The notes under the pieces: generated by a model
Database searches by the model: none
Told to the model about the DNA's origin: nothing
The model's input: the letters and a program-made list of their open reading frames with translations, nothing else
Shown: positions 1 to 64,000 of the stretch, piece after piece
Position numbering within the stretch: the stretch's first letter is position 1
Layout: every line of letters starts with the position of its first letter
NCBI RefSeq assembly: GCF_900626155.1
Contig: NZ_LR130844.1
Span: 1,054,277-1,118,276, forward strand
Source of the DNA: Anaerococcus vaginimassiliensis
GTDB taxonomy: Bacteria > Bacillota > Clostridia > Tissierellales > Peptoniphilaceae
Direction of reading: 5' to 3'
DNA length: 64,000 bases
Made by a program: the position numbers and the translations under genes

Positions 1-170
1 CTAAGAAATCCTACGACCAAAAAACAGGAGCAAGAGGACTTAGGACAATCATGGAAAATCTTCTCCTAGATTTGATGTTTGAAATACCTTCGATAGATGA
101 TTTAGAAGAGGTAATCGTAACTAAAGAATCTATAGCTGACAAGGAAAAATTAATTTATAAGAAGAAATAA
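1..170 (+). CDS. clpX: ClpX, ATP-dependent Clp protease ATP-binding subunit (C-terminal fragment)
   Basis: The reading frame starting at base 3 is open from the window edge to a TAA at 168-170. It encodes the last 55 residues of ClpX, the AAA+ unfoldase that feeds substrates to ClpP. The diagnostic part is the sensor-2/C-terminal segment reading [20 protein letters not shown], followed by IPSIDD and a short Lys-rich tail. The 5' part of the gene lies outside the window. The next gene is lon, the usual Firmicute arrangement clpX-lon-engB, which supports the call. Only the tail is visible, so start and length cannot be given. Confidence 0.93.
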
Positions 171-171
171 G

Positions 172-212
172 AAAAGGGGACGGTATGCAGGAGTTTTGCA
201 AACGTCCCTTTT
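172..212 (+). terminator. Hairpin between clpX and lon
   Basis: The arms AAAAGG(G)GACG (172-182) and CGTCCCTTTT (203-212) pair with one bulged G. The 3' arm ends in four T, so this may be a weak terminator or attenuator. It lies only 15 bases before the lon start codon, so partial readthrough from clpX into lon is likely. Confidence 0.4.
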
Positions 213-227
213 GTAACGAGGTAAATT

Positions 228-2558
228 ATGACAGATATTTATGAAATAAATAAAAAAGAATATCCTCTGATTCCCTTGAGGGGCTACTGGCCAATGCCAA
301 GTACCTTCCTAAGTTTTGACTGCAAGAGAAGTATATCAACTAATGCTGTAAATGATGCAAGACTTAGGTCGACTAACTTGTTTTTAGTAAACCAAAAGGA
401 CGTTTTTGAGGATAATCCCAAACAAGACGACCTCTATGAATATGGAATAGTCGCATCAGTCAAGGAAATGTTTAACCTCCCTGATGGAAGCCTAAGAGTA
501 TTTGTAAATCCTATTGGAGTAGGTAGGCTTAAAAAGGTAAACATATCCGAAGGTTTCCTAAAGGCTGAATTAGAGGAATATATATACGATGAAGAAAGTG
601 AGAAAGACGACTTAGAACTAGATGCTCTAAAGAAGATTCTAATTGATGATTTTAAGGAGTATGTAGGTCTAATAAATCAAAACCTAGATGAAATCACTTA
701 TTCACTAGTTGAGATTGAAAACTACCAAAGACTTGTAGATGTGATTTGCTTTCACCTAGAGCTTGCTCCAAAGGAGTATTACAGGATACTTTCCACATTA
801 GATACTAAGGAGAGAATGAGTATCTTACATGAGATAATTAGAAAAGAAATCACCCTTAAAAATCTCTCATCAGAAATTGATAAAAAAGTCCAAGAAAATA
901 TCAACAAGTCTCAAAAGGACTACTATCTAAGAGAAAAGATGGAAGTTCTAAAAAAAGAAATCAGCGATAACAATGGTGAAGGATCAAGCGAGGCTGACTA
1001 TTATAGGAAGAAACTTTCAAAACTAAAACTAGATAAGGAAAGCAAGAAAAGTCTTGAAAAAGATATAGATAGAATTGATTCTCTACCAGAGATGAGTCCA
1101 GACTATGGCGTGCTTTCTGCCTATCTTGACTTTGTATTCTCCCTACCTTGGAATAAAAAGAGCAAAGATATCATAGATATCAAAAAGGCAAGTACTGTTT
1201 TAGATAACGACCACTACGGCCTAACTGATGTTAAGGAAAGAATCCTAGAGTCAATTGCTGTTAGACAAAAAAATAAAAACTCCAAGGGAACTGTAATTTG
1301 CCTAGTAGGACCTCCAGGAGTGGGCAAGACTTCCATAGCCAAATCCATTGCCCGTGCCCTTGATAGAAAATTTGTATCAATGAGGCTTGGTGGAGTGACT
1401 GACGAATCAGAAATCAGAGGTCACAGGAGAACTTATGTTGGGGCAATGGCAGGTAGAGTACTTGCTAATATAAATAGAATAAATGTCAAAAACCCAGTCT
1501 TTCTTTTAGATGAGATAGATAAATTAGGTTCAGACTTTAGGGGAGATCCATCAAGTGCCCTTCTAGAAGTCCTAGATCCTGAACAAAACGATAAATTTAT
1601 AGATAGATACCTAGACATTCCCTTTGACCTATCAGATGTATTTTTTATAACTACAGCAAACGATGCAAATGAAATCCCAGATGCCTTATACGATAGACTA
1701 GAAGTTATAGAGCTTTCTGGCTATACTATGAGCGAGAAAAAAGCAATCGCTAAAAAGTATCTTATAGATAAGGAAAAGAAAAATAACGGGCTTAGTGATA
1801 ATGAACTAAGTATATCTGATTCTGTAATAGATTTGATTATTAAAAACTACACCAGAGAAGCAGGTGTTAGGGAGCTTGAAAGACTTATAGCTAAAATTTC
1901 AAGAAGGGCTGTAAAAGAAATCCTCGAGGGCAAGGAAAAAGTCAGAGTTACTAAAAATAACTACACCAAATACCTAGGCAAGGAAAGATTTTTTGATGAT
2001 AATATCGAAAAAGAAAATCAAATAGGACTAGTAAATGGTCTTGCCTGGACCTCAGTTGGCGGAACTATGCTGCAAGTTGAGGCAAGTGTTATGGAAGGTA
2101 AGGGCAATGTCGAAATGACAGGATCTCTTGGAGATGTAATGAAAGAATCCGGTCAGGTTGCCATGGTATATATAAGAAGCAAAGCGAAAGATTTGGGTAT
2201 TCGTGGCAAGTTCTACGATAACAAAGATATCCACGTTCATTTTCCAGAAGGAGCAACTCCAAAAGACGGTCCATCAGCAGGTATCACAATGACAACAGCT
2301 ATGGTATCTGCCCTTACAGGTAAGAAAGTAAGAAGCGATATTGCCATGACTGGAGAAGTGACAATCAGAGGAAATGTCCTACCAATTGGAGGACTCAAAG
2401 AAAAAGCACTTGCAGCTTATTCTTATGGGATCAAAAACGTGATTATTCCAAAAGATAACCAAAGAGATACAGAAGATATACCAAAAGAAATTAGGGATAA
2501 GATAAACTTTATTCCAGTCGAAAATGTATCTGAAGTTATAAAAGAGGCCCTAGTATGA
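228..2558 (+). CDS. lon: Lon, ATP-dependent serine protease
   Basis: Cytosolic AAA+ protease that degrades misfolded and regulatory proteins. The 776-residue length is normal for LonA. Visible in order: N-terminal substrate-binding LonN domain (about 10-205), coiled-coil linker (about 210-260), AAA+ module with Walker A GPPGVGKT (361-368) and Walker B VFLLDEIDKL, then the S16 protease domain. The catalytic Ser is at about 683 in PKDGPSAG and the Lys at about 724 in PIGGLKEK, the expected dyad. The ATG is preceded by CGAGG at 8-base spacing. The stop codon overlaps the engB start by 4 bases (ATGA), so the two are translationally coupled. No CIRCE or CtsR-like repeat was seen immediately upstream. 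Confidence 0.98.
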   Translation: MTDIYEINKKEYPLIPLRGYWPMPSTFLSFDCKRSISTNAVNDARLRSTNLFLVNQKDVFEDNPKQDDLYEYGIVASVKEMFNLPDGSLRVFVNPIGVGRLKKVNISEGFLKAELEEYIYDEESEKDDLELDALKKILIDDFKEYVGLINQNLDEITYSLVEIENYQRLVDVICFHLELAPKEYYRILSTLDTKERMSILHEIIRKEITLKNLSSEIDKKVQENINKSQKDYYLREKMEVLKKEISDNNGEGSSEADYYRKKLSKLKLDKESKKSLEKDIDRIDSLPEMSPDYGVLSAYLDFVFSLPWNKKSKDIIDIKKASTVLDNDHYGLTDVKERILESIAVRQKNKNSKGTVICLVGPPGVGKTSIAKSIARALDRKFVSMRLGGVTDESEIRGHRRTYVGAMAGRVLANINRINVKNPVFLLDEIDKLGSDFRGDPSSALLEVLDPEQNDKFIDRYLDIPFDLSDVFFITTANDANEIPDALYDRLEVIELSGYTMSEKKAIAKKYLIDKEKKNNGLSDNELSISDSVIDLIIKNYTREAGVRELERLIAKISRRAVKEILEGKEKVRVTKNNYTKYLGKERFFDDNIEKENQIGLVNGLAWTSVGGTMLQVEASVMEGKGNVEMTGSLGDVMKESGQVAMVYIRSKAKDLGIRGKFYDNKDIHVHFPEGATPKDGPSAGITMTTAMVSALTGKKVRSDIAMTGEVTIRGNVLPIGGLKEKALAAYSYGIKNVIIPKDNQRDTEDIPKEIRDKINFIPVENVSEVIKEALV

Positions 2559-3142
2559 AATTTAAAGAAATAGAGCTAGAACAAGTAGCAGGTTTTAAGT
2601 CCCAATGGCCAAGTGAAGATCTAGTAGAGCTTGCCTTTGTTGGAAGGAGTAATGTCGGAAAATCATCCTTCATCAACTCCTTTCTAGGAAGAAAAAATCT
2701 AGCTAAGACTTCATCTAAACCAGGAAAGACCAGAACTATCAACTTCTACAGGATAAATAATAGCTTTAGATTAGTTGATCTACCAGGCTATGGCTACGCC
2801 AAGGTATCTAAAAAAGAAAAGGCAAAATGGGATAAGTTAATCAACGAGTACCTCTATGAAAGAGACAATCTCCGTGAGGTATTTCTTTTAGTCGATATAA
2901 GACACGAGCCAACAGCCCAAGATAAGCAAATGTATGATTGGATAATAGAATCAGGCTTTACAGGTTTTGTCATAGCCACAAAGTTTGATAAGATTAAAAA
3001 AGGTCAGATCCAAAAACACATTAACCAAATCAAGAAAAAACTAAATATAGAAGATGAAGGTCTAATATTTGCCTATTCATCAGAGACAAAACACAACAAA
3101 GATGTCCTAGAAGAACAAGTTGATGTGATAGTTAATTATTAA
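2555..3142 (+). CDS. engB: EngB/YsxC, ribosome biogenesis GTPase
   Basis: Small essential TRAFAC-class GTPase acting in 50S ribosomal subunit assembly. At 195 residues it has the family's usual length. The G motifs are clear: G1 GRSNVGKSS (30-38), G2 region around KPGKTRTINF (56-65), G3 DLPG (75-78, within DLPGYGYA), G4 TKFD (142-145) and a G5-like SSETK near 175. It overlaps lon by four bases, so it is made from the same transcript. The lon-engB pairing is conserved in Bacillus and relatives. Confidence 0.97.
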   Translation: MKFKEIELEQVAGFKSQWPSEDLVELAFVGRSNVGKSSFINSFLGRKNLAKTSSKPGKTRTINFYRINNSFRLVDLPGYGYAKVSKKEKAKWDKLINEYLYERDNLREVFLLVDIRHEPTAQDKQMYDWIIESGFTGFVIATKFDKIKKGQIQKHINQIKKKLNIEDEGLIFAYSSETKHNKDVLEEQVDVIVNY

Positions 3143-3165
3143 AGTCTAACCCCAAAGTCTAGAAA

Positions 3166-3217
3166 TGTACTGACCCCTATTAGTTGGTTTTAAGTCCAAC
3201 TTTTGGGGGCCAGTACA
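3166..3217. repeat. 52-bp palindrome resembling an IS3-family terminal hairpin
   Basis: TGTACTGACCCC at the left is answered by GGGGGCCAGTACA at the right, with an inner stem AGTTGG/CCAACT. Together they make one long hairpin starting TG and ending CA. It lies 24 bases after the engB stop but has no following T-run, so it is not a typical terminator. Just downstream are a good ribosome-binding site (GGAGGGG) and an ATG at 3240 that opens only nine codons, reading MEKFSNFYC, similar in style to the start of an IS3 orfA. I infer an IS end plus a truncated orfA start; the family assignment is from memory of such ends and is uncertain. Confidence 0.4.
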
Positions 3218-3409
3218 AAATAGATGGAGGGGATTTTCTATGGAAAAATTTTCTAACTTTTATTGTTAGTATTCTAACTATAGGTAAAACAGGAGAAAAG
3301 TTTATTGTAAAATTATTTACAATATATTAATAAAAATTGGGCTAATATCTGTAATATACACATATATCAAATATTTATAGAAAACACTTTAACCCGCTAT
3401 TTGAAGGAC
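3218..3409. other. Gene-free A+T-rich stretch after the palindrome
   Basis: Apart from the nine-codon reading frame at 3240 described with the palindrome, no gene, RNA structure or repeat can be supported here. The engB-to-reductase gap totals about 325 bases and appears to be mostly insertion-sequence debris plus the promoter of the next gene. Confidence 0.4.
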
Positions 3410-3438
3410 TTGCAAACATTTCCATAATTTGTTATCAT
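3410..3438 (+). promoter_or_regulatory. Sigma-A promoter of the flavin reductase gene
   Basis: TTGCAA (3410-3415), 17-base spacer, TATCAT (3433-3438). The predicted start lies about 25 bases ahead of the GGGAGG ribosome-binding site of the gene starting at 3468. Confidence 0.6.
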
Positions 3439-3467
3439 TTATAAGCAGTATTAAAAAGGGAGGATAT

Positions 3468-5243
3468 ATGAAGAAGAATAAAATTTTGCCAATTCTTTTA
3501 TCAGCAGCTATGCTTTTTACTGCATGTGGAAATAACACAGCTGATAATAAGGATGGAGCTAAGGAAGAAACTGCTAAGGCAGAAAGCTTTAAGGCGACAG
3601 AAGCAGGACACAACGGAGACATAGAAGCTACAGTTAATTTCGAAGGAGATAAGATAGCTTCAATCGATTTAGTACATAATGAGACAGAAGGTCTAGGAGA
3701 CGAAGCAGCTGATAAAATCGTAAAAGAAATAGTAGATAAACAATCTATAAATGTAGATACTGTTTCAGGAGCTACAGTTACATCAACTGCTCTAATCGAA
3801 GCAGTAAAGGCTGCCATTGAAGAAAGTGGTCGTGACCTTAAGCTTTATGAAAAGGAAAGTGACGAAGCTAACAAGGAAACAGAAACTAAGGACTATGATG
3901 TAGTAGTTGTAGGTGGTGGTGGAGCAGGATTTGCTGCTGCTATATCTGCCAAAGAAGCTGGCGCAAATGTTGTTCTTGTAGAAAAACTTGGCCAAGTTGG
4001 TGGTAATACACTAATCTCTGGTGGAGAATACGCAGCTCCAGTTAACGAACTTCAAGAAAAAGAAGGCATCGAAGATAGCAAAGAGCTTTATGCCCAAGAT
4101 ATTGAAAAAGCTGGTGGAAAGAAAGAACTTATCGAAGTACTAGCTGACAAGGCTACAGAAGATGCTTACTGGCTAAGAGATGACATCGGAGTAGAATGGC
4201 TAGATAGCTTGATGTTCTTTGGTGGTCACTCAGTTAAAAGATCACTTATTCCTAAAAACCACACAGGAAACGAACTTATCTCAAAATACAAAACAAAAGC
4301 AGAAGAGCTTGGTATTGACGTTCTAACAAACACAGATGTTAAAGAAATCCTAACAAAAGATGGAAAAGTTTCTGGTGTTAGAGCAGAAAGCGAAGATAAA
4401 GACTTAACTATAAACGCTAAGTCAGTAGTACTTGCATCTGGTGGATTTGGTGCTAATGCAGAAATGTGCTACGAAAACGATAACGAAGTTGATGAACACG
4501 TACTATCAACAAACTCACCAGGAGCAACAGGAGATGGTATAGTTATGGCTGAAGCTCTTGGAGCAGATACAGTAGATATGGATAAGATCCAACTTTACCC
4601 AATCTGTGACGTAGAAACAGGTAAACTTCTATATGTAGGAGATACAAGACTTGTTGGTGGAGCTTTATTAGTAAACAAAGAAGGTAAGAGATTTGTTGAA
4701 GAGCTTGACACAAGACGTGCAATCTCTATGGGAATCAAAGAACAAACTGACCACGTTGGTTACCTAATTTGGGATGAAAAATCTAACGAAAAAACTGGAA
4801 CAATGAAATCAAATCCAGAAGAAGCAGAAAGCCTATACGAAAGAGGACTTCTATACAAGGCTGATACTATAGAAGAGTTAGCAGATCACTTTGAAATCGA
4901 CAAAGAAGCTCTACTTGAAACAGTAAATAACTTCAACGAAAATTCTAAGAAAGAACAAGACCCAGAATTTAACCTAAGAATGTTAGGCTGGACAATCGAC
5001 GAAGGTCCATACTACATGCTTAAAGCAGGTCCTGCAGTACACCACACAATGGGTGGACTTGCAATTAACCCAGAAGCAGAAGTACAAACAAAAGATGGTA
5101 AATCAATCGAAGGCTTGTATGCAGCTGGAGAAGTTACAGGTGGAATCCACGGTTCAAACAGACTTGGATCAGTTGCTATGGCTGATATCACAGTATTTGG
5201 TAGAATCGCTGGAGAAAACGCAGCAGAACACGCTAAAAACTAA
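3468..5243 (+). CDS. Extracytosolic FMN/FAD reductase lipoprotein (flavocytochrome c / fumarate- or urocanate-reductase family)
   Basis: This 591-residue lipoprotein should reduce an enoate-type acceptor (fumarate, urocanate or similar) outside the membrane. The ATG at 3468 is chosen because GGGAGG precedes it and a signal peptide follows; an upstream in-frame start lacks both. Residues 1-20 are a lipoprotein signal with lipobox LFTAC (Cys20). Residues about 45-116 form an FMN-binding domain with TVSGATVTS, whose T103 is the likely covalent FMN site used by ApbE-type flavin transferase. From 142 on comes an FAD-binding fold (GGGGAG at 149-154) and the fumarate reductase/succinate dehydrogenase domain ending in GGIHGSNRLG. 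No haem-binding CxxCH is present, so electrons probably come through the FMN domain. It is monocistronic, with its own promoter and terminator. The true substrate cannot be read from the sequence. Confidence 0.9.
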   Translation: MKKNKILPILLSAAMLFTACGNNTADNKDGAKEETAKAESFKATEAGHNGDIEATVNFEGDKIASIDLVHNETEGLGDEAADKIVKEIVDKQSINVDTVSGATVTSTALIEAVKAAIEESGRDLKLYEKESDEANKETETKDYDVVVVGGGGAGFAAAISAKEAGANVVLVEKLGQVGGNTLISGGEYAAPVNELQEKEGIEDSKELYAQDIEKAGGKKELIEVLADKATEDAYWLRDDIGVEWLDSLMFFGGHSVKRSLIPKNHTGNELISKYKTKAEELGIDVLTNTDVKEILTKDGKVSGVRAESEDKDLTINAKSVVLASGGFGANAEMCYENDNEVDEHVLSTNSPGATGDGIVMAEALGADTVDMDKIQLYPICDVETGKLLYVGDTRLVGGALLVNKEGKRFVEELDTRRAISMGIKEQTDHVGYLIWDEKSNEKTGTMKSNPEEAESLYERGLLYKADTIEELADHFEIDKEALLETVNNFNENSKKEQDPEFNLRMLGWTIDEGPYYMLKAGPAVHHTMGGLAINPEAEVQTKDGKSIEGLYAAGEVTGGIHGSNRLGSVAMADITVFGRIAGENAAEHAKN

Positions 5244-5251
5244 TAAAATAT

Positions 5252-5278
5252 AAAACCGACCACTTGGTCGGTTTTTTT
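5252..5278 (+). terminator. Intrinsic terminator of the flavin reductase gene
   Basis: Perfect stem AAAACCGACCA/TGGTCGGTTTT followed by a T-run, nine bases after the stop codon. Confidence 0.92.
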
Positions 5279-5378
5279 GTGCCCCAAAATAGGAGAGATT
5301 TATAGAACTCTATAGCTTTAATGTTATTATTTTTTTAAGACTTACTTATGTAAATTATTAAAAATGGCAAAAAAATAA

Positions 5379-5614
5379 GACTACCAAAAGGTAGCCTTAG
5401 AGCATAGACAAAATCCAAAAACGCTTACTAAGCTGCAGAAATTTAGAAATTCTAAATCTCATAATACTGTAAATCGCAAACTCGCCAATGCTCAAACAGT
5501 GCGATTTACAGACGCATTATTTCGATTTGAATTTCTTAAAATTTCTTCCGAATGGAACGCTTCCTTTTGGATTTTGTAACTTTGTCAACAGTCTGAGACT
5601 ACCCAAAGGTAGTC
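5379..5614 (-). terminator. xpt terminator with duplicated hairpin, interrupted by a 200-bp palindromic insert
   Basis: Read on the minus strand after the xpt stop there is a first hairpin GACTACC/GGTAGTC (5597-5614), then the palindromic element, then a second near-identical hairpin (5379-5396) followed by a run of T (complement of 5371-5375 and beyond). The T-run needed for termination is only next to the distal copy. This is what is expected if an element inserted beside the terminator and duplicated its hairpin. Confidence 0.7.
5397..5596. repeat. Palindromic repeat element, copy A (200 bp)
   Basis: Near-identical to 35494-35691. The ends carry a perfect inverted repeat ACAAAATCCAAAA (5408-5420) and TTTTGGATTTTGT (5565-5577). 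A second stem pairs 5467-5477 with 5501-5511 (CTGTAAATCGC/GCGATTTACAG), and intermediate arms (about 5436-5459 with 5523-5549) pair with small bulges, so the whole unit can fold into one long hairpin around a 23-base loop. It has no coding capacity. It looks like a MITE-like or structured-RNA element. See the findings for comparison with copy B. Confidence 0.8.
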
Positions 5615-5620
5615 TATATA

Positions 5621-6205
5621 TTAATTTTCTTCTTCGACAAAAGTGATCTTTCCGTCTTCTAGTTTAGCAATTCTTGCTAGAGAATATACTTCTAGTCCCA
5701 TATCATTTTCTATTACACTTCTACCATCGCTGAAGGATTTTTCTATAACTATACCAAATCCAACTGGGTTTGCTCCAGCTTGTCTTACAAGTGCAACCAT
5801 GCCCTTGGCAGCTTGTCCATTTGCCAAGAAGTCATCTATCATTAGGACATTCTCGTCTTCTTTAAGGAAGTTTTTTGAAACGATTAGCTCATTTGTAACT
5901 TGTTTAGTAAATGAATAAACGCTTGAATGATATACATCGTCACCTGTAGTTAGGGATTGTTGTTTTCTAGCAAACACACACTTAACATCAAGCTCAAGAG
6001 CTGTAGCTAAGGCTGGTGCTATACCAGATGATTCTACAGTTAGAACCTTGTCTATCTTCTTATCTCTAAAGTGATCAGCAAAAGCCTTGCCCATTTGTTG
6101 AATCAAGTGACAATCTATTTGTTGGTTTAGGAAGGAATCTACCTTTAGGATATTTGGTCCAATGACGATACCTTCTTCTAATATTTTTTCTTCTAGTTCT
6201 TTCAT
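5621..6205 (-). CDS. xpt: Xanthine phosphoribosyltransferase
   Basis: Cytosolic purine salvage enzyme converting xanthine and PRPP to XMP. The 194-residue length matches Bacillus Xpt. The PRPP-binding loop reads VLMIDDFLANGQA (about 120-132). I take the ATG at 6205 because AAGGAG lies five bases before it; a GTG two codons upstream would touch the ribosome-binding site. In many Firmicutes xpt is controlled by a guanine riboswitch, but here the promoter lies only about 40 bases before the start and leaves no room for one, so another control (for example a PurR-type repressor) or none is implied. Monocistronic. Confidence 0.95.
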   Translation of the reverse strand: MKELEEKILEEGIVIGPNILKVDSFLNQQIDCHLIQQMGKAFADHFRDKKIDKVLTVESSGIAPALATALELDVKCVFARKQQSLTTGDDVYHSSVYSFTKQVTNELIVSKNFLKEDENVLMIDDFLANGQAAKGMVALVRQAGANPVGFGIVIEKSFSDGRSVIENDMGLEVYSLARIAKLEDGKITFVEEEN

Positions 6206-6241
6206 ATTCACTCCTTATGTAGAATTTATACGCTTTTAATA

Positions 6242-6269
6242 ATTATAGTGTTTTTAAGAAATTAGTCAA
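6242..6269 (-). promoter_or_regulatory. Sigma-A promoter of xpt
   Basis: On the minus strand TTGACT (complement of 6264-6269), 16-base spacer, TATAAT (complement of 6242-6247). The leader to the xpt ATG is about 30 bases, too short for a purine riboswitch. Confidence 0.75.
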
Positions 6270-6289
6270 ATTCAGATAATTGAGAAAGG

Positions 6290-6334
6290 TTTTGAAAGAA
6301 TTTGATTGATTTTGAAAGAAAATGGTGTTATAAT
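6290..6334 (+). promoter_or_regulatory. Promoter and probable operator repeats of the fructose operon
   Basis: Promoter TTGATT (6306-6311), 17-base spacer, extended -10 TGtTATAAT (TATAAT 6329-6334). Two identical direct repeats TTTTGAAAGAA at 6290-6300 and 6310-6320 are 20 bases apart, two helical turns, and the second overlaps the promoter. DeoR-family sugar regulators usually bind direct repeats, so these are candidate FruR sites (inference). Confidence 0.6.
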
Positions 6335-6340
6335 GACAAT

Positions 6341-7030
6341 ATGATATTTGAAGAAAGACTAGATGTGATTTTAGACACACTAAATAAAGAAAAGAAAATA
6401 TCCAACAAAGATTTAATCAAAAAACTTGAAGTTAGCGAATCGACCCTAAGAAGGGACTTAGACTATTTGGTAGAAGATGGCAAGATTAAAAGAGTCCACG
6501 GAGGAGCGGTATTAAATATCGAGGCAGAAGAGCTTAGCTTTGATACAAATGAGCTTACCAATCCAACTAGCAAGAGAGAAATTGGCAAAAAGGCAGCAAG
6601 CCTTGTAGAAGATAAGATGGTGATTTTCCTAGACGGTGGATCTACTTGTAATCTTGTAATCGACTATCTTAGGGGCAAGGACATAAGAGTTGTAACTCAT
6701 GGCCTTATGCATATGGCAAAGCTTATGGAAAATAATATTCCTACAACGCTTTTGGGAGGAGATATCAAGGTTAAGACAAAGGTAAACCTTGGACTTGTAA
6801 CCCTAGATCAACTTTCAAATTATAGCTTTGATATTGCATTTTTGGGAGCTAATGGTTACGACAAGGATTATTACTATACTGCTGATATAAATGAGGCGAT
6901 ACTTAAGAAAACTGCAGCAAAATTAAGCGAGAAAGCCTACATCTTGGCTGATTCAAGCAAGGAAAATCTCATCTATCATGCAAGGATATGTAAAAAAGAT
7001 GAGTGCGAGCTAATAAGGGAGGATAAATGA
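6341..7030 (+). CDS. fruR: DeoR-family transcriptional regulator of the fructose operon
   Basis: A 229-residue DeoR/GlpR-type repressor. The N-terminal helix-turn-helix covers about 1-55 (NKDLIKKLEVSESTLRRDLDYL, with the family RRDL motif), and the C-terminal sugar-phosphate-sensing domain follows (IFLDGGSTC, FLGANGYD). The effector is probably fructose-1-phosphate, as in other FruR proteins (family knowledge). The ATG at 6341 fits the family N-terminus. No Shine-Dalgarno precedes it, and the -10 box ends six bases upstream, so the mRNA should be leaderless. It overlaps the next gene by four bases, consistent with one fruRKA operon. Confidence 0.92.
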   Translation: MIFEERLDVILDTLNKEKKISNKDLIKKLEVSESTLRRDLDYLVEDGKIKRVHGGAVLNIEAEELSFDTNELTNPTSKREIGKKAASLVEDKMVIFLDGGSTCNLVIDYLRGKDIRVVTHGLMHMAKLMENNIPTTLLGGDIKVKTKVNLGLVTLDQLSNYSFDIAFLGANGYDKDYYYTADINEAILKKTAAKLSEKAYILADSSKENLIYHARICKKDECELIREDK

Positions 7031-7935
7031 TTTATACACTTACGACTAATCCATCCATTGACTATATAATGAGATTAGATGAGTTTTGTGATGGCAAAAC
7101 CCTTAGGTCAACTGCAGAAGAAAAATATGCAGGTGGCAAGGGAATAATGGTAGCAAAAATTCTAAAAAATTTGGGAGATGAACCAATAAACCTAGGTTTC
7201 TTGGGAGGCTTTACTGGAGAGTTTATAAAAAACGAGCTAGCTAGACTAGAAATAAAGGAAAACTTCACTAGAATAGCTGCTGATACCAGAATAAATGTAA
7301 AACTAAAATACAATACAGAAACAGAAATAAATGCTCAAGGACCTGATATCACAAAAGAAGAGATAGAAGATTTCTACAAGAAACTAGAAGATATCAACAA
7401 GGACGACTATCTTATAATCTCAGGATCTTTGCCAAAAAGCCTAGGAAGTGATTTTTACAAAAAAGTCATAGAAAAAACAGGCTGTAAATTTTCAATAGAT
7501 ATAGCAAACAAAGAAGTTTTAGATTATTTAAAATATAAGCCAGTTCTAATAAAACCGAATGAAGAAGAGCTAACTAACATCTTCGAAACTGAAATAAGTA
7601 GTGAAGATGATCTTATAAAATACGCCAAGAAGTTAAACTCCTTGGGAGCTAAAAATGTTATCGTATCTCTAGGAAAAGCTGGATCAATATTTGTAGATGA
7701 TAAGAATATCTACAAGGCAGACGCCATAAAGGGCGATTTGATCAATTCAGTAGGTGCTGGAGATTCTATGGTTGGTGGTTTCATTTATGCAATTAGTAAA
7801 GGCTACGATAAGCTAGATGCCTACAAGCTTGCTATCGCTTGTGGAACTGCGACAGCTTTTAGTCCTGATATTGCAAGTCATAAAAAAATCGAGGAAATGA
7901 GTAAGAAAGTAGAGGTTAAGGAAATTGGAAATTAG
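7027..7935 (+). CDS. fruK: 1-phosphofructokinase
   Basis: PfkB-family kinase converting fructose-1-phosphate to fructose-1,6-bisphosphate with ATP. At 302 residues it has standard length. Seen: substrate motif GGKG (37-40), NPSID near the N-terminus, and the signature NSVGAGDSMVGGF with catalytic Asp246. The ATG overlaps the regulator's stop and is preceded by AGGGAGG. The PTS transporter follows with an 11-base overlap, so its substrate is fructose-1-phosphate made by that transporter. Compare the paralogue at 39444-40376, where the GAGD motif is altered. Confidence 0.95.
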   Translation: MIYTLTTNPSIDYIMRLDEFCDGKTLRSTAEEKYAGGKGIMVAKILKNLGDEPINLGFLGGFTGEFIKNELARLEIKENFTRIAADTRINVKLKYNTETEINAQGPDITKEEIEDFYKKLEDINKDDYLIISGSLPKSLGSDFYKKVIEKTGCKFSIDIANKEVLDYLKYKPVLIKPNEEELTNIFETEISSEDDLIKYAKKLNSLGAKNVIVSLGKAGSIFVDDKNIYKADAIKGDLINSVGAGDSMVGGFIYAISKGYDKLDAYKLAIACGTATAFSPDIASHKKIEEMSKKVEVKEIGN

Positions 7936-9793
7936 GGATTTACTCAAAGCTGACCTTATGATTTTTGATCTAAAGGCAGATGACAAGATGGGGGCAATTA
8001 ATGAGATTGCCAAGAATTTTCACGACAAAGGTTATGTGGAAAGCAAGGAAGAATTTAAAAAAGGACTAGTAGAAAGAGAAAGCCAAGGCTCAACTGCCCT
8101 AGGTGAATCCGTAGCTATCCCTCACACTAAAAACAAAACTGTCAAAGAACCTGCAGTATTATTTGCAAGAAAGATCGGTGGACTTGATTATGAAGCCCTA
8201 GATGGCGAGCCAACAGAAATATTTTTCGCAATAGGTGCTCCTGCCGGAGAAAATAACCTTCATGTAGAAACTTTGGCAGAGCTATCAAAGATGATTATGA
8301 AAGATGGTTTTATAGCTGATTTAAAAAAAGCTGAAAACCCAGAAGATATATATAAGGTTATAGAAAAATATTCAGAGCCTAAAAAAGAAGAAACAAAAGA
8401 AGTTGTTAGCCAAGAACCAACAAACGATATAAAACTACTAGCTGTAACTGCATGTCCAAACGGCATTGCCCACACATACATGGCGCAAGAAGCATTGGAA
8501 AAAGCAGCAACTAAGGCTGGAGTAAGTATCAAGGTAGAGACAAACGGATCTGACGGAACTAAAAACAAACTAACAGCAAGGGAAATAGAAGAAGCTGATG
8601 CCATAATCATAGCAGCCGACAAAAAAGTTGAAACAAACAGATTTGATGGCAAGAAAGTTATCCAAAGGCCAGTATCAGACGGGATAAGAAAATCTGACGA
8701 ACTTGTCAAAAAAGCTATAGAAGGCGATGCTAAAATATTTCATGCAGAAGAAAAATCAAAAGATTCAGATGAGGATAAAGAAGGTCAAAGTCTATGGCAA
8801 AAGATATATGGCGATCTTATGAATGGAATAAGCCACATGTTACCATTTGTAATCGGTGGTGGAATCCTCATGGCAATTTCCTTCTTAGTAGAAAGATTTG
8901 CTGGAGATAGCTCCCTTGCCTTTACTTTCCTTAATGGACTCGGATCAGATGCCTTTAGCTTCCTAATTCCAATCCTTGCAGGATTTATTGCAATGTCAAT
9001 CGGAGATAGACCAGCCCTAATGCCAGGTATGGTTGCAGGACTAATGGCAAGCCGTGGAGCAGGATTTATCGGTGGTTTAATCGGAGGATTTCTTGCAGGT
9101 TATGTAGTTAATTTACTAAAGAAATCCTTTAGAAACCTACCAAAATCAATTGAAGGCTTAAAACCAATGTTAATCTATCCTGTATTTGGCCTACTTTTAG
9201 TTGGTGCTTTGATGTATTTTATAGTAGATCCAATATTTACAGGAATAAATACTGTAATTAATAACTGGCTAATGAGTCTATCTGGTGCAAATATGCTCTT
9301 ACTTGGAGCGATCCTTGCAGGCATGATGGCAATAGACATGGGTGGCCCAATCAACAAAGCAGCATATGCCTTTGCTATAGGTGCCTTTACAGATACAGGT
9401 ATTGGTACATTTATGGCAGCTGTTATGGTTGGAGGAATGGTTCCACCAATCGCAATAGCAATTGCTACAACATTTTTCAAAGATAAATTTACAGAAGATC
9501 AAAGAAAAACAACAATCACAAACTATATCCTAGGACTAAGTTTCATCACAGAAGGAGCAATTCCATTTGCAGCTGCAGAACCAGGCAAGGTAATCCCAGC
9601 AAGTGTTATAGGATCAGTTATAGCAGGTGCAATCGTAGGAGGCTTTAACGTATCAGCTCCAGCCCCACACGGAGGAGTCTTTGTATTGCCAGCTATGTCA
9701 AGCTTAAGCCAAGCCCTAATCTTTGTAGGAGCTGTATTAGTAGGAGCAATAGTTGGTGGTCTAATCTACGGATTTATCAAAAAGAAAGACTAA
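7925..9793 (+). CDS. fruA: PTS fructose transporter subunit EIIABC
   Basis: Membrane phosphotransferase permease that imports fructose as fructose-1-phosphate. 622 residues in the order EIIA (1-150), EIIB (about 165-270), EIIC (about 290-620, hydrophobic). The EIIA phospho-histidine is His67 in SVAIPHTK; the EIIB phospho-cysteine is Cys177 in ACPNGIAHTYMA. The start is a TTG at 7925: the product then begins MEIRDLL, the expected EIIA N-terminus, and GAGGTTAAGG sits upstream; the next ATG (7960) would trim the first strand of EIIA. It overlaps fruK by 11 bases. A terminator follows, closing the operon. Confidence 0.96.
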   Translation: MEIRDLLKADLMIFDLKADDKMGAINEIAKNFHDKGYVESKEEFKKGLVERESQGSTALGESVAIPHTKNKTVKEPAVLFARKIGGLDYEALDGEPTEIFFAIGAPAGENNLHVETLAELSKMIMKDGFIADLKKAENPEDIYKVIEKYSEPKKEETKEVVSQEPTNDIKLLAVTACPNGIAHTYMAQEALEKAATKAGVSIKVETNGSDGTKNKLTAREIEEADAIIIAADKKVETNRFDGKKVIQRPVSDGIRKSDELVKKAIEGDAKIFHAEEKSKDSDEDKEGQSLWQKIYGDLMNGISHMLPFVIGGGILMAISFLVERFAGDSSLAFTFLNGLGSDAFSFLIPILAGFIAMSIGDRPALMPGMVAGLMASRGAGFIGGLIGGFLAGYVVNLLKKSFRNLPKSIEGLKPMLIYPVFGLLLVGALMYFIVDPIFTGINTVINNWLMSLSGANMLLLGAILAGMMAIDMGGPINKAAYAFAIGAFTDTGIGTFMAAVMVGGMVPPIAIAIATTFFKDKFTEDQRKTTITNYILGLSFITEGAIPFAAAEPGKVIPASVIGSVIAGAIVGGFNVSAPAPHGGVFVLPAMSSLSQALIFVGAVLVGAIVGGLIYGFIKKKD

Positions 9794-9810
9794 TCATAAT
9801 AATCATAAAA

Positions 9811-9844
9811 AAAAGAAGTTTTCTATTGGGAAAGCTTCTTTTTT
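9811..9844 (+). terminator. Terminator of the fructose operon
   Basis: Stem AAAAGAAGTTTTC/GAAAGCTTCTTTT with one G-T pair, loop TATTGG, then a T-run, 17 bases after fruA. Confidence 0.88.
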
Positions 9845-9881
9845 AGTGAAGATTAAATGAAAATTGAAAAAAATTTAAAAA

Positions 9882-9918
9882 TATAGAGAAGAAATGAGAT
9901 AATCAAATCTTCTCTATA
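9882..9918 (-). terminator. Terminator of the small membrane-protein gene (minus strand)
   Basis: TATAGAGAAG (9882-9891) pairs with CTTCTCTATA (9909-9918); on the minus strand the hairpin is followed by T-rich sequence. It lies just after the stop at 9929. Confidence 0.6.
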
Positions 9919-9928
9919 AAGCAAATTT

Positions 9929-10261
9929 CTAATTTATACTTGAAAGATATTTGTAAACATATATAGGAGCAATCAAAGCACCCAATATACTGTTAAATCT
10001 AAATAATAGCCAACTTTCGGTCTTACCTTTATCTGTAGAAATATTTAGAGCTGGAAATATATAAGGGATTACTACAATAGAAAGTATTCGTAGAAATAAG
10101 ACTAAATACTTATTTAAACTAGTAGTTCCCAAAAATACATTGACTGCGGAAACTACAACTATTACGACAATCCAAGCTATAACTGTAGCTATGTAATCTC
10201 CAGTTTTCTCGGGTTTTTCAACAGATTGCCACAAGGCTGCTTTTAACATTTTTATAGGCAT
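9929..10261 (-). CDS. Hypothetical small membrane protein
   Basis: 110 residues of no family I recognise. A cytoplasmic N-terminus (MPIKMLKAAL...) is followed by about three hydrophobic segments (about 23-45, 50-70, 88-107). A GAGGAG ribosome-binding site eight bases before the ATG and an own terminator support a real gene. It lies between the fructose operon and the bacteriocin-like pair but is separated from the latter by about 400 bases, so a link is not evident. Confidence 0.65.
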   Translation of the reverse strand: MPIKMLKAALWQSVEKPEKTGDYIATVIAWIVVIVVVSAVNVFLGTTSLNKYLVLFLRILSIVVIPYIFPALNISTDKGKTESWLLFRFNSILGALIAPIYVYKYLSSIN

Positions 10262-10463
10262 TAAAACTCTCCTCTATAATTATAAATGCTTGTCGCTTTG
10301 GAAACGTCTTTCATTATTTTTACTACCCTAATATTTTTCAGAGTAAACATGTGATCTGTTGAATAGCAATTTATAATTAAGGTATACTCTATTTAGCCAC
10401 AAGTCAATATAATTATTTCTTAAAGTATAATTAAATAAGATAATATGTATTGTAGGAGGGAGC

Positions 10464-10577
10464 ATGGAATCAGAAGAATTTAGCTTGTCTAAAATAACTG
10501 AGAAAATAATAAATAGAATACAAAAATCAACTGATTTATCTTTTTCAAGCACGATTTTTATATGCCTACTTACTTAA
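10464..10577 (+). CDS. Possible small protein (37 aa), unrecognised
   Basis: ATG at 10464 is preceded by a near-perfect ribosome-binding site (AGGAGGG, three to four bases away) and opens 37 codons (MESEEFSLSKITEKIIN...) to a TAA. The product has an acidic start, an amphipathic middle and a hydrophobic C-terminus (STIFICLLT). TATAAT-like sequence lies upstream near 10430. It could be a small peptide or the truncated 5' end of a lost gene. The stretch from 10262 to 10657 otherwise shows no gene. Confidence 0.3.
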   Translation: MESEEFSLSKITEKIINRIQKSTDLSFSSTIFICLLT

Positions 10578-10616
10578 AAAACTTAGAACGAAAAATATGG
10601 CATTTAATTTTAGACG

Positions 10617-10651
10617 ACAAAAAAAGGCAGGATTTTAAGATACCCTGCCTT
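10617..10651 (-). terminator. Terminator of the bacteriocin-like pair
   Basis: On the minus strand AAGGCAGG pairs with CCTGCCTT and is followed by a run of seven T (complement of the A-run from 10618). It lies seven bases after the stop at 10658. Confidence 0.88.
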
Positions 10652-10657
10652 CCCTTA

Positions 10658-10984
10658 TTATTTTCTAAGTAAATTTTTCTTTCGACTAAATAAAAGTGCA
10701 TATACAGCACCTAAAATAGCCATAATTAATCTAGAAGCACCATAAGGTAAATTTATTCGTGGTATTAATATTACTTCTAGAACAAATAACATATCATAGT
10801 ATACAATATTAGATTTATGTTTTTTGAATAAATCGTTGTTGTTCACTGTTAATATTATTAAGGATATTACAAATATAGAAATCCAAAAGTAAGACAATGA
10901 GTCTTCTCTGCCTATATTACTATAATATCCCACACTTGAAATTATCATAACGATATATGGAAGTAAGTTTAATTTTTTAATCAT
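10658..10984 (-). CDS. Small hydrophobic membrane protein, possible immunity protein
   Basis: 108 residues with about four hydrophobic segments (about 8-22, 31-47, 63-76, 83-100) and a basic C-terminal tail (SRKKNLLRK). I do not recognise the family. The ATG lies 15 bases after the stop of the secreted-protein gene upstream, with only a weak ribosome-binding site, and a shared terminator follows, so the two form an operon with translational coupling. Position and size are those of a bacteriocin immunity protein, but that role is inferred from context only. Confidence 0.6.
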   Translation of the reverse strand: MIKKLNLLPYIVMIISSVGYYSNIGREDSLSYFWISIFVISLIILTVNNNDLFKKHKSNIVYYDMLFVLEVILIPRINLPYGASRLIMAILGAVYALLFSRKKNLLRK

Positions 10985-10999
10985 AATAATCTGTACCTA

Positions 11000-11656
11000 T
11001 TAATAATATCCAATGTCTAATGGAGGATATGAAGCTACTGGTTTAATATATATTCCTTGATTTGTAGCTATTGCATAAGTTACTCTAACACATAATTCTG
11101 TTAAAGATGGTGCAGCTAATAATGATACTATTGTTGTTATAATTGATCCTACAGGGCCACTTAATGCTGTAGAGATAGATAATAAAGCTGAATACATAGC
11201 TGCAGGACCAGCACTAGAAGCTGCCGATAAAACAGCAAATGCACCACCCTGCAAATCACTATGTGAAATATATAGCGTACCATTTGATACACTAGCATAT
11301 GGTGTTGCAACAGGTTTATTATCTTTTTCATCTAAATTTACCTCTTTGTTTAATACAGTTTCACTTAATGTTTGATAATCTTTTTCTGTAAAACCATATT
11401 CATTAATTAATTGATCTTTAGTAAGAGATATTTTTAGAATATTATCATCAAAATAGTAAAATTTACTTACAGAAACAACCTTATTTAAATATTTTAGATC
11501 TTCATCATTTAATTCTGCATCACTTGCGAAATATCTATTATCATTTTGATTAATATTAGAGTTATCACTTGCATATGAAATACTGCGTCCTATTGGAGTA
11601 AGGACAAATGATGCTACTAGTAGAATACTTAAAAATGATTTTAGTTTACTTTTCAT
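11000..11656 (-). CDS. Secreted protein with hydrophobic Ala/Gly-rich C-terminus, bacteriocin-like
   Basis: 218 residues. Residues 1-29 are a Sec signal peptide (basic start, hydrophobic core, cut likely after SYA). A polar region follows (about 30-110) with a D-x-E-L-x-x-E-D-L-K-Y-L motif. From about 130 to 195 the sequence is strongly hydrophobic and rich in Ala, Gly and Ser (GGAFAVLSAASSAGPAAMY...), then a Tyr/Pro-rich end. The layout resembles large hydrophobic bacteriocin-like proteins of lactic acid bacteria, recalled loosely rather than as a named family. A strong AGGAGG precedes the ATG. The small membrane protein follows 15 bases later. Toxin function is inference; a surface or signalling role is possible. 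Confidence 0.6.
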   Translation of the reverse strand: MKSKLKSFLSILLVASFVLTPIGRSISYASDNSNINQNDNRYFASDAELNDEDLKYLNKVVSVSKFYYFDDNILKISLTKDQLINEYGFTEKDYQTLSETVLNKEVNLDEKDNKPVATPYASVSNGTLYISHSDLQGGAFAVLSAASSAGPAAMYSALLSISTALSGPVGSIITTIVSLLAAPSLTELCVRVTYAIATNQGIYIKPVASYPPLDIGYY

Positions 11657-11699
11657 TTATATATTTCCTCCTTTTTATTTTTTAAAATTATCACTTAAC

Positions 11700-11727
11700 A
11701 GTTATTCTATTAAAGCTCGAATAACCG
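11700..11727 (-). promoter_or_regulatory. Inverted repeat in the leader of the bacteriocin-like gene
   Basis: GTTATTC (11701-11707) and GAATAAC (11719-11725) can form a hairpin, extended by flanking pairs, about 45 bases before the start codon. There is no T-run directly after it, so an operator or mRNA-stability structure is more likely than a terminator. Confidence 0.35.
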
Positions 11728-11900
11728 TCTTACTTTTTTGTTACCCGAATTGATATAACATAAACAAAAAATATTATATGCCTTAGCGCCTAAAAACGCT
11801 TAAAACGCAAAATATGAAGCATAATTGCTAAAGTTTTAAAATTATAATTCCTATAATCGATTATAAAGTATAGTCCTAATAGAAAAAGAAAGGAATGTTT

Positions 11901-12950
11901 ATGACTGATAAGAAAAGAAAAAGTGGGAATGTATTTTTGAGGCTGATATTAGCATTATTTGTTATTTTTTCTGCTGGTATTGGCATGAATAAAGTGTTAA
12001 ATACCGACTTTGAAGATTTGAGTGATTTGGATAAGGATGTTATTTCTGAGTATGACAAGTTCATAGCCAGTGGTGAAAGCTTGTGGAAAGATTACAAGCT
12101 AGAAGATAAGGACTTGGTATTTGTAAATAAGAATGCTTTTGGCAGGGCCTATCTTATCACTAAAAATGATATTTCTAGTATATTTGCGAAAGAGATAAAT
12201 TTTTATAAGAAAAAACCTTACAAGGTCTATAGAATCTCTAGATTTTATCCCAAAAGAATTAACTATATAATGGGTAATTTCAACACTAATGGCAAAACTT
12301 ATAAACTCTTAGGTTTAGATAATATTTTCTATGTCAAATACACAGATGAATCTATAAGTAAAAAGCTTACGAGCAAACACTTTATGCCGAATCTTGCTCA
12401 TGAGGCATACCATTATTATATGCAAGGAGATTGGAAGAATCTAAGTTTTAGAGGTTTATCATATGATGAAGATGAGCTTAATCTTCTGGATAGAGAATAT
12501 CAAATCTTAGATGAGATCAATAATGGTATTGATAATGATATTTCAAAAGATGAACTATTAGAGCTTACAAGGTCTTACCTTGATATCATGGATGAAAGAA
12601 TTAAAAATACGGATAAGGAAAAGCTAGGAAGTGAACTTTTTGAAGAATCCATGGAAGGAATAGCAAATTATATTACTATAAAAACATCAAAGATAGTGGG
12701 ATACGATTACGATGTAATGTATTTTGAAAATACAAAAGATGTCAATTTCTCTGATGTTGTTCCTACTATAAGAAAAGGAGACGTAGGTCAAGATATTTTA
12801 GGAGAAAAGATAGTTTACGAATCGGGAGCTGTCCTTACTAAACTAATCGAAAGGTTAGAAGATGACGATACTTGGCAAGATGAGATTAATAGGAGAGGAA
12901 GTAAGGATTTAACCTTATACAGTTTCTTAAAAGAAAATTATGGAAAATGA
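11901..12950 (+). CDS. Membrane-anchored putative zinc metallopeptidase (HEAYH motif)
   Basis: 349 residues; family not recognised. A single N-terminal membrane segment (about 9-28, NVFLRLILALFVIFSAGIG) with a basic cytoplasmic start should place the rest outside the cell. The motif LAHEAYHYYMQGDW contains HExxH (His167, Glu168, His171), and a downstream EESMEGIANY offers Glu252 as a third zinc ligand, the gluzincin arrangement. I choose the ATG at 11901 because AAAGGA is six bases before it; the in-frame ATG at 11895 abuts that site. An M18 aminopeptidase gene follows after 30 bases but with its own promoter-like sequence. Substrate unknown. Confidence 0.7.
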   Translation: MTDKKRKSGNVFLRLILALFVIFSAGIGMNKVLNTDFEDLSDLDKDVISEYDKFIASGESLWKDYKLEDKDLVFVNKNAFGRAYLITKNDISSIFAKEINFYKKKPYKVYRISRFYPKRINYIMGNFNTNGKTYKLLGLDNIFYVKYTDESISKKLTSKHFMPNLAHEAYHYYMQGDWKNLSFRGLSYDEDELNLLDREYQILDEINNGIDNDISKDELLELTRSYLDIMDERIKNTDKEKLGSELFEESMEGIANYITIKTSKIVGYDYDVMYFENTKDVNFSDVVPTIRKGDVGQDILGEKIVYESGAVLTKLIERLEDDDTWQDEINRRGSKDLTLYSFLKENYGK

Positions 12951-12968
12951 AGGAAATAAATAATTGGG

Positions 12969-12974
12969 TATCAT
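12969..12974 (+). promoter_or_regulatory. -10-like box placed for a leaderless M18 aminopeptidase mRNA
   Basis: TATCAT (12969-12974) ends six bases before the ATG at 12981, and no ribosome-binding site lies close to that ATG (the nearest AAGGAA is about 25 bases up). No convincing -35 is seen, so readthrough from the upstream gene remains possible. Confidence 0.3.
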
Positions 12975-12980
12975 ATTAGT

Positions 12981-14255
12981 ATGGAAAATAAAGAATTTAT
13001 AAAAGATTTAATAAAATTTATTGACGAGAGTCCAGTTTCCTATTATGCGGTAGAAAATGCTCGCAAGATTTTAAAGGAAAATGGCTACACAGAACTATTT
13101 GAAAATGAAAAGTGGGATATAAAAGCAAAGGGCAAATATTTTGTAGTTCGTGACGGGACTGCTCTTTTTGCAATAAACCTTGGAGAAGATATTAAAGATG
13201 GTTTTGATATAATTGGCTCCCACACAGAAAGTCCAACTTTTAAACTAAAATCCAATCCGGAAATGGCAGAAAATGGATATCTCAAGCTAAATGTTGAAGT
13301 ATATGGAGGAATGATTTATTCAACATGGCTTGATAGGACTTTATCACTTGCTGGAAAAGTCGTTTACGAAAAAGAGGGAAAGCTATTATCTAGTTTAATA
13401 AATATAGATAAAGACCTACTAACTATACCAAATGCTGCAATTCATATGAATAGAAGTGTAAACAAGGACTTTTCTTACAACCCACAGGATAATTTGTATC
13501 CTATAATTACTACTATAAAAGATACTGCCCAAAAGGACGGATACATCCAAAAAATTATAGGAGAAGAGCTAGGAATTGACCCAAAATCCATAATAGATTA
13601 TGATTTGTCTTTATACGATAGACAAAAAGGGGTGGTCATAAATGACATGTATCAAATAGGTAGGATTGACAACCTTGGATCTGTCCACGCCTCACTTATG
13701 GCCTTTGTAAATGCTGATTCTACAAAGACAAATGCCTTAATTTTAAATGATAACGAGGAGATTGGTTCAAGGACAAGAACAGGTGCTTTCTCACCATTTT
13801 TAGGAGATTGCCTAAAGAGGTTTACTCTTTTAAGTGGGGGAAATGAGGAAGATTATCAAATAGCAATTGAAAACTCATTTTTGATAAGCGCCGACCAAGC
13901 TCACGCAATCCATCCAAACTTTAAGGGATTTTCTGATCCAACTAACGAGGTAAGGATGAATGAGGGACTAGTGATAAAGATTGCTGCAAATGGAGCTTAC
14001 AGCACAAATATTACTAGCAAGGCAAGAATAGTTAAAATTGCAAGAGACTTAGGATTAAACTTACAAACCTTCCACAACAGAAACGATAAACAAGGAGGAT
14101 CTACTATTGGTCCAATAGCCTCAGCAAATTTGGGTATAAGAAGTATAGATGTCGGTGAGCCAATTCTTGCCATGCATTCTATAAGAGAGCTTGGCGGAAC
14201 CTATGATCACTTTGACGCTTATAAGATTTACAAGAGATTTTACGAGGAGGACTAG
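12981..14255 (+). CDS. apeB: M18 family aminopeptidase (aspartyl aminopeptidase type)
   Basis: Cytosolic dinuclear-zinc aminopeptidase that removes N-terminal, often acidic, residues from peptides. 424 residues, the family's usual length. Metal and catalytic motifs seen in order: GSHTESP (His in the first), DNLGSVHA, NDNEEIGS (catalytic Glu and zinc Glu), SADQAHAIHPN and a C-terminal MHSIRELGG. The N-terminus (about residues 5-30) matches the family. The gene is followed after two bases by the thiamine-binding protein gene, so the two are co-transcribed. It would act on peptides imported by the ABC transporter encoded from 14919. Confidence 0.95.
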   Translation: MENKEFIKDLIKFIDESPVSYYAVENARKILKENGYTELFENEKWDIKAKGKYFVVRDGTALFAINLGEDIKDGFDIIGSHTESPTFKLKSNPEMAENGYLKLNVEVYGGMIYSTWLDRTLSLAGKVVYEKEGKLLSSLINIDKDLLTIPNAAIHMNRSVNKDFSYNPQDNLYPIITTIKDTAQKDGYIQKIIGEELGIDPKSIIDYDLSLYDRQKGVVINDMYQIGRIDNLGSVHASLMAFVNADSTKTNALILNDNEEIGSRTRTGAFSPFLGDCLKRFTLLSGGNEEDYQIAIENSFLISADQAHAIHPNFKGFSDPTNEVRMNEGLVIKIAANGAYSTNITSKARIVKIARDLGLNLQTFHNRNDKQGGSTIGPIASANLGIRSIDVGEPILAMHSIRELGGTYDHFDAYKIYKRFYEED

Positions 14256-14257
14256 AA

Positions 14258-14554
14258 ATGGCAGTAGTAGAAGTATGTCTAATACCAATAGGAACAAAAG
14301 AAACATCAGTGAGCAAATACGTAGCAGAAGCTGAGAAAATCTTAATGGCAGAAGGTGTAAAATATAAACTAAACCCTATGGGAACAGTAATAGAAGCAGA
14401 TGCTGACAAGGCATTAGAAGTTATAAGGAAAATGCAAGAGTCTGTCTTTGACAAGGGGGCAGATAGGGTGTATTCTGTCATCAAAATGGACGATAGAAGA
14501 GACAAAAACGCTAGTATGGAACAAAAAATTAAATCAGTAGAAGATAAACTATAA
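14258..14554 (+). CDS. Thiamine-binding protein, MTH1187/YkoF-like (UPF0045)
   Basis: 98-residue ferredoxin-fold protein of the MTH1187/YqgV family, members of which bind thiamine as oligomers (family knowledge). It starts VEVCLIPIGTKETSVSKYV and ends in a charged helix typical of the family. GGAGG precedes the ATG and it follows the aminopeptidase stop by two bases. No thiamine riboswitch is visible nearby, so a thiamine role here is from family membership only. Confidence 0.87.
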   Translation: MAVVEVCLIPIGTKETSVSKYVAEAEKILMAEGVKYKLNPMGTVIEADADKALEVIRKMQESVFDKGADRVYSVIKMDDRRDKNASMEQKIKSVEDKL

Positions 14555-14559
14555 ATCAG

Positions 14560-14591
14560 GAATGAACCCTCTAGCGGTTCATTCTTTTTTT
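14560..14591 (+). terminator. Terminator after the thiamine-binding protein gene
   Basis: Perfect stem GAATGAACC/GGTTCATTC around CTCTAGC, followed by seven T. Confidence 0.93.
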
Positions 14592-14601
14592 ATCTAAAAT
14601 C

Positions 14602-14630
14602 TTGTTAAAAGTTTATAAATATGTTAAAAT
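14602..14630 (+). promoter_or_regulatory. Promoter for the leader of the peptide transporter operon
   Basis: TTGTTA (14602-14607), 17-base spacer, TAAAAT (14625-14630). It lies 290 bases before the transporter's first gene, leaving a long leader. Confidence 0.55.
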
Positions 14631-14918
14631 ATTGTCAATGAATCTTTTGGAGGCGATATGGAAAGGAAATAAAAAATGTCAAAAATAGCCCAATTTCTTT
14701 TAGTAAATAAATAAGATTTATGGGGAAAATATTATCTACTAAAGAAATTAAATTTGGCATTGATCGGAATGAAAAAAACAAAAATACAAGTACAATGCGT
14801 AAAGGAAATATGAAGGTTACTAGAAGTAAACCTAGTAAGGGCGTGCCTTTTTTATTTAATGGATATTGTTACAAAATTAACTAACAGTTAGATTTTAACT
14901 CACATATTAGGAGGAATT
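14631..14918 (+). other. Long leader of the peptide transporter with micro-ORFs and a terminator-like hairpin
   Basis: A very good ribosome-binding site (TTGGAGG) serves a four-codon reading frame at 14658-14672 (MERK). Next comes a 12-codon frame and a 54-codon frame (14720-14884, Lys-rich, no ribosome-binding site). Near the end, TTACTAG (14817-14823) pairs with CTAGTAA (14832-14838); AAGG/CCTT can extend it and six T follow (14848-14853), resembling an attenuator. It matches no riboswitch or T-box class that I know. It could equally be decayed sequence. Confidence 0.35.
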
Positions 14919-16433
14919 ATGAAAAAGAGAAATGTACTCTTAGCACTAGCCTTATCTTGCATAATGTTTACATCATGTGGAAAGGCTGACAACACAACAG
15001 ATGAAAATGCTGACAGTAGTAAACCACTAAAGGTTGCGATGTTTACAGAAATCGACTCCCTAGATCCCTTTAATGCTACAGCAGGAGATACCAAAACTAT
15101 CATGGACCAAGTATTTGATGGTCTATTTGATGTAGATGAGGATGGAAATCTAGTGCCTGACCTTTGCGAATCTTACGAGATAAGTGAAGATGGTCTAACT
15201 TATGATTTTAAATTAAAAGAAGGCGTAAAGTTTCACAATGACAAGGACTTTACTGCAGATGATGTTTATTACACTTATGATACCCTAGCAGGGCTAACAA
15301 GTGGTGAACCTAAGTCAAGCAAATTCGCTCAAATCGAGTCAATGGAAGTAGTATCACCTACAGAAATTAAGATTAAACTAAAGGAAAAATCTAACTCCTT
15401 TATTTTCCTAAATACTCAACCAATCGTCCAAAAAGATTATGCTGACAACCAAACAAAACCAGTTGGTACAGGTCCTTTTGAGTTTGTTTCCTATACTCCA
15501 GGCGAGGGAATGAAACTTAAAAAGTTTGAAAATTATCACAGGAAAGATCACCTAGCAAACTTCGATGATGTAGAAATTATTAGAATTGCTGATAGGCAAA
15601 CTCTAGTAATGGCTCTAAATAACAAGGACGTTGACCTTGCTACAGGTTTAACTAATGATGAGCTTAGTCAAATAGAAGATGATTGTGATATTCACTCTTT
15701 CCCTCAAAACCTAGTTCAAGTTTTAGGTCTTAACAACGCTGTTGCACCTTTTGATGATGTTAGAGTTAGACAAGCTATATCATACGCTATAGATAAAGAC
15801 GAGATTATAAATACAGCTGCAGGTGGAAGAGCAACAAAACTTTACTCAAACTTCTCACCAGCTCTAAAAGAATACTTTAATGATATGGGAGAAAAATATC
15901 CATACGATCCAGAAAAAGCCAAAGAACTTCTAAAAGAAGCAGGTCTTGAAAATGGATTTAGTGTAAAACTAACAGTACCTAGCGATTATAAATATCACAT
16001 GGATACAGCTGAACTTATCCAAGCTCAACTAGGTAAAGTTGGTATTGATGTAACAATCGACCCAATTGAATTTTCAACTTGGTTAAGCAAAGTATACAAA
16101 GATAAAGATTACGAAGCAACAGTATCAGGCTTTGTTGGATATGTTGACCCAATCAGAGTTATAGATAGATATGTATCAACAAATGACAAAAACTTTATAA
16201 ACTACAAGTCAGAAGCCTATGACGCTGCTATAGAAGCTGCTCAAAGTGCAGATACTAAGGAAGATATAGCTAAAAATGTAAAAGATGCCCAAGAATTTAT
16301 GGCAGAAGATGCAGGATCAGTTTTCCTAACAGACCCAGACAATAACCAAGCTATAAATAAGGACCTAGAAGGACTTAAATCCTATCCAGTCCAAAAACTA
16401 AACCTCGAGGATATAAAGAAGAAAAATGACTAA
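14919..16433 (+). CDS. Peptide ABC transporter substrate-binding lipoprotein (SBP family 5)
   Basis: 504-residue extracellular lipoprotein that captures di- or oligopeptides for the transporter encoded downstream. Lipoprotein signal with lipobox FTSC (Cys20). The mature part begins with the family pattern KVAMFTEIDSLDPFNA and contains LCESYEISEDGLTYDFKLKE-type strand motifs and VRQAISYAIDKDEI, typical of OppA/DppA. AGGAGG precedes the ATG. The next gene starts eight bases before its stop. Specific ligand not deducible. Confidence 0.93.
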   Translation: MKKRNVLLALALSCIMFTSCGKADNTTDENADSSKPLKVAMFTEIDSLDPFNATAGDTKTIMDQVFDGLFDVDEDGNLVPDLCESYEISEDGLTYDFKLKEGVKFHNDKDFTADDVYYTYDTLAGLTSGEPKSSKFAQIESMEVVSPTEIKIKLKEKSNSFIFLNTQPIVQKDYADNQTKPVGTGPFEFVSYTPGEGMKLKKFENYHRKDHLANFDDVEIIRIADRQTLVMALNNKDVDLATGLTNDELSQIEDDCDIHSFPQNLVQVLGLNNAVAPFDDVRVRQAISYAIDKDEIINTAAGGRATKLYSNFSPALKEYFNDMGEKYPYDPEKAKELLKEAGLENGFSVKLTVPSDYKYHMDTAELIQAQLGKVGIDVTIDPIEFSTWLSKVYKDKDYEATVSGFVGYVDPIRVIDRYVSTNDKNFINYKSEAYDAAIEAAQSADTKEDIAKNVKDAQEFMAEDAGSVFLTDPDNNQAINKDLEGLKSYPVQKLNLEDIKKKND

Positions 16434-17373
16434 AGCAATAGTAAAAAAACTATTGTCCATTATATTGACCTTGTTTTTTGTATCTGCCTTAATATTTTTT
16501 GTGTTCCAAATAATTCCAGGAAATCCTGCAGAAATTATCTTGGGAACTGAGGCAGACCCAGCCCAAGTCCTAGCTCTTGAAAAAGAGTTAGGTCTTGATA
16601 GGCCAATATTTGAAAGATATATAGAATGGATAATAGGACTTTTTAGGTTAGATATGGGCATGAGTCTTAAATATCAAATGCCTGTAGCAAATCTTTTCTT
16701 AAAAAAGCTACCTGTAACCCTTTATTTGACCTTTTATTCCCTAGTGCTATCCCTACTGATAGCCATACCTCTATCTATTCAGATAACACTAAAATCAGAT
16801 AAGTGGTACTCATCAATAATTACAGCCATAACCCAACTTGGAATTTCGATTCCTTCTTTTTGGTTGGCTTTTTTGCTGATTTATGTATTTGCAGTGAAAT
16901 TAGATATATTTCCAACCTTGTCTTATAATATCATGGCAGGAAGTTTCGGACAGAAATTAAAGAACTTCTTTTTGCCATCCCTTGCCATAGCTATACCAAA
17001 TATAGCAACTATCATAAGATATATGCAAGCGGCAATATTAGATGAGATTAACAAAGATTATGTTAGGACAGCTAGGATGAAGGGTCTTACCCTAAAAGAA
17101 ATCCTATATAAACACGTCCTAAAAAACGCCCTTATTCCAGTAATCACAGTTATAGGAATGAGTCTAACATCAAGTGTTGGAGGTAGTTTGATAGTGGAAA
17201 ATGTATTTTCCCTACCAGGAGTAGGTTCACTAATCGTAGCCTCAATTTCATCTAGGGATTTCCCACTGATTCAATCAGTTGTAGTGGCTGTTGCCTTCTT
17301 GGTAATATTTATAAACTTTGTAATTGATATTCTCTATGGAATAATCGACCCAAGGATTCGAGGTGGCAGATGA
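16426..17373 (+). CDS. dppB: Peptide ABC transporter permease (DppB/OppB type)
   Basis: 315-residue inner-membrane permease with an N-terminal membrane helix (about 9-30), the cytoplasmic/extracytoplasmic segment IPGNPAEIILG typical of the B subunit, and five further helices. The EAA loop for ATPase contact reads around YVRTARMKGLTLKEIL (about 205-222). It overlaps the binding-protein gene by eight bases and the next permease gene by four. Confidence 0.95.
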   Translation: MTKAIVKKLLSIILTLFFVSALIFFVFQIIPGNPAEIILGTEADPAQVLALEKELGLDRPIFERYIEWIIGLFRLDMGMSLKYQMPVANLFLKKLPVTLYLTFYSLVLSLLIAIPLSIQITLKSDKWYSSIITAITQLGISIPSFWLAFLLIYVFAVKLDIFPTLSYNIMAGSFGQKLKNFFLPSLAIAIPNIATIIRYMQAAILDEINKDYVRTARMKGLTLKEILYKHVLKNALIPVITVIGMSLTSSVGGSLIVENVFSLPGVGSLIVASISSRDFPLIQSVVVAVAFLVIFINFVIDILYGIIDPRIRGGR

Positions 17374-18188
17374 TTAAGAATAATAAAATATCTATAAGAA
17401 TCGGTGAAGTAATAATAGCCTTATATTTTATTGTATTTTTGGTGGCCTTATTTTGGACACCTTACGATCCAAACGCCATAGAAAGTGCAAACAAACTTAT
17501 GGCACCAAGTCTCTCTCATCCATTTGGTACTGATAATATGGGAAGAGATATCCTATCAAGACTAATGGAAGGTAGCAAGTATGCTCTTATTTTATCCTTC
17601 GGAACTGTGGGTCTTGCCCTAGTTTTAGGATCAATTATAGGAGGTATAGCGGGATATTTTGGTGGCGTAGTAGATGAAATCTTGATGCGTTTTATAGATT
17701 CACTAATGGCTTTTCCTGGCATACTTTTTGCCATGATGCTTGTTACTGTATTTGGAGCAGGTCTAATAAATACAATTCTTGCTATTGGTATCATGTCAAT
17801 TCCTTATTTTGCAAGAGTTGTAAGAAGTGGTTTCCTTCAAGTCAAGGGAGCACAATTTGTAAAATCTGCCCAAGTCAAGGGAGCAAGGCCATTTTACATT
17901 GCCAAAAATCACATTATTCCAAATATTAAAAACCAACTAATGGTGGCAATCGTCCTATCCATTTCCCAAGCAATCCTTGCAGAAAGTGGTCTGTCTTATC
18001 TAGGTCTTGGTGTTAGACCACCAAACCCATCTTGGGGAAGGATGCTAAAAGAAAGTCAGATTTATTTTAACCAAGCTCCATACTATTTTATATTTACAGG
18101 AGTTTGTCTAAGTCTATTGGTATTAGGATTTACACTTTTTGGTGAGAAGTTTAGAAATGAAAGATTGAAGGAGAAGGCTCAACGATGA
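17370..18188 (+). CDS. dppC: Peptide ABC transporter permease (DppC/OppC type)
   Basis: 272-residue partner permease. Typical features: N-terminal helix, the LMAPSLSHPFGTDNMGRDIL segment specific to the C subunit, five more membrane helices, and an EAA-like loop (FVKSAQVKGARPFYIAKNHI). It overlaps both neighbours by four bases, showing tight translational coupling. Confidence 0.95.
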   Translation: MIKNNKISIRIGEVIIALYFIVFLVALFWTPYDPNAIESANKLMAPSLSHPFGTDNMGRDILSRLMEGSKYALILSFGTVGLALVLGSIIGGIAGYFGGVVDEILMRFIDSLMAFPGILFAMMLVTVFGAGLINTILAIGIMSIPYFARVVRSGFLQVKGAQFVKSAQVKGARPFYIAKNHIIPNIKNQLMVAIVLSISQAILAESGLSYLGLGVRPPNPSWGRMLKESQIYFNQAPYYFIFTGVCLSLLVLGFTLFGEKFRNERLKEKAQR

Positions 18189-19147
18189 AATTATTAGAAG
18201 TAGATGATTTGACAGTAGCCTTTCCTACTGCCAATGGTGATAAGAATGCAGTAAATCATATATCTTTTGACCTGGAGGAGCATGATTTTATAGGTCTTGT
18301 TGGAGAAAGTGGTTGTGGAAAGACAGTTGCAACCCAAACAATCTTAGGGATCCAGTCAAAAGATGCCATAATTAAGTCAGGATCAGTCAAGCTTAGGGGG
18401 ATAGAAGTCTTAGGTTTAGATGATAAAGAGTGGTCAAAATATAGGTCAAGAAATATAGCCACAGTTTTTCAAGAACCAGCATCTGCCCTAAATCCTTTGA
18501 TGAAAGTAGGAAAACAAATAGAAGAAGTCCTTGAAATCCACTACGATTTTGACAAAGACAAAAGAAAAAATCTAGTCCTAGACACAATGGAAAAGTGCGG
18601 ACTAAAAAATGTAGAAAGCCTATATAACAAATATCCTCATGAGCTATCCGGAGGTATGCAACAAAGAATAGTAATCTGTATGAGTCTTATAGCAAATCCA
18701 AATGTTCTAATAGCAGATGAGCCAACTACAGCCCTAGATGCCAAGGTACAAGCTCAAATAATCGACTTATTTAAAGATATTAGCCAAATCTATAAGGGAG
18801 CTATAGTATTTATATCTCATGACCTTAACTTGATAGAAAGAATTTCAAAAAAAGTTATGATAATGTATGCAGGTAGACTCGTAGAAAAAGGCCCTACAGA
18901 AGAAATAATAAATGATCCTCTTCATCCTTACACCAAGGCACTTCTAAAAGCTGTTCCAAACTTTAGAAAAAGAGGAGAAAAGCTATATAATATAAAAGGC
19001 CATGTACCAGATCTTAAAAATAGGCCAAATGAAGGATGTCCTTTTGCCGATAGGTGCGATTTTGTAATGGATAAGTGTCTTAAAACTTATCCAGAAAAAT
19101 ATGTTAAGGCAAATCATTCGGTAAACTGCCACTTGTTTGGAGACTAA
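18185..19147 (+). CDS. dppD: Peptide ABC transporter ATP-binding protein (DppD/OppD type)
   Basis: 320-residue cytosolic ATPase. Walker A GESGCGKT (about 39-46), signature LSGGMQQR, Walker B VLIADEPTTALD, and the C-terminal oligopeptide/dipeptide (HPY) region. That tail holds CPFADRC, C and C (four Cys, about residues 282-316), the cluster seen in DppD-type ATPases that bind an iron-sulphur cluster in some species (family knowledge). The partner encoded next lacks this tail. Confidence 0.94.
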   Translation: MKLLEVDDLTVAFPTANGDKNAVNHISFDLEEHDFIGLVGESGCGKTVATQTILGIQSKDAIIKSGSVKLRGIEVLGLDDKEWSKYRSRNIATVFQEPASALNPLMKVGKQIEEVLEIHYDFDKDKRKNLVLDTMEKCGLKNVESLYNKYPHELSGGMQQRIVICMSLIANPNVLIADEPTTALDAKVQAQIIDLFKDISQIYKGAIVFISHDLNLIERISKKVMIMYAGRLVEKGPTEEIINDPLHPYTKALLKAVPNFRKRGEKLYNIKGHVPDLKNRPNEGCPFADRCDFVMDKCLKTYPEKYVKANHSVNCHLFGD

Positions 19148-19148
19148 G

Positions 19149-19925
19149 ATGGAAGATATACTTAGAATAGAAAATATAAAAAAAATCTACAAAGATTCAG
19201 CCATACTCTTTAGAAAAAAAGACAATGTAGCCTTGGATGATGTGTCGCTAACAGTAAAAAAGGGTGAGATATTTGGTCTAGTAGGAGAAAGTGGATCAGG
19301 AAAGACGACTCTTTCTAATATTATCCTAAGACTGGTAAAAGAAACTAGCGGTAAAATTTACTTTAAGGATAAGGATATAACAGAGTTTAGCAAAGAAGAG
19401 CTAAAAGAATACAGGAAAAATCTTCAAGTAGTTTTTCAAAATCCTTACCAAGCTCTAAATCCCAAAAAGACCATTGGTTTTTCAATGAGAGAAATCTTAG
19501 AAATCCATGATATTGGAAGTGAAGAAGAAAGAAATGAAAAACTCTATGAAATCTTAGGAGAAATCGAGATGGAAAGAGATGTGCTTAATTATTATCCGGG
19601 AAGTTTATCTGGTGGACAAAAGCAAAGAATAGCTATAGCAAGCGCTCTTCTCATAAACCCTGAGTTTCTAATAATAGATGAGGGAGTAAGTGCATTAGAT
19701 GTTAGTATCCAAGCTCAAATCCTAAATCTAATCAAAGAACTTCAAGAAATCCACCACTTTACAACATTTTTCATATCTCACGACCTAAATGTAATCGCCT
19801 ATCTTTGTGATAGGATCGGGGTTTTGTATAATGGAAAACTAGTAGATTTGTTCAAGACAGAAGATATAGCAAGTGATGATAGAAGCGAATATACCAAAGA
19901 ACTTTTCAAATCAATAAGAATATAA
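19149..19925 (+). CDS. dppF: Peptide ABC transporter ATP-binding protein (DppF/OppF type)
   Basis: 258-residue second ATPase of the heterodimer. Walker A GESGSGKT, Q-loop VFQNPYQALNP, signature LSGGQKQR, Walker B FLIIDEGVSALD. The ATG at 19149 sits six bases after GGAG, overlapping the previous stop region; an upstream TTG is possible but unlikely. At 258 residues it ends soon after the ATPase core and lacks the C-terminal oligo_HPY extension common in DppF (often about 320 residues), a minor oddity. In this position Walker B has G (DEG) where P is usual (DEP). Confidence 0.93.
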   Translation: MEDILRIENIKKIYKDSAILFRKKDNVALDDVSLTVKKGEIFGLVGESGSGKTTLSNIILRLVKETSGKIYFKDKDITEFSKEELKEYRKNLQVVFQNPYQALNPKKTIGFSMREILEIHDIGSEEERNEKLYEILGEIEMERDVLNYYPGSLSGGQKQRIAIASALLINPEFLIIDEGVSALDVSIQAQILNLIKELQEIHHFTTFFISHDLNVIAYLCDRIGVLYNGKLVDLFKTEDIASDDRSEYTKELFKSIRI

Positions 19926-19929
19926 AAAT

Positions 19930-19971
19930 AATGAGGTCTATAGAATTAATTTTCTATGAGGCCTCATTTTT
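19930..19971. terminator. Bidirectional terminator between dppF and trpP
   Basis: AATGAGGTCTATAG (19930-19943) pairs with CTATGAGGCCTCATT (19954-19968) with one bulge; T-rich on the plus side and A-rich on the other, so it can end both converging transcripts. Confidence 0.82.
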
Positions 19972-19975
19972 CTCT

Positions 19976-20470
19976 TCAAATATATTTTTCTATTTTTTTA
20001 TATACATTCATAAGAACTATTCCAAATATTGAATTGACAATGATAGCTATAAGAACGACTGACAATGATGGGAGAAATAGTGCCATCTGATCAGTTATAA
20101 ATAGGGCTAGGATTAAAAATACAAGACCACTAACCAAAGTACCTAGGGCAAAAAGAATGATTATCTTAGGTGTAGTAAGATTTTTCCCCAAAGCCTTTAA
20201 TAAATAATAGCAAAATAAAGTCGTAATAATTTTCTCAACCATATTTGGAATTTGTCCTCCAGGAAAGCTTGTAGTTAGAGCACTCATTACACCTCCACAA
20301 AGACCAACAAGGATTGCCTCTTTGATATCATCTGTAATAATAAGACACATAAACATCATAGATAAGAGAAAATCAGGTTTTACTCCGCCAAAGATTGGGG
20401 GAACCAAAAAGTGCATTACAAGGCCAAGTGCCATAAAAATTGCTGAGATAGTTATGTTTTTAGTTTTCAT
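19976..20470 (-). CDS. trpP: Tryptophan transporter TrpP
   Basis: 164-residue membrane protein of the TrpP (YhaG) family with about five to six hydrophobic segments, starting KTKNITISAIFMALGLVMHF and containing GGVKPDFLLSMMF and SFPGGQIPNM. Family members import tryptophan (family knowledge). The ATG at 20470 follows AAGGAGG; a longer in-frame reading runs back into the T-box terminator and is discarded. The T-box leader with a tryptophan specifier independently supports the substrate. Confidence 0.9.
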   Translation of the reverse strand: MKTKNITISAIFMALGLVMHFLVPPIFGGVKPDFLLSMMFMCLIITDDIKEAILVGLCGGVMSALTTSFPGGQIPNMVEKIITTLFCYYLLKALGKNLTTPKIIILFALGTLVSGLVFLILALFITDQMALFLPSLSVVLIAIIVNSIFGIVLMNVYKKIEKYI

Positions 20471-20484
20471 AAAATCCTCCTTTT

Positions 20485-20740
20485 CTAAAAACAAAAAAGA
20501 CCCGCTCCATATAAGGAGCGAGCCTAAGCCCACGGTGCCATCCATCTTGTCGTAAAGACATCTTTAGATACATACATATCCTATCCCTGTAAGGTGGGAA
20601 GACCCGCAGGCTACTTTTAATTCACCTTTGATCTAATAGATCCATTCACAAATTATCCGCCGAAAATTTGCATCAACCATTTTCTTTCTGTAGACTAAAT
20701 AATTTGCTACTACTTCTATTTGCGACTATATTAGTATAAA
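20485..20740 (-). promoter_or_regulatory. Tryptophan T-box riboswitch upstream of trpP
   Basis: On the minus strand, after the promoter, the leader has a Stem I-like region with AGTA on the 5' side, GGTTGATG near the apex and GAA-TGG-A on the 3' side. The specifier TGG (Trp) is the complement of 20642-20644. Next comes the T-box core TGGCACCGTG (complement of 20531-20540), close to the consensus TGGNACCGCG. A strong terminator (complement of 20490-20524, 10-bp stem with six T) precedes the trpP ribosome-binding site. Uncharged tRNA-Trp should favour the antiterminator and switch trpP on. Confidence 0.9.
20490..20524 (-). terminator. T-box-controlled terminator ahead of trpP
   Basis: GGCTCGCTCC and GGAGCGGGTC pair with two G-U pairs around TTATAT, followed by CTTTTTT on the minus strand. 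The 5' arm is adjacent to the T-box core, allowing the alternative antiterminator. Confidence 0.88.
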
Positions 20741-20767
20741 TATAAAACTTTTTTAGTATTTTGTCAA
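20740..20767 (-). promoter_or_regulatory. Sigma-A promoter of the trpP leader
   Basis: TTGACA (complement of 20762-20767), 17-base spacer, TATATT on the minus strand. Transcription from here yields the full T-box leader. Confidence 0.7.
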
Positions 20768-20781
20768 GTTTTATTTTGCCA

Positions 20782-22095
20782 TTAGAATAGTGGCAATAGG
20801 TATCTTATGATAAATACGATAGCAAGGCCATATACAACTGGAGAAACTTCCTTGCCCTTACCAGTAAATAGTTTGATAACTGCATAAGAAATCATTCCGA
20901 ATGAGATACCTTCAGCTATAGAATATGTTAGTGGCATCATTAGAATAGTCATAAATGCAGGAAAAGCTTCTGATATATCTGTAAAATCAATTTCCGCAAC
21001 GGTTGTTATCATAAATAAACCTACTGTGACAAGAGCAGCTGCTGTTGCTGGTGCTGGAATTATTGAAAATATTGGGAAGAAAAATGCTGCAATCACAAAG
21101 CATGCTGCTGTTGAAAGTGCAGTAAGACCTGTTCTTCCACCTTCGGCAACTCCAGAAGATGATTCAACAAAGGTTGTAATTGTACTAGTTCCAAGTATAG
21201 CTCCAAAGGTTGTACCTACTGCATCTGACAAAAGAGCCTTGCTTGCTTCTGGAAGATTTCCATCTTCATCAAGCATATTTGCTTTAGTAGCAACACCAGT
21301 TAGAGTTCCTAATGTATCAAATAAATCTACAAACAAGAATGAGAACAAAACTGAAAACATTTCAAGTGAGAATATATTTGAAAAATCAAGTTTAAAAAAC
21401 ACTGGTTTAATAGATGGTGGTAGGGAAACAACGTGAGAATCAGGGAAATGTGTAACACCCAAGATTAGGGAAAGAACAGTTGAAACTAATATTCCCCACA
21501 ACAAGGCTCCCTTAACGTTTCTAGCTGTTAGAACAACCATTATAATAAGTGCAAAAAAGAATATGAAACCATTAGCATTGGTTAGCTCACCTAAGGATAG
21601 GGAAATATCGCCAGGAGTGATTATTCCTGTATTTAATAGTCCGATTTCTGCTATGAAAAGTCCAATACCAACTGAAACTGCTTTTTTCAAATTGACTGGG
21701 ATAGAATTAAATATTGCTTCCCTAACGCCAAAAAAGGATAAAAGTAAGAATAAAATACCTTCTAAAAATACTGCAGTAAGTGCGAATTGCCAAGATTTAC
21801 CCATTTGCATAACGACTGTATATGTGAAAAATGCATTAAGCCCCATACCAGCTGATAGACCAAATGGAAGATTGGCATAAAATGCCATAAGTAGCATAGC
21901 GATAACACTTGCAAGTATTGTTCCTGTAAATACAGCTCCGTAATCCATGCCTGCTTCTGATAGGATTTGAGGATTGACTGCTAGAATATATGACATAGTC
22001 ATAAAGGTTGTAATACCTGCCATTATCTCTGTTTTAACATCTGTACCATGCTTTTTTAATTTAAAAGCTTTTTCGAAAAACGAATTTTCTGCCAT
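20782..22095 (-). CDS. Guanine/hypoxanthine permease, AzgA/PbuG type (NCS2)
   Basis: 437-residue membrane protein with 12-14 hydrophobic segments. The start (KTEIMAGITTFMTMSYILAVNP) and the motif GLNAFFTYTVV identify the AzgA-like branch of the nucleobase-cation symporter-2 family, whose members import guanine, hypoxanthine or adenine. GGGAGG precedes the ATG. A purine riboswitch, common before pbuG, is not visible: the leader between a TATAAT near 22126 and the gene is too short. Together with xpt it provides purine salvage. Confidence 0.93.
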   Translation of the reverse strand: MAENSFFEKAFKLKKHGTDVKTEIMAGITTFMTMSYILAVNPQILSEAGMDYGAVFTGTILASVIAMLLMAFYANLPFGLSAGMGLNAFFTYTVVMQMGKSWQFALTAVFLEGILFLLLSFFGVREAIFNSIPVNLKKAVSVGIGLFIAEIGLLNTGIITPGDISLSLGELTNANGFIFFFALIIMVVLTARNVKGALLWGILVSTVLSLILGVTHFPDSHVVSLPPSIKPVFFKLDFSNIFSLEMFSVLFSFLFVDLFDTLGTLTGVATKANMLDEDGNLPEASKALLSDAVGTTFGAILGTSTITTFVESSSGVAEGGRTGLTALSTAACFVIAAFFFPIFSIIPAPATAAALVTVGLFMITTVAEIDFTDISEAFPAFMTILMMPLTYSIAEGISFGMISYAVIKLFTGKGKEVSPVVYGLAIVFIIRYLLPLF

Positions 22096-22279
22096 TTTTT
22101 CCTCCCTTTTTTATGATACATTTTCATTATATACTAAAACTACCTAAAAGCTAGATAGAAAGATATAGATTTATAATAATAAAGTTATTTGCATATAAGA
22201 AAATCATTAGCCTCTAAACTTATATTTTTAGGCTTTTAATTTATTGAAATCTACATTATAATAGAGTAAGGAGGAAGTT

Positions 22280-23524
22280 TTGACGAGTAAAAATATCATA
22301 CAACTAATTCTGATTATAATGGGAGTATTGTGTTCTGCATTTTTCTCATCATCAGAAACAGCTTTGACTAGTATAAATACCTTCAAGGTAAGACAAATGG
22401 AAAAAAACGGGGTGAAAAACTCCCACATTCTTAAAAAACTTGTTGGAAATATCAACAAGGTTCTAACGACAATTCTAATTGGAAATAACATAGTAAACAT
22501 TGTAACTACAACTATTGCGACTATTTTCTTTACTGATGTATTCGGTCCAAAGGGAGCAGTTATCTCTCCTATTGTACTTACAATCGTAGTTTTAATCTTT
22601 GGTGAAGTTACTCCTAAAAATATAGCGACAGCTAGCAGTGAGAGTCTGGCTCTTAAAGTTAGTAAACCGATAAGGTTTTTCAATGTTATTTTTACACCAC
22701 TTTCTTATGTCTTGGGACTTATTACAGGTGCTATTTCTAAACTTTTCATAAATGAAAATGTTGATAATGACTTGGTTACAGAAGAAGATCTAAAAACTAT
22801 AGTAGACGTATCTGAAGAGCAGGGAGTTATAAATAACGAAGAAAGCGAAATGATTAACAATGTTTTCGAGTTTGGAAACTCCGATGTATCTGACATAATG
22901 ACAGCAAGAACAAATATGGAGGCCATAGCTTGCGATATGCCAAAAGATGAGTTAAAAGATTTCCTAAAGAAATCCAACCACTCAAGAATTCCGGTATATG
23001 GAAAAAATATCGACAATATATTAGGGATCCTTCATATGAAAGATTTGGTTAGCCATATGGTAGAAGATAGGGAATTAAAGCTTGTAGATGTGATTAGGCC
23101 TGCCTTTTATGTTTATGATAATATGCATATATTTGACTTGTTTACTACTATGAGATCAGAAAATCTCTCCCTTGCTATTGTTATAGACGAGTATGGTGGA
23201 ACGAGTGGTCTTGTGACTATTGAAGATATTGTTGAAGAGCTCGTAGGAGAAATCGACGATGAGTATGACTCAGCCTATGAGACTATCTATAAGATTAATG
23301 ATAAGGAATATTTGGTAAATCCTTCGATTCACTTAAATGACTTTAATGATTATTTTGATACTGACCTAGAGGAGATTAAAAACGATTCAATTGGTGGTTT
23401 TGTCATAGATAAGCTTTCAAGAATCCCAAAACAGGGTGATAGTATAACAGTTTCTAATATAAATATTTCTGTTCTACAAGTTGACAGGTACAAAATAGAG
23501 ATGCTCAAAGTAAATTTCATATAA
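22280..23524 (+). CDS. CNNM/CorC (HlyC) family membrane protein with CBS domains
   Basis: 414 residues: DUF21/CNNM transmembrane region (about 1-185, four helices, starting SETALTSINTFKVRQ), a CBS pair (about 200-320, DIMTARTNMEAI and IPVYGKNIDNILGILHMKDL), and a C-terminal CorC_HlyC domain (about 335-414). Members take part in magnesium efflux or tolerance. The start is TTG at 22280, with AAGGAGG at ideal distance; no ATG lies near. It is followed after nine bases by the CBS-type pyrophosphatase gene, with its own ribosome-binding site; both products use CBS domains, which sense adenine nucleotides. Confidence 0.92.
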   Translation: MTSKNIIQLILIIMGVLCSAFFSSSETALTSINTFKVRQMEKNGVKNSHILKKLVGNINKVLTTILIGNNIVNIVTTTIATIFFTDVFGPKGAVISPIVLTIVVLIFGEVTPKNIATASSESLALKVSKPIRFFNVIFTPLSYVLGLITGAISKLFINENVDNDLVTEEDLKTIVDVSEEQGVINNEESEMINNVFEFGNSDVSDIMTARTNMEAIACDMPKDELKDFLKKSNHSRIPVYGKNIDNILGILHMKDLVSHMVEDRELKLVDVIRPAFYVYDNMHIFDLFTTMRSENLSLAIVIDEYGGTSGLVTIEDIVEELVGEIDDEYDSAYETIYKINDKEYLVNPSIHLNDFNDYFDTDLEEIKNDSIGGFVIDKLSRIPKQGDSITVSNINISVLQVDRYKIEMLKVNFI

Positions 23525-23533
23525 GGAGGAAAT

Positions 23534-25186
23534 ATGAGAGAAGTAGTTTATATTACTGGTCACAAGAATCCCGACACTGATTCTATTATGAGTGCCATAG
23601 CCTATGCTGATCTTAAAAATAGGCTGGGAGAAGTTAGGGCAATTCCAATTAGACTTGGGAAGTTAAATCCAGAAAGTAGATTTGTCCTAGATTATTTTGG
23701 AGTAGAAGCTCCTAAGATAAAAGAATCCATGCAGCTTCAAGTTAAAGATCTAGATATTGATACAGGAAATATCATAGATCCATCAATTGCTATAAGAAAT
23801 GCTTGGGATATCTTCCAAAAAGGAGAAGCTCATTCCTTATCAGTTGTAGATGCTGACGGAAAGATAGTAGGAATTGCATCTTTGTCTAACATAACTCGTG
23901 CCTATATGGACGTGTGGGATGACAAGATATTAGGTAGAAGCAAGACTCCAATAGACAATATCATAGATGTACTTGCAGCTCACATCATCAATTTACCAGA
24001 TAATCCTAGGTCCTATAATGGCAAGATGACAGTCTTTGCTATGAACGAAGGTGAGGAAAACAACCTAGAGGATGTAATCATTGAAGGTGATATAGTTATT
24101 TCTGGAAATAGGGATGATTATTATGAATTTTTGATAAAACAAAAGGTTGGGCTAATTATTCTAACTCATGGGGCGGTTATGAATGAAGAAATGGTAAAGC
24201 TTGCTAGAGAAAATAATGTGACTGTTTTATCAACTGAGTACAATTCCTTCATGACAGCTAGACTTTTGCCAATGACTATTCCAATAAGCCACGTTATGAC
24301 AACTGACAACCTAGTGTACTTTACAACTGAAGATAACCTAGACCAAGTAAGAGATGCGATGGCAAAATCAAGGTTTAGATCATATCCTGTTGTAGATTCG
24401 TCAGAAAGAATAGTAGGGTCAGTTTCTAGATACCATCTTATTTCTTCTGAGAAGAAAAAGCTCATCCTAGTAGATCACAACGAGAGAAATCAATCTATAG
24501 ATGATATAGAAGAAGCAGAAATCCAAGAGATAATCGACCACCACAGGGTTGCAAACATTCTAACAACAGGACCAGTATTCTTTAGGGCAGAACCTGTAGG
24601 ATCAACTGCTACAATAATTTCTGAAATGTATTTGGAAAGTGGTATTAGACCAAGCAAGAAAATTGCAGGCATACTATGTGCAGCTATAATATCAGATACT
24701 CTTCTATTTAGATCACCTACAACAACAGAGACAGATAAGAGAATCCTAGATAGAATGAGCAAGATTGCTGACCTTAACCCAGAAGAATTTGCTGATAAGA
24801 TGTTTAGAGCAGCCACATCTCTAAAGGGTAAATCTGCGACAGACCTTGTCGAAGGCGATGTAAAAACTTTTAATATCGGTGGAGAAGACTTTAGAGTAGG
24901 TCAAGTTATGACTATGAATCCAGAAGAGCTAATCCCTATAATGGATGAACTAAAAGATCTTATGGATAAAAAAATAAAGGCTAAAAATGAATCTACTTTC
25001 GTTTTAGTTCTAACAGATATATTTAACCAAAGAAGTGAGCTTTTAGTAGTGGGTGATCACTTTGACTCTATCAGAGAAGAATTTGGTGAGATAACTGAAA
25101 GAGGAACTATAAATGCACCAGGAGTTTTAAGCCGTAAAAAACAAGTAATACCAAAACTAACAGCTGCAATAATGGCTGATAAGTAA
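23534..25186 (+). CDS. ppaC: Manganese-dependent inorganic pyrophosphatase, CBS-DRTGG type (family II)
   Basis: 550-residue cytosolic enzyme hydrolysing pyrophosphate. The DHH part starts GHKNPDTDSIMSAIAY (metal His and Asp) and continues after a large insert at VDHNERNQ and IDHHRV. The insert (about 70-300) holds a CBS domain, a DRTGG domain and a second CBS, as in nucleotide-regulated family II pyrophosphatases (AMP/ADP inhibit, ATP and diadenosine polyphosphates activate; family knowledge). The length matches that subtype rather than the 310-residue form. It is co-transcribed with the CNNM gene. Confidence 0.95.
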   Translation: MREVVYITGHKNPDTDSIMSAIAYADLKNRLGEVRAIPIRLGKLNPESRFVLDYFGVEAPKIKESMQLQVKDLDIDTGNIIDPSIAIRNAWDIFQKGEAHSLSVVDADGKIVGIASLSNITRAYMDVWDDKILGRSKTPIDNIIDVLAAHIINLPDNPRSYNGKMTVFAMNEGEENNLEDVIIEGDIVISGNRDDYYEFLIKQKVGLIILTHGAVMNEEMVKLARENNVTVLSTEYNSFMTARLLPMTIPISHVMTTDNLVYFTTEDNLDQVRDAMAKSRFRSYPVVDSSERIVGSVSRYHLISSEKKKLILVDHNERNQSIDDIEEAEIQEIIDHHRVANILTTGPVFFRAEPVGSTATIISEMYLESGIRPSKKIAGILCAAIISDTLLFRSPTTTETDKRILDRMSKIADLNPEEFADKMFRAATSLKGKSATDLVEGDVKTFNIGGEDFRVGQVMTMNPEELIPIMDELKDLMDKKIKAKNESTFVLVLTDIFNQRSELLVVGDHFDSIREEFGEITERGTINAPGVLSRKKQVIPKLTAAIMADK

Positions 25187-25191
25187 AATTT

Positions 25192-25241
25192 ATCCTAGAA
25201 TTTTCCTAAATAATTTAATAAGGGAAATTCTAGGATTTTTT
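25192..25241 (+). terminator. Terminator after ppaC
   Basis: Long stem ATCCTAGAATTTTCCT/AGGGAAATTCTAGGAT with a small bulge, followed by TTTTTT. Confidence 0.93.
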
Positions 25242-25259
25242 ATTATAAAGGAGTAGACC

Positions 25260-25775
25260 ATGGAAATATTAGACTTATATGATGAAAACAGGATAAAAAC
25301 AGGAAAAACTTACATAAGAGGAAGCAAGATGCCAGAAAATACCTACAGGCAAATTGTCCACATTGCCATATTTGATGATAAGGATAGGATGCTTATCCAA
25401 CAAAGACAAAGCACAAAAACTATGGCAAATCTGTGGGATGTATCTTGTGGTGGAGCAAGTAAGGCTGGAGAAAGCTCAAAAGAAGCTATAGGTAGAGAAG
25501 TAAGTGAAGAACTGGGGCTAGCAATTAACTTTACAAACATAAGACCCATATTTACTGCAAACTTCAAATATGGTTTTGATGATTTTTATCTAGTTCATGA
25601 AAATATTGACATCGAGGACTTAGTTCTCCAAGAAGATGAAGTCCAAGATGCAAGCTGGGCAAGTGAAGATCAAGTCCTAAAGCTTTTGGATGAGGGAAAG
25701 TTTGTAAAATACAAGAGAAATTTCATAAAATTAGTATTTGACCTTGCCAAAGATTATAGAATAGTAGAGATTTAA
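25260..25775 (+). CDS. Nudix hydrolase (isopentenyl-diphosphate isomerase-like subgroup)
   Basis: 171 residues. The Nudix box is complete: G at the start of GGASKAGESSKEAIGREVSE, then ELGL, matching Gx5Ex7REUxEExGU. The N-terminal part (EILDLYDENRIKTGKTY...PENTYRQIVHIAIFD) is typical of the YfcD/IPP-isomerase-like Nudix group. The substrate is not deducible. AAAGGAG precedes the ATG. It sits between a terminator and a surface-protein remnant, so it is probably alone. Confidence 0.88.
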   Translation: MEILDLYDENRIKTGKTYIRGSKMPENTYRQIVHIAIFDDKDRMLIQQRQSTKTMANLWDVSCGGASKAGESSKEAIGREVSEELGLAINFTNIRPIFTANFKYGFDDFYLVHENIDIEDLVLQEDEVQDASWASEDQVLKLLDEGKFVKYKRNFIKLVFDLAKDYRIVEI

Positions 25776-25813
25776 AAAATAAAATCAAAATAATATCTAA
25801 ATTTAATTTATAA

Positions 25814-26239
25814 GATAAGCAAATATCTAACGACGAAATTATCCTAGGACTTCCTCAAAGATTAGGCTATAAGTTTATTAATTGGCTAGCTAATGGCAAC
25901 AAATACCTAGCTGGAAGTAGGGTTAAGGTTACAGATGAAATGATATTTACTGCTATTTGGGAAAAAATTACAATCCCTAAAGCTGACGCATCAGGTGATA
26001 ATAACGATACTACGAAACCAATTGACAAGGATAAATCTGATAATAAGGATAAATCTAACAAAAATATTAACAAAGAAGATAATAATAGCAAGATAGTAGC
26101 TAAAAATATTAATGAAAATAATGCTACTGATAAATCTAACAAGAAAAATCCAAAAACAGGTATAACATCTATACTTGCCGAAGTTAACGCTCTTGTAGCT
26201 CTTATGTTTGGATACAAAAATCTAAAGAAAAAAGACTGA
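25814..26239 (+). pseudogene. Orphan C-terminus of a wall-anchored surface protein (InlB-type repeat plus sorting signal)
   Basis: The frame is open from just after a TAA at 25811 to a stop at 26237-26239. It has no start codon with a ribosome-binding site (the ATG at 25940 is internal and unsupported). Translation shows a Listeria/Bacteroides-type (InlB B / Flg_new) repeat, LGYKFINWLANGNKYLAG... ending FTAIWE, then a spacer very rich in Lys, Asp and Asn, and a sorting signal NPKTG (not LPxTG) with hydrophobic stretch and KKKD tail. So the 5' part of a large adhesin has been lost. The terminator of the original gene remains. Confidence 0.8.
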
Positions 26240-26244
26240 AAAAT

Positions 26245-26278
26245 AGCCAACCTACATGATTAGTGTGGGTTGGCTTTT
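26245..26278 (+). terminator. Terminator after the surface-protein remnant
   Basis: 12-bp stem AGCCAACCTACA/TGTGGGTTGGCT with one G-T pair, then TTTT. Confidence 0.85.
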
Positions 26279-26342
26279 GTGCAAATTATTTGTAATCTTA
26301 TTCAACTTTATGATATATTAATAATAGGATAAGGAGGAGCTT

Positions 26343-27572
26343 ATGACAGAAAATAAAAAGGTCAAAAAATCAAAGTTAACCCGTAATATTTTTATTGCCC
26401 TTATTTCGGCGATTGTACTTGGACTACTCTTGCAGAGTCAATCGGAAATTTTAAACCTATACATAAAACCGATTGGTGATATTTTCCTAAATCTAATCAA
26501 GTTCATAGTAACACCAATTGTATTTTTCTCTATAATTGGCGGAATCGTTTCTATGAGAGATATCAAAAAAGTTGGAGAAGTTGGTGTATTTACCATAATT
26601 TATTATTTCTTTACAACTGCCTTTGCTATCGTGATTGGATTAGGATTTGGTAATATTTTCAAAGGGATCTTCCCAGTTATTGGAACAAGCAATCTAGAGT
26701 TTGAAGTACAAGATAAGGTATCATTTATGGATACTATCGTAAATATCTTCCCTAAAAACTTCCTTGCACCAATGTATGAGGCAAACATGCTTCAAATTAT
26801 AGTGGGAGCTATAATTGTAGGATTCTCAATCCTTGTTATTGATAAATTAAAACAAGAAAAGGCCATCGGTGCTGTAGAAATTTTAAATGAAATATTTATG
26901 AAGGCTATGGAGCTTATCTTAAGACTTTCACCTATTGGTGTATTTTGCTTACTAATTCCAGTTATAGCTGAGAATGGTCCTATGATTATTGGATCTTTGG
27001 CATCAGTTTTACTTGTAGCTTACCTTGCATATCTAGTGCATGGACTTGTTGTTTACTCATTTACTATAAAAACTTTAGGACACCTAAATCCAATAGAGTT
27101 TTTTAAGGGAATGCTTCCTGCAATCATGTTTGCATTTTCTTCTGCATCATCAGTTGGTACTCTTCCAATCAATATGAAATGTTGTGAGGAATTGGGAGCA
27201 AACAAGGACGTTACAAGTTTTGTTCTTCCTTTGGGAGCTACTATAAATATGGACGGAACTGCAATCTATCAAGGTGTATGTGCAATCTTTATTGCATCTT
27301 GTTATGGAATAGATTTAACCCTTGGACAAATGGTAACTATAGTTCTAACTGCAACACTTGCATCAATAGGTACAGCAGGAGTTCCAGGATCTGGAATGAT
27401 AATGCTTGCTATGGTTTTACAATCAGTAAACCTTCCTGTAGAAGGAATAGCTCTTGTAGCTGGAATCGATAGAATATTTGATATGGGTAGAACAACCCTA
27501 AACATAACAGGAGATGCAACAGCTGCAATCATCAACAGCAATAGACTTAGAAAAAAAGGAAAGATAGCATAA
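26343..27572 (+). CDS. Dicarboxylate/amino acid:cation symporter (DAACS family)
   Basis: 409-residue membrane transporter of the GltP/DctA family for glutamate, aspartate, serine or C4-dicarboxylates. Hallmarks: serine-rich re-entrant loop AFSSASSVGTLP, the NMDGT motif in GATINMDGTAIY, the second loop GVPGSGMIM, and DRIFDMGRTTLNITGD in the last helix, with Arg/Asp substrate contacts. AAGGAGG precedes the ATG and a terminator follows, so it is monocistronic. The Asp/Arg pattern in DMGRTTLNI fits a dicarboxylic amino-acid or dicarboxylate substrate; which is uncertain. Confidence 0.94.
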   Translation: MTENKKVKKSKLTRNIFIALISAIVLGLLLQSQSEILNLYIKPIGDIFLNLIKFIVTPIVFFSIIGGIVSMRDIKKVGEVGVFTIIYYFFTTAFAIVIGLGFGNIFKGIFPVIGTSNLEFEVQDKVSFMDTIVNIFPKNFLAPMYEANMLQIIVGAIIVGFSILVIDKLKQEKAIGAVEILNEIFMKAMELILRLSPIGVFCLLIPVIAENGPMIIGSLASVLLVAYLAYLVHGLVVYSFTIKTLGHLNPIEFFKGMLPAIMFAFSSASSVGTLPINMKCCEELGANKDVTSFVLPLGATINMDGTAIYQGVCAIFIASCYGIDLTLGQMVTIVLTATLASIGTAGVPGSGMIMLAMVLQSVNLPVEGIALVAGIDRIFDMGRTTLNITGDATAAIINSNRLRKKGKIA

Positions 27573-27573
27573 A

Positions 27574-27607
27574 AAAAGAATTCCCCAAAAATGGGGAATC
27601 TTTTTTA
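27574..27607. terminator. Bidirectional terminator between the symporter and the DUF1858 gene
   Basis: GATTCCCC-type stem (GAATTCCCC/GGGGAATC around AAAAAT) with a T-run on the plus side and an A-run on the other, serving both converging genes. Confidence 0.88.
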
Positions 27608-27634
27608 TTGAAAAACTTCCAAAAGGATAGTTTA

Positions 27635-27862
27635 TTATTTATTTAATTCAGTTAGTAGGTATTCGCAGTCCATACCGTGAACCATACAAGCCTCTTCAAG
27701 AGTTTCGTAAAGTGATGATGGACAAGCAATACAACCCATTCCTGCCATCAAAAGTGTGTTGATAGCTTCTGGTTTTATTTGAATTATTTCGCCTATAATC
27801 ATATCGCGAGTGATCTTAGCATCACCAGTTTTTTCAGTTGTTTTGTTTTCTTCTAAAGCCAT
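27635..27862 (-). CDS. DUF1858 domain protein (possible redox disulphide)
   Basis: 75-residue soluble protein. After about 16 polar residues comes the DUF1858 domain (DMIIGEIIQIKPEAINTLLM), followed by GMGCIACPSS, a CxxC pair in the position described as a hybrid-cluster-protein-associated redox disulphide. Biochemical role unproven. AAGGAGGG precedes the ATG. It has its own short transcription unit. Confidence 0.87.
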   Translation of the reverse strand: MALEENKTTEKTGDAKITRDMIIGEIIQIKPEAINTLLMAGMGCIACPSSLYETLEEACMVHGMDCEYLLTELNK

Positions 27863-27950
27863 ATATAGCCCTCCTTGTAGATATTATTTTACTATAAAAA
27901 TTTTCATAATCAAAGTGTTTTACTAGGGTATGATTAAAGAAGGAGGATTT

Positions 27951-28283
27951 ATGGAAGAAAGAGAAAAGATAATAAAAGAAATTGAAAAAGAAAGAGAAAA
28001 TCTTTCAAAGATTCAAGAGCAAATGGACTTTAGGGATGGTGGAGTTTTCATCAGATTATTCTTTGAGTCACTTATTATAGATGCGCTAGTTCTTTTGATA
28101 TTAAGCTTTACAAGGCTTGAAGATTATAAAAAGATTGGAATTTTGCTAGTAGGGTTTTTACTTATTTTTATCATTCTTGGAATGATTTATAAGAAAAAAC
28201 TAACGAAAAAGAAAGATAAGCTCATAGAAGAAAGAATTGCTTGCCAAAAGAGAATAGTTAGTCTTAGCAAAAAATTAAACTAA
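27951..28283 (+). CDS. Hypothetical two-helix membrane protein with coiled coils
   Basis: 110 residues, family not recognised. An N-terminal charged coiled-coil region (about 1-30, Glu/Lys rich), two membrane helices (about 38-56 and 65-84) and a basic coiled-coil C-terminus (about 85-110). The ATG at 27951 is chosen because AAGGAGG is four bases upstream; an upstream ATG in frame has no such site. It is 73 bases before htpG, which has its own promoter. Confidence 0.7.
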   Translation: MEEREKIIKEIEKERENLSKIQEQMDFRDGGVFIRLFFESLIIDALVLLILSFTRLEDYKKIGILLVGFLLIFIILGMIYKKKLTKKKDKLIEERIACQKRIVSLSKKLN

Positions 28284-28291
28284 ATAATCTA

Positions 28292-28319
28292 TTGAAAAAG
28301 ACCTACTACTTAGTATAGT
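28292..28319 (+). promoter_or_regulatory. Sigma-A promoter of htpG
   Basis: TTGAAA (28292-28297), 16-base spacer, TATAGT (28314-28319), directly upstream of a CIRCE element. Confidence 0.65.
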
Positions 28320-28320
28320 A

Positions 28321-28347
28321 TTAGCAGTTGATGACTAAGAGTGCTAA
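28321..28347 (+). promoter_or_regulatory. CIRCE (HrcA operator) upstream of htpG
   Basis: TTAGCAGTT (28321-28329), nine-base spacer, GAGTGCTAA (28339-28347). The right arm is a perfect match to the CIRCE consensus TTAGCACTC-N9-GAGTGCTAA and the left arm matches at seven of nine. It starts two bases after the -10 box, so HrcA bound here would block transcription. Confidence 0.85.
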
Positions 28348-28356
28348 GGAGGAAAT

Positions 28357-30207
28357 ATGAAACAAGAATTTAAAGCTGAAGCCAAAAAAGTAATGGATCT
28401 TATGATAAATTCTATATACACAAACAAGGAAATTTTCCTAAGAGAGTTAATTTCAAATGCTTCAGACGCACTAGACAAACTATATTATAAGGATTTAAAA
28501 TCAGACAATTCAACTGACAAGTCTGATTATTATATAGAAATTATTCCAAACAAGGATGAAAGAAGCCTAACAATCCTAGATACAGGTATAGGAATGGATG
28601 AAAATGATCTAATAGAAAATCTAGGTACCATTGCCAAATCAGGTACAGAGGCCTTTAGAAAAAGTATAGAAGATTCAGATGTCAAAGATTTAATAGGTCA
28701 ATTCGGTGTTGGTTTTTATTCTGCATTTATGGTTAGCGATAAAATCCAAGTTCTAACTAAGAAGTTTGGAGATGATAAAGCATATTTGTGGGAATCTGTT
28801 AATGCAGAATCTTACGAGATAAGTGAAGCTAATAAGGAAGAAAATGGAACAGAGATAAAACTTTTCCTAAAGGAAAATACAGAAGATGCCAATTATGATG
28901 AATATTTAGACCAATTTAGGATCAAGAACCTAGTAGAAAAATATTCTAACTACATCAGATATCCAATCAAAATGCTAGTAACAAAAACTAGAAAAGCAGC
29001 AGACTTTACAGATGATGATCCAAAATACGAAGATTATAAGGATTATGATATCCTAAATTCAAATGAACCAATTTGGAAAAAGAATAAAAATGACTTAAAA
29101 GATGAGGACTATGTAAACTTCTATAGAGAAAGCCACTATGGTTTTGATGAGCCTTTATCATGGATGCACTTTAATGTTGAAGGCTTGGTAGAATTTAAGG
29201 CATTGTTGTACATTCCAAAGAAAGCTCCTTTTGATTTCTACTCAAAAGATTACAAGAAAGGCTTGGAGCTTTATTCTCACGGGGTAAAAATCATGGATAG
29301 GTCAGAAGACCTACTTGATGATGCGTTTTCCTTTGTAAAGGGAGTTGTTGATAGTGATGATATTAGCTTAAATATCTCAAGGGAAACTCTCCAACAAGAT
29401 AGACAAGTTAGGGTTATAGCTAAGCAAATCAACAAGAAAATCAGACAAGGTCTAAAAGATTTACTTAAAAATGATAGGGATAAATACGAATCCTTCTTCA
29501 AGGAATTTGGAAATAGCCTCAAAGTTTCAATCTATGAATCATATGGTGCTAATAAGGCTGACTTAGAGGATTTATTATTGTTTTATTCTAAAAAAGAAGA
29601 TAAACTTATAACTCTAGCAGAATACAAGGATAATATGAAATCAACCGACGAAGAAATCCTATATGCTGTTGGAGATAGCTTAGAAAAAATAAAAGCATCA
29701 CCAGCTCTAGCTATGGTAGATGATGATAGAGATGTCTTGCTTCTTGATGAAAAACTTGATGAGTTCTTGATTAAAATGCTAAAAGATTATAAGGAAATTC
29801 CATTTAAATCAATAAACCAAGAAGAAGATACAAATGAAGAAAAGGATGAAGAAGATACTAAGCTTGTTGACTTTGTAAAAGAAAATACCCCAGATGATGT
29901 TGTAGATGTTAGATTTACTGACAAACTAGTAGATATTCCAGCTATGATAAAGCAAAGAGGAGAAGTTTCAATAGAGATGGAAAAAACTCTAAAAGATCAA
30001 CCTCAAGCCATGGGAATTAAGGCAGACAAGGTTCTTGAAATTAGCAAAAACACCAAGGCATACACAATCCTAAAAGAAAATGTAGGAAAAGATGACGATA
30101 AAGCTAAGATGATTACAAATCTTTTGCTAGATCAAGCAAGACTAATGGAAGGACTTGAAATAGAAAATCCTGTTGAATATTCTAAAAATATATGGAAATT
30201 AATCTAA
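28357..30207 (+). CDS. htpG: HtpG, Hsp90-family molecular chaperone
   Basis: 616-residue cytosolic ATP-dependent chaperone. N-terminal GHKL ATPase (about 1-220) with ELISNASDALDK (N box), LDTGIGMDEND (G1) and GQFGVGFYSAF (G2); the middle domain contains the catalytic-loop arginine in NISRETLQQDRQV; the C-terminal dimerisation domain follows. An acidic loop (about 488-505, EEDTNEEKDEEDT) separates the middle and C-terminal domains. AAGGAGG overlaps the end of the CIRCE element. In Bacillus subtilis htpG is not under HrcA, so the CIRCE here marks a different control. Confidence 0.97.
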   Translation: MKQEFKAEAKKVMDLMINSIYTNKEIFLRELISNASDALDKLYYKDLKSDNSTDKSDYYIEIIPNKDERSLTILDTGIGMDENDLIENLGTIAKSGTEAFRKSIEDSDVKDLIGQFGVGFYSAFMVSDKIQVLTKKFGDDKAYLWESVNAESYEISEANKEENGTEIKLFLKENTEDANYDEYLDQFRIKNLVEKYSNYIRYPIKMLVTKTRKAADFTDDDPKYEDYKDYDILNSNEPIWKKNKNDLKDEDYVNFYRESHYGFDEPLSWMHFNVEGLVEFKALLYIPKKAPFDFYSKDYKKGLELYSHGVKIMDRSEDLLDDAFSFVKGVVDSDDISLNISRETLQQDRQVRVIAKQINKKIRQGLKDLLKNDRDKYESFFKEFGNSLKVSIYESYGANKADLEDLLLFYSKKEDKLITLAEYKDNMKSTDEEILYAVGDSLEKIKASPALAMVDDDRDVLLLDEKLDEFLIKMLKDYKEIPFKSINQEEDTNEEKDEEDTKLVDFVKENTPDDVVDVRFTDKLVDIPAMIKQRGEVSIEMEKTLKDQPQAMGIKADKVLEISKNTKAYTILKENVGKDDDKAKMITNLLLDQARLMEGLEIENPVEYSKNIWKLI

Positions 30208-30221
30208 CTAATAAATAACTA

Positions 30222-30263
30222 ATACGAGCGTAAGTTTATCTTAACTTTCGCTTGTATTTTTTT
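30222..30263 (+). terminator. Terminator after htpG
   Basis: ATACGAGCG pairs with CGCTTGTAT (one G-T pair), with an inner AAGTT/AACTT stem, followed by seven T. Confidence 0.85.
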
Positions 30264-30342
30264 ATATATATTTTTGCTTATAAAATTAATTAAAGCTTGT
30301 AATAGAGAGGTTTGGACTAGCTTAAAAAATTCAATAAAATAT

Positions 30343-30411
30343 TTGACAAGGACTTTTACAAGCGTATAATTAATTATTTAATTTGACATTACTTATGATT
30401 CATAGTATAAT
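30343..30411 (+). promoter_or_regulatory. Tandem consensus promoters of veg
   Basis: P1: TTGACA (30343-30348), 16-base spacer, TATAAT (30365-30370). P2: TTGACA (30383-30388), 17-base spacer, TATAAT (30406-30411). Both have perfect hexamers, implying very strong constitutive transcription, as for the well-known strong veg promoter of Bacillus. Confidence 0.88.
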
Positions 30412-30441
30412 AGTACACATAATGAATGAGAGGATGATTAA

Positions 30442-30678
30442 ATGGCACATAAATCAGTTCAAGATATTAGAGATGAAGTAAGAAGTAATGTGGGTAAGGA
30501 AGTTATTCTCAAAGCAGATATGGGAAGAAAAAGGATTAAAACCAAAACTGGCGTGATTGTCAATGCTTTCCCAAGTGTATTTACAGTAAAGGTTAACAAT
30601 GATTTTGATGTTGAAAGAACAGTATCTTATACATACTCAGATATCTTGACATCAACTGTTAAACTTGTAGCTAATTAA
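30442..30678 (+). CDS. veg: Veg protein (DUF1021)
   Basis: 78-residue basic small protein of the Veg family; in Bacillus it affects biofilm gene expression and is highly transcribed (family knowledge). Family features: QDIRDEVRSNVGKEVILKAD, the basic GRKRIKTKTG segment and FTVKVNNDF...RTVSYTYSDIL. GAGAGG precedes the ATG. Transcribed from two consensus promoters and closed by its own terminator. Confidence 0.94.
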   Translation: MAHKSVQDIRDEVRSNVGKEVILKADMGRKRIKTKTGVIVNAFPSVFTVKVNNDFDVERTVSYTYSDILTSTVKLVAN

Positions 30679-30683
30679 AAACT

Positions 30684-30717
30684 AACTGTTGCAAAAGCTT
30701 GCAGCAGTTCTTTTTTT
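30684..30717 (+). terminator. Terminator after veg
   Basis: AACTGTTGCAA pairs with TTGCAGCAGTT (one G-T pair) around AAGC, followed by seven T. Confidence 0.92.
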
Positions 30718-30734
30718 GTCATAAAGGAATTAAT

Positions 30735-31571
30735 ATGAAAAAAATATACGCAGATTTACATTCACACACCAACCACTCAGATGGATTATTAGAAATAGAA
30801 GATGTTTTAAAAAGAGCCAAAGATAAGGGTGTCGAGGTCCTTGCTATAACAGATCATGACACGAGCAATCACTTTGGAGAAATCAAGAAAAAGGCAGGAG
30901 AAATTGGTATAAAAACCCTAAAGGCTCTAGAAATGAGCTGTTACGATTATGAAGTAGATAAGAAAGTCCACATAGTCGCCCTATTTTTGCCAGAAGAAAC
31001 TCCTAATATTGATAACTTGTGCAATGATTTTCTAAAAAGAAGAGATAGCAATCACAGGAAATTGATTAAGGATTTAAATAAAAAAGGCTATGATATAAGC
31101 TATGCTGATTGCAAGAAATTCTCTCCCTATTCAATTGTTTTTAAGTCAAATATAATACAGGCACTTAAGGAAAAGTATCCAGAGAAAAAAGAAGAGATTA
31201 CTTTTAGTAAAATCTTTGGATCTATGAAAGATAAGAAGAAAAACCTAGAAATGGGATATATTGATGTAGAAGAAGGGATTAAGGCAATCCTTGCTGATGA
31301 TGCAATACCCATCATAGCTCACCCTTGCCAATATGAAAACTATCCAGAGATAGAAAAATACGTTGGCTTTGGTCTAAAAGGAATAGAGATTTCTCACTCA
31401 AAGATGAAAGAGATTGACTATAAGATAACTAAGGATATAGCTAACAAATACGATCTCTTAGAATCAGGAGGAACGGACTTCCATGATCCAGACAAACACC
31501 ATTTTGGGGAATTTGGACTAAGCAAAGATGAGTTTGAGAGTTTGTTAGAAAAAGCTAACAAGACTATTTAA
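30735..31571 (+). CDS. PHP-domain phosphoesterase (TrpH/YciV-like)
   Basis: 278 residues. The four PHP metal motifs are visible: ADLHSHTNHSDG (I), ITDHDT (II), IIAHPCQY (III) and GGTDFHDPDKHH (IV). This subgroup contains 3',5'-nucleoside bisphosphate phosphatases and RNase AM-type enzymes (family knowledge), so a role in nucleotide or small-RNA turnover is likely. The ATG at 30735 follows AAAGGA; an earlier in-frame start would lie inside the veg terminator. It has no obvious own promoter and may depend on readthrough from veg. Confidence 0.88.
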   Translation: MKKIYADLHSHTNHSDGLLEIEDVLKRAKDKGVEVLAITDHDTSNHFGEIKKKAGEIGIKTLKALEMSCYDYEVDKKVHIVALFLPEETPNIDNLCNDFLKRRDSNHRKLIKDLNKKGYDISYADCKKFSPYSIVFKSNIIQALKEKYPEKKEEITFSKIFGSMKDKKKNLEMGYIDVEEGIKAILADDAIPIIAHPCQYENYPEIEKYVGFGLKGIEISHSKMKEIDYKITKDIANKYDLLESGGTDFHDPDKHHFGEFGLSKDEFESLLEKANKTI

Positions 31572-31588
31572 AAAGATAATACAGAAAG

Positions 31589-31661
31589 AAAAAACAAACT
31601 AGATGACAAAGACCCATAAATCAGAATTTTGGGATTTATGTCAAAATCTAGCTTGTTTTTT
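31589..31661. terminator. Long bidirectional terminator between the PHP gene and the MATE gene
   Basis: AAAAACAAACTAGAT pairs with ATCTAGCTTGTTTTT across 70 bases, with an inner CATAAATC/GGATTTATG stem; T-run on one side, A-run on the other. Confidence 0.82.
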
Positions 31662-31663
31662 CT

Positions 31664-33004
31664 TTATATTTTCTTGTTAACCCAATCACCTTGGTAGAAC
31701 CTGTATCTTAGGGTTACAAATCGTGACGTTTGATCTGCAAGGACTCCTGTCCAAATTCCTGCAAGTCCCATTCCTAGGATATGAACAGTAAATAAGGTTA
31801 CGGCACTTCTTATAAAGGTTACTGAAATTAAGGCAACAGCGAGGGTGTATTTGACATCTCCAGCAGCCCTCAGACAACCTCCATAGATTGTTTGAGATAT
31901 TTGTAGCAGAACGATTAATGTTAGAAATCTAGCTATGATAAGTCCATACTCAATTATGTGTTGGTCTTTAAAGAAGAGAGCGAATATATTTCTTCCAAAT
32001 ACTATTAATATTATTGAGACAACAACTGATATGATAAATCCTATTTGTTGGCAGACCTTACCATATATCTTGGCACCTTCTTTATCATTTGCTCCAAGTG
32101 CATTTCCAGAAAGGGCGATAGCTGCAACTTGCATACCATTACCAAAGGAAAATGTTAAAGATAAGAGATTCATACCTACATTGTGAGCGGCAAATATTTC
32201 TGTTCCAAGACCTGCTGCAGTAATGGCTGTTATCATAAATCCTATTCTTGCTGATATGTTTTCAACAAAGATATTAAAACCTAAGTTTGCAATTGATTTG
32301 GCAATTGTTTTGCTATAAGCGTATTTTGCTTTGATAATTTCTTTGAAGTTAATGTATGAATCTTTCTTAGTTAAGGATAAAAGACACATAATAGTTGCAA
32401 CTACAGTTCCAAGCACTGTAGCTATGGCAGCACCTCTTATACCTAAAGCAGGAAATCCTAAGTTTCCGTAGATAAGTAGGTAGTTGAAGGTCATATTTAC
32501 TATTGAGCTTACTAGGTTTGATACAAAGGCTATTTGAGTATTGCCACAACCTCTGTGAGCTGCATTTATCACCATAGCAAGGGCGTTAAATATCAAACCG
32601 CCCATTATTATTTGAAAATATGATATTGAAAGGTCATGAGTTTCTGGATTTGACCCTGCAAATTTCAAAATTGGCGATAAAAATGGCATCATTAGTAAAT
32701 CAACCAATATTACAAAAAATATAACTATGTATATTGCCGTTATTAGAGTACGGTTAGCCTCTGTCCTATCACCTTCTCCTTGCCTTCTTGCAACCAAGGC
32801 TGATACAGCCGCATTTATAGCAAAGAAGAATGATAGTGCAATAAACTTTGGTTGAGTAGTTAGACCGATAGCTGCTACAGCTGATGGTCCCATACCAGAT
32901 ACCATGAAGGTATCTATGATATCTGCTATTGATATGAAGAAAAACTCCAACAGGGCAGGCCATGCTATTGAGATTGATTTCTTCCAATAATCTTTTTTCT
33001 GCAA
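31664..33004 (-). CDS. MATE family multidrug/sodium exporter
   Basis: 446-residue membrane protein with 12 hydrophobic segments. Starts QKKDYWKKSISIAWPALLE and has the MATE patterns IIDTFMVSGMGPSAVAAIGL and, in the second half, GLAGIWTGVLAD. It should export cationic drugs or metabolites using a Na+ or H+ gradient. The start is TTG at 33004, preceded by AAGGAG at correct distance; the next Met is far inside the first helices. It lies 13 bases after the pyridoxal kinase-like gene, so they form an operon. Confidence 0.92.
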   Translation of the reverse strand: MQKKDYWKKSISIAWPALLEFFFISIADIIDTFMVSGMGPSAVAAIGLTTQPKFIALSFFFAINAAVSALVARRQGEGDRTEANRTLITAIYIVIFFVILVDLLMMPFLSPILKFAGSNPETHDLSISYFQIIMGGLIFNALAMVINAAHRGCGNTQIAFVSNLVSSIVNMTFNYLLIYGNLGFPALGIRGAAIATVLGTVVATIMCLLSLTKKDSYINFKEIIKAKYAYSKTIAKSIANLGFNIFVENISARIGFMITAITAAGLGTEIFAAHNVGMNLLSLTFSFGNGMQVAAIALSGNALGANDKEGAKIYGKVCQQIGFIISVVVSIILIVFGRNIFALFFKDQHIIEYGLIIARFLTLIVLLQISQTIYGGCLRAAGDVKYTLAVALISVTFIRSAVTLFTVHILGMGLAGIWTGVLADQTSRFVTLRYRFYQGDWVNKKI

Positions 33005-33017
33005 AATCTCCTTCTTT

Positions 33018-33770
33018 CTAGTCTATAAGTGAGAGATATCTTTCGATATTGATATTTTCATCAGTTGAATATTCTATTACGTCCTTATATATTTTTGAGA
33101 TGATCTCTACGGTTTTTTTGCAAGCTTCTTCTACAGATTTACCTTCAAGATAATAAATTATAAAGAGTCCATCGAATAAATCTCCAGTTCCTGTAAGTCT
33201 TTTAGGAAGTTTCTTAAAAGGAACTTTAAATTCATATCCATCGAATCCTTCTACATAATAATTGTCTCCATCTGAAACAGAAGTAATAAGATATTTTTGT
33301 CCATTTTGTTTGAAAGTGTCATAATCTATATCCAAAAACTTAGCTTCTGTAGCGTTTGGAGTTATGATATCAGCAAGCTCTACAAGAGATTTGTAATTGT
33401 CTAGGATAGTTTCATCTATAGTTTCATATAAAGAACCATCATCACCCATTATAGGATCAAATAGAACAGTAGTTTCATATGATAAGTTTTTGACATAATC
33501 ATAGATTATATCTCTTTGCTTGGTATTGTGGATATAACCTATAGAAATAAGGTCAAATTTAAATCCTAAGTCCTCCCAGTTTTTTAGACAATCATCTAAG
33601 TAGTCAGTACAATCTAAAACTGCGTTTTTTCCATAGGAAAAGTTATTAGCAATCAAGGCAGTAGGCAAGAAAAATCCCCTGTATTCCTTATAAGAAAGAA
33701 CAGAGTCCATCATTTTTCCGGCCATCTTACCTAGTGATACAAAGTCATTTATAATAAGTATGTTTTTCAT
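33018..33770 (-). CDS. Pyridoxamine/pyridoxal kinase-like protein (PfkB/ribokinase superfamily)
   Basis: 250-residue cytosolic kinase. It resembles PdxY/PdxK: start ILIINDFVSLGKMAGKMM (substrate segment), DPIMGDDGSLY, ITPNATEAKFL (the TPN-E motif), and the active-site LTGTGDLFDGLF, where G-T-G-D carries the catalytic Asp. It should phosphorylate pyridoxal, pyridoxamine or pyridoxine to make the cofactor PLP. The ATG at 33770 follows GAGGTG; an upstream in-frame TTG is less likely. Co-transcribed with the MATE gene. Confidence 0.85.
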   Translation of the reverse strand: MKNILIINDFVSLGKMAGKMMDSVLSYKEYRGFFLPTALIANNFSYGKNAVLDCTDYLDDCLKNWEDLGFKFDLISIGYIHNTKQRDIIYDYVKNLSYETTVLFDPIMGDDGSLYETIDETILDNYKSLVELADIITPNATEAKFLDIDYDTFKQNGQKYLITSVSDGDNYYVEGFDGYEFKVPFKKLPKRLTGTGDLFDGLFIIYYLEGKSVEEACKKTVEIISKIYKDVIEYSTDENINIERYLSLID

Positions 33771-33794
33771 CAATTTTCACCTCACCTTATATCT

Positions 33795-33818
33795 TATGAA
33801 TAATAAATCTTATGTCAA
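33795..33818 (-). promoter_or_regulatory. Promoter of the pyridoxal kinase-MATE operon
   Basis: On the minus strand TTGACA (complement of 33813-33818), 16-base spacer, TAAGAT. The -35 is consensus and the -10 is weak. Confidence 0.5.
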
Positions 33819-33847
33819 ATTATATATGTGTAATATCCAAAGGAAAG

Positions 33848-33856
33848 TGGTATAAT
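33848..33856 (+). promoter_or_regulatory. Extended -10 promoter of cls, placed for a leaderless mRNA
   Basis: TGGTATAAT (TATAAT 33851-33856, with TG one base upstream). It ends six bases before the ATG at 33863, so transcription should begin at or next to the A of the start codon. No -35 consensus is seen, as is common for extended -10 promoters. Confidence 0.55.
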
Positions 33857-33862
33857 TAACCT

Positions 33863-35455
33863 ATGTACAAATTTAATAAAAACATTATTAATAAAATCAA
33901 TGAAAATAAGTATGTGAAAAAGACCAGAAAGAGTTTGGGAAGTTTGATCTTCTCCCGTGTTGGACTTTTTGTATTTCTAATACTTATACAACTGGGGCTA
34001 ATGGTCTACTTTTATCATTATCTAAAGGTAGATTCAACTTATCTTGTGGGTGGAGATACAGCATCCAAACTTTTGATTATGCTCATAATTCTTAATATGG
34101 AAGAAGTCTCCAATTCTAACAAGCTTTCTTGGTTTTTGCTTATTGCACTTGTTCCAACATTTGGAATCATTGCATTTTTGATGAGTCACTTTTCTATTGG
34201 CTATAGGAGGGAGCAAAGAAAAGTTTTAAAGCTAAATAATGATTCCAGAGCCTACACAGATCTTGACGATAAGCTAGAAAAGATGATAAAAAATAGAGAA
34301 GAAAGATTTTATCCAATAGCCAAATATTTAGATGATGTTGGCGGATTTCCTACATACAAAGATACATCTTCAACATATTTTAAGGTAGGAGATGATATGT
34401 TTGAAGCGATGCTAAAAGACGTAAAAAACGCCAAGGACTTTATCTTCATGGAGTTTTTCATAATAGATTATGGATATATGTGGGGGACTATACTTGAAGA
34501 GTTAGTTAAAAAAACTAAAGAGGGAGTAGAAGTTAGACTTTTAATTGATGGATCAAACTTGATTACCAGAGTTAAATCTAATTTCCCAGAGGAGATGGCA
34601 AGTCTAGGTATAGAATGTAGGGTGTTTTCTAAGATGTATCCTATAGTATCAACCTATCAAAACAACAGAGACCACAGGAAAGTTATGGTAATAGATGGCA
34701 AATGTGCCTATACCGGAGGGATCAATCTTTCTGATGAATACATAAATGTATATGAAAGATTTGGCCACTGGAAAGATTGCGGTGCACGACTAACAGGAAG
34801 TGCAGTCAAATCTTTTGCAATTATGTTTTTAAATATGTGGAACTCTATAGATAAAGAGGCGGAAGATTACACACCTTACCTAAAGACTTATCCTCAAACA
34901 GAAGGTAAAGGCTTATATATTCCTTTTGCAGACAATCCTTTGGACAATGAAACTATCTCAAAAAATGTCCTTATTGATATAATTAACAAGGCAAAGACCT
35001 ATGTATATCTTATGAGTCCGTATTTAATAATAGATGAGGAAATTAGAAATGCAATAAAGCTTGCCTCCAAATCAGGCATAGATGTCAGAATCTGCCTACC
35101 TCATATACCAGATAAGAAGATTTCTTTTGCCCTAGCCAAAGACCACTACGAAGGAATGCTTGAGGCGGGAGTTAGGATATTTGAATATACACCAGGCTTT
35201 GTTCATTCAAAGACTTGGCTTGCCGATGATAGTATTGGCTTTGTTGGAACAATTAACCTTGACTACAGAGCACTTTATCAAAACTTTGAGTGTGGAGTTT
35301 TGATGTATGAGTCAAATAGTTTGGTAGAAATTAAAAATGATTTTGACATTTTCTTTGAAATTGCAACTGAAATAAATATGGAAGATGCAAAAAATATATC
35401 TAAGGGTGAAAAGCTTCTAGCAAAAATTGCTAAACCATTTTCAGTTTTGATGTAG
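33863..35455 (+). CDS. cls: Cardiolipin synthase (Cls, phospholipase D family)
   Basis: 530-residue membrane enzyme that joins two phosphatidylglycerol molecules to make cardiolipin. Two N-terminal membrane helices (about 32-53 and 90-112), then two PLD catalytic HKD motifs: HRKVMVIDGKCAYTGG (first) and HSKTWLADDSIGFVGT (second). Length and layout match Firmicute ClsA. No ribosome-binding site precedes the ATG. The terminator after the gene is interrupted by a palindromic element. Confidence 0.95.
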   Translation: MYKFNKNIINKINENKYVKKTRKSLGSLIFSRVGLFVFLILIQLGLMVYFYHYLKVDSTYLVGGDTASKLLIMLIILNMEEVSNSNKLSWFLLIALVPTFGIIAFLMSHFSIGYRREQRKVLKLNNDSRAYTDLDDKLEKMIKNREERFYPIAKYLDDVGGFPTYKDTSSTYFKVGDDMFEAMLKDVKNAKDFIFMEFFIIDYGYMWGTILEELVKKTKEGVEVRLLIDGSNLITRVKSNFPEEMASLGIECRVFSKMYPIVSTYQNNRDHRKVMVIDGKCAYTGGINLSDEYINVYERFGHWKDCGARLTGSAVKSFAIMFLNMWNSIDKEAEDYTPYLKTYPQTEGKGLYIPFADNPLDNETISKNVLIDIINKAKTYVYLMSPYLIIDEEIRNAIKLASKSGIDVRICLPHIPDKKISFALAKDHYEGMLEAGVRIFEYTPGFVHSKTWLADDSIGFVGTINLDYRALYQNFECGVLMYESNSLVEIKNDFDIFFEIATEINMEDAKNISKGEKLLAKIAKPFSVLM

Positions 35456-35472
35456 AATTAAATATGATTTTT

Positions 35473-35718
35473 AGAACTCCGATATGGAGTTCTTAGAGCG
35501 TATACAAAATCTAAAAACGCTTACCCAACTACAGAAATTTAGAAATTCTAAATCTCATAATACTGTAAATCGCAAACTCGCCAATGCTCAAACAGTGCGG
35601 TTTACGGACGCATTATATCGATTTGAATTTCTTAAAATTTCTTTCGAATGGAACGCTTCCTTTTAGATTTTGTCACTTTGTCAACAGCCTTAGAACTCCG
35701 ATATGGAGTTCTTTTTTT
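35473..35718 (+). terminator. cls terminator with duplicated hairpin, interrupted by a 198-bp palindromic insert
   Basis: The hairpin AGAACTCC-GATAT-GGAGTTCT occurs at 35473-35493 and again, identical, at 35692-35712; only the second copy is followed by the T-run (35712-35718). Extending the comparison, 24 bases are identical (35471-35494 and 35690-35713). This is a duplicated target around the inserted repeat. Confidence 0.85.
35494..35691. repeat. Palindromic repeat element, copy B (198 bp)
   Basis: Aligns end to end with 5397-5596. The outer inverted repeat is ACAAAATCTAAAA (35504-35516) with TTTTAGATTTTGT (35661-35673): one base pair differs from copy A on both arms (C-G in A, T-A here), so pairing is kept. 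In the central stem, changes in the right arm (GCGGTTTACGG here) leave G-U pairs. The region of about 67 bases from CAGAAATTTAG to CAGTGCG is identical in both copies. Same strand orientation as copy A, but here the host gene is on the plus strand. Confidence 0.85.
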
Positions 35719-35721
35719 GTC

Positions 35722-35749
35722 TTGCAATATTTTCTTTGCGTGTTATAAT
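35722..35749 (+). promoter_or_regulatory. Promoter of the GntR-ABC operon
   Basis: TTGCAA (35722-35727), 16-base spacer, extended TGtTATAAT (TATAAT 35744-35749). Confidence 0.7.
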
Positions 35750-35762
35750 ATAAATAAGATAT

Positions 35763-35781
35763 GTATGGTATATGACCATAC
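35763..35781 (+). promoter_or_regulatory. Operator palindrome, probable autoregulation site of the GntR protein
   Basis: GTATGGT-ATATG-ACCATAC is a perfect 7-bp inverted repeat lying 14 bases after the -10 box and 17 bases before the start codon, where a bound repressor would block transcription. Assignment to the adjacent YtrA-like regulator is inference. Confidence 0.65.
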
Positions 35782-35797
35782 ACCATATGGAGGGAAT

Positions 35798-36181
35798 ATG
35801 TTTAATATAAATTATTCTTCTGAAGTACCTCTATACCAACAAATAGTTGAGCAAACCAAAGGAATGCTTGCGGCTGATTTATTAAAGGACGGGGACAAAT
35901 TTCCTTCTGTAAGAGAAATATCCAAAAGCCTTTCAATCAACCAAACTACAGTGTCTAAAGCCTTCAAGGAGTTAGATAGGCTAGGCATTATAGAAACTAA
36001 GCCTGGTATAGGTACTTTTATTAAAATTGATGAAGAAAAAATAGAAAATAGCAAGGAAGAGTTTAGCTTAAAACTTGAGGATGAATTTAAACAAGCAATA
36101 TTTTTGGGCTTTGACTTAGAAGAAATAAGTGAGCTTTACAAAAAAGTAGAAAGGAGTTTGTATGAAGATAAGGGCAAATAA
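35798..36181 (+). CDS. GntR family transcriptional regulator (YtrA subfamily)
   Basis: 127 residues: winged helix-turn-helix GntR domain (about 8-75, VPLYQQIVEQTKGMLAADLL, FPSVREISKSLSINQTTVSKAFKELD) and a short C-terminal dimerisation tail, the size typical of the YtrA group. These repress ABC-transporter operons, often those responding to cell-wall antibiotics (family knowledge). The ATG at 35798 follows GGAGGG; longer upstream readings run through the promoter. It overlaps the ABC ATPase gene by 20 bases. Confidence 0.9.
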   Translation: MFNINYSSEVPLYQQIVEQTKGMLAADLLKDGDKFPSVREISKSLSINQTTVSKAFKELDRLGIIETKPGIGTFIKIDEEKIENSKEEFSLKLEDEFKQAIFLGFDLEEISELYKKVERSLYEDKGK

Positions 36182-37034
36182 TGTTAGCAAGGCTTTTGAT
36201 GATAAAAAAGTTTTGGACGATATCTCTTTTGACCTAGAAGAAGGAATGATAACAGGTCTTGTTGGAAGAAATGGATCTGGTAAAACCACCCTACTAAAGT
36301 GTCTGTCAGGTATATATGATATGGACTGTGGCAACTTCACTATAGATGAGAAACTGTTAGCCAAGAATCCTGATTTAATTAAAAACATTGGATTTTTACC
36401 AGACAGGTTTGATTATTTTTCTTATTTTAAGGTCAATAATATACCAAGTTTCTATAAGACAATCTATGATGATTTTGATGAAGAATTCTTCTTTGAGGAA
36501 ATTAAAAAGCAAAATATCGACCCAAATAAAAATGTTAGGAATTTCTCCAAGGGACAAAAAAGTATCCTAGGTCTAATTACAATCCTTGCAACAAGGGCAA
36601 AAGTTATTTTAATAGATGAAATACTTGATGGAATGGATGTTTTAAACAAGAAGGAAATTGTAAATTACCTAATAGACGCCAAGGATAATGGCAGGGCAAT
36701 CCTTGCCTCAAGTCACGAACTAGATCAGCTTTCTGGTATATGTGATTATATCTATTATCTAACTATAAATGGCAAACTTATTAATACGAACGATTCTACT
36801 ATTAATAAAATCAAGAAAGCCCAAGTTGTATTTAAAGATGAGATTTCAAATGATTTTAGAGACAAAGTTATAGTAGTTAGTGAGATTGGTAGAGTTGCGA
36901 CTATTCTAGTAAATGCAAGCGATGATAGACTAGAAGATTTATTAAATAGAGATGACATCATTCAATATGATATCCTAACCCCTAAAATAGAGGATTATTT
37001 CTATCTTGAAAAGGGAGGCGAGAAAGATGCGTAA
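36162..37034 (+). CDS. ABC transporter ATP-binding protein (YtrB-like)
   Basis: 290 residues: Walker A GRNGSGKT (about 37-44), a signature loop NFSKGQKS (FSKGQ in place of LSGGQ), Walker B VILIDEILDGMD and H-loop SSHELDQL. The C-terminal 80 residues are characteristic of the YtrB-type subunit. It starts inside the end of the regulator gene with its own AAAGGAG and overlaps the permease gene by eight bases. It should energise the permease that follows. Confidence 0.9.
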   Translation: MKIRANNVSKAFDDKKVLDDISFDLEEGMITGLVGRNGSGKTTLLKCLSGIYDMDCGNFTIDEKLLAKNPDLIKNIGFLPDRFDYFSYFKVNNIPSFYKTIYDDFDEEFFFEEIKKQNIDPNKNVRNFSKGQKSILGLITILATRAKVILIDEILDGMDVLNKKEIVNYLIDAKDNGRAILASSHELDQLSGICDYIYYLTINGKLINTNDSTINKIKKAQVVFKDEISNDFRDKVIVVSEIGRVATILVNASDDRLEDLLNRDDIIQYDILTPKIEDYFYLEKGGEKDA

Positions 37035-38268
37035 TTTTACAAAGTTATTTAAGTTTACTGCAAAGAGATTTTCACTATGGTTAGCCCTAATAACTGTATT
37101 TATGACTATGACTATAGGACTAACAAGCAGACGATTAATCCAAGATGACTATAAGAGATTTAATATGGATGCTATAGAAATATGGGAAGATATAGAAGGT
37201 AAAAAGTTCGACAAAGATTTCATCTTGGATGATAAAACTATGGATGAATTAGATGTTCATGCCATGAAGTACAAGGAAAAATATAAAATCATAGAAGATG
37301 ATAAACTTTGGCAGATGGACTCAGACTATCAGACTGATTATTATGATAGGCTGGGTGAAGGAGAAAACGGACGAAATGCCCATTATACCTACAATGATTT
37401 TATGAGAATCTTCAATAGAACTAGTGATGGCAAGCTAAGTGCAAGTTCTTATTTAGATAATCTTGTTGCTCCAGTAATGGTTATCATAGCTCTTTTTGCA
37501 ATAACAATTACAAGTATAGAAGAATCCATGCCTATATTTGAATTTACAAGAATGATGCCTTGGAAAAAACGAGACGATCTTTTGATGAAAATTGGGATTG
37601 TCTTTAGCTTTGGGATTTTGATCTTTGCAATAAATTCCATAATCCTATCATTTTTATTAAAATCATCTGGATTTGGACCTGTTGTAAGTATGAAAGAATC
37701 TTTTAGTCATATCGCTAAAGACATTCTAGTATTTTTGGCAACATCAATACTTTCAACATCACTCGGCTTTATTGCAGGTAACATAATCGGTCATATTGGT
37801 TTATTTATTCTAACTATCGGTGGCGTATCTTTAATAAAGGAAGATATCAGCATGCTCTCTAGAGTATTTTCAAACGAAGGTGCTATGGCAATTGACAATG
37901 CCTTTGCAAGCTTTATGGATGATAAAAATATATTTGTAAGAACCCTAATAAGCTTAACTAATATAGCAATAGATAACATCATGTCTGTTGGAGCATTTTT
38001 AATAATTTCAATCCTTGTGCTACTTTTAGCTCTAACAGTAAATAAAAAATCAACATCTGAAAGAAGTGGATATATGATAGTATCTAAGCCAATAGGGATA
38101 TTTGCTAAAATAATGGGAAGCTTGACCCTTGCTAATATAATCACTTCAATCCTATCAAGTATGTTAGTTGAATCAGCTGGAGTAGTCTCTATAATAGTAT
38201 TTGCCCTAGCTATGTTGCTAAGTTACAAATTCTTTGATATTCTATTTAAGATAAGACTTAAATTTTAA
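37027..38268 (+). CDS. ABC transporter permease of the GntR-linked operon
   Basis: 413-residue membrane protein, no named family beyond ABC-2-like permease. One N-terminal helix (about 15-35), a large polar, probably external, region (about 45-145), then about six to seven helices. The ATG at 37027 follows GGGAGG. Position directly after the ATPase gene identifies it as the membrane partner. No terminator follows closely; the dCMP deaminase gene begins nine bases later, so the operon may continue. Confidence 0.82.
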   Translation: MRNFTKLFKFTAKRFSLWLALITVFMTMTIGLTSRRLIQDDYKRFNMDAIEIWEDIEGKKFDKDFILDDKTMDELDVHAMKYKEKYKIIEDDKLWQMDSDYQTDYYDRLGEGENGRNAHYTYNDFMRIFNRTSDGKLSASSYLDNLVAPVMVIIALFAITITSIEESMPIFEFTRMMPWKKRDDLLMKIGIVFSFGILIFAINSIILSFLLKSSGFGPVVSMKESFSHIAKDILVFLATSILSTSLGFIAGNIIGHIGLFILTIGGVSLIKEDISMLSRVFSNEGAMAIDNAFASFMDDKNIFVRTLISLTNIAIDNIMSVGAFLIISILVLLLALTVNKKSTSERSGYMIVSKPIGIFAKIMGSLTLANIITSILSSMLVESAGVVSIIVFALAMLLSYKFFDILFKIRLKF

Positions 38269-38277
38269 GGAGTAATT

Positions 38278-38718
38278 ATGGCAAAAGATAGACTAAGTTG
38301 GCAAGAATATTTTATGAAACTTGCAAAAAATGTTGCAATGAGAGGAACGTGTGATAGGGCATATGTTGGTTGTGTTATTGTAAATGAGGAAAATAGAATA
38401 GTAACAACTGGATATAACGGATCTATATCAGGCAATCCCCACTGTGACGAGGTAGGTCACACCATGAGAGATGGGCACTGTATTGCAACAATTCACGCTG
38501 AGATGAATGCAATATTATATTGTGCCAAGGAGGGAATTGCTCTAAAGGATACTATATGTTATGTAACACATTTTCCTTGCCTTAATTGTACCAAGTCCCT
38601 TATCCAAGCAGGTATCAAGAAAATATATTACAACGTAGCCTACAGGATGGACGATTATGCAGTTGAGCTTTTAGAAAAGAACAATATATCCTATGAACAA
38701 GTAGAGGTATGTGATTAG
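38278..38718 (+). CDS. Deoxycytidylate deaminase (dCMP deaminase, ComEB-like)
   Basis: 146-residue zinc enzyme that deaminates dCMP to dUMP for thymidylate synthesis. Metal and catalytic motifs: HAEMNAI (His and catalytic Glu) and PCLNC (two Cys); an extra substrate/allosteric region GNPHCDEVGHTM is present as in the ComEB group. AAGGAG precedes the ATG. The HAD hydrolase gene starts at the base following its stop codon. Confidence 0.92.
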   Translation: MAKDRLSWQEYFMKLAKNVAMRGTCDRAYVGCVIVNEENRIVTTGYNGSISGNPHCDEVGHTMRDGHCIATIHAEMNAILYCAKEGIALKDTICYVTHFPCLNCTKSLIQAGIKKIYYNVAYRMDDYAVELLEKNNISYEQVEVCD

Positions 38719-39405
38719 ATGAAAATTATAGCATCTGATTTTGACGGAACTATCTATATAGATGAAGGATTTAAGGAAAATGATTTAGAGGCTATAAGAT
38801 CCTTCAAGGCTTCTTCTGGTATCTTTGGAATAGTAACTGGAAGAAGCTACTTTTCCCTAAAAAGCTTGATTGATGGAAAAATTAATCCTGATTTTGTTAT
38901 AGCTAACAACGGCTCTCATATTCTCGTAAATGATAAAAAAGAGATGAGAGAAGTATATAAGAAGACTTTAGATAAGGATAGGCTAAGAGAGATAATTGAT
39001 TATTACAAGAAAGATTATCCAATTAAGATATTTACAGATTTGGATAGAAAAATAGATAGATTAGATGATTTAAAAAAAGATGAAGAAGTCTATTCCCTAG
39101 CTATTTATAGTTATGATTTTTTAAACAATCCTTTCGGGGATTTATTCTCCTTCCATAAGTCAATTGGAGTAATAGATGTTATAGATAAAGATATATCCAA
39201 ACAAACGGGTATTGATTTTATAAAGAAATTCTACGCTTATGATAAAGATATCATATCAATTGGTGATGACTACAACGACATAAGTTTTTTAAAAGAAACA
39301 CCCTTATCATTTACCCTAAATTATGTGACAGAAGAATCTGTAGTAGATGTGTGTAATCATAGGGTAGAGGATATTAGTGAATTGATAGAAAAATACGGAC
39401 AATAA
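38719..39405 (+). CDS. HAD-superfamily phosphatase (Cof-type)
   Basis: 228 residues. HAD motif I ASDFDGTIYID (nucleophile and acid Asp), motif II IVTGRSY, motif III Lys in the ISKQTGIDFI region and motif IV SIGDDYNDISF. A C2-type cap between motifs II and III marks the Cof group, which dephosphorylates sugar phosphates or cofactors. Directly adjacent to the dCMP deaminase gene. Substrate not deducible. Confidence 0.9.
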   Translation: MKIIASDFDGTIYIDEGFKENDLEAIRSFKASSGIFGIVTGRSYFSLKSLIDGKINPDFVIANNGSHILVNDKKEMREVYKKTLDKDRLREIIDYYKKDYPIKIFTDLDRKIDRLDDLKKDEEVYSLAIYSYDFLNNPFGDLFSFHKSIGVIDVIDKDISKQTGIDFIKKFYAYDKDIISIGDDYNDISFLKETPLSFTLNYVTEESVVDVCNHRVEDISELIEKYGQ

Positions 39406-39437
39406 AACCGACTCTAATTTGGAGTCGGTTTTATTTT
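39404..39437. terminator. Bidirectional terminator between the HAD gene and the PfkB-kinase gene
   Basis: AAAACCGACTC pairs with GAGTCGGTTTT around TAATTTG; T-rich on the plus side, A-rich on the other. The hairpin overlaps the HAD stop codon. Confidence 0.9.
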
Positions 39438-39443
39438 TATATA

Positions 39444-40376
39444 TTATTGAAGTTTTTCAATTTCTACCAAAGATAAGATATCCATTATCTCATCACGAGT
39501 TGCAAGATCTAATACCCTTGCAGTAGCAGATGCACTTGCTACAGACATTCTGTAGGATTCTACAGGATCTCCATCACGAACTATAGTTCCTAAGAATCCT
39601 GCTATCATGGCATCTCTACAAGCAACTGTATTTATGATTTCCTTATCATCTTCTACAGTTTTTGATTGGTAAACTTCATCTTTAGTAAAGAACATTGATC
39701 CGCTAGCTCCAAAGGATATGATGACGTATTTTGCTCCCATTTCTACTAGCTTCTTACCATATGGAATGTAGTCTTCTTTATTTTCAATTCTAACATTAAA
39801 TATTTCTTCTATATCTTCACCGTTTGGCTTTACAAGAAGAGGTTTTTGTTTAACCATATCTAGTAAATATCTTGCAGGAACATCTGCCACGAAGTCTGCA
39901 CCATTAGCAGTAGCGACTGATACAAGTCTTGTGTAAATATCATTATCTAGGCCATCTTCCATTGGTGGAACAGATCCTCCGAATATGATTGTATCACCTT
40001 CTCTAACTCTTGATAGATAATAAACTAGTTCATCTACTTCGTCAGATTTTATAGTTGGACCTGGGAAGTTTATCATAGTTTCTTGCTTGTTTTCAAATAT
40101 TTTGATATTTGTTCTATTGTGGTTTGACATTTTCACAAAGTTGGTGCTGATATTTTCTTTAGTTAGCCAATCGGTAATGAATTCCCCTTGGAATCCTCCA
40201 ACAAAACCTGTAGCTATTGTTGGAATCCTAAGAGATGAAAGGATTCTTGATACATTTAGGGCCTTTCCTCCTGGTAGGGATCTTTCAGCTAAGATATCAT
40301 TTTGTTGGCCTAGGTTGAGATTTTTAAGTTCAACAAATAGGTCAATGGATGGGTTAAGAGTTACGGTATAAATCAT
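39444..40376 (-). CDS. PfkB-family sugar-phosphate kinase paralogue with altered GAGD motif
   Basis: 310 residues, resembling 1-phosphofructokinase/tagatose-6-phosphate kinase along its length (MIYTVTLNPSIDLFV, PGGKALNVSRIL, FGGSVPP, LVKPNGEDIEEIF). The signature that should read GAGD is ACRD: NTVACRDAMIAGF, with the catalytic Asp255 kept but the two anion-hole glycines replaced. The gene at 7027-7935 has the normal GAGD. So this protein may act on a different substrate, be slow, or have a non-catalytic sugar-binding role. AAGGAG precedes the ATG. It sits alone between murF and the HAD gene. Confidence 0.85.
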   Translation of the reverse strand: MIYTVTLNPSIDLFVELKNLNLGQQNDILAERSLPGGKALNVSRILSSLRIPTIATGFVGGFQGEFITDWLTKENISTNFVKMSNHNRTNIKIFENKQETMINFPGPTIKSDEVDELVYYLSRVREGDTIIFGGSVPPMEDGLDNDIYTRLVSVATANGADFVADVPARYLLDMVKQKPLLVKPNGEDIEEIFNVRIENKEDYIPYGKKLVEMGAKYVIISFGASGSMFFTKDEVYQSKTVEDDKEIINTVACRDAMIAGFLGTIVRDGDPVESYRMSVASASATARVLDLATRDEIMDILSLVEIEKLQ

Positions 40377-40406
40377 TTTTACTCCTTATTCTTTTCTTTT
40401 CTTTTT

Positions 40407-41786
40407 CTATAATTTCAGATTTCCAATACTTTCTATAATTTCTTCCATGTGCATGCCATGACTTCCCTTTACAAAAACGAGAGTAGATTTTGTAACCAAG
40501 GATTTTAGTTTATCTATCAAATCGTCCTTGTCAGTAAAATGAAAAGCTCTGTCTTTTGGGAAATTATTTAAAGCACCCTTATACATATGATATGATAAAT
40601 TTCCGAAAAATAAACAATAGTGAATATCTTTTGGATCGATATCAAGGCCTACTTCATAGTGTAGTTCATCTTCCTTATCTCCAAGTTCCAGCATATCACC
40701 AAGGACAACTATCTTGTTATTGTAGCCATCTAATAATTTACAAGTGGCAAGGCCAGATCTTAGGGACTGAGGATTTGATTTGTATGAATCGTCTAAAACG
40801 TCAAATCCATCAAGTTCAATCATGCTAGACCTGTTGTTAGCTGGTCTTACCTTAACTAGACCGCTTTTTACTTCATTTGTATCAAGGCCTAGGATATTTG
40901 CGATAAGTAAACAGCAAGCGCCATTATAGATATTGTGTCTACCTAAAAGTGGAATATCATAAGTTTCATCGTCATGGCTAAAAGAAACTTTAGCAGGTGT
41001 GCTAGGGACTTCTTTAACAACAAAGTCGTTAGCCTCTTCTAGTCCAAAGCTAATTATTTTTTGATCCACCTTATAAGAGGCGATTTCTTTTTTCATAGTT
41101 TCATCATCACCGTTGTAGATGAATATTCCATCATCACTTAGTCCTTCGACAATCTCCATTTTAGCCTTTAGGATTCCTTCTTTTGATTTTAGGTTGTGTA
41201 AATGGCTATCACCTATATTGGTAATTATTGCAATATCAGGAAGGGCTATATTTGATGTTAAGGATATATCGCCAAATTTATCTGTACCAAGCTCAACAAC
41301 AGCAACTTCAGTATCTTCATTTAAAGAAAGGATAGTTTTTGGCACACCTATTTCGTTATTTAGATTGCCGATAGTTTTTTGGGTTTTGTACTTGGTACTA
41401 AGGACTTCATATAAAAGGTCTTTTGTAGTTGTTTTACCATTAGAACCAGTTATGCCAATTACTTTGACGTCTAACTCTTTTCTATAAGAACGTGCCAAGT
41501 CCTGGAGAGCCTTTAGGGTATCGTCAACTCTTATATAAGGAATACTTATATTATTTTTAATCTCATAATCTCTATCTATAAGAAAAGCACTTGCTCCCTT
41601 GTCCTCGCACTCTTTTACAAAGAGTCTACCATCAAAAACTTCTCCAACCAAAGGAATATATAAGTTATTTTCCTGAATAGTTCTAGAATCAGTTGAAACT
41701 CCGGAAATTTTCACATCTTTATAATTTGGATCGCAAAGTGATCCGCCTAACATTTCTGCTATTTGACCTAAAGTTCTTTCTATCAT
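40407..41786 (-). CDS. murF: MurF, UDP-MurNAc-tripeptide-D-Ala-D-Ala ligase
   Basis: 459-residue cytosolic Mur ligase that adds D-Ala-D-Ala to the peptidoglycan precursor. N-terminal UDP-binding domain (about 1-95, ISGVSTDSRTI, LYIPLVGE), ATP-binding central domain with GITGSNGKTTTK (P-loop, about 108-119), and C-terminal domain (VLDDSYKSNPQS, VVLGDMLELG). It overlaps ddl by four bases, which supplies its D-Ala-D-Ala substrate. Confidence 0.96.
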   Translation of the reverse strand: MIERTLGQIAEMLGGSLCDPNYKDVKISGVSTDSRTIQENNLYIPLVGEVFDGRLFVKECEDKGASAFLIDRDYEIKNNISIPYIRVDDTLKALQDLARSYRKELDVKVIGITGSNGKTTTKDLLYEVLSTKYKTQKTIGNLNNEIGVPKTILSLNEDTEVAVVELGTDKFGDISLTSNIALPDIAIITNIGDSHLHNLKSKEGILKAKMEIVEGLSDDGIFIYNGDDETMKKEIASYKVDQKIISFGLEEANDFVVKEVPSTPAKVSFSHDDETYDIPLLGRHNIYNGACCLLIANILGLDTNEVKSGLVKVRPANNRSSMIELDGFDVLDDSYKSNPQSLRSGLATCKLLDGYNNKIVVLGDMLELGDKEDELHYEVGLDIDPKDIHYCLFFGNLSYHMYKGALNNFPKDRAFHFTDKDDLIDKLKSLVTKSTLVFVKGSHGMHMEEIIESIGNLKL

Positions 41787-42820
41787 CTTTGCCCCCTTCT
41801 AAGTCCATCTTCTATTAGTATATCTAGAAGCTCAGAGAAAGATTTGTCATACATCAACTCACATAGCCTTGCAAAAAATGATGAAGGAGTAAAACCAGGG
41901 AAGGTGTTTATTTCATTTACATAGAAATTGCCATCATTAGCATAGAAGATATCAACCCTAGCAAAACCTTCGCATCCGCAAGCTACATAGCATTTTTTAA
42001 CAAATTCTTGAGCTTCTTTTAATTTTTCTTCATCTAACTTATAAGGAAGGGATTCCTTTGTAGATTTAGAAAAATATTTTGCGTCGTAGTCAAGGAAGGT
42101 GTGATCTGAAATGTAAGCTCCAGGTTCTGATACATCTGGATTCATATCACCAACAACTGCAAACTCAATCTCTTGGCCTTCGATTAGCTCTTCTACTAAA
42201 ACTTTTTTGTCATATTTTAGTGCCTCTAGAGCAGAATCTTTAAGCTCTTTTCTTGTAGTAACCTTGTTAACACCAACAGAAGAACCATTAGCAGAAGGTT
42301 TTACTATAAGGGGAAGGCCAATTTCTTCTATACATTTATCTAAGAAATTATCATCTAAACCTTCTTTATTAGTGTAGAGATATTTTGCTTGTCTTAGTTT
42401 ATTTTTCTCAAAGATATCGTTACTTGTAACCTTATCCATGCAAATTGCAGAGGAGAGAAGTCCGTTTCCTATATAAGAAAGGCCAGCCACATCTAAAAAG
42501 GCTTGGATAGTACCATCTTCACCGTAAGTACCGTGTACTACAGGAAGAATGATAGTATTTGTAAGGTCCTCTTTGCTGATTATATCAAGGAAATTAGAAA
42601 TTGATTTAGTCTTACTTTCCTTTATATCTTTTACCAGATCAAACTCATCATTAGTTTCGATTTTTTCGAAAGGTTCAGAAAAGGCTCCTTTCTTATCAAT
42701 ATATACAAGTTTAATATTATATTTATTCTCGTTTAAATTGTTGCTAATATTTAGGGCACTTCTAAGGGCGATGTCATGCTCACTAGAAGGTCCACCACAT
42801 AAAATATAGACGTTTATCAT
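41783..42820 (-). CDS. ddl: D-alanine-D-alanine ligase
   Basis: 345-residue ATP-grasp enzyme making the D-Ala-D-Ala terminus of the wall precursor. N-terminal VYILCGGPSSEHDIALRSA, HGTYGEDGTIQAFLDVAGLSYIG (substrate loop), KPSANGSSVGV (ATP-grasp), EVNTFPGFTP replaced here by NEINTFPGFT (metal ligands). The omega-loop residue following this (SYIG with Tyr) fits a normal D-Ala-D-Ala enzyme rather than a D-lactate type, so vancomycin resistance by this route is not indicated. First gene of the ddl-murF unit; GAGAG precedes the ATG. Confidence 0.95.
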   Translation of the reverse strand: MINVYILCGGPSSEHDIALRSALNISNNLNENKYNIKLVYIDKKGAFSEPFEKIETNDEFDLVKDIKESKTKSISNFLDIISKEDLTNTIILPVVHGTYGEDGTIQAFLDVAGLSYIGNGLLSSAICMDKVTSNDIFEKNKLRQAKYLYTNKEGLDDNFLDKCIEEIGLPLIVKPSANGSSVGVNKVTTRKELKDSALEALKYDKKVLVEELIEGQEIEFAVVGDMNPDVSEPGAYISDHTFLDYDAKYFSKSTKESLPYKLDEEKLKEAQEFVKKCYVACGCEGFARVDIFYANDGNFYVNEINTFPGFTPSSFFARLCELMYDKSFSELLDILIEDGLRRGQR

Positions 42821-43180
42821 TTGTTGCTCTCTTTCATTTTAATTCTAGGTTGATTATACTACATATTGAAAAGATGGGCGAATATTAGCCTTTTATATAT
42901 AGAAATTTTAATAATAAAGAATTATTAGAAAATGAAAACGATATATTACAAAATTAATTACATTTGTAACAAATTAATAGCAAAATACATTTTAAAAATG
43001 TACAAAAAACTAGAATAGATTTAAAAATTATAGAAAAATTTGATTTATTTCAATTAAGAATCATTTACTTTTTTCTAGATAAGGTTTAAACTCCAACATT
43101 CAGAAAAAAATTATCAAAATACTAAAATCTACATAATATCTACACAATTAAAAGGTACAATATCAATTGTGAAAAATACT
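42821..43180. other. Gene-free, very A+T-rich region upstream of the wall-protein gene
   Basis: No reading frame with a ribosome-binding site, no terminator and no clear repeat was found. The ddl promoter must lie near its left edge. Its right end leads into the WalR-type sites. The length, about 360 bases, is larger than most gaps in this window. Confidence 0.4.
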
Positions 43181-43206
43181 TGTTAACATTTTGTAACTAT
43201 TGTAAC
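43181..43206 (+). promoter_or_regulatory. WalR-type regulator sites
   Basis: TGTTAA-CATTT-TGTAAC (43181-43197) fits the WalR (YycF) consensus TGTWAH-N5-TGTWAH exactly. A third TGTAAC follows at 43201-43206. They lie just upstream of a TATAAT at 43226-43231, the position for activation of the downstream wall-associated gene. Confidence 0.65.
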
Positions 43207-43225
43207 AAGAAAGTCAAAATAATTT

Positions 43226-43231
43226 TATAAT
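43226..43231 (+). promoter_or_regulatory. -10 element of the wall-protein gene
   Basis: TATAAT, with no good -35 hexamer at the proper distance (TAACAA), consistent with dependence on an activator bound at the WalR-type sites. Confidence 0.6.
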
Positions 43232-43265
43232 ATATAAATAACAAAAGAAAGTAAGGAGATTATAA

Positions 43266-44120
43266 ATGAAAAATATTACAAAGTACGCACTAGCAGCAGC
43301 CTTAGTTTTACCTTCGGTTTTTAGCATAGGAGCAAAAGAAGCAAAAGCAGATAGCGTTGTTATCAACAAAGAAGTAGCAGATGCAGTTAACGTTAGATCA
43401 TCAGCAGAAGAGAAGGACAATGTTATTGGTCTTATAAATGATGAAAATAGATCTTATGAAATACTAGGAAAAGCAAATGGATTCTTCAAGATTGACTTTG
43501 AAGGAAGAGAAGCTTTCGTTGGAACACCTTGGTTTAATGTAACTAAGGAAACAGAAGTTCTTGCTCCATCTAACTTTAGAAAAGAAGATAACCTATCTTC
43601 AGAAATCATCAAAGTAGTTGCTGAAGGAAGCAAAGTAGAAGTTCTTGGTGAAGGACAAAACGGATATGTTAAGGTTAAATTTGAAGGTCAAGAAGGTTAC
43701 ATCTACAACAACCTACTAAGATCATTCAAAGAAAAGAAACAAGAAGCTAAAAAAGAAGCGCCAGCTCAACAAGCTCCTCAAACACAAAGCCAACAAACAT
43801 ATGAAGAACCTTCATATGATTACTATGAAGAAACAACATATTACGAAGAACCAGCTGATGCTTACTACGAAGAAGAAGTAAGCTACCAAGGAGATTCAAA
43901 CTGGGCAAAAGAATGGATAGCTCAAAGAGAATCTGGTGGATCTTATACAGCATACAACCCAGCAGGTGGATACTATGGTAGATACCAACTTAACCCATCT
44001 TTAGTAAGCTATGGTGCAAGTCCTGCAGAACAAGAAGCTGCAGCTGATGCTTACGTAGCACAAAGATACGGATCATGGGAAAACGCTCAAGCATTCTGGG
44101 CAAACAATGGTTGGTATTAA
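43266..44120 (+). CDS. Secreted SH3b/transglycosylase-like wall protein
   Basis: 284 residues: signal peptide (about 1-28, cut near AKA), two bacterial SH3 (SH3b) repeats (about 35-90 and 97-155) for wall binding, a Gln/Tyr/Glu-rich linker (about 160-215), and a C-terminal lysozyme-like domain (about 217-284). The last matches aggregation-promoting factor/IsaA/SceD-type proteins: WIAQRESGG (catalytic Glu), YGRYQLN, RYGSWENAQAFW and end NGWY. It should cleave or remodel peptidoglycan. The WalR-type sites upstream match regulation of such genes in other Firmicutes. Monocistronic. Confidence 0.88.
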   Translation: MKNITKYALAAALVLPSVFSIGAKEAKADSVVINKEVADAVNVRSSAEEKDNVIGLINDENRSYEILGKANGFFKIDFEGREAFVGTPWFNVTKETEVLAPSNFRKEDNLSSEIIKVVAEGSKVEVLGEGQNGYVKVKFEGQEGYIYNNLLRSFKEKKQEAKKEAPAQQAPQTQSQQTYEEPSYDYYEETTYYEEPADAYYEEEVSYQGDSNWAKEWIAQRESGGSYTAYNPAGGYYGRYQLNPSLVSYGASPAEQEAAADAYVAQRYGSWENAQAFWANNGWY

Positions 44121-44144
44121 TCAAAAATAATATAAATAGCTAAG

Positions 44145-44177
44145 GCAGAAGATAGATATCTAATCTTCTGCTTTTTT
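44145..44177 (+). terminator. Terminator after the wall-protein gene
   Basis: GCAGAAGAT pairs with ATCTTCTGC, followed by TTTTTT. Confidence 0.9.
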
Positions 44178-44291
44178 CTTGGATAAAATACTCTTATTAG
44201 CTGGCACAAACTTTTTAATTAAAATTAATTCTGTACACTAATATATAAAAGGGTAAAATCTTAAGTAGATAAAGGCTCTAAGGAGGAGATT

Positions 44292-44561
44292 ATGAAAGCC
44301 ATACTAACAGTTATTGGAAATGACCAAGCAGGAATTATTTATAAGGTATCAAAAATCTTATACGAATATAATATTAATATTTTAGACCTAAGCCAAACTA
44401 TCATGGAAGATCAGTTTGTAGGTATGTTTAATATTGATTTTTCAAAGGCTAGTGCAGATTTTTCTGAGATTAAAAAGGCCTTCGACAAATTAGCAGAAGA
44501 GACAAAACTTGAGATAAGAATTCAAAACGAAAAGCTTTTTGATGTGATGCACAGGATTTAA
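44292..44561 (+). CDS. ACT-domain protein (UPF0237)
   Basis: 89-residue single ACT domain: [36 protein letters not shown]. Members of UPF0237 are thought to bind amino acids and regulate partners. AAGGAGG precedes the ATG. The UPF0210 gene starts one base after its stop, a linkage conserved in many Firmicutes (recalled), suggesting that the two proteins work together. Confidence 0.93.
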
Positions 44562-44562
44562 T

Positions 44563-45918
44563 ATGGATAAGAGTAATATTTTAGAAACAATAAAAATGCT
44601 TGATGAGGAAAATCTTGATATCAGAACCCTAACTATGGGGATTTCCCTTTTCGATTGTATAGACAAGGACTACAAGAAAGCTTGCGATAATATTTATAAC
44701 AAGCTAATTAGAGAATCAAAGGATTTTATAAAAGCAAGCAAGGAAGTTTCAAGGATATATGGAGTACCAATCATCAACAATAGAATATCAGTTACTCCTA
44801 TTTCATTGATTGCAGCAGCAACTGACCTAGATGATTACACTCCTTTTGCTGAGGTTTTAGATAAGGCTGCAGCAGATATTGGAATTGATTTTATAGGTGG
44901 ATTTTCTGCTTTAGTTCAAAAAGGAATGACCAAGGCTGACGAGATTTTGATTAAATCAATCCCTAAGGCACTCTCAACTACAAACCTAGTTTGCTCTAGT
45001 GTAAATGTCGGTTCTACCAAGGCTGGGATTAATATGGATGCAGTTGGACTTTGTGGGGATGTGATAAAAGACTTGGCTAAAAGAACAGCTGATACAGACT
45101 CTCTAGGTTGTGCCAAACTAGTTATATTCTCAAACGCAGTCGAGGATAATCCCTTTATGGCAGGAGCCTTCCACGGAGTTAGCGAGGCAGAAACGGTTAT
45201 AAATGTAGGTGTATCAGGACCAGGTGTTGTAAAAGAGGCAATTTCAAACAAGAAAGACCTTCCTATCAACGATATTTGCGAGATTATTAAAAAGACAGCC
45301 TTTAAAATTACTAGAATGGGTGAGCTTGTAGGAAGAGAAGTTGCCGATAGATTAGGTAAAAACTTCGGTATATTAGACTTATCCCTTGCACCAACTCCTG
45401 CTATTGGAGATTCAGTTGGTAGAATCTTGGAAGAAATCGGAATAGATAATGTTGGAGGACACGGAACAGTTGCAGCCCTTGCTCTATTAAATGATGCAGT
45501 CAAAAAAGGCGGACTAATGGCAAGTGCTTCTGTTGGTGGACTTTCTGGTGCCTTTATTCCTGTAAGCGAAGATGAAGCTATGATTAAAGCTGCAGACGGT
45601 GGGTTCTTAACCTTTGATAAGCTTGAAGGCATGACTTCTGTTTGTTCTGTAGGTCTTGATATGATTGCAATTCCAGGAAAGACAAGCTCAACTACAATTG
45701 CTGCAATGATAGCAGATGAGGCGGCTATAGGAATGATAAATGGAAAAACTACAGCAGTCAGAGTTATACCTGTAATTGGTAAAGATGTTGGAGAATACGC
45801 AGAGTTTGGTGGATTATTAGGTTATGCTCCTATAATAGATGTAGGAAATTCAAATTCGGATATAATGATTAATAGGGGAGGACACATACCTGCCCCAGTA
45901 CATTCATTTAAAAATTAA
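44563..45918 (+). CDS. PFL-like protein, UPF0210 (DUF711)
   Basis: 451-residue protein of the UPF0210 family, related to the pyruvate formate-lyase fold but of unknown function. Recognised by [49 protein letters not shown] and the end [12 protein letters not shown]. It has a weak own ribosome-binding site and relies on coupling to the ACT-domain gene. No glycyl-radical motif is seen, so it is not a functional formate-lyase. Confidence 0.94.
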
Positions 45919-45930
45919 GGAGTATTATAT

Positions 45931-46455
45931 ATGGAAAATAAGAACCCAATAGTTACATTTGAAATGGAAAATGGAGATGTGTTTAAGGCGGAGCTTTACC
46001 CAGAAATCGCTCCAAACACAGTAAGAAACTTCATTTCCCTAATAAATCATAATTTCTATGATGGTGTTATCTTTCACAGAGTTATAAAAGGATTTATGAT
46101 TCAAGGAGGAGATCCAGAAGGAATTGGCATTGGTGGTCCTGGATATGCTATCAAGGGAGAATTTTCTACAAATGGATTTAAAAATGACCTAAAACATGAA
46201 AGAGGCGTTTTATCTATGGCAAGATCAATGATGCCTGATTCTGCAGGTAGCCAATTTTTCGTAATGCATAAGGATAGCCCACACTTGGATGGTCAATATG
46301 CAGGATTTGGTAAGGTGATTGAAGGAATAGACGTTGTAGATAAGATTGCAGAAACAAAAACTAATTTCCAAGATAAGCCAAAACAAGATCAAGTTATGAA
46401 GACAGTAACAGTTGAAACTTTCGGTGTAGACTACGACGAACCAGAAACAATTTAA
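45931..46455 (+). CDS. Peptidyl-prolyl cis-trans isomerase (cyclophilin type)
   Basis: 174-residue cytosolic cyclophilin (no signal peptide). Active-site features: FHRVIKGFMIQGGDP (catalytic Arg), SMARSMMPDSAGSQFFV (with Q and F), and HLDGQYAGFGKVI. It catalyses proline isomerisation in folding proteins. AAGGAG precedes the ATG; it lies 12 bases after the UPF0210 gene, so it may be the third gene of that operon. Confidence 0.95.
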   Translation: MENKNPIVTFEMENGDVFKAELYPEIAPNTVRNFISLINHNFYDGVIFHRVIKGFMIQGGDPEGIGIGGPGYAIKGEFSTNGFKNDLKHERGVLSMARSMMPDSAGSQFFVMHKDSPHLDGQYAGFGKVIEGIDVVDKIAETKTNFQDKPKQDQVMKTVTVETFGVDYDEPETI

Positions 46456-46467
46456 CTAAATTTAAAG

Positions 46468-46497
46468 ATAGCAGGTAAAATGTCTGCTATTTTTTTT
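46468..46497 (+). terminator. Terminator after the cyclophilin gene
   Basis: ATAGCAG pairs with CTGCTAT, followed by seven T. Confidence 0.87.
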
Positions 46498-46542
46498 GAT
46501 ATATATTATATATAATATTTGCTGCTAAATATCTAATTTTGT

Positions 46543-46551
46543 GGTACAATG
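46543..46551 (+). promoter_or_regulatory. Extended -10 promoter of the giant surface-protein gene
   Basis: TGGTACAAT (46542-46551 region) with TG at the extended -10 position; leader about 100 bases. The -35 region is weak. Confidence 0.4.
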
Positions 46552-46658
46552 ATTTTATAGTAAAATGATTTCATAATAAATTGTCAGAATTAGGAGGACT
46601 GACGGAAGAATAAAATAGATGTATTATATTGAATACGAAATTTATAGGAGAGAAATTT

Positions 46659-49600
46659 ATGAATGGTAAAAAGAAATTTTCTTTATTATTATCAGCAAGT
46701 GCCCTATCAATGGCACTAATGCTACCAGGCATAGACACTTCTTATGCCATTTCTGATTATGATTTTGATGTAAATACAGATTGGACTATGTCAGATAACA
46801 TCACAACTGACTTTACGGTTAAAGATGGTGTTGATGCCTATTCTACAGGAAAAGCTACAGTAGGCGAAATAGGAGTAACAGCAAAATTTGTTAAACAAGC
46901 TGATAGAAATGATGGAGCATCATATTTATCCGGTAACGGAAAGAATCAAGCAGATTATGCTGCAACATCAAAAATGTTTTACGCCAATCCAGATCCATCA
47001 ACAATTCCAGCCTTAGCTATAAACGCCCAACCAAGTAATGGTGTTGGTGGTAGGTTAAACACATATCAAAAAGCTAACTATGGTGGTAGTGCTGAAGTTG
47101 GAACTGTAACACTTACATTTGACCAAACAGTAACAGATCCAGTACTAGACTTATCAGGACTAGGCGGATACGTTAACGCAATCGCTGGATTTCAATTACA
47201 AAATGGAGGTTCGGATGTAGTTGGTAGAGGATCGTTTAATGCTACTGATATAGAGCTAATCACAGATGGAGTTTCATTTGAAAAGGGAGCTTCAAATTCT
47301 AACCTAAAAGTTACTGATAAGATGATTAAAGTAAAAGATAGAAACACTTTTACTCACGCAACCTTAACACAAGGAGACCATATCATAACTGGACAATATA
47401 AAAGTCCAAAATTAGTACCAGCAGGTACAGGAAGTGTTATCTTAAAGGGAACCTTTAAAGAAGTATCATTAAAGCTTTATCACGATGCTACTCCATGGTC
47501 TAAATTCCCAACAGAGACTTATGGAACAAGTAGAGCTTTCTTCACCAATTATAATAACCCACAATTCGGTGACGGTATTAATGGTCTAAATGTGATTAAT
47601 AATGAAGAAATATGGATTGGAAATCAACAATTTACTGGTTTACAAAACTGGGACAAATTCAGAATATCATTAAGATTACCAAAACCATCATCAATAGGTG
47701 ATAAGGTATGGATGGATAAGGACAAAGACGGTATCCAAGGTGATGATGAAAAACCAGCAGCAGGTGTAACTGTAAAACTATTAGATAAAGACGGAAAACC
47801 TGTAAAAGATTTCAACGGAAATCCTGTAGAAGACCAAGTGACAGATGAAAACGGAAACTATAAATTTGAAAACTTGGCAGCTGGAGAATATATAGTAGAA
47901 ATAGTACCAAAAGAAGGACAAAAATTAACTATTAAAGGTGATGGTAAAAACGCTACAGATGACTCTAACTTTGACAACAAAACAAACAGAACAGATTCAA
48001 TCACTCTTGAACCAAACAAACATTTAACCGACATAGATGCAGGTTTGGTAGAAGATGACACCTACAAGGTAGATTATGAATTCCAACCATCAAAAGAAAA
48101 AGGAACACCAAGTGAATTACCACAAGGCGTAAAAGATCAACTACCAAAAACAGTAGAAAATCTAGAAGATGGTAAATCAGTTCCATCACCAAAAGACTTC
48201 ACAGAAGTAAGAGATGATGAAAACAAAGGAACATGGACATTTGAAGCGTGGGACAAAGAAACTGCAACAATCGATGGAGCAGATGAACACGTAACAGGAA
48301 CATGGGTATTCACAAAAGATCCAGTAAAAGAATACAAATTAGACTACGAATTCAAACCATCAGATGCAGAAGGAACACCAGACAAACTTCCACAAGAAGT
48401 ATTAGATCAACTTCCTAAAGCACAAGAAAAACTAGCAGATGGAACAAAAGTAGACTCACCAAAAAAATTCACTGAAGTAAGAGACGAAGAAAACAAAGGA
48501 ACATGGACATTTGAAGCGTGGGATAAAGAAACTGCAACAATCGATGGAGCAAACGAACACGTAATAGGAACATGGGTATTCACAAAAGATCCAGTAAAAG
48601 AATACAAATTAGACTATGAATTCAAACCATCAGATGCAGAAGGAACACCAAAAATACTACCAAAAGGAGTAACAGATCAACTTCCAGAAGCAAAAGGAAA
48701 CTTAAAAGATGGTACAGAAGTTCCATCACCAAAAGACTTCACTCCAGTAAAAGATGAAATAAACAAAGGAACCTGGACATTTGAAGCGTGGGATAAAGAC
48801 ACTGCAACAATCGATGGGGCAGATGAACACGTAACAGGAACATGGGTATTCACAAAAGATAAAGAATACAAAGTAGACTACGAATTCAAACCATCAGAAG
48901 CAGAAGGAACACCAAAAACACTTCCACAAGGAGTAGAAGATCAACTTCCAGAAGCAAAAGAAAAATTAAAAGATGGTACAGAAGTTCCATCACCAAAAAA
49001 ATTCACTCCAGTAAAAGATGAAATAAACAAAGGAACATGGACATTTGAAAAGTGGGATAAAGACACTGCAACAATCGATGGGGCAGATGAACATGTAACA
49101 GGAACATGGGTATTCACAAAAGATCCAGTAAAAGAATACAAATTAGACTACGAATTCAAACCATCAGACGCAGAAGGAACACCAGAAGTACTACCAAAAG
49201 GAGTAACAGATCAACTTCCAGAAGCAAAAGAAAAACTAGAAGATGGTACAGAAGTTCCATCACCAAAAGAATTCACTCCAGTAAAAGACGAAGTGAACAA
49301 AGGAACATGGACATTTGAAAAATGGGATAAAGAAACTGCAACAATCAAAGGAGCAGACGAACACGTAACAGGAACATGGAAATTCACAAAAGATGAAGAA
49401 CCAAAACCAACAGAATACAAAGTAACTCACGAATTCAAATCAGGAACTAAAGGGAAAGAATTACCAAAAGAAGTTCTAGAATTAGTGCCAGAAAACCAAA
49501 CAGGTAAAAAAGATGGAGATAAAGTAACTCCAACTCAACCAGCAAAAACAGAAGTACCTGTAGAAGGTGGAAAATGGGTATTCAAAAACTACGATGAAAC

Positions 49601-52600
49601 AGATGCAACAATAGATAAAGCAGATGAACACTTCGTAGGAACATGGGTATTTGAAGAAGATAAAACTCCAGAACCAGAAAAAGAATACAAATTAGACTAC
49701 GAATTCAAACCATCAAAAGCAGAAGGAACACCAGACAAACTTCCAGAAGAAGTATTAAAACAACTTCCTAAAGCACAAGAAAAACTAGCAGATGGAACAA
49801 AAGTAGACTCACCAAAAGACTTCACTCCAGTAAAAGATGAAGCAAACAAAGGAACATGGACATTTGAAGCGTGGGATAAAGAAACTGCAACAATCAAAGG
49901 AGCAGATGAACACGTAATAGGAACATGGGTATTCACAAAAGATGAAGAACCACAACCAACAGAATACAAAGTAACTCACGAATTCAAATCAGGAACAGAA
50001 GGCAAAGAATTACCAGAAGAAGTTACAAATCTATTGCCAGCTAACCAAGAAGGTAAAAAAGACGGAGACAAAGTAACTCCAACTCAACCAGAAAAAACAG
50101 AAGTACCTGTAGAAGGTGGAAAATGGGTATTCAAAAACTACGATAAAAAAGATTCAACAATAGATAAAGCAGACGAACACTTCGTAGGAACATGGGTATT
50201 TGAAGAAGATAAAACTCCAGAACCAGAAAAAGAATACAAAGTAACTCACGAATTTAAATCAGGAACTAAAGGAAAAGAATTACCAAAAGAAGTTCTAGAA
50301 TTAGTGCCAGAAAACCAAACAGGTAAAAAAGATGGAGATAAAGTAACTCCAACTCAACCAGAAAAAACAGAAGTACCTGTAGAAGGTGGAAAATGGGTAT
50401 TCAAAAACTACGATAAAAAAGATTCAGCAATAGATAAAGCAGATGAACACTTCGTAGGAACATGGGTATTTGAAGAAGATAAAACTCCAGAACCAGAAAA
50501 AGAATACAAAGTAACTCACGAATTCAAATCAGGAACTAAAGGAAAAGAATTACCAAAAGAAGTTCTAGAATTAGTGCCAGAAAACCAAACAGGTAAAAAA
50601 GATGGAGATAAAGTAACTCCAACTCAACCAGAAAAAACAGAAGTACCTGTAGAAGGTGGAAAATGGGTATTCAAAAACTACGATAAAAAAGATTCAGCAA
50701 TAGATAAAGCAGACGAACACTTCGTAGGAACATGGGTATTTGAAGAAAACAAACCAGACCCAGCAAAAGAATACAAATTAGACTACGAATTCAAACCATC
50801 AGACGCAAAAGGAACACCAGACAAACTTCCAGAAGAAGTATTAAAACAACTTCCTAAAGCACAAGAAAAACTAGAAGATGGTACAGAAGTTCCATCACCA
50901 AAAGAATTCACTCCAGTAAAAGACGAAGTGAACAAAGGAACATGGACATTTGAAAAATGGGATAAAGAAACTGCAACAATCAAAGGAGCAGATGAACACG
51001 TAATAGGAACATGGGTATTCACAAAAGATGAAGAACCACAACCAACAGAATACAAAGTAACTCACGAATTCAAATCAGGAACAGAAGGCAAAGAATTACC
51101 AGAAGAAGTTACAAATCTATTGCCAGCTAACCAAGAAGGTAAAAAAGACGGAAGCACAGTAGGCCCAAGCAATCCAGAACAAACAACTGTAGAAGTAAGT
51201 GACGGTACATGGGAATTTAAAGGCTACGATAAAAAACAAGCTACAATAACAGGAAAAGACGAAAACTTCGTAGGAACATGGGAATTCACACCAAAAAAAG
51301 ATAAAGGTAATGTATACGTAAAATACGTAGACGACGAAGGTAATGTTCTAGAAGAACAATCAGTAGTTAAAAAAGATGCTCCAGTAGGAGAAGACTACAC
51401 AACAGAACAAAAAACATTCGACGGTTACACCTTCAAAGAAATGGATAAAACTTCAGCACCAAAAGAAGGCAAAGTAACAAAAGAAGACCAAACAGTAATA
51501 TACGTATACACAAAAGAGAAAACACCAGAACCAGGAACTGATAAAGGTAATGTATATGTAAAATACGTAGACGATGAAGGTAATGTTCTAGAAGAACAAT
51601 CAGTAGTTAAAAAAGATGCTCCAGTAGGAGAAGCTTATACAACTGAACTAAAAACATTTAATGGCTATGAATTTGCAAGAATGGCAGATGGTTCTGCGCC
51701 AGCAAATGGAGAAGTTCAAAAAGGTGACCAACAAGTAACTTATGTATACAAGAAGACAGAAGTCACACCACCTGTAGAAGAAATTGGAAGTGTGTATGTA
51801 AGATATATCACTGAAGATGGATCTGTACTTGAAGATTACACAGCTGTAAAGGAAGGCGCTCCTGTAGGAGAGAACTACACAACAGAACAAAAAATATTTG
51901 ACGGATATGTATTTAAAGGGATGTCAGCTGATTCTGCAGGCGCTAATGGTAATGTAATTAATGGTGACTTGTATGTAACATATGTATATAAGCTACCTGA
52001 AACTCCTGAAGTTGACCCAGAAGGTGAGAAAGGTAATGTATACGTTAACTATATAACAGTTGATGGAGAACCTTTAGCAAATGATGTAGTTAAAGAAAAT
52101 GCTCCAGTTGGAGAAGTTTATACAACAGAACAAAGGATATTTGACGGCTATGAATTTGTAAGAATGGGCGATGGATCTGCTGATGCTAATGGCAATGTTC
52201 AAGAAGGCGATCAATATGTAACTTATGTTTACAAGCCAATAGAAATTCCTCAAGTAAAAACTGGTAATGTTTATGTAAAATACGTAACAGAAGACGGAAA
52301 CGTACTAGAAGCTGAAAAAGCAGTTCAGACAGATGCAGAAGTTGGAACAAAATACACAACAGAACAAAAAACATTTGACGGATATGAATTTACAAGAATG
52401 GGCGACGGATCTGCTGATGCTAATGGAAATGTAGTTGAGGGAGACCTCCATGTAGTTTATGTCTACAGAGAGAAATCAACACCAAAACCACCAACACCTG
52501 GTGCTGATAAAATCACTAAGTATGTTGATGAAAATGGAAATAAAATTTCTGAATCTACAAAAGGTGAGAATCCTAAGAAGGATATAGATGGTTATGAGTT

Positions 52601-53165
52601 TGTAAAAACTGAAAAAGATAAAGACGGTAATACTGTTCATATCTACAAGAAGAAAGAAACTCCTACTGTCGATAAAATCACTAAGTATGTTGATGAAAAT
52701 GGAAATGAAATTTCTAAATCTACAAAAGGTGACAATCCTAAGAAGGATATAGATGGTTATGAGTTTGTAAAAACTGAAAAAGATAAAGACGGTAATACTG
52801 TTCATATCTACAAGAAGAAAGAAACTCCTACTGTCGATAAAATCACTAAGTATGTTGATGAAAATGGAAATGAAATTTCTAAATCTACAAATGGAGACAA
52901 TCCTAAGAAGGATATAGATGGTTATGAGTTTGTAAAGACTGAAAAAGATAAAGACGGCAATACTGTTCATATCTACAAGAAGAAAGACTCACAAGTTACA
53001 AATCCATCAGGAAAGGCTACTGTAGTTTCTAGACCAGCAACTGTTAAGAAAGGTAATAAGGCAGTTAAAGGCAATGTAAGAACAGGAGTAGGTTCTTCAT
53101 TAGGTGTACTTGCTACTTTAGCTGGTTCAGTACTCGCTTTATTTAAAAGCAAGAAAAGAAAATAA
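46659..53165 (+). CDS. Giant wall-anchored surface protein with SHIRT and MucBP repeats
   Basis: 2168 residues. Signal peptide 1-30 (cut after SYA). A non-repetitive N-terminal domain (about 31-340) likely binds the target. Residues about 343-465 form an SdrD B-type fold (GDKVWMDKDKDGIQGDDE...). About 467-1547 hold 12 roughly 90-residue SHIRT-like repeats of two kinds: seven EYKLDYEFKPS-type and five EYKVTHEFKSG-type. About 1548-1947 hold five MucBP-type repeats (GNVYVKYV...). About 1949-2110 hold three 55-residue units (DKITKYVDENGN). The end is a sorting signal with NVRTG (2139-2143) instead of LPxTG, a hydrophobic span and KSKKRK. The ATG at 46659 follows AGGAGAG; an in-frame TTG 30 bases upstream is not needed. 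Adhesion to mucus or host surface is inferred from the domains. Confidence 0.92.
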   Translation: MNGKKKFSLLLSASALSMALMLPGIDTSYAISDYDFDVNTDWTMSDNITTDFTVKDGVDAYSTGKATVGEIGVTAKFVKQADRNDGASYLSGNGKNQADYAATSKMFYANPDPSTIPALAINAQPSNGVGGRLNTYQKANYGGSAEVGTVTLTFDQTVTDPVLDLSGLGGYVNAIAGFQLQNGGSDVVGRGSFNATDIELITDGVSFEKGASNSNLKVTDKMIKVKDRNTFTHATLTQGDHIITGQYKSPKLVPAGTGSVILKGTFKEVSLKLYHDATPWSKFPTETYGTSRAFFTNYNNPQFGDGINGLNVINNEEIWIGNQQFTGLQNWDKFRISLRLPKPSSIGDKVWMDKDKDGIQGDDEKPAAGVTVKLLDKDGKPVKDFNGNPVEDQVTDENGNYKFENLAAGEYIVEIVPKEGQKLTIKGDGKNATDDSNFDNKTNRTDSITLEPNKHLTDIDAGLVEDDTYKVDYEFQPSKEKGTPSELPQGVKDQLPKTVENLEDGKSVPSPKDFTEVRDDENKGTWTFEAWDKETATIDGADEHVTGTWVFTKDPVKEYKLDYEFKPSDAEGTPDKLPQEVLDQLPKAQEKLADGTKVDSPKKFTEVRDEENKGTWTFEAWDKETATIDGANEHVIGTWVFTKDPVKEYKLDYEFKPSDAEGTPKILPKGVTDQLPEAKGNLKDGTEVPSPKDFTPVKDEINKGTWTFEAWDKDTATIDGADEHVTGTWVFTKDKEYKVDYEFKPSEAEGTPKTLPQGVEDQLPEAKEKLKDGTEVPSPKKFTPVKDEINKGTWTFEKWDKDTATIDGADEHVTGTWVFTKDPVKEYKLDYEFKPSDAEGTPEVLPKGVTDQLPEAKEKLEDGTEVPSPKEFTPVKDEVNKGTWTFEKWDKETATIKGADEHVTGTWKFTKDEEPKPTEYKVTHEFKSGTKGKELPKEVLELVPENQTGKKDGDKVTPTQPAKTEVPVEGGKWVFKNYDETDATIDKADEHFVGTWVFEEDKTPEPEKEYKLDYEFKPSKAEGTPDKLPEEVLKQLPKAQEKLADGTKVDSPKDFTPVKDEANKGTWTFEAWDKETATIKGADEHVIGTWVFTKDEEPQPTEYKVTHEFKSGTEGKELPEEVTNLLPANQEGKKDGDKVTPTQPEKTEVPVEGGKWVFKNYDKKDSTIDKADEHFVGTWVFEEDKTPEPEKEYKVTHEFKSGTKGKELPKEVLELVPENQTGKKDGDKVTPTQPEKTEVPVEGGKWVFKNYDKKDSAIDKADEHFVGTWVFEEDKTPEPEKEYKVTHEFKSGTKGKELPKEVLELVPENQTGKKDGDKVTPTQPEKTEVPVEGGKWVFKNYDKKDSAIDKADEHFVGTWVFEENKPDPAKEYKLDYEFKPSDAKGTPDKLPEEVLKQLPKAQEKLEDGTEVPSPKEFTPVKDEVNKGTWTFEKWDKETATIKGADEHVIGTWVFTKDEEPQPTEYKVTHEFKSGTEGKELPEEVTNLLPANQEGKKDGSTVGPSNPEQTTVEVSDGTWEFKGYDKKQATITGKDENFVGTWEFTPKKDKGNVYVKYVDDEGNVLEEQSVVKKDAPVGEDYTTEQKTFDGYTFKEMDKTSAPKEGKVTKEDQTVIYVYTKEKTPEPGTDKGNVYVKYVDDEGNVLEEQSVVKKDAPVGEAYTTELKTFNGYEFARMADGSAPANGEVQKGDQQVTYVYKKTEVTPPVEEIGSVYVRYITEDGSVLEDYTAVKEGAPVGENYTTEQKIFDGYVFKGMSADSAGANGNVINGDLYVTYVYKLPETPEVDPEGEKGNVYVNYITVDGEPLANDVVKENAPVGEVYTTEQRIFDGYEFVRMGDGSADANGNVQEGDQYVTYVYKPIEIPQVKTGNVYVKYVTEDGNVLEAEKAVQTDAEVGTKYTTEQKTFDGYEFTRMGDGSADANGNVVEGDLHVVYVYREKSTPKPPTPGADKITKYVDENGNKISESTKGENPKKDIDGYEFVKTEKDKDGNTVHIYKKKETPTVDKITKYVDENGNEISKSTKGDNPKKDIDGYEFVKTEKDKDGNTVHIYKKKETPTVDKITKYVDENGNEISKSTNGDNPKKDIDGYEFVKTEKDKDGNTVHIYKKKDSQVTNPSGKATVVSRPATVKKGNKAVKGNVRTGVGSSLGVLATLAGSVLALFKSKKRK
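48057..51300 (+). repeat. Twelve SHIRT-repeat DNA units
   Basis: Roughly 264-279-bp direct repeats in the order A A A A A B A B B B A B, where A encodes the EYKLDYEFKPS type and B the EYKVTHEFKSG type. The B units starting at 50232 and 50502 are 270 bases apart and nearly identical over the first 240 or so bases, so they are a recent duplication. The array is prone to length change by recombination or slippage. Confidence 0.9.
52506..52985 (+). repeat. Three 165-bp direct repeats in the surface-protein gene
   Basis: Units start at 52506, 52671 and 52836 (period 165 bases, 55 codons). The last two are nearly identical and the first has a few substitutions. They encode the stalk just before the sorting signal. 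Confidence 0.9.
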
Positions 53166-53208
53166 TAGATAATTTGGCGAAAATTAAATATCTAGATTAG
53201 GTTAAAAA

Positions 53209-53249
53209 TACCCTCTTTGCAGTATGTTCTGTAAAGAGGGTGTTTTTTA
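53209..53249 (+). terminator. Terminator after the giant surface-protein gene
   Basis: TACCCTCTTT pairs with AAAGAGGGTG, followed by TTTTTT. Confidence 0.9.
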
Positions 53250-53263
53250 TATTGAACTTTTTC

Positions 53264-54220
53264 AAATCGTGTTGGTAAATAAACGTCAACCAAATTCTTA
53301 ATCAGGGATAGAAATTTCTATCCCTAAAATTCTAACTAACTAACGATTTCCTAGTAATGAATATTCTAGTTTAAAATTAGCAAAATCCCCGTAGATAAAA
53401 ACTATCCACTTTAAAACCTTAATAAAATTATTAACTCCTTCAATTGGCACATTGAAATAATCACAGATAAATGAGTTCTTAATATATTCTAGATAATAAA
53501 AATAAGTTCCTATTGATGTTTTCATTCTATTACTAACTTTATTTTTAAAATACTTTAAATGAAATGTAAATAATTCAAAATTTATTTCTCAATATCTTCT
53601 CTCAAAAATTGAAAACAGTCATATGTATTTTTTAAAGTCTTATAAACATAAAGACTAATTTCAACAATATCATCATCAGATAATAGACTAGCTGTAAAAT
53701 GAACGCGTTTAAAAAAGTGCATAGGATCAAGCAGCTTGCATGGTTGAAGGAATTGGTAAATAGCTTTATAATATGAAACCAATCAATAATAATTTTTACG
53801 TTAACAAATAGTTCTTTAATTAGTAAAACACAGGAGCTATACATAGCTATACATACATTTTTAACCTTATCTCCGATATACCAATGGTAGTATAGGAAAT
53901 TTTTTTGGAATTTATCTGCCTATTCTCAAGGATATCAAGTACCTTGTTATTACCTGAATTTAGATAAATGAAACTCATAGTTCCATGAGCATATTTAGTT
54001 GGCTTAAATTCATCAAAGGATAAGTATTCTGACAGATTAGAAAATCTACATTGAATTCATTATCGAACTTAGCCATAAGCCTAGCAACAGTAGTAGATAC
54101 ATAATTATCATTATAAATATATTTCATTGATAATTTATTGGTTAAACAAGCAAGAAGATGTCTTTTTTTATGAAAAAATCGTGCTGAAAGAAGTATCATT
54201 TACTTCTACCAACACGATTT
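53264..54220 (-). mobile_element. Degenerate ISL3-family insertion sequence
   Basis: Bounded by inverted repeats: AAATCGTGTTGGTAAA at 53264-53279 and its near-complement TCTACCAACACGATTT at 54205-54220. The minus strand encodes pieces of an ISL3-type transposase in several frames. About 957 bases remain of an element that would normally be about 1.4 kb, so it is also internally deleted. No clear 8-bp target duplication was found at the ends. It fills the gap between the surface-protein gene and fbp. Confidence 0.8.
53330..54200 (-). pseudogene. ISL3-family transposase, fragmented
   Basis: Reading on the minus strand, recognisable pieces occur in order: FKPTKYAHGTMSFIYLNSG (centre, before the DDE core), IIIDWFHIIKLFTNSFN (catalytic Asp region), DPMHFFKRVHFTASLL, and PIEGVNNFIKVLKWIVFIYG with ANFKLEYS (C-terminal Glu region). 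They are separated by frameshifts and stops, and the zinc-finger N-terminus is missing. It cannot make an active transposase. Confidence 0.82.
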
Positions 54221-54240
54221 ATTATATACACATTTAATAT

Positions 54241-56133
54241 CTAATCATATATATCTAAAAACTTCTCTAAGACATCTATTTTTTCTCGTATTAATTGACC
54301 TTCATCAGTATCTTTTTTAAGCATCCTAGGAAGTAGGATTTCGACTTCTCTGATATTTGGAGTGTAGCTGGAAACATCATCTGTTATAGATTTGTATGAT
54401 TTGTGTTCTGCAAGAGCTACATGGTGAGAGTTATATACTAGGGTGTAACCTGCTATTCCAGTTTTTGCTTGGTAAGGTTTTGAAATTCCGCCGTCTATAA
54501 CATATAATTTGCCGTTTCCTTTTATTGGACTATCGCCCTTTTTAACCTTGACAGGAACATGACCATTTATTATCCTTCTTCTACTATCTTTTACACCAAA
54601 CTCATCTAAGATCATATCCACGATCTCTTCTTTTTCACTGAGTTTAAAGTAAGGATTGTAGACTTCTTTTCTAAGGTCCTTGTTATCTACGAAGAGATTT
54701 TCAAAATAAGAATATTGACTCTTGCCAAAGATTGGAGAATATCTTCCATTTATCAGATACCACATCACATCTTTTGAGAACAAGTCATCAGTAAAGTAAG
54801 CATCTCTAACAACCTTATCCAATGCATCCATTAGTTTCTTACCTTTATAAGACTTGCCCTTTATTGTTATCTCTTGGAACTTTCCGTCTTCAGTTAGAGG
54901 GATACAGCCGTGAAATAGGAGTGATCCATTTTCTGTCTTATACATTTGTCCCTTTTTGTATAGGTATCTTATGTGACGGTTAAGTTTTTCTCCTTTTGTG
55001 AAATCACTTGTAAGAATATTAATCACAAATTCTTCTGCAGAGGTGAGCTTTAGAGGATCTTTAGGATCTATAGTTGGGAAATGAGTATCCTTCATAGGCT
55101 CGCCCTTGTAGGTTCTTTTTTCAAAGTCTATGTATTTTAGGCAATTTCTATCATCTACATTAAACTCTGGATTTCTATTTATAAGTTGACCGTCTAGCTT
55201 AAATCTTATTACAGAAATAGCCTTATACATTTTGGCTGCAACTTCTCCACTGACATTGTCATAGATATTTCTATCATAAACCCTTGGCATAAATAGTCTA
55301 CATGGATCATCCCTGTAGGTTCTAAGGGCAAATTCGTGGAGAGGTCTTAGGTTAATTCCATATCCGTCTTCTAGCATATCGAAATTATTATAAGAAATAG
55401 CATTGGCAACACAAGCTGCAACTAGAGCTTCATTTCCGCTAGCAGCTCCCATCCATGCCACATCGTGATTACCCCATTGGAAATCAACATTTGGGAAGTT
55501 TAGGAGTTCATCCATTATGATATGTGGTGAAGGTCCTCTATCGTAGATATCTCCAACTATGTGAAGCTTATCAACTGAAACTCTTTGGATTAATTTTGAA
55601 ATAGCAATTATAAATTCAGCAGCAGAATTATACTTAACTATATTTGCAACTAGGGATTCGTAATATTCTTTTTTATTAAACTCAGAATCATTAGTATATA
55701 AAAGCTCGTCTATTATATTAGTGTAGGAACCTGTAAATTTACTTTTGACGTAGGCCTTTGGATACTTGGTTGATACAAACCTAAAGAGATTTATAAGCCT
55801 ATGAATAGTAATAGTGAGAAAATCATCAGTCAACAAATCGTTTTCTTTGTATTCTTTCAAAAACCTAGCAGGATCATAGATAAGTTCGGCCAATTCATCT
55901 TGGTCTTCTTTGATTAAAGTGTCTCCATAAAACTTGCTAATCTTATCTCTAATATTTCCAGAAGCTGACCTTAAAAGATGGAGAAAGGCATCACTTTCTC
56001 CGTGAATATCAGAGAAAAAATACTCTGTACCCTTTGGAAGGTAAAGCTTTGAATTCAATGAAATAAGTTCGTCCTTGATACTTGATTTTGTTGGGTAGAT
56101 ATCTTTAAGCAGTTTTAAGTAGTTTTTGTCCAT
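54241..56133 (-). CDS. fbp: Fructose-1,6-bisphosphatase class III
   Basis: 630-residue cytosolic gluconeogenic enzyme of the Firmicute FBPase class III (calcineurin-like metallophosphatase). Motifs: FFSDIHGESDAFLHLLR (DxH), HIVGDIYDRGPSP (GDxxDRG), FQWGNHDVAWMG (GNHD), and NGHVPVKVKKGDSP near the C-terminus. Length is usual for this class. AGAGGAG precedes the ATG. It is monocistronic. Together with the fruRKA operon it allows flux in both directions through fructose bisphosphate. Confidence 0.96.
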   Translation of the reverse strand: MDKNYLKLLKDIYPTKSSIKDELISLNSKLYLPKGTEYFFSDIHGESDAFLHLLRSASGNIRDKISKFYGDTLIKEDQDELAELIYDPARFLKEYKENDLLTDDFLTITIHRLINLFRFVSTKYPKAYVKSKFTGSYTNIIDELLYTNDSEFNKKEYYESLVANIVKYNSAAEFIIAISKLIQRVSVDKLHIVGDIYDRGPSPHIIMDELLNFPNVDFQWGNHDVAWMGAASGNEALVAACVANAISYNNFDMLEDGYGINLRPLHEFALRTYRDDPCRLFMPRVYDRNIYDNVSGEVAAKMYKAISVIRFKLDGQLINRNPEFNVDDRNCLKYIDFEKRTYKGEPMKDTHFPTIDPKDPLKLTSAEEFVINILTSDFTKGEKLNRHIRYLYKKGQMYKTENGSLLFHGCIPLTEDGKFQEITIKGKSYKGKKLMDALDKVVRDAYFTDDLFSKDVMWYLINGRYSPIFGKSQYSYFENLFVDNKDLRKEVYNPYFKLSEKEEIVDMILDEFGVKDSRRRIINGHVPVKVKKGDSPIKGNGKLYVIDGGISKPYQAKTGIAGYTLVYNSHHVALAEHKSYKSITDDVSSYTPNIREVEILLPRMLKKDTDEGQLIREKIDVLEKFLDIYD

Positions 56134-56181
56134 AATTCTCCTCTTTTCTTCTTACAATATTATATACCCATTTTTGATAAG

Positions 56182-56211
56182 AAAAAAAGGATGATTTTTA
56201 CCATCCTTTTT
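56182..56211 (-). terminator. Terminator of the acidic-tail membrane protein gene
   Basis: On the minus strand AAAAAGGATG pairs with CATCCTTTTT followed by more T; it lies between this gene's stop and the fbp start. Confidence 0.85.
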
Positions 56212-56247
56212 CATGTGTTATATTAATGTAAGCTTTTTCCTTATAAC

Positions 56248-57117
56248 TTATTGATTTTCCTTATCAATTAATTTATCTTCATTTGATAAATCTTCTGTTG
56301 AGAGTTCTTCTCTAGATAAATTGTCTGCGATTTCTTCTTCTGGTAAGATATCATCTTTTGAAACTTGAATAGCCTCATTTTCATTATCTAAATCAACTAT
56401 ACTAGAATTTGATTTTTCAACTGTACTTTCTAGCTCATCATTTGTCTTGTTTGGAATAGTAACAGGCTCATCTGGATTTTGAGTTTTAGTTATATCCTTA
56501 GATTCTTCTATTGGCTTATATACTTCATCATCTCTGGCAAAATCAAGAGAATAATGAATATCTTCATCTATCATTTTCTCATTATCAATTTCTACATTCT
56601 CTTTATTTTCCTCTGCTGGTGTATCAGTTTTCTTTAGGTTTTCTTTTCTTCTTGCCTTACCCTTTCTTTTTTTAGGGCCTTTTTCTTTGAAGGTTTGTCC
56701 GTATAGACCTTTGGACTTAGCGGCAAGACCCAAAATTGATGCAAAAATTACTAGGATATTTATAGCTATTGGAACATATACTAGTTTTTCTCTAATAAAT
56801 AAGAGAACTAAAAGGTCTATAACTATAAATAAAACTGAGAAGAATATATTGGATAAGTTTTTCTCACCAGTTTTTCCTGCATAAAATATGTTCCTAGCAA
56901 CCCTAAAGTTAATTAGAAATCCAATAACTAAAAATACAATTGCTATAGGTTTTACAAAGCCTAAAGAAATATTAGAAAAACCAAGTAAATCTAAAAATCC
57001 TGCCAGTAAACTTTTATCTACAAAGGCTGCAAAGATACCTGCAAATAAAAATAAAATTGTAACAACAGACCTAAACAGCCCGCCTATTATCGTTAAAAAT
57101 CTTGTAGTCTTTTTCAT
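56248..57117 (-). CDS. Hypothetical membrane protein with basic linker and acidic tail
   Basis: 289 residues, family not recognised. Four membrane segments (about 8-32, 53-72, 88-106, 113-131), then a very basic linker (KEKGPKKRKGKARRK, about 143-157), then an acidic, probably disordered tail of about 130 residues rich in Glu, Asp, Asn and Ser, presumably cytoplasmic. AATGGAGG precedes the ATG. A divergent promoter region is shared with the nitroreductase gene. The tail could be a protein-interaction region; no function can be assigned. Confidence 0.75.
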   Translation of the reverse strand: MKKTTRFLTIIGGLFRSVVTILFLFAGIFAAFVDKSLLAGFLDLLGFSNISLGFVKPIAIVFLVIGFLINFRVARNIFYAGKTGEKNLSNIFFSVLFIVIDLLVLLFIREKLVYVPIAINILVIFASILGLAAKSKGLYGQTFKEKGPKKRKGKARRKENLKKTDTPAEENKENVEIDNEKMIDEDIHYSLDFARDDEVYKPIEESKDITKTQNPDEPVTIPNKTNDELESTVEKSNSSIVDLDNENEAIQVSKDDILPEEEIADNLSREELSTEDLSNEDKLIDKENQ

Positions 57118-57157
57118 AATGCCTCCATTTATTATAATTATAGCATATAATATTGAT

Positions 57158-57185
57158 TTGTTTATAAATTTTATTAGAGTATAAT
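57158..57185 (+). promoter_or_regulatory. Promoter of the nitroreductase gene
   Basis: TTGTTT (57158-57163), 16-base spacer, TATAAT (57180-57185). Confidence 0.6.
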
Positions 57186-57219
57186 CAATCCAAAGATTTG
57201 CCGGAAGAAGGAGGGTTTT

Positions 57220-57729
57220 ATGCTATTTGATCAAGTAATAGAAAAAAGGGTCTCATATAGGAAATTCACTGACGAAAAAGTTAGTGATGAAGATGTAAAT
57301 AAACTTTTGGATGCAGCAAACAAATCTCCAATAGCAAATGGAGCCTATGATGATTGCAGACTCACTGTAATTAGAGATAAAGATATCTTATCTGAAATTG
57401 TTAGTGAATATCAAAATCTTACAGGAAAAACTAAGGATCCTTTGTTTGATACCAACCTATTTATTTTGTTTTCTTCAAAGAAGGATACCAACGCTAGATA
57501 TGAAGATGCAGGTTGTATTATCGAAAATATTTGCCTAAAGGCTACTGAAATGGGTCTTGGCTCTTGTTATATTAGAGGTGCTATCAATTCCATAGGTAAA
57601 GATGGCAAATATATAGAAAAACTTTCCTTAGATGAGGGATTTTATCCAGTAAGTGGCGTAGTTATAGGCCATGTGGATAGTGAAATACCTCCTAGAAAGC
57701 ATGAAATAAAAACGAATTTTATTGTATAA
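57220..57729 (+). CDS. Nitroreductase family flavoprotein
   Basis: 169-residue FMN-dependent oxidoreductase. N-terminal FMN-binding RVSYRKFTDEKVSDEDVNKLLDAA (about 10-33) and the typical GCIIENICLKATEMGLGSCYIRGA (about 105-128), with a C-terminal GVVIGHVD. At 169 residues it belongs to the short group. Substrate unknown. AAGGAGG precedes the ATG. It is upstream of rpoB but separated by a strong promoter. Confidence 0.9.
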   Translation: MLFDQVIEKRVSYRKFTDEKVSDEDVNKLLDAANKSPIANGAYDDCRLTVIRDKDILSEIVSEYQNLTGKTKDPLFDTNLFILFSSKKDTNARYEDAGCIIENICLKATEMGLGSCYIRGAINSIGKDGKYIEKLSLDEGFYPVSGVVIGHVDSEIPPRKHEIKTNFIV

Positions 57730-57800
57730 GGATTAAAATATATAATAGAAGACAGAAAGAAAATATTAAAAGATTAAAGAAAGGAATCTCGAAAAAGGAC

Positions 57801-57829
57801 TTGAATGGTTGATTATAATATGGTATAAT
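57801..57829 (+). promoter_or_regulatory. Promoter of rpoBC
   Basis: TTGAAT (57801-57806), 17-base spacer, extended TGGTATAAT (TATAAT 57824-57829). Confidence 0.75.
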
Positions 57830-57844
57830 TAACAATTGCTAGAA

Positions 57845-57918
57845 ATCTAATTATCGAGATTTTTTTATTTTTTTGAGTAGATATCAGCAAAGGCTTTTTG
57901 TTAGACTAAAAAGCCTTG
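57845..57918 (+). promoter_or_regulatory. rpoB leader: attenuator-like hairpin and second stable hairpin
   Basis: AAATCT and AGATTT around AATTATCG (from about 57843) are followed by a long T-run (57861-57874), an intrinsic-terminator layout. Then AAGGCTTTTT (57890-57899) pairs perfectly with AAAAAGCCTT (57908-57917), ending before AAGGAG. Attenuation of rpoBC is plausible but inferred. Confidence 0.5.
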
Positions 57919-57941
57919 AAACAGACAAGGAGTAATGATTA

Positions 57942-60900
57942 ATGGCCCAATTCCATGAACAAATGTTTGGAAGAACTAAGAGAAAAAGTTTCTCCAAATT
58001 TCCTCAAGTATTAGATTTACCAAATTTATTAAAAGTCCAAAAAGATTCATATGAATGGTTTTTAAAAGAAGGTCTAGGTGAAATATTAGAAGATATTTCC
58101 CCAATTGAAGACTATAATGGAAACCTAATTCTAGAATTTATTGGCTATGAATTTGATGAAGAAACAAAATATTCTGTAAAAGAATCTAAATACAAGGATG
58201 CAACATATGCCAGAGACCTTAAGGTTAAGGCTAGACTTATAAATAAAGAAACAGAAGAAGTTAAGGAACAAGAAGTTTTCATGGGAGATTTCCCAATGAT
58301 GACCGATTCAGCAACCTTCGTTATCAACGGTGCTGAGAGAGTTATTGTAAGTCAGCTTGTAAGATCTCCTGGGGTTTATTATGCGGAAGAGACAGACAAG
58401 AGCGGGGATATGATGTATTCTTCTACAGTAATCCCTAACCGTGGTGCTTGGATTGAGTTTGATACAGATGCAAGTCATACTGTAAATGTTAGATTAGATA
58501 GAACTAGAAAACTCCCAGCTACAACCCTAGTTCGTGCGCTTTTGTTTGAAAGCGATGAAGAAATAATAAACGCTTTGGGTGATACTAAACACCTAAGAAA
58601 CACTCTAGAAAAAGAAAATTCTGAAACAAGCGAAGAAGCCCTAATAGAAATATATAGAAAGCTAAAACCAGGCGATCCAGCCAGCGTTGAGTCTGCAACA
58701 AATTTAATAAACAATCTTCTATTTGATGATAGAAGATATGACCTTGCTAGAGTTGGTAGATACAAATACAACTTAAAACTTGCCCTTGCTAATAGGATTG
58801 AAGGTCTTCGTGCAAAAGACGATATCATAGATCCAGAAACTGGAGAGTTTTTCGTAGCAGCTGGAGATGTAATATCCAAAGATACTGCTCAAGCTATTGA
58901 AAATGCAGGTGTTGTAACAGTAGATGTTATCAAAAAGGATGAATATTCCGGCGAAGATAAGGTACTTAGAGTTGTAGGAAATAACTTTGTAGATTTATAT
59001 TCTTTCGAAGAGCTTAAAGATGTAGATGTAAGTGTTGATGACTTTAGCGAGAAAGTTTACTTCCCTGTTATGAGAGAAATAATAGATGAAGCAAGCTCTC
59101 CTGAAGAGATTAAAACTCTTATGGAAAGAAGAAAGAAAGAGCTCTGTCCAAAACACATCACAAAATCTGATATCCTAGCAGTAGTTAATTATCAATTTAA
59201 CTTGTTTGAAGGAATTGGTTATGTTGATGACATCGACCACTTAGGAAACAGACGTGTCAGAGGAGTAGGTGAACTTCTTCAAAATCAATTTAGAGTAGGA
59301 CTTGCCAGAATGGAAAGAGTTGTTCGTGAGAGAATGACAACTCAAGATCCAGATCTTGCAACTCCACAAGGCTTAATCAACATAAAACCTGTAACAGCAG
59401 TTATAAAAGAATTCTTTGGTTCATCCCAATTATCCCAATTCATGGACCAAACAAACCCAATGAGCGAATTAACTCACAAGAGAAGATTATCTGCTCTTGG
59501 ACCAGGTGGTTTGTCAAGAGATAGAGCTGGTGTCGAAGTAAGAGACGTACACGATTCTCACTACGGAAGAATCTGTCCAATAGAAACACCAGAAGGACCA
59601 AACATCGGTCTGATTACATCTCTAACAACTTATGCTAGAGTAAATAAATACGGATTTATCGAAACACCTTACAGAGTTGTAAAAGAAGGTGGAGTAGTAA
59701 CAGATGAAATCGACTATCTAACAGCAGATATTGAAGATAATTTCATCATTGCTCAAGCCAACGAACCATTAGATGAAAACAATAGATTTATAAATGACAG
59801 AGTTTCTGGTCGTGGACTAAAGGGTGAAAATGATATTTATCCAAGAGAAAAAATCCAATACATGGACGTTTCTCCTCAACAGATCGTATCTGTAGGAGCA
59901 AGCTTGATACCATTCTTGGAAAACGACGACTCTACTCGTGCACTAATGGGTGCCAACATGCAACGTCAGGCAGTTCCACTAATCAAATCTGAAGCTCCAA
60001 TTGTAGCTACAGGTATAGAACACAGGGCTGCTAAAGACTCAGGTGTATGTGTAGTTTCAAGATCTAAGGGTGAAGTAGTTTACGTTGGAGATGAGCATAT
60101 CAAGGTCAAAAGAGACTCTGATGGTGAAATCGAAGATTATGAATTACTAAAATTTGAAAGAGCCAACCAAGGAACAACTATTAACCAAAGACCAATCGTC
60201 AAAAGAGGAGATAAGGTTGAGGCTAATGAAATCCTTGCAGATGGTCCATCAACAGACAATGGAGAACTTGCCCTTGGTAAAAATATCCTAATAGCCTTTA
60301 CAACTTGGGAAGGATATAACTTCGAGGATGCTATGCTTCTAAACGAAGAACTTGTTATGGACGATGTCCTAACATCAGTTCACATAGAAGAGCATGAGTG
60401 TGAAGCAAGAGAAACTAAACTTGGTGCAGAAGAGATTACTAAGGATATTCCAAATGTCGGCGATGATATGAAAAAAGATCTAGACGAAAATGGAATCATT
60501 AGAATCGGTGCAGAAGTTAAGAGCGGAGACATCCTTGTAGGTAAAGTTTCACCAAAAGGTGAGACAGAACTTTCACCAGAAGAAAGACTTCTTCGTGCAA
60601 TCTTTGGAGAAAAGGCGCGTGAAGTTCGTGATACATCTCTAAAAGTACCACACGGTGAGAGCGGAATAGTAGTTGACGTTAAAGAATACAACAAAAAAGA
60701 TGGAGACGAACTATCTCCAGGTGTAAATAAAGTAATCAGAGTGTATGTAGCTGCCAAAAGAAAGATCATGGTAGGAGATAAGATGTGCGGTCGTCATGGT
60801 AACAAGGGTGTCGTATCTCGTATTCTTCCTAGAGAAGATATGCCATTCTTGCCAGACGGAACTCCACTTCAAATCTGCCTAAACCCACTAGGTATCCCAA

Positions 60901-61661
60901 GCCGTATGAACCTTGGTCAGGTACTAGAAGTTCATATGGGTCTTGCTGCAAGAACTATGGGTTGGAAGATAGCTACTCCAGTATTTGATGGAGCGCTCGA
61001 TACAGAAATAGAAGAAGTATTAGAAGAAGCTAAAAAGACAGCACCTTTCGTTAATAAAACAGGTAAAATCACCCTTCGTGATGGTAGAACAGGACTTCCT
61101 TTCGAAAACCCAGTTACAGTAGGTGTAATGTATATGCTTAAACTTCACCACATGGTTGAAGAAAAAATCCACGCAAGATCTATTGGACCATACTCACTTG
61201 TAACCCAACAACCACTAGGTGGTAAGGCGCAATTCGGTGGTCAAAGATTTGGTGAGATGGAGGTTTGGGCACTTGAAGCTTATGGTGCAAGTCATACCCT
61301 CCAAGAAATCCTAACTGTAAAATCAGATGATGTTACAGGAAGAGTTAAGACTTATGAATCAATAGTTAAGGGTGAAAATATTCCTGAACCAGGTACACCA
61401 GAATCATTCAAGGTTCTTGTAAAGGAACTTCAATCACTTGCCCTAGATGTAGAACTTCTTGACAATGAAGGTGAAGTAATCGAGCTTAAAGAAAATATTG
61501 ATGAACAAGACAGATTTAGTCAAGTAGACAAGATCGATGCTTCAAAGATTAAAAGTATAACAGGAAATCTAGGCAAAGATACAAATAAAGAAAAAACAAC
61601 TACAAAAGCTACTTCTAAAAAAGAAGGCGAAGAAAAACCAGCAAGTAAGATAGAAGAATAG
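57942..61661 (+). CDS. rpoB: RNA polymerase beta subunit
   Basis: 1239-residue core subunit. The family runs through the whole protein; the rifampicin-binding region [32 protein letters not shown] (about 490-525) carries the wild-type residues Asp (FMDQT), His (THKRR) and Ser (RRLSAL), so rifampicin resistance is not indicated. [11 protein letters not shown] and [27 protein letters not shown] are also present. The C-terminus ends with a Lys/Glu/Thr-rich tail of about 40 residues. AAGGAG precedes the ATG. rplL is not directly upstream as in the common gene order. Confidence 0.98.
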
Positions 61662-61669
61662 GGGTATAA

Positions 61670-64000
61670 ATGAGCGAATTAAACCAATTTGATGGGATGA
61701 GGATGAAAATCGCATCCGCTGAAAAAATTAGATCATGGTCTCACGGCGAAGTTAAAAAGCCTGAGACTATCAACTATAGAACCCTAAAACCAGAAAAGGA
61801 TGGACTTTTCTGTGAAAAAATCTTTGGACCTACAAAAGATTACGAATGCTCTTGTGGAAAATATAAGAGAATCAGATACAAGGGTGTTGTTTGTGAAAAA
61901 TGTGGGGTAGAAGTAACAAAATCTAAAGTTCGTCGTGAAAGAATGGGCCATATTGAACTTGCAGCTCCAGTAAGTCACATATGGTATTTCAAGGGAATTC
62001 CTTCAAAGATGGGACTTCTCCTTGACATGAGCCCAAGAGTTTTAGAGAAAATCTTATACTTTGCATCTTATGTAGTAATCAACCCAGGTTCAACAGACCT
62101 AATGGAAAAACAAGAAATCTCTGAAAATGAATACCAAGATGTCCTAGAAGCTTATCCAGATGACATGGAATTTAAGGCTGCTATGGGAGCTGAAGCTGTA
62201 AAAGAGCTTTTATCAAACATTGACCTTAAGAGAGAATATGAACTTCTACTAAAGGAACTTGACGAATCAACAGGTCAAAAGAAGGTTAGAGTTTCAAGAA
62301 GACTTGAAGTTGTAGATGCATTTTTAACAAGCGGCAACAAACCGGAATGGATGATTCTAGATGTTCTTCCAGTAATGCCACCAGAGTTAAGACCAATGGT
62401 TCAACTTGAAGGTGGAAGATTTGCAACAAGTGACTTAAACGACCTTTACAGAAGAGTAATCAACAGAAATAACAGACTAAAAAGACTACTAGATATTGGA
62501 GCTCCTGAAATCATCGTTCGTAACGAAAAAAGAATGCTCCAAGAAGCTGTTGATGCTCTAATAGATAATGGTAGAAGAGGACGTGCTGTAACAGGTGCAT
62601 CTAACAGAAACATGAAATCTCTATCTGACCTACTTAAAGGAAAATCAGGTAGATTTAGACAAAACCTTCTAGGTAAGAGGGTAGACTATTCAGGTCGTTC
62701 AGTAATCGTTGTTGGACCAGACCTTAAATTTAATCAATGTGGACTTCCTCAAGAAATGGCACTTGAGTTATTCAAACCATTTATCATGAACAAGGTAGTA
62801 GATAGTGGAATAAGCCACAACCTAAAATCTGCTAAAAAAATGGTAGAGAAAAAAGACCCAAGAGTATATGAAATCCTAGAAGAAGTTATTAAAGATCACC
62901 CAGTACTACTAAACCGTGCCCCTACTCTACACAGACTTGGTATCCAAGCATTTGAGCCAAAACTTGTAGAAGGTAAGGCAATTAAACTTCATCCACTTGC
63001 TTGTAACGCCTTTAACGCCGACTTCGATGGAGACCAAATGGCTATCCACTTACCTCTATCAAACGAAGCACAAATAGAAGCAAGACTCTTGATGATGTCA
63101 ACAAATAACATTCTTGGTCTAAAAGATGGAAAGCCAATCACAACTCCATCTCAAGATATGGTTCTTGGTGCATATTACTTAACAACAATCAAAGAAGGTG
63201 CCAAGGGCGAAGGAATGGTATTTGAATCTATAGATGAAATGATGAAGGCTCTAACAGCAGGATATGTTGAATACCAATCTAGGGTTTCAGTTAGAATCAA
63301 AAAAGATCCACAAGATCCAGGAAAAGTCGTTGAATCATCAGTAGGTAGATTTATCTACAATCAAGGAATCCCACAAGATCTTGGCTATGTAAACAGAAAA
63401 GAAGATCCATACTCTCTAGAAATAGATACAGTTGCAGATTCTGGAACATTAAAAGATATAGTAGATAAATGTTTCAGAAAACACGGCAATATCAAAACAG
63501 CAGAAGTGCTTGATTATATCAAACACACAGGCTATAAATACTCAACCCTATCAGGACTAACTGTATCAATGTCAGACGTTAACATTCCAAAAGAAAAATG
63601 GGATCTAATAGGAAAAGCTGACGATGAAGTTGATAAATACGATAAACTTTACAGAAGAGGTCTAATAACAGATCAAGAAAGATACGAAAAAGTAATAGAT
63701 ATTTGGGGCAAGACAACAAACCTTGTAACAGATGCTTTGCTTAACGACCTAAAATCAGATAACAACATCAAGATATTTGCTGACTCTGGTGCCCGTGGTT
63801 CTACAAACCAAATCAGACAGCTAGGTGGTATGCGTGGACTTATGAGTCAGGCCGATGGTAAAATCATTGAAATTCCAATCAAGGCTAACTTTAGAGAAGG
63901 TCTTTCTGTACAAGAATACTTTATCTCAACCCACGGATCTCGTAAGGGTCTAACAGATACTGCTCTTAGAACTGCCGATTCAGGTTACCTAACTAGAAGA
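61670..64000 (+). CDS. rpoC: RNA polymerase beta' subunit (5' part, runs off the window)
   Basis: The frame is open from ATG 61670 (eight bases after rpoB, AGGGG before it) to the window end, 777 codons. It begins [20 protein letters not shown]; the N-terminal zinc site CSCG...CEKC (about 61-78) and the catalytic [10 protein letters not shown] motif (Asp451, Asp453, Asp455) are intact, and [13 protein letters not shown]-like sequence (bridge/funnel region, [11 protein letters not shown]) occurs near 705. The 3' end is beyond the window. Confidence 0.98.

Follow-up and report, generated by a model that had tools for sequence, protein, structure and literature searches.

For the IS1182 family of insertion sequences (IS), Siguier et al. 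are said to have given direct repeats of 0–60 bp in 2015, and the length of a target-site duplication (TSD) is usually taken as a fixed signature of the transposase.

IS1272 and TnSha1, staphylococcal members of the IS1182 family, use inverted-repeat targets of varied sequence and length, and palindromic targets have been noted for some IS1182 members (Siguier 2015, as cited in PMC5678879 and PMC4923244). In the available text of these sources, Furi et al. (2016) describe partial deletion of the hairpin without duplication and identify hairpins A–E as terminators by RNA-seq, and Wan et al. (2017) assign IS1272 to pathway a, in which the hairpin is lost, with duplication of the whole hairpin as the hypothetical pathway b. 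The elements described below resemble IS1272/TnSha1, as far as the available text goes, in their IS1182 relationship and in their varied inverted-repeat targets, several of which are confirmed terminators in the staphylococcal case (PMC5678879, PMC4923244). They differ in that the hairpin is duplicated here, whereas the same text describes its removal or partial deletion without a TSD.

Three other systems share part of this behaviour. MITEPye1 of Paracoccus yeei is likewise short and non-autonomous, with IS1182-like terminal inverted repeats (TIRs) and direct repeats, but its copy number is 1–3, and the accessible portion of the report mentions neither a hairpin target nor a hairpin-sized repeat (PMC11578231). 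The IS1202 long-TSD group makes similarly long TSDs of 16–28 bp but, in the excerpted description, has TGT...ACA ends, a TnsB-like transposase and, according to its authors, no conserved target (PMC10132070). Some IS110/IS1111 elements target foldable DNA (attC, REP), and members occur here at terminators and inside the short elements; they differ, in the portions available, by an RNA-guided DEDD enzyme and by IS1111 junctions without added bases, and are only hitchhikers here (PMC11187229, PMC11208160).

Hairpin targeting by IS1182 members is known already; in the elements described here, duplication of whole hairpins is widespread and accompanied by a family of short derivatives. Among the openly accessible papers listed in literature searches, none described an IS1182 element that naturally duplicates a whole hairpin or a TSD length set by a palindrome.

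Copy B at the cls-like terminator

The window, the whole stretch of DNA that was analysed (64,000 nucleotides from Anaerococcus vaginimassiliensis), contains the following features.

5378..5397, left copy of a different hairpin at copy A
5398..5595, + strand, copy A of the element (L007)
5596..5615, right hairpin copy at copy A, 18/20 identical to the left copy
33863..35455, + strand, cls-like gene whose terminator is the target (PLDc_2 E 3.2e-36, PLDc E 3.5e-15)
35473..35493, + strand, left TSD, the upstream terminator stem-loop copy without its former T-run
35494..35691, + strand, copy B, a 198-bp non-autonomous MITE-like element without genes, its left terminus resembling the IS right end
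35494..35508, + strand, left TIR of copy B (12/16 with the right end of the G009 IS1182)
35504..35516, + strand, subterminal inverted repeat arm of copy B, listed by the first-pass annotation (partner arm 35661–35673)
35677..35691, − strand, right TIR of copy B (13/16 with the left end of the G009 IS1182)
35692..35712, + strand, right TSD, the downstream terminator stem-loop copy followed by a T-run (35713–35718), a terminator-like site
35798..36181, + strand, downstream GntR-family regulator gene (PF00392 E 6.7e-12)

The first-pass annotation had placed copy B in a cls terminator between two identical stretches of 24 bases, and both points were borne out. The repeat (35471–35494 and 35690–35713) is exact, and no other direct-repeat family of 12 nt or more was reported between 35300 and 35900. 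The upstream gene encodes the PLD domains expected for cls. Of the two hairpin copies, only the downstream one, together with its T-run, scores as an intrinsic terminator. Boundaries set by the genus consensus give an element of 198 bp and a TSD of 21 bp (35473–35493 and 35692–35712). In copies from other genomes of the genus, the TIR is CAGAGYGTAGACAAA...TTTGTCAACAGTCTG and directly abuts the hairpins. The ends originally proposed, ACAAAAT...ATTTTGT, are present but are subterminal and belong to this subfamily. The outermost bases of the element are C and G in the consensus and T at both ends of copy B. In this genome T is frequent at the left end: six of seven aligned copies begin with T and one with C. 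The last base is G in five.

Folded as RNA, the insert of copy B pairs end to end (−45.1 kcal/mol, z −4.47), and 0 of 200 shuffles folded as well. An Rfam search of the whole window gave 0 matches at the gathering score, and the weak matches were taken as chance.

Further copies, for which the first-pass annotation had suggested searching, were found: the insert has 12 matches at 90–100% identity in the 1.84-Mb genome. By inspection, nine of them (L001, L002, L003, L005, L006, L007, L008, L009 and L010) have recognisable local hairpin copies on both sides, diverged or partial at L006, L008 and L010, and three (L004, L011 and L012) have no recognisable flanking hairpin copies.

Most relatives with both neighbouring genes in reach have the site without the element. 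The downstream gntR-type gene was found in 27 of 31 Anaerococcus genomes, this one included, and at 17 of these loci (16 relatives and our own) both cls and gntR homologues lay in the examined stretch. Twelve of the 16 relatives have a cls–gntR gap of 105–174 bases with one terminator stem-loop and no TIR pair, which is the one-hairpin empty site that had been anticipated. In two others (L308 and L309) the gap is longer and contains other sequence but no TIR pair. The remaining two, L318 (G006) and L322 (G009), come from two other species and carry a TIR pair of the same kind; because both lie in the same intergenic region, the cls terminator may have been hit repeatedly. The hairpins flanking L318 are diverged and are not clear copies of each other; the sequence downstream of L318 also occurs at L319 and L323, which lack the insert.

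Hairpin-sized duplications around short copies in Anaerococcus

Matches to the element at E ≤ 1e-5 occurred in 17 of the 31 genomes, including the own genome. In G004, 57 right-end matches were detected at no more than two mismatches, against 0 for the reversed control pattern; the elements there have different interiors and lengths of about 170, 255, and 206 to 422. From 140 loci picked for holding such ends, we obtained 102 distinct short copies, defined by both TIRs with at most five mismatches in total and a length of 131–459.

A TSD score of at least 8 was obtained for 77 of these 102 copies, compared with 0.2% in 200 permutations of the right flanks among copies. No clear TSD was found in 25 (24 of 101 when one copy containing N was left out afterwards; n = 101). 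The TSDs are 14–26 bp long, most of them 16–22 bp, and most have A as first and T as last base. When the empty site was reconstructed, 63 of the 77 had a dyad centre no more than 0.5 base away from the TSD centre, and the flanking repeat read better as direct in 83 of 101 copies (inverted 6, tie 12). TSD positions pair across the dyad at 73%, against 29% in shuffled sequence. Pairing is 71% at the TSD edge and 70% just outside it, then falls to 52–62%; this lack of a sharp foot arises because the terminators stand between A and T tracts. The first-pass annotation had read the repeat at copy B as a TSD holding the whole hairpin, and both the permutation result and the empty sites support this.

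Several loci merit separate mention. At L188 and L089, the flanking hairpins are mutually reverse complementary in the loop (24 and 22 matched bases when read as inverted), as if the element had flipped between its hairpins. The MITE core CGCAAACTCGCT...GCTCAAACAGTGCG is found in different surroundings at L046 (G027) and L047 (G025), which suggests that the core predates these ends or is more widely distributed. L126 (G003 C1:358800–361600) is a unit of ~1.85 kb between these TIRs and similar hairpins, and its frames resemble an IS3-type element. A regulator/kinase segment between two TIR ends (L127, G003) was rejected as one element because the hairpins at its ends are unlike, and end-like matches at L031 lie inside coding genes and were taken as chance.

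Autonomous IS1182 elements and the length of the duplication

When ends in G003 were paired up, they led to L138 (C2:73000–76700), in which CAGACTGTAGACAAAG is followed by a 501-aa frame. The frame scored 436 bits against the NCBIfam IS1182 model NF033551 (cut-off 270), its Pfam domains are DUF772, DDE_Tnp_1_6 and DDE_Tnp_1, and an identical 19-bp hairpin stands on both sides of the locus. No right TIR is recognisable (about 1690–1715), so this copy seems shortened and may have moved using a cryptic end. Relatives of the L138-type transposase at E ≤ 1e-20 occur in 9 of the 31 genomes, and the family model matches in 15. The own genome has no IS1182 match to the transposase protein (E ≤ 1e-20) or to NF033551 (E ≤ 1e-5); a non-autonomous derivative can persist after its enzyme has been lost. 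G001, G005, G012 and G027 contain another group of IS1182 transposases, about 523 aa long, which is multi-copy in G005 and G012.

Five IS1182 copies of 1597 bp, one with an internal stop, were found in G009 with hairpin TSDs of 21–26 bp. Their left end agrees with the MITE right end at 15/16 bases in copy A and 13/16 in copy B, and their right end with the MITE left end at 12/16 in both. Crossed comparisons gave 10–12 of 16; for copy A the IS right end agrees as well with one MITE end as with the other (12/16 each). Past base 16 only 3–5 of 14 bases agree, which amounts to no similarity. The MITE and IS1182 are thus linked by their near-identical termini and behaviour, not by their interiors, and copy B shares its termini with IS1182, as an IS1182-derived MITE would, over the terminal 16 bases. 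The first-pass annotation had proposed looking for an autonomous element with the same ends carrying a transposase, recombinase or reverse transcriptase. IS1182 elements with very similar ends of 15–16 bases answer this description, and the enzyme is a DDE transposase of that family rather than a recombinase or reverse transcriptase. IS1202, suggested by the long TSD, was ruled out because the element ends are CAGA...TCTG and not 5′-TGT...ACA-3′; a single strong ISNCY/IS1202-like element turned up in the genus, in G021, and its TGT ends are unlike those of the MITEs.

When an alignment of three transposases was used to scan named genomes, the best 80 of at least 90 relatives were obtained; those listed came from Peptoniphilus, Clostridium, Caloramator, Thermobrachium, Paenibacillus, Cohnella, Oceanobacillus and others. 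We tested 75 loci (70 of the best 80 and the five of G009), and both TIRs were present in 51. Among these copies, drawn from the matches listed plus G009, 45 of 51 have a TSD of 17–52 bp and six have none. Duplicated hairpins thus flank 77 of the 102 short copies and 45 of the 51 autonomous ones, a pattern unlike the IS1272-type replacement, in which the hairpin is lost and no TSD is made.

The targets of the 45 autonomous copies (again from the matches listed plus G009) are palindromic. The palindrome centre coincides with the TSD centre in 44 of 45, and 91% of TSD positions are paired, against 30% after shuffling. Over the eight positions just within the TSD edge, 87–100% are paired, compared with 38–73% over the eight beyond it. 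A–T pairs make up 180 of the 185 pairs outside the TSD, and 21 of the 45 copies have no pair directly outside it. The mismatch-tolerant palindrome span correlates with TSD length (Spearman 0.57, n = 45), only moderately, since A and T tracts extend the pairing.

The strongest result of the analysis is the series from Clostridium carboxidivorans P7. The eight copies among the matches listed have a pairwise identity of at least 99.26%, and their TSDs are 18, 22, 27, 36, 36, 37, 41 and 52 bp long. The bases that immediately flank the TSD are unpaired in 8 of 8 copies. Nearly identical IS copies thus have TSDs of very different length, each ending where the pairing ends, and hence the target fixes the length. 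A single IS with such palindrome-long duplications departs from the fixed TSD signature.

A proposed structure-guided route of insertion and its alternatives

We consider it very likely that copy B is a short non-autonomous element derived from IS1182 and that an IS1182 DDE transposase, acting in trans, inserted it. Such an enzyme would select palindromes, for the most part intrinsic terminators, by their structure. As is established for DDE transposases, both 3′ ends of the element become linked to the two target strands, and the spacing of the joints equals the TSD. In the proposed route, the two ends of the element would be joined at both feet of the stem-loop, one per strand, and repair would therefore leave a complete hairpin on each side. 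The stem-loops were probably extruded as cruciforms when attacked, with the 5′ feet as the likely joining points. Because the feet of a cruciform are spatial neighbours at any arm length, this would give a simple reason for a TSD that is variable yet exact. To judge from the shared termini, an IS1182 enzyme presumably moved copy B itself, though it is absent from the genome today. The duplicating mode would keep an intact terminator behind the element, and the surviving downstream terminator is predicted to make the insertion of copy B nearly harmless.

On balance, we also favour extending this to a wide IS1182 clade, whose enzymes would be guided by structure and dock on an extruded hairpin or cruciform. 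The TSD (17–52 bp) would be set by the geometry of the target rather than by the enzyme, a working terminator would be left behind, and short derivatives would use the same safe, sequence-independent niche. The range of TSD lengths left by one IS makes the proposed and apparently undocumented duplication pathway directly testable. A hairpin-duplicating IS would also provide a natural means of probing cruciform extrusion in living cells, and the findings suggest that mobile elements can land harmlessly in terminators without reading sequence.

The alternative that survives best, though we regard it as unlikely, is that the hairpin is read in nascent RNA or in single-stranded replicating DNA and not in a cruciform. 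With the terminus resembling the IS right end set at the left, 26 short copies have just a T-run, past the right TSD, 7 have just an A-run, ahead of the left TSD, and 44 of 77 have both; this asymmetry indicates that the orientation of short copies is not random. The autonomous copies are, by contrast, nearly balanced (12 versus 8, both 18, neither 7; n = 45 among the matches listed and G009). The first-pass annotation had inferred an enzyme recognising a hairpin in DNA or nascent RNA. That TSD length tracks the palindrome fits recognition of DNA structure; nascent RNA is not needed to account for it, although it may be involved.

Much less probable is a long fixed stagger of ~20 bp with a preference for symmetric sequence, which terminators would merely fit. 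The narrow range of most short-copy TSDs and their usual A and T at the outer positions agree with it, but the C. carboxidivorans copies contradict it, as one IS would not make duplications of such different lengths, each bounded by the end of pairing. We likewise give almost no credence to the view that both hairpins pre-existed or belong to the element, without target duplication: some short copies do stand between two unlike hairpins (e.g., L180, L190 and L219), but hairpins differ between sites and match within a site, as the first-pass annotation held in ascribing them to the host, and relatives have one hairpin; neither a constant association of hairpins and insert in relatives nor a hairpin belonging to the element was found.

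Mobilisation of the family by the IS110 DEDD element found inside related G004 MITEs is hardly credible either. Units with these TIRs do carry an IS110 gene between duplicated hairpins, but the DEDD transposase is not at the MITEs' own ends; the IS110 is nested, occupying the same site within MITEs of more than one subtype, and other genomes show it with ends of its own. The IS110-family elements within MITEs are L070, L071 and L072 in G004 and L132 and L133 in G003. All three G004 copies have the junction CTCGAAA|TGGG, and as their host MITEs are of different subtypes, the IS110 seems to target the MITE. IS110 relatives about 55% identical are present in other Anaerococcus genomes (L094, L095, L096, L106 and L118), and by eye these start in the T-run right behind terminator-like hairpins, without duplication.
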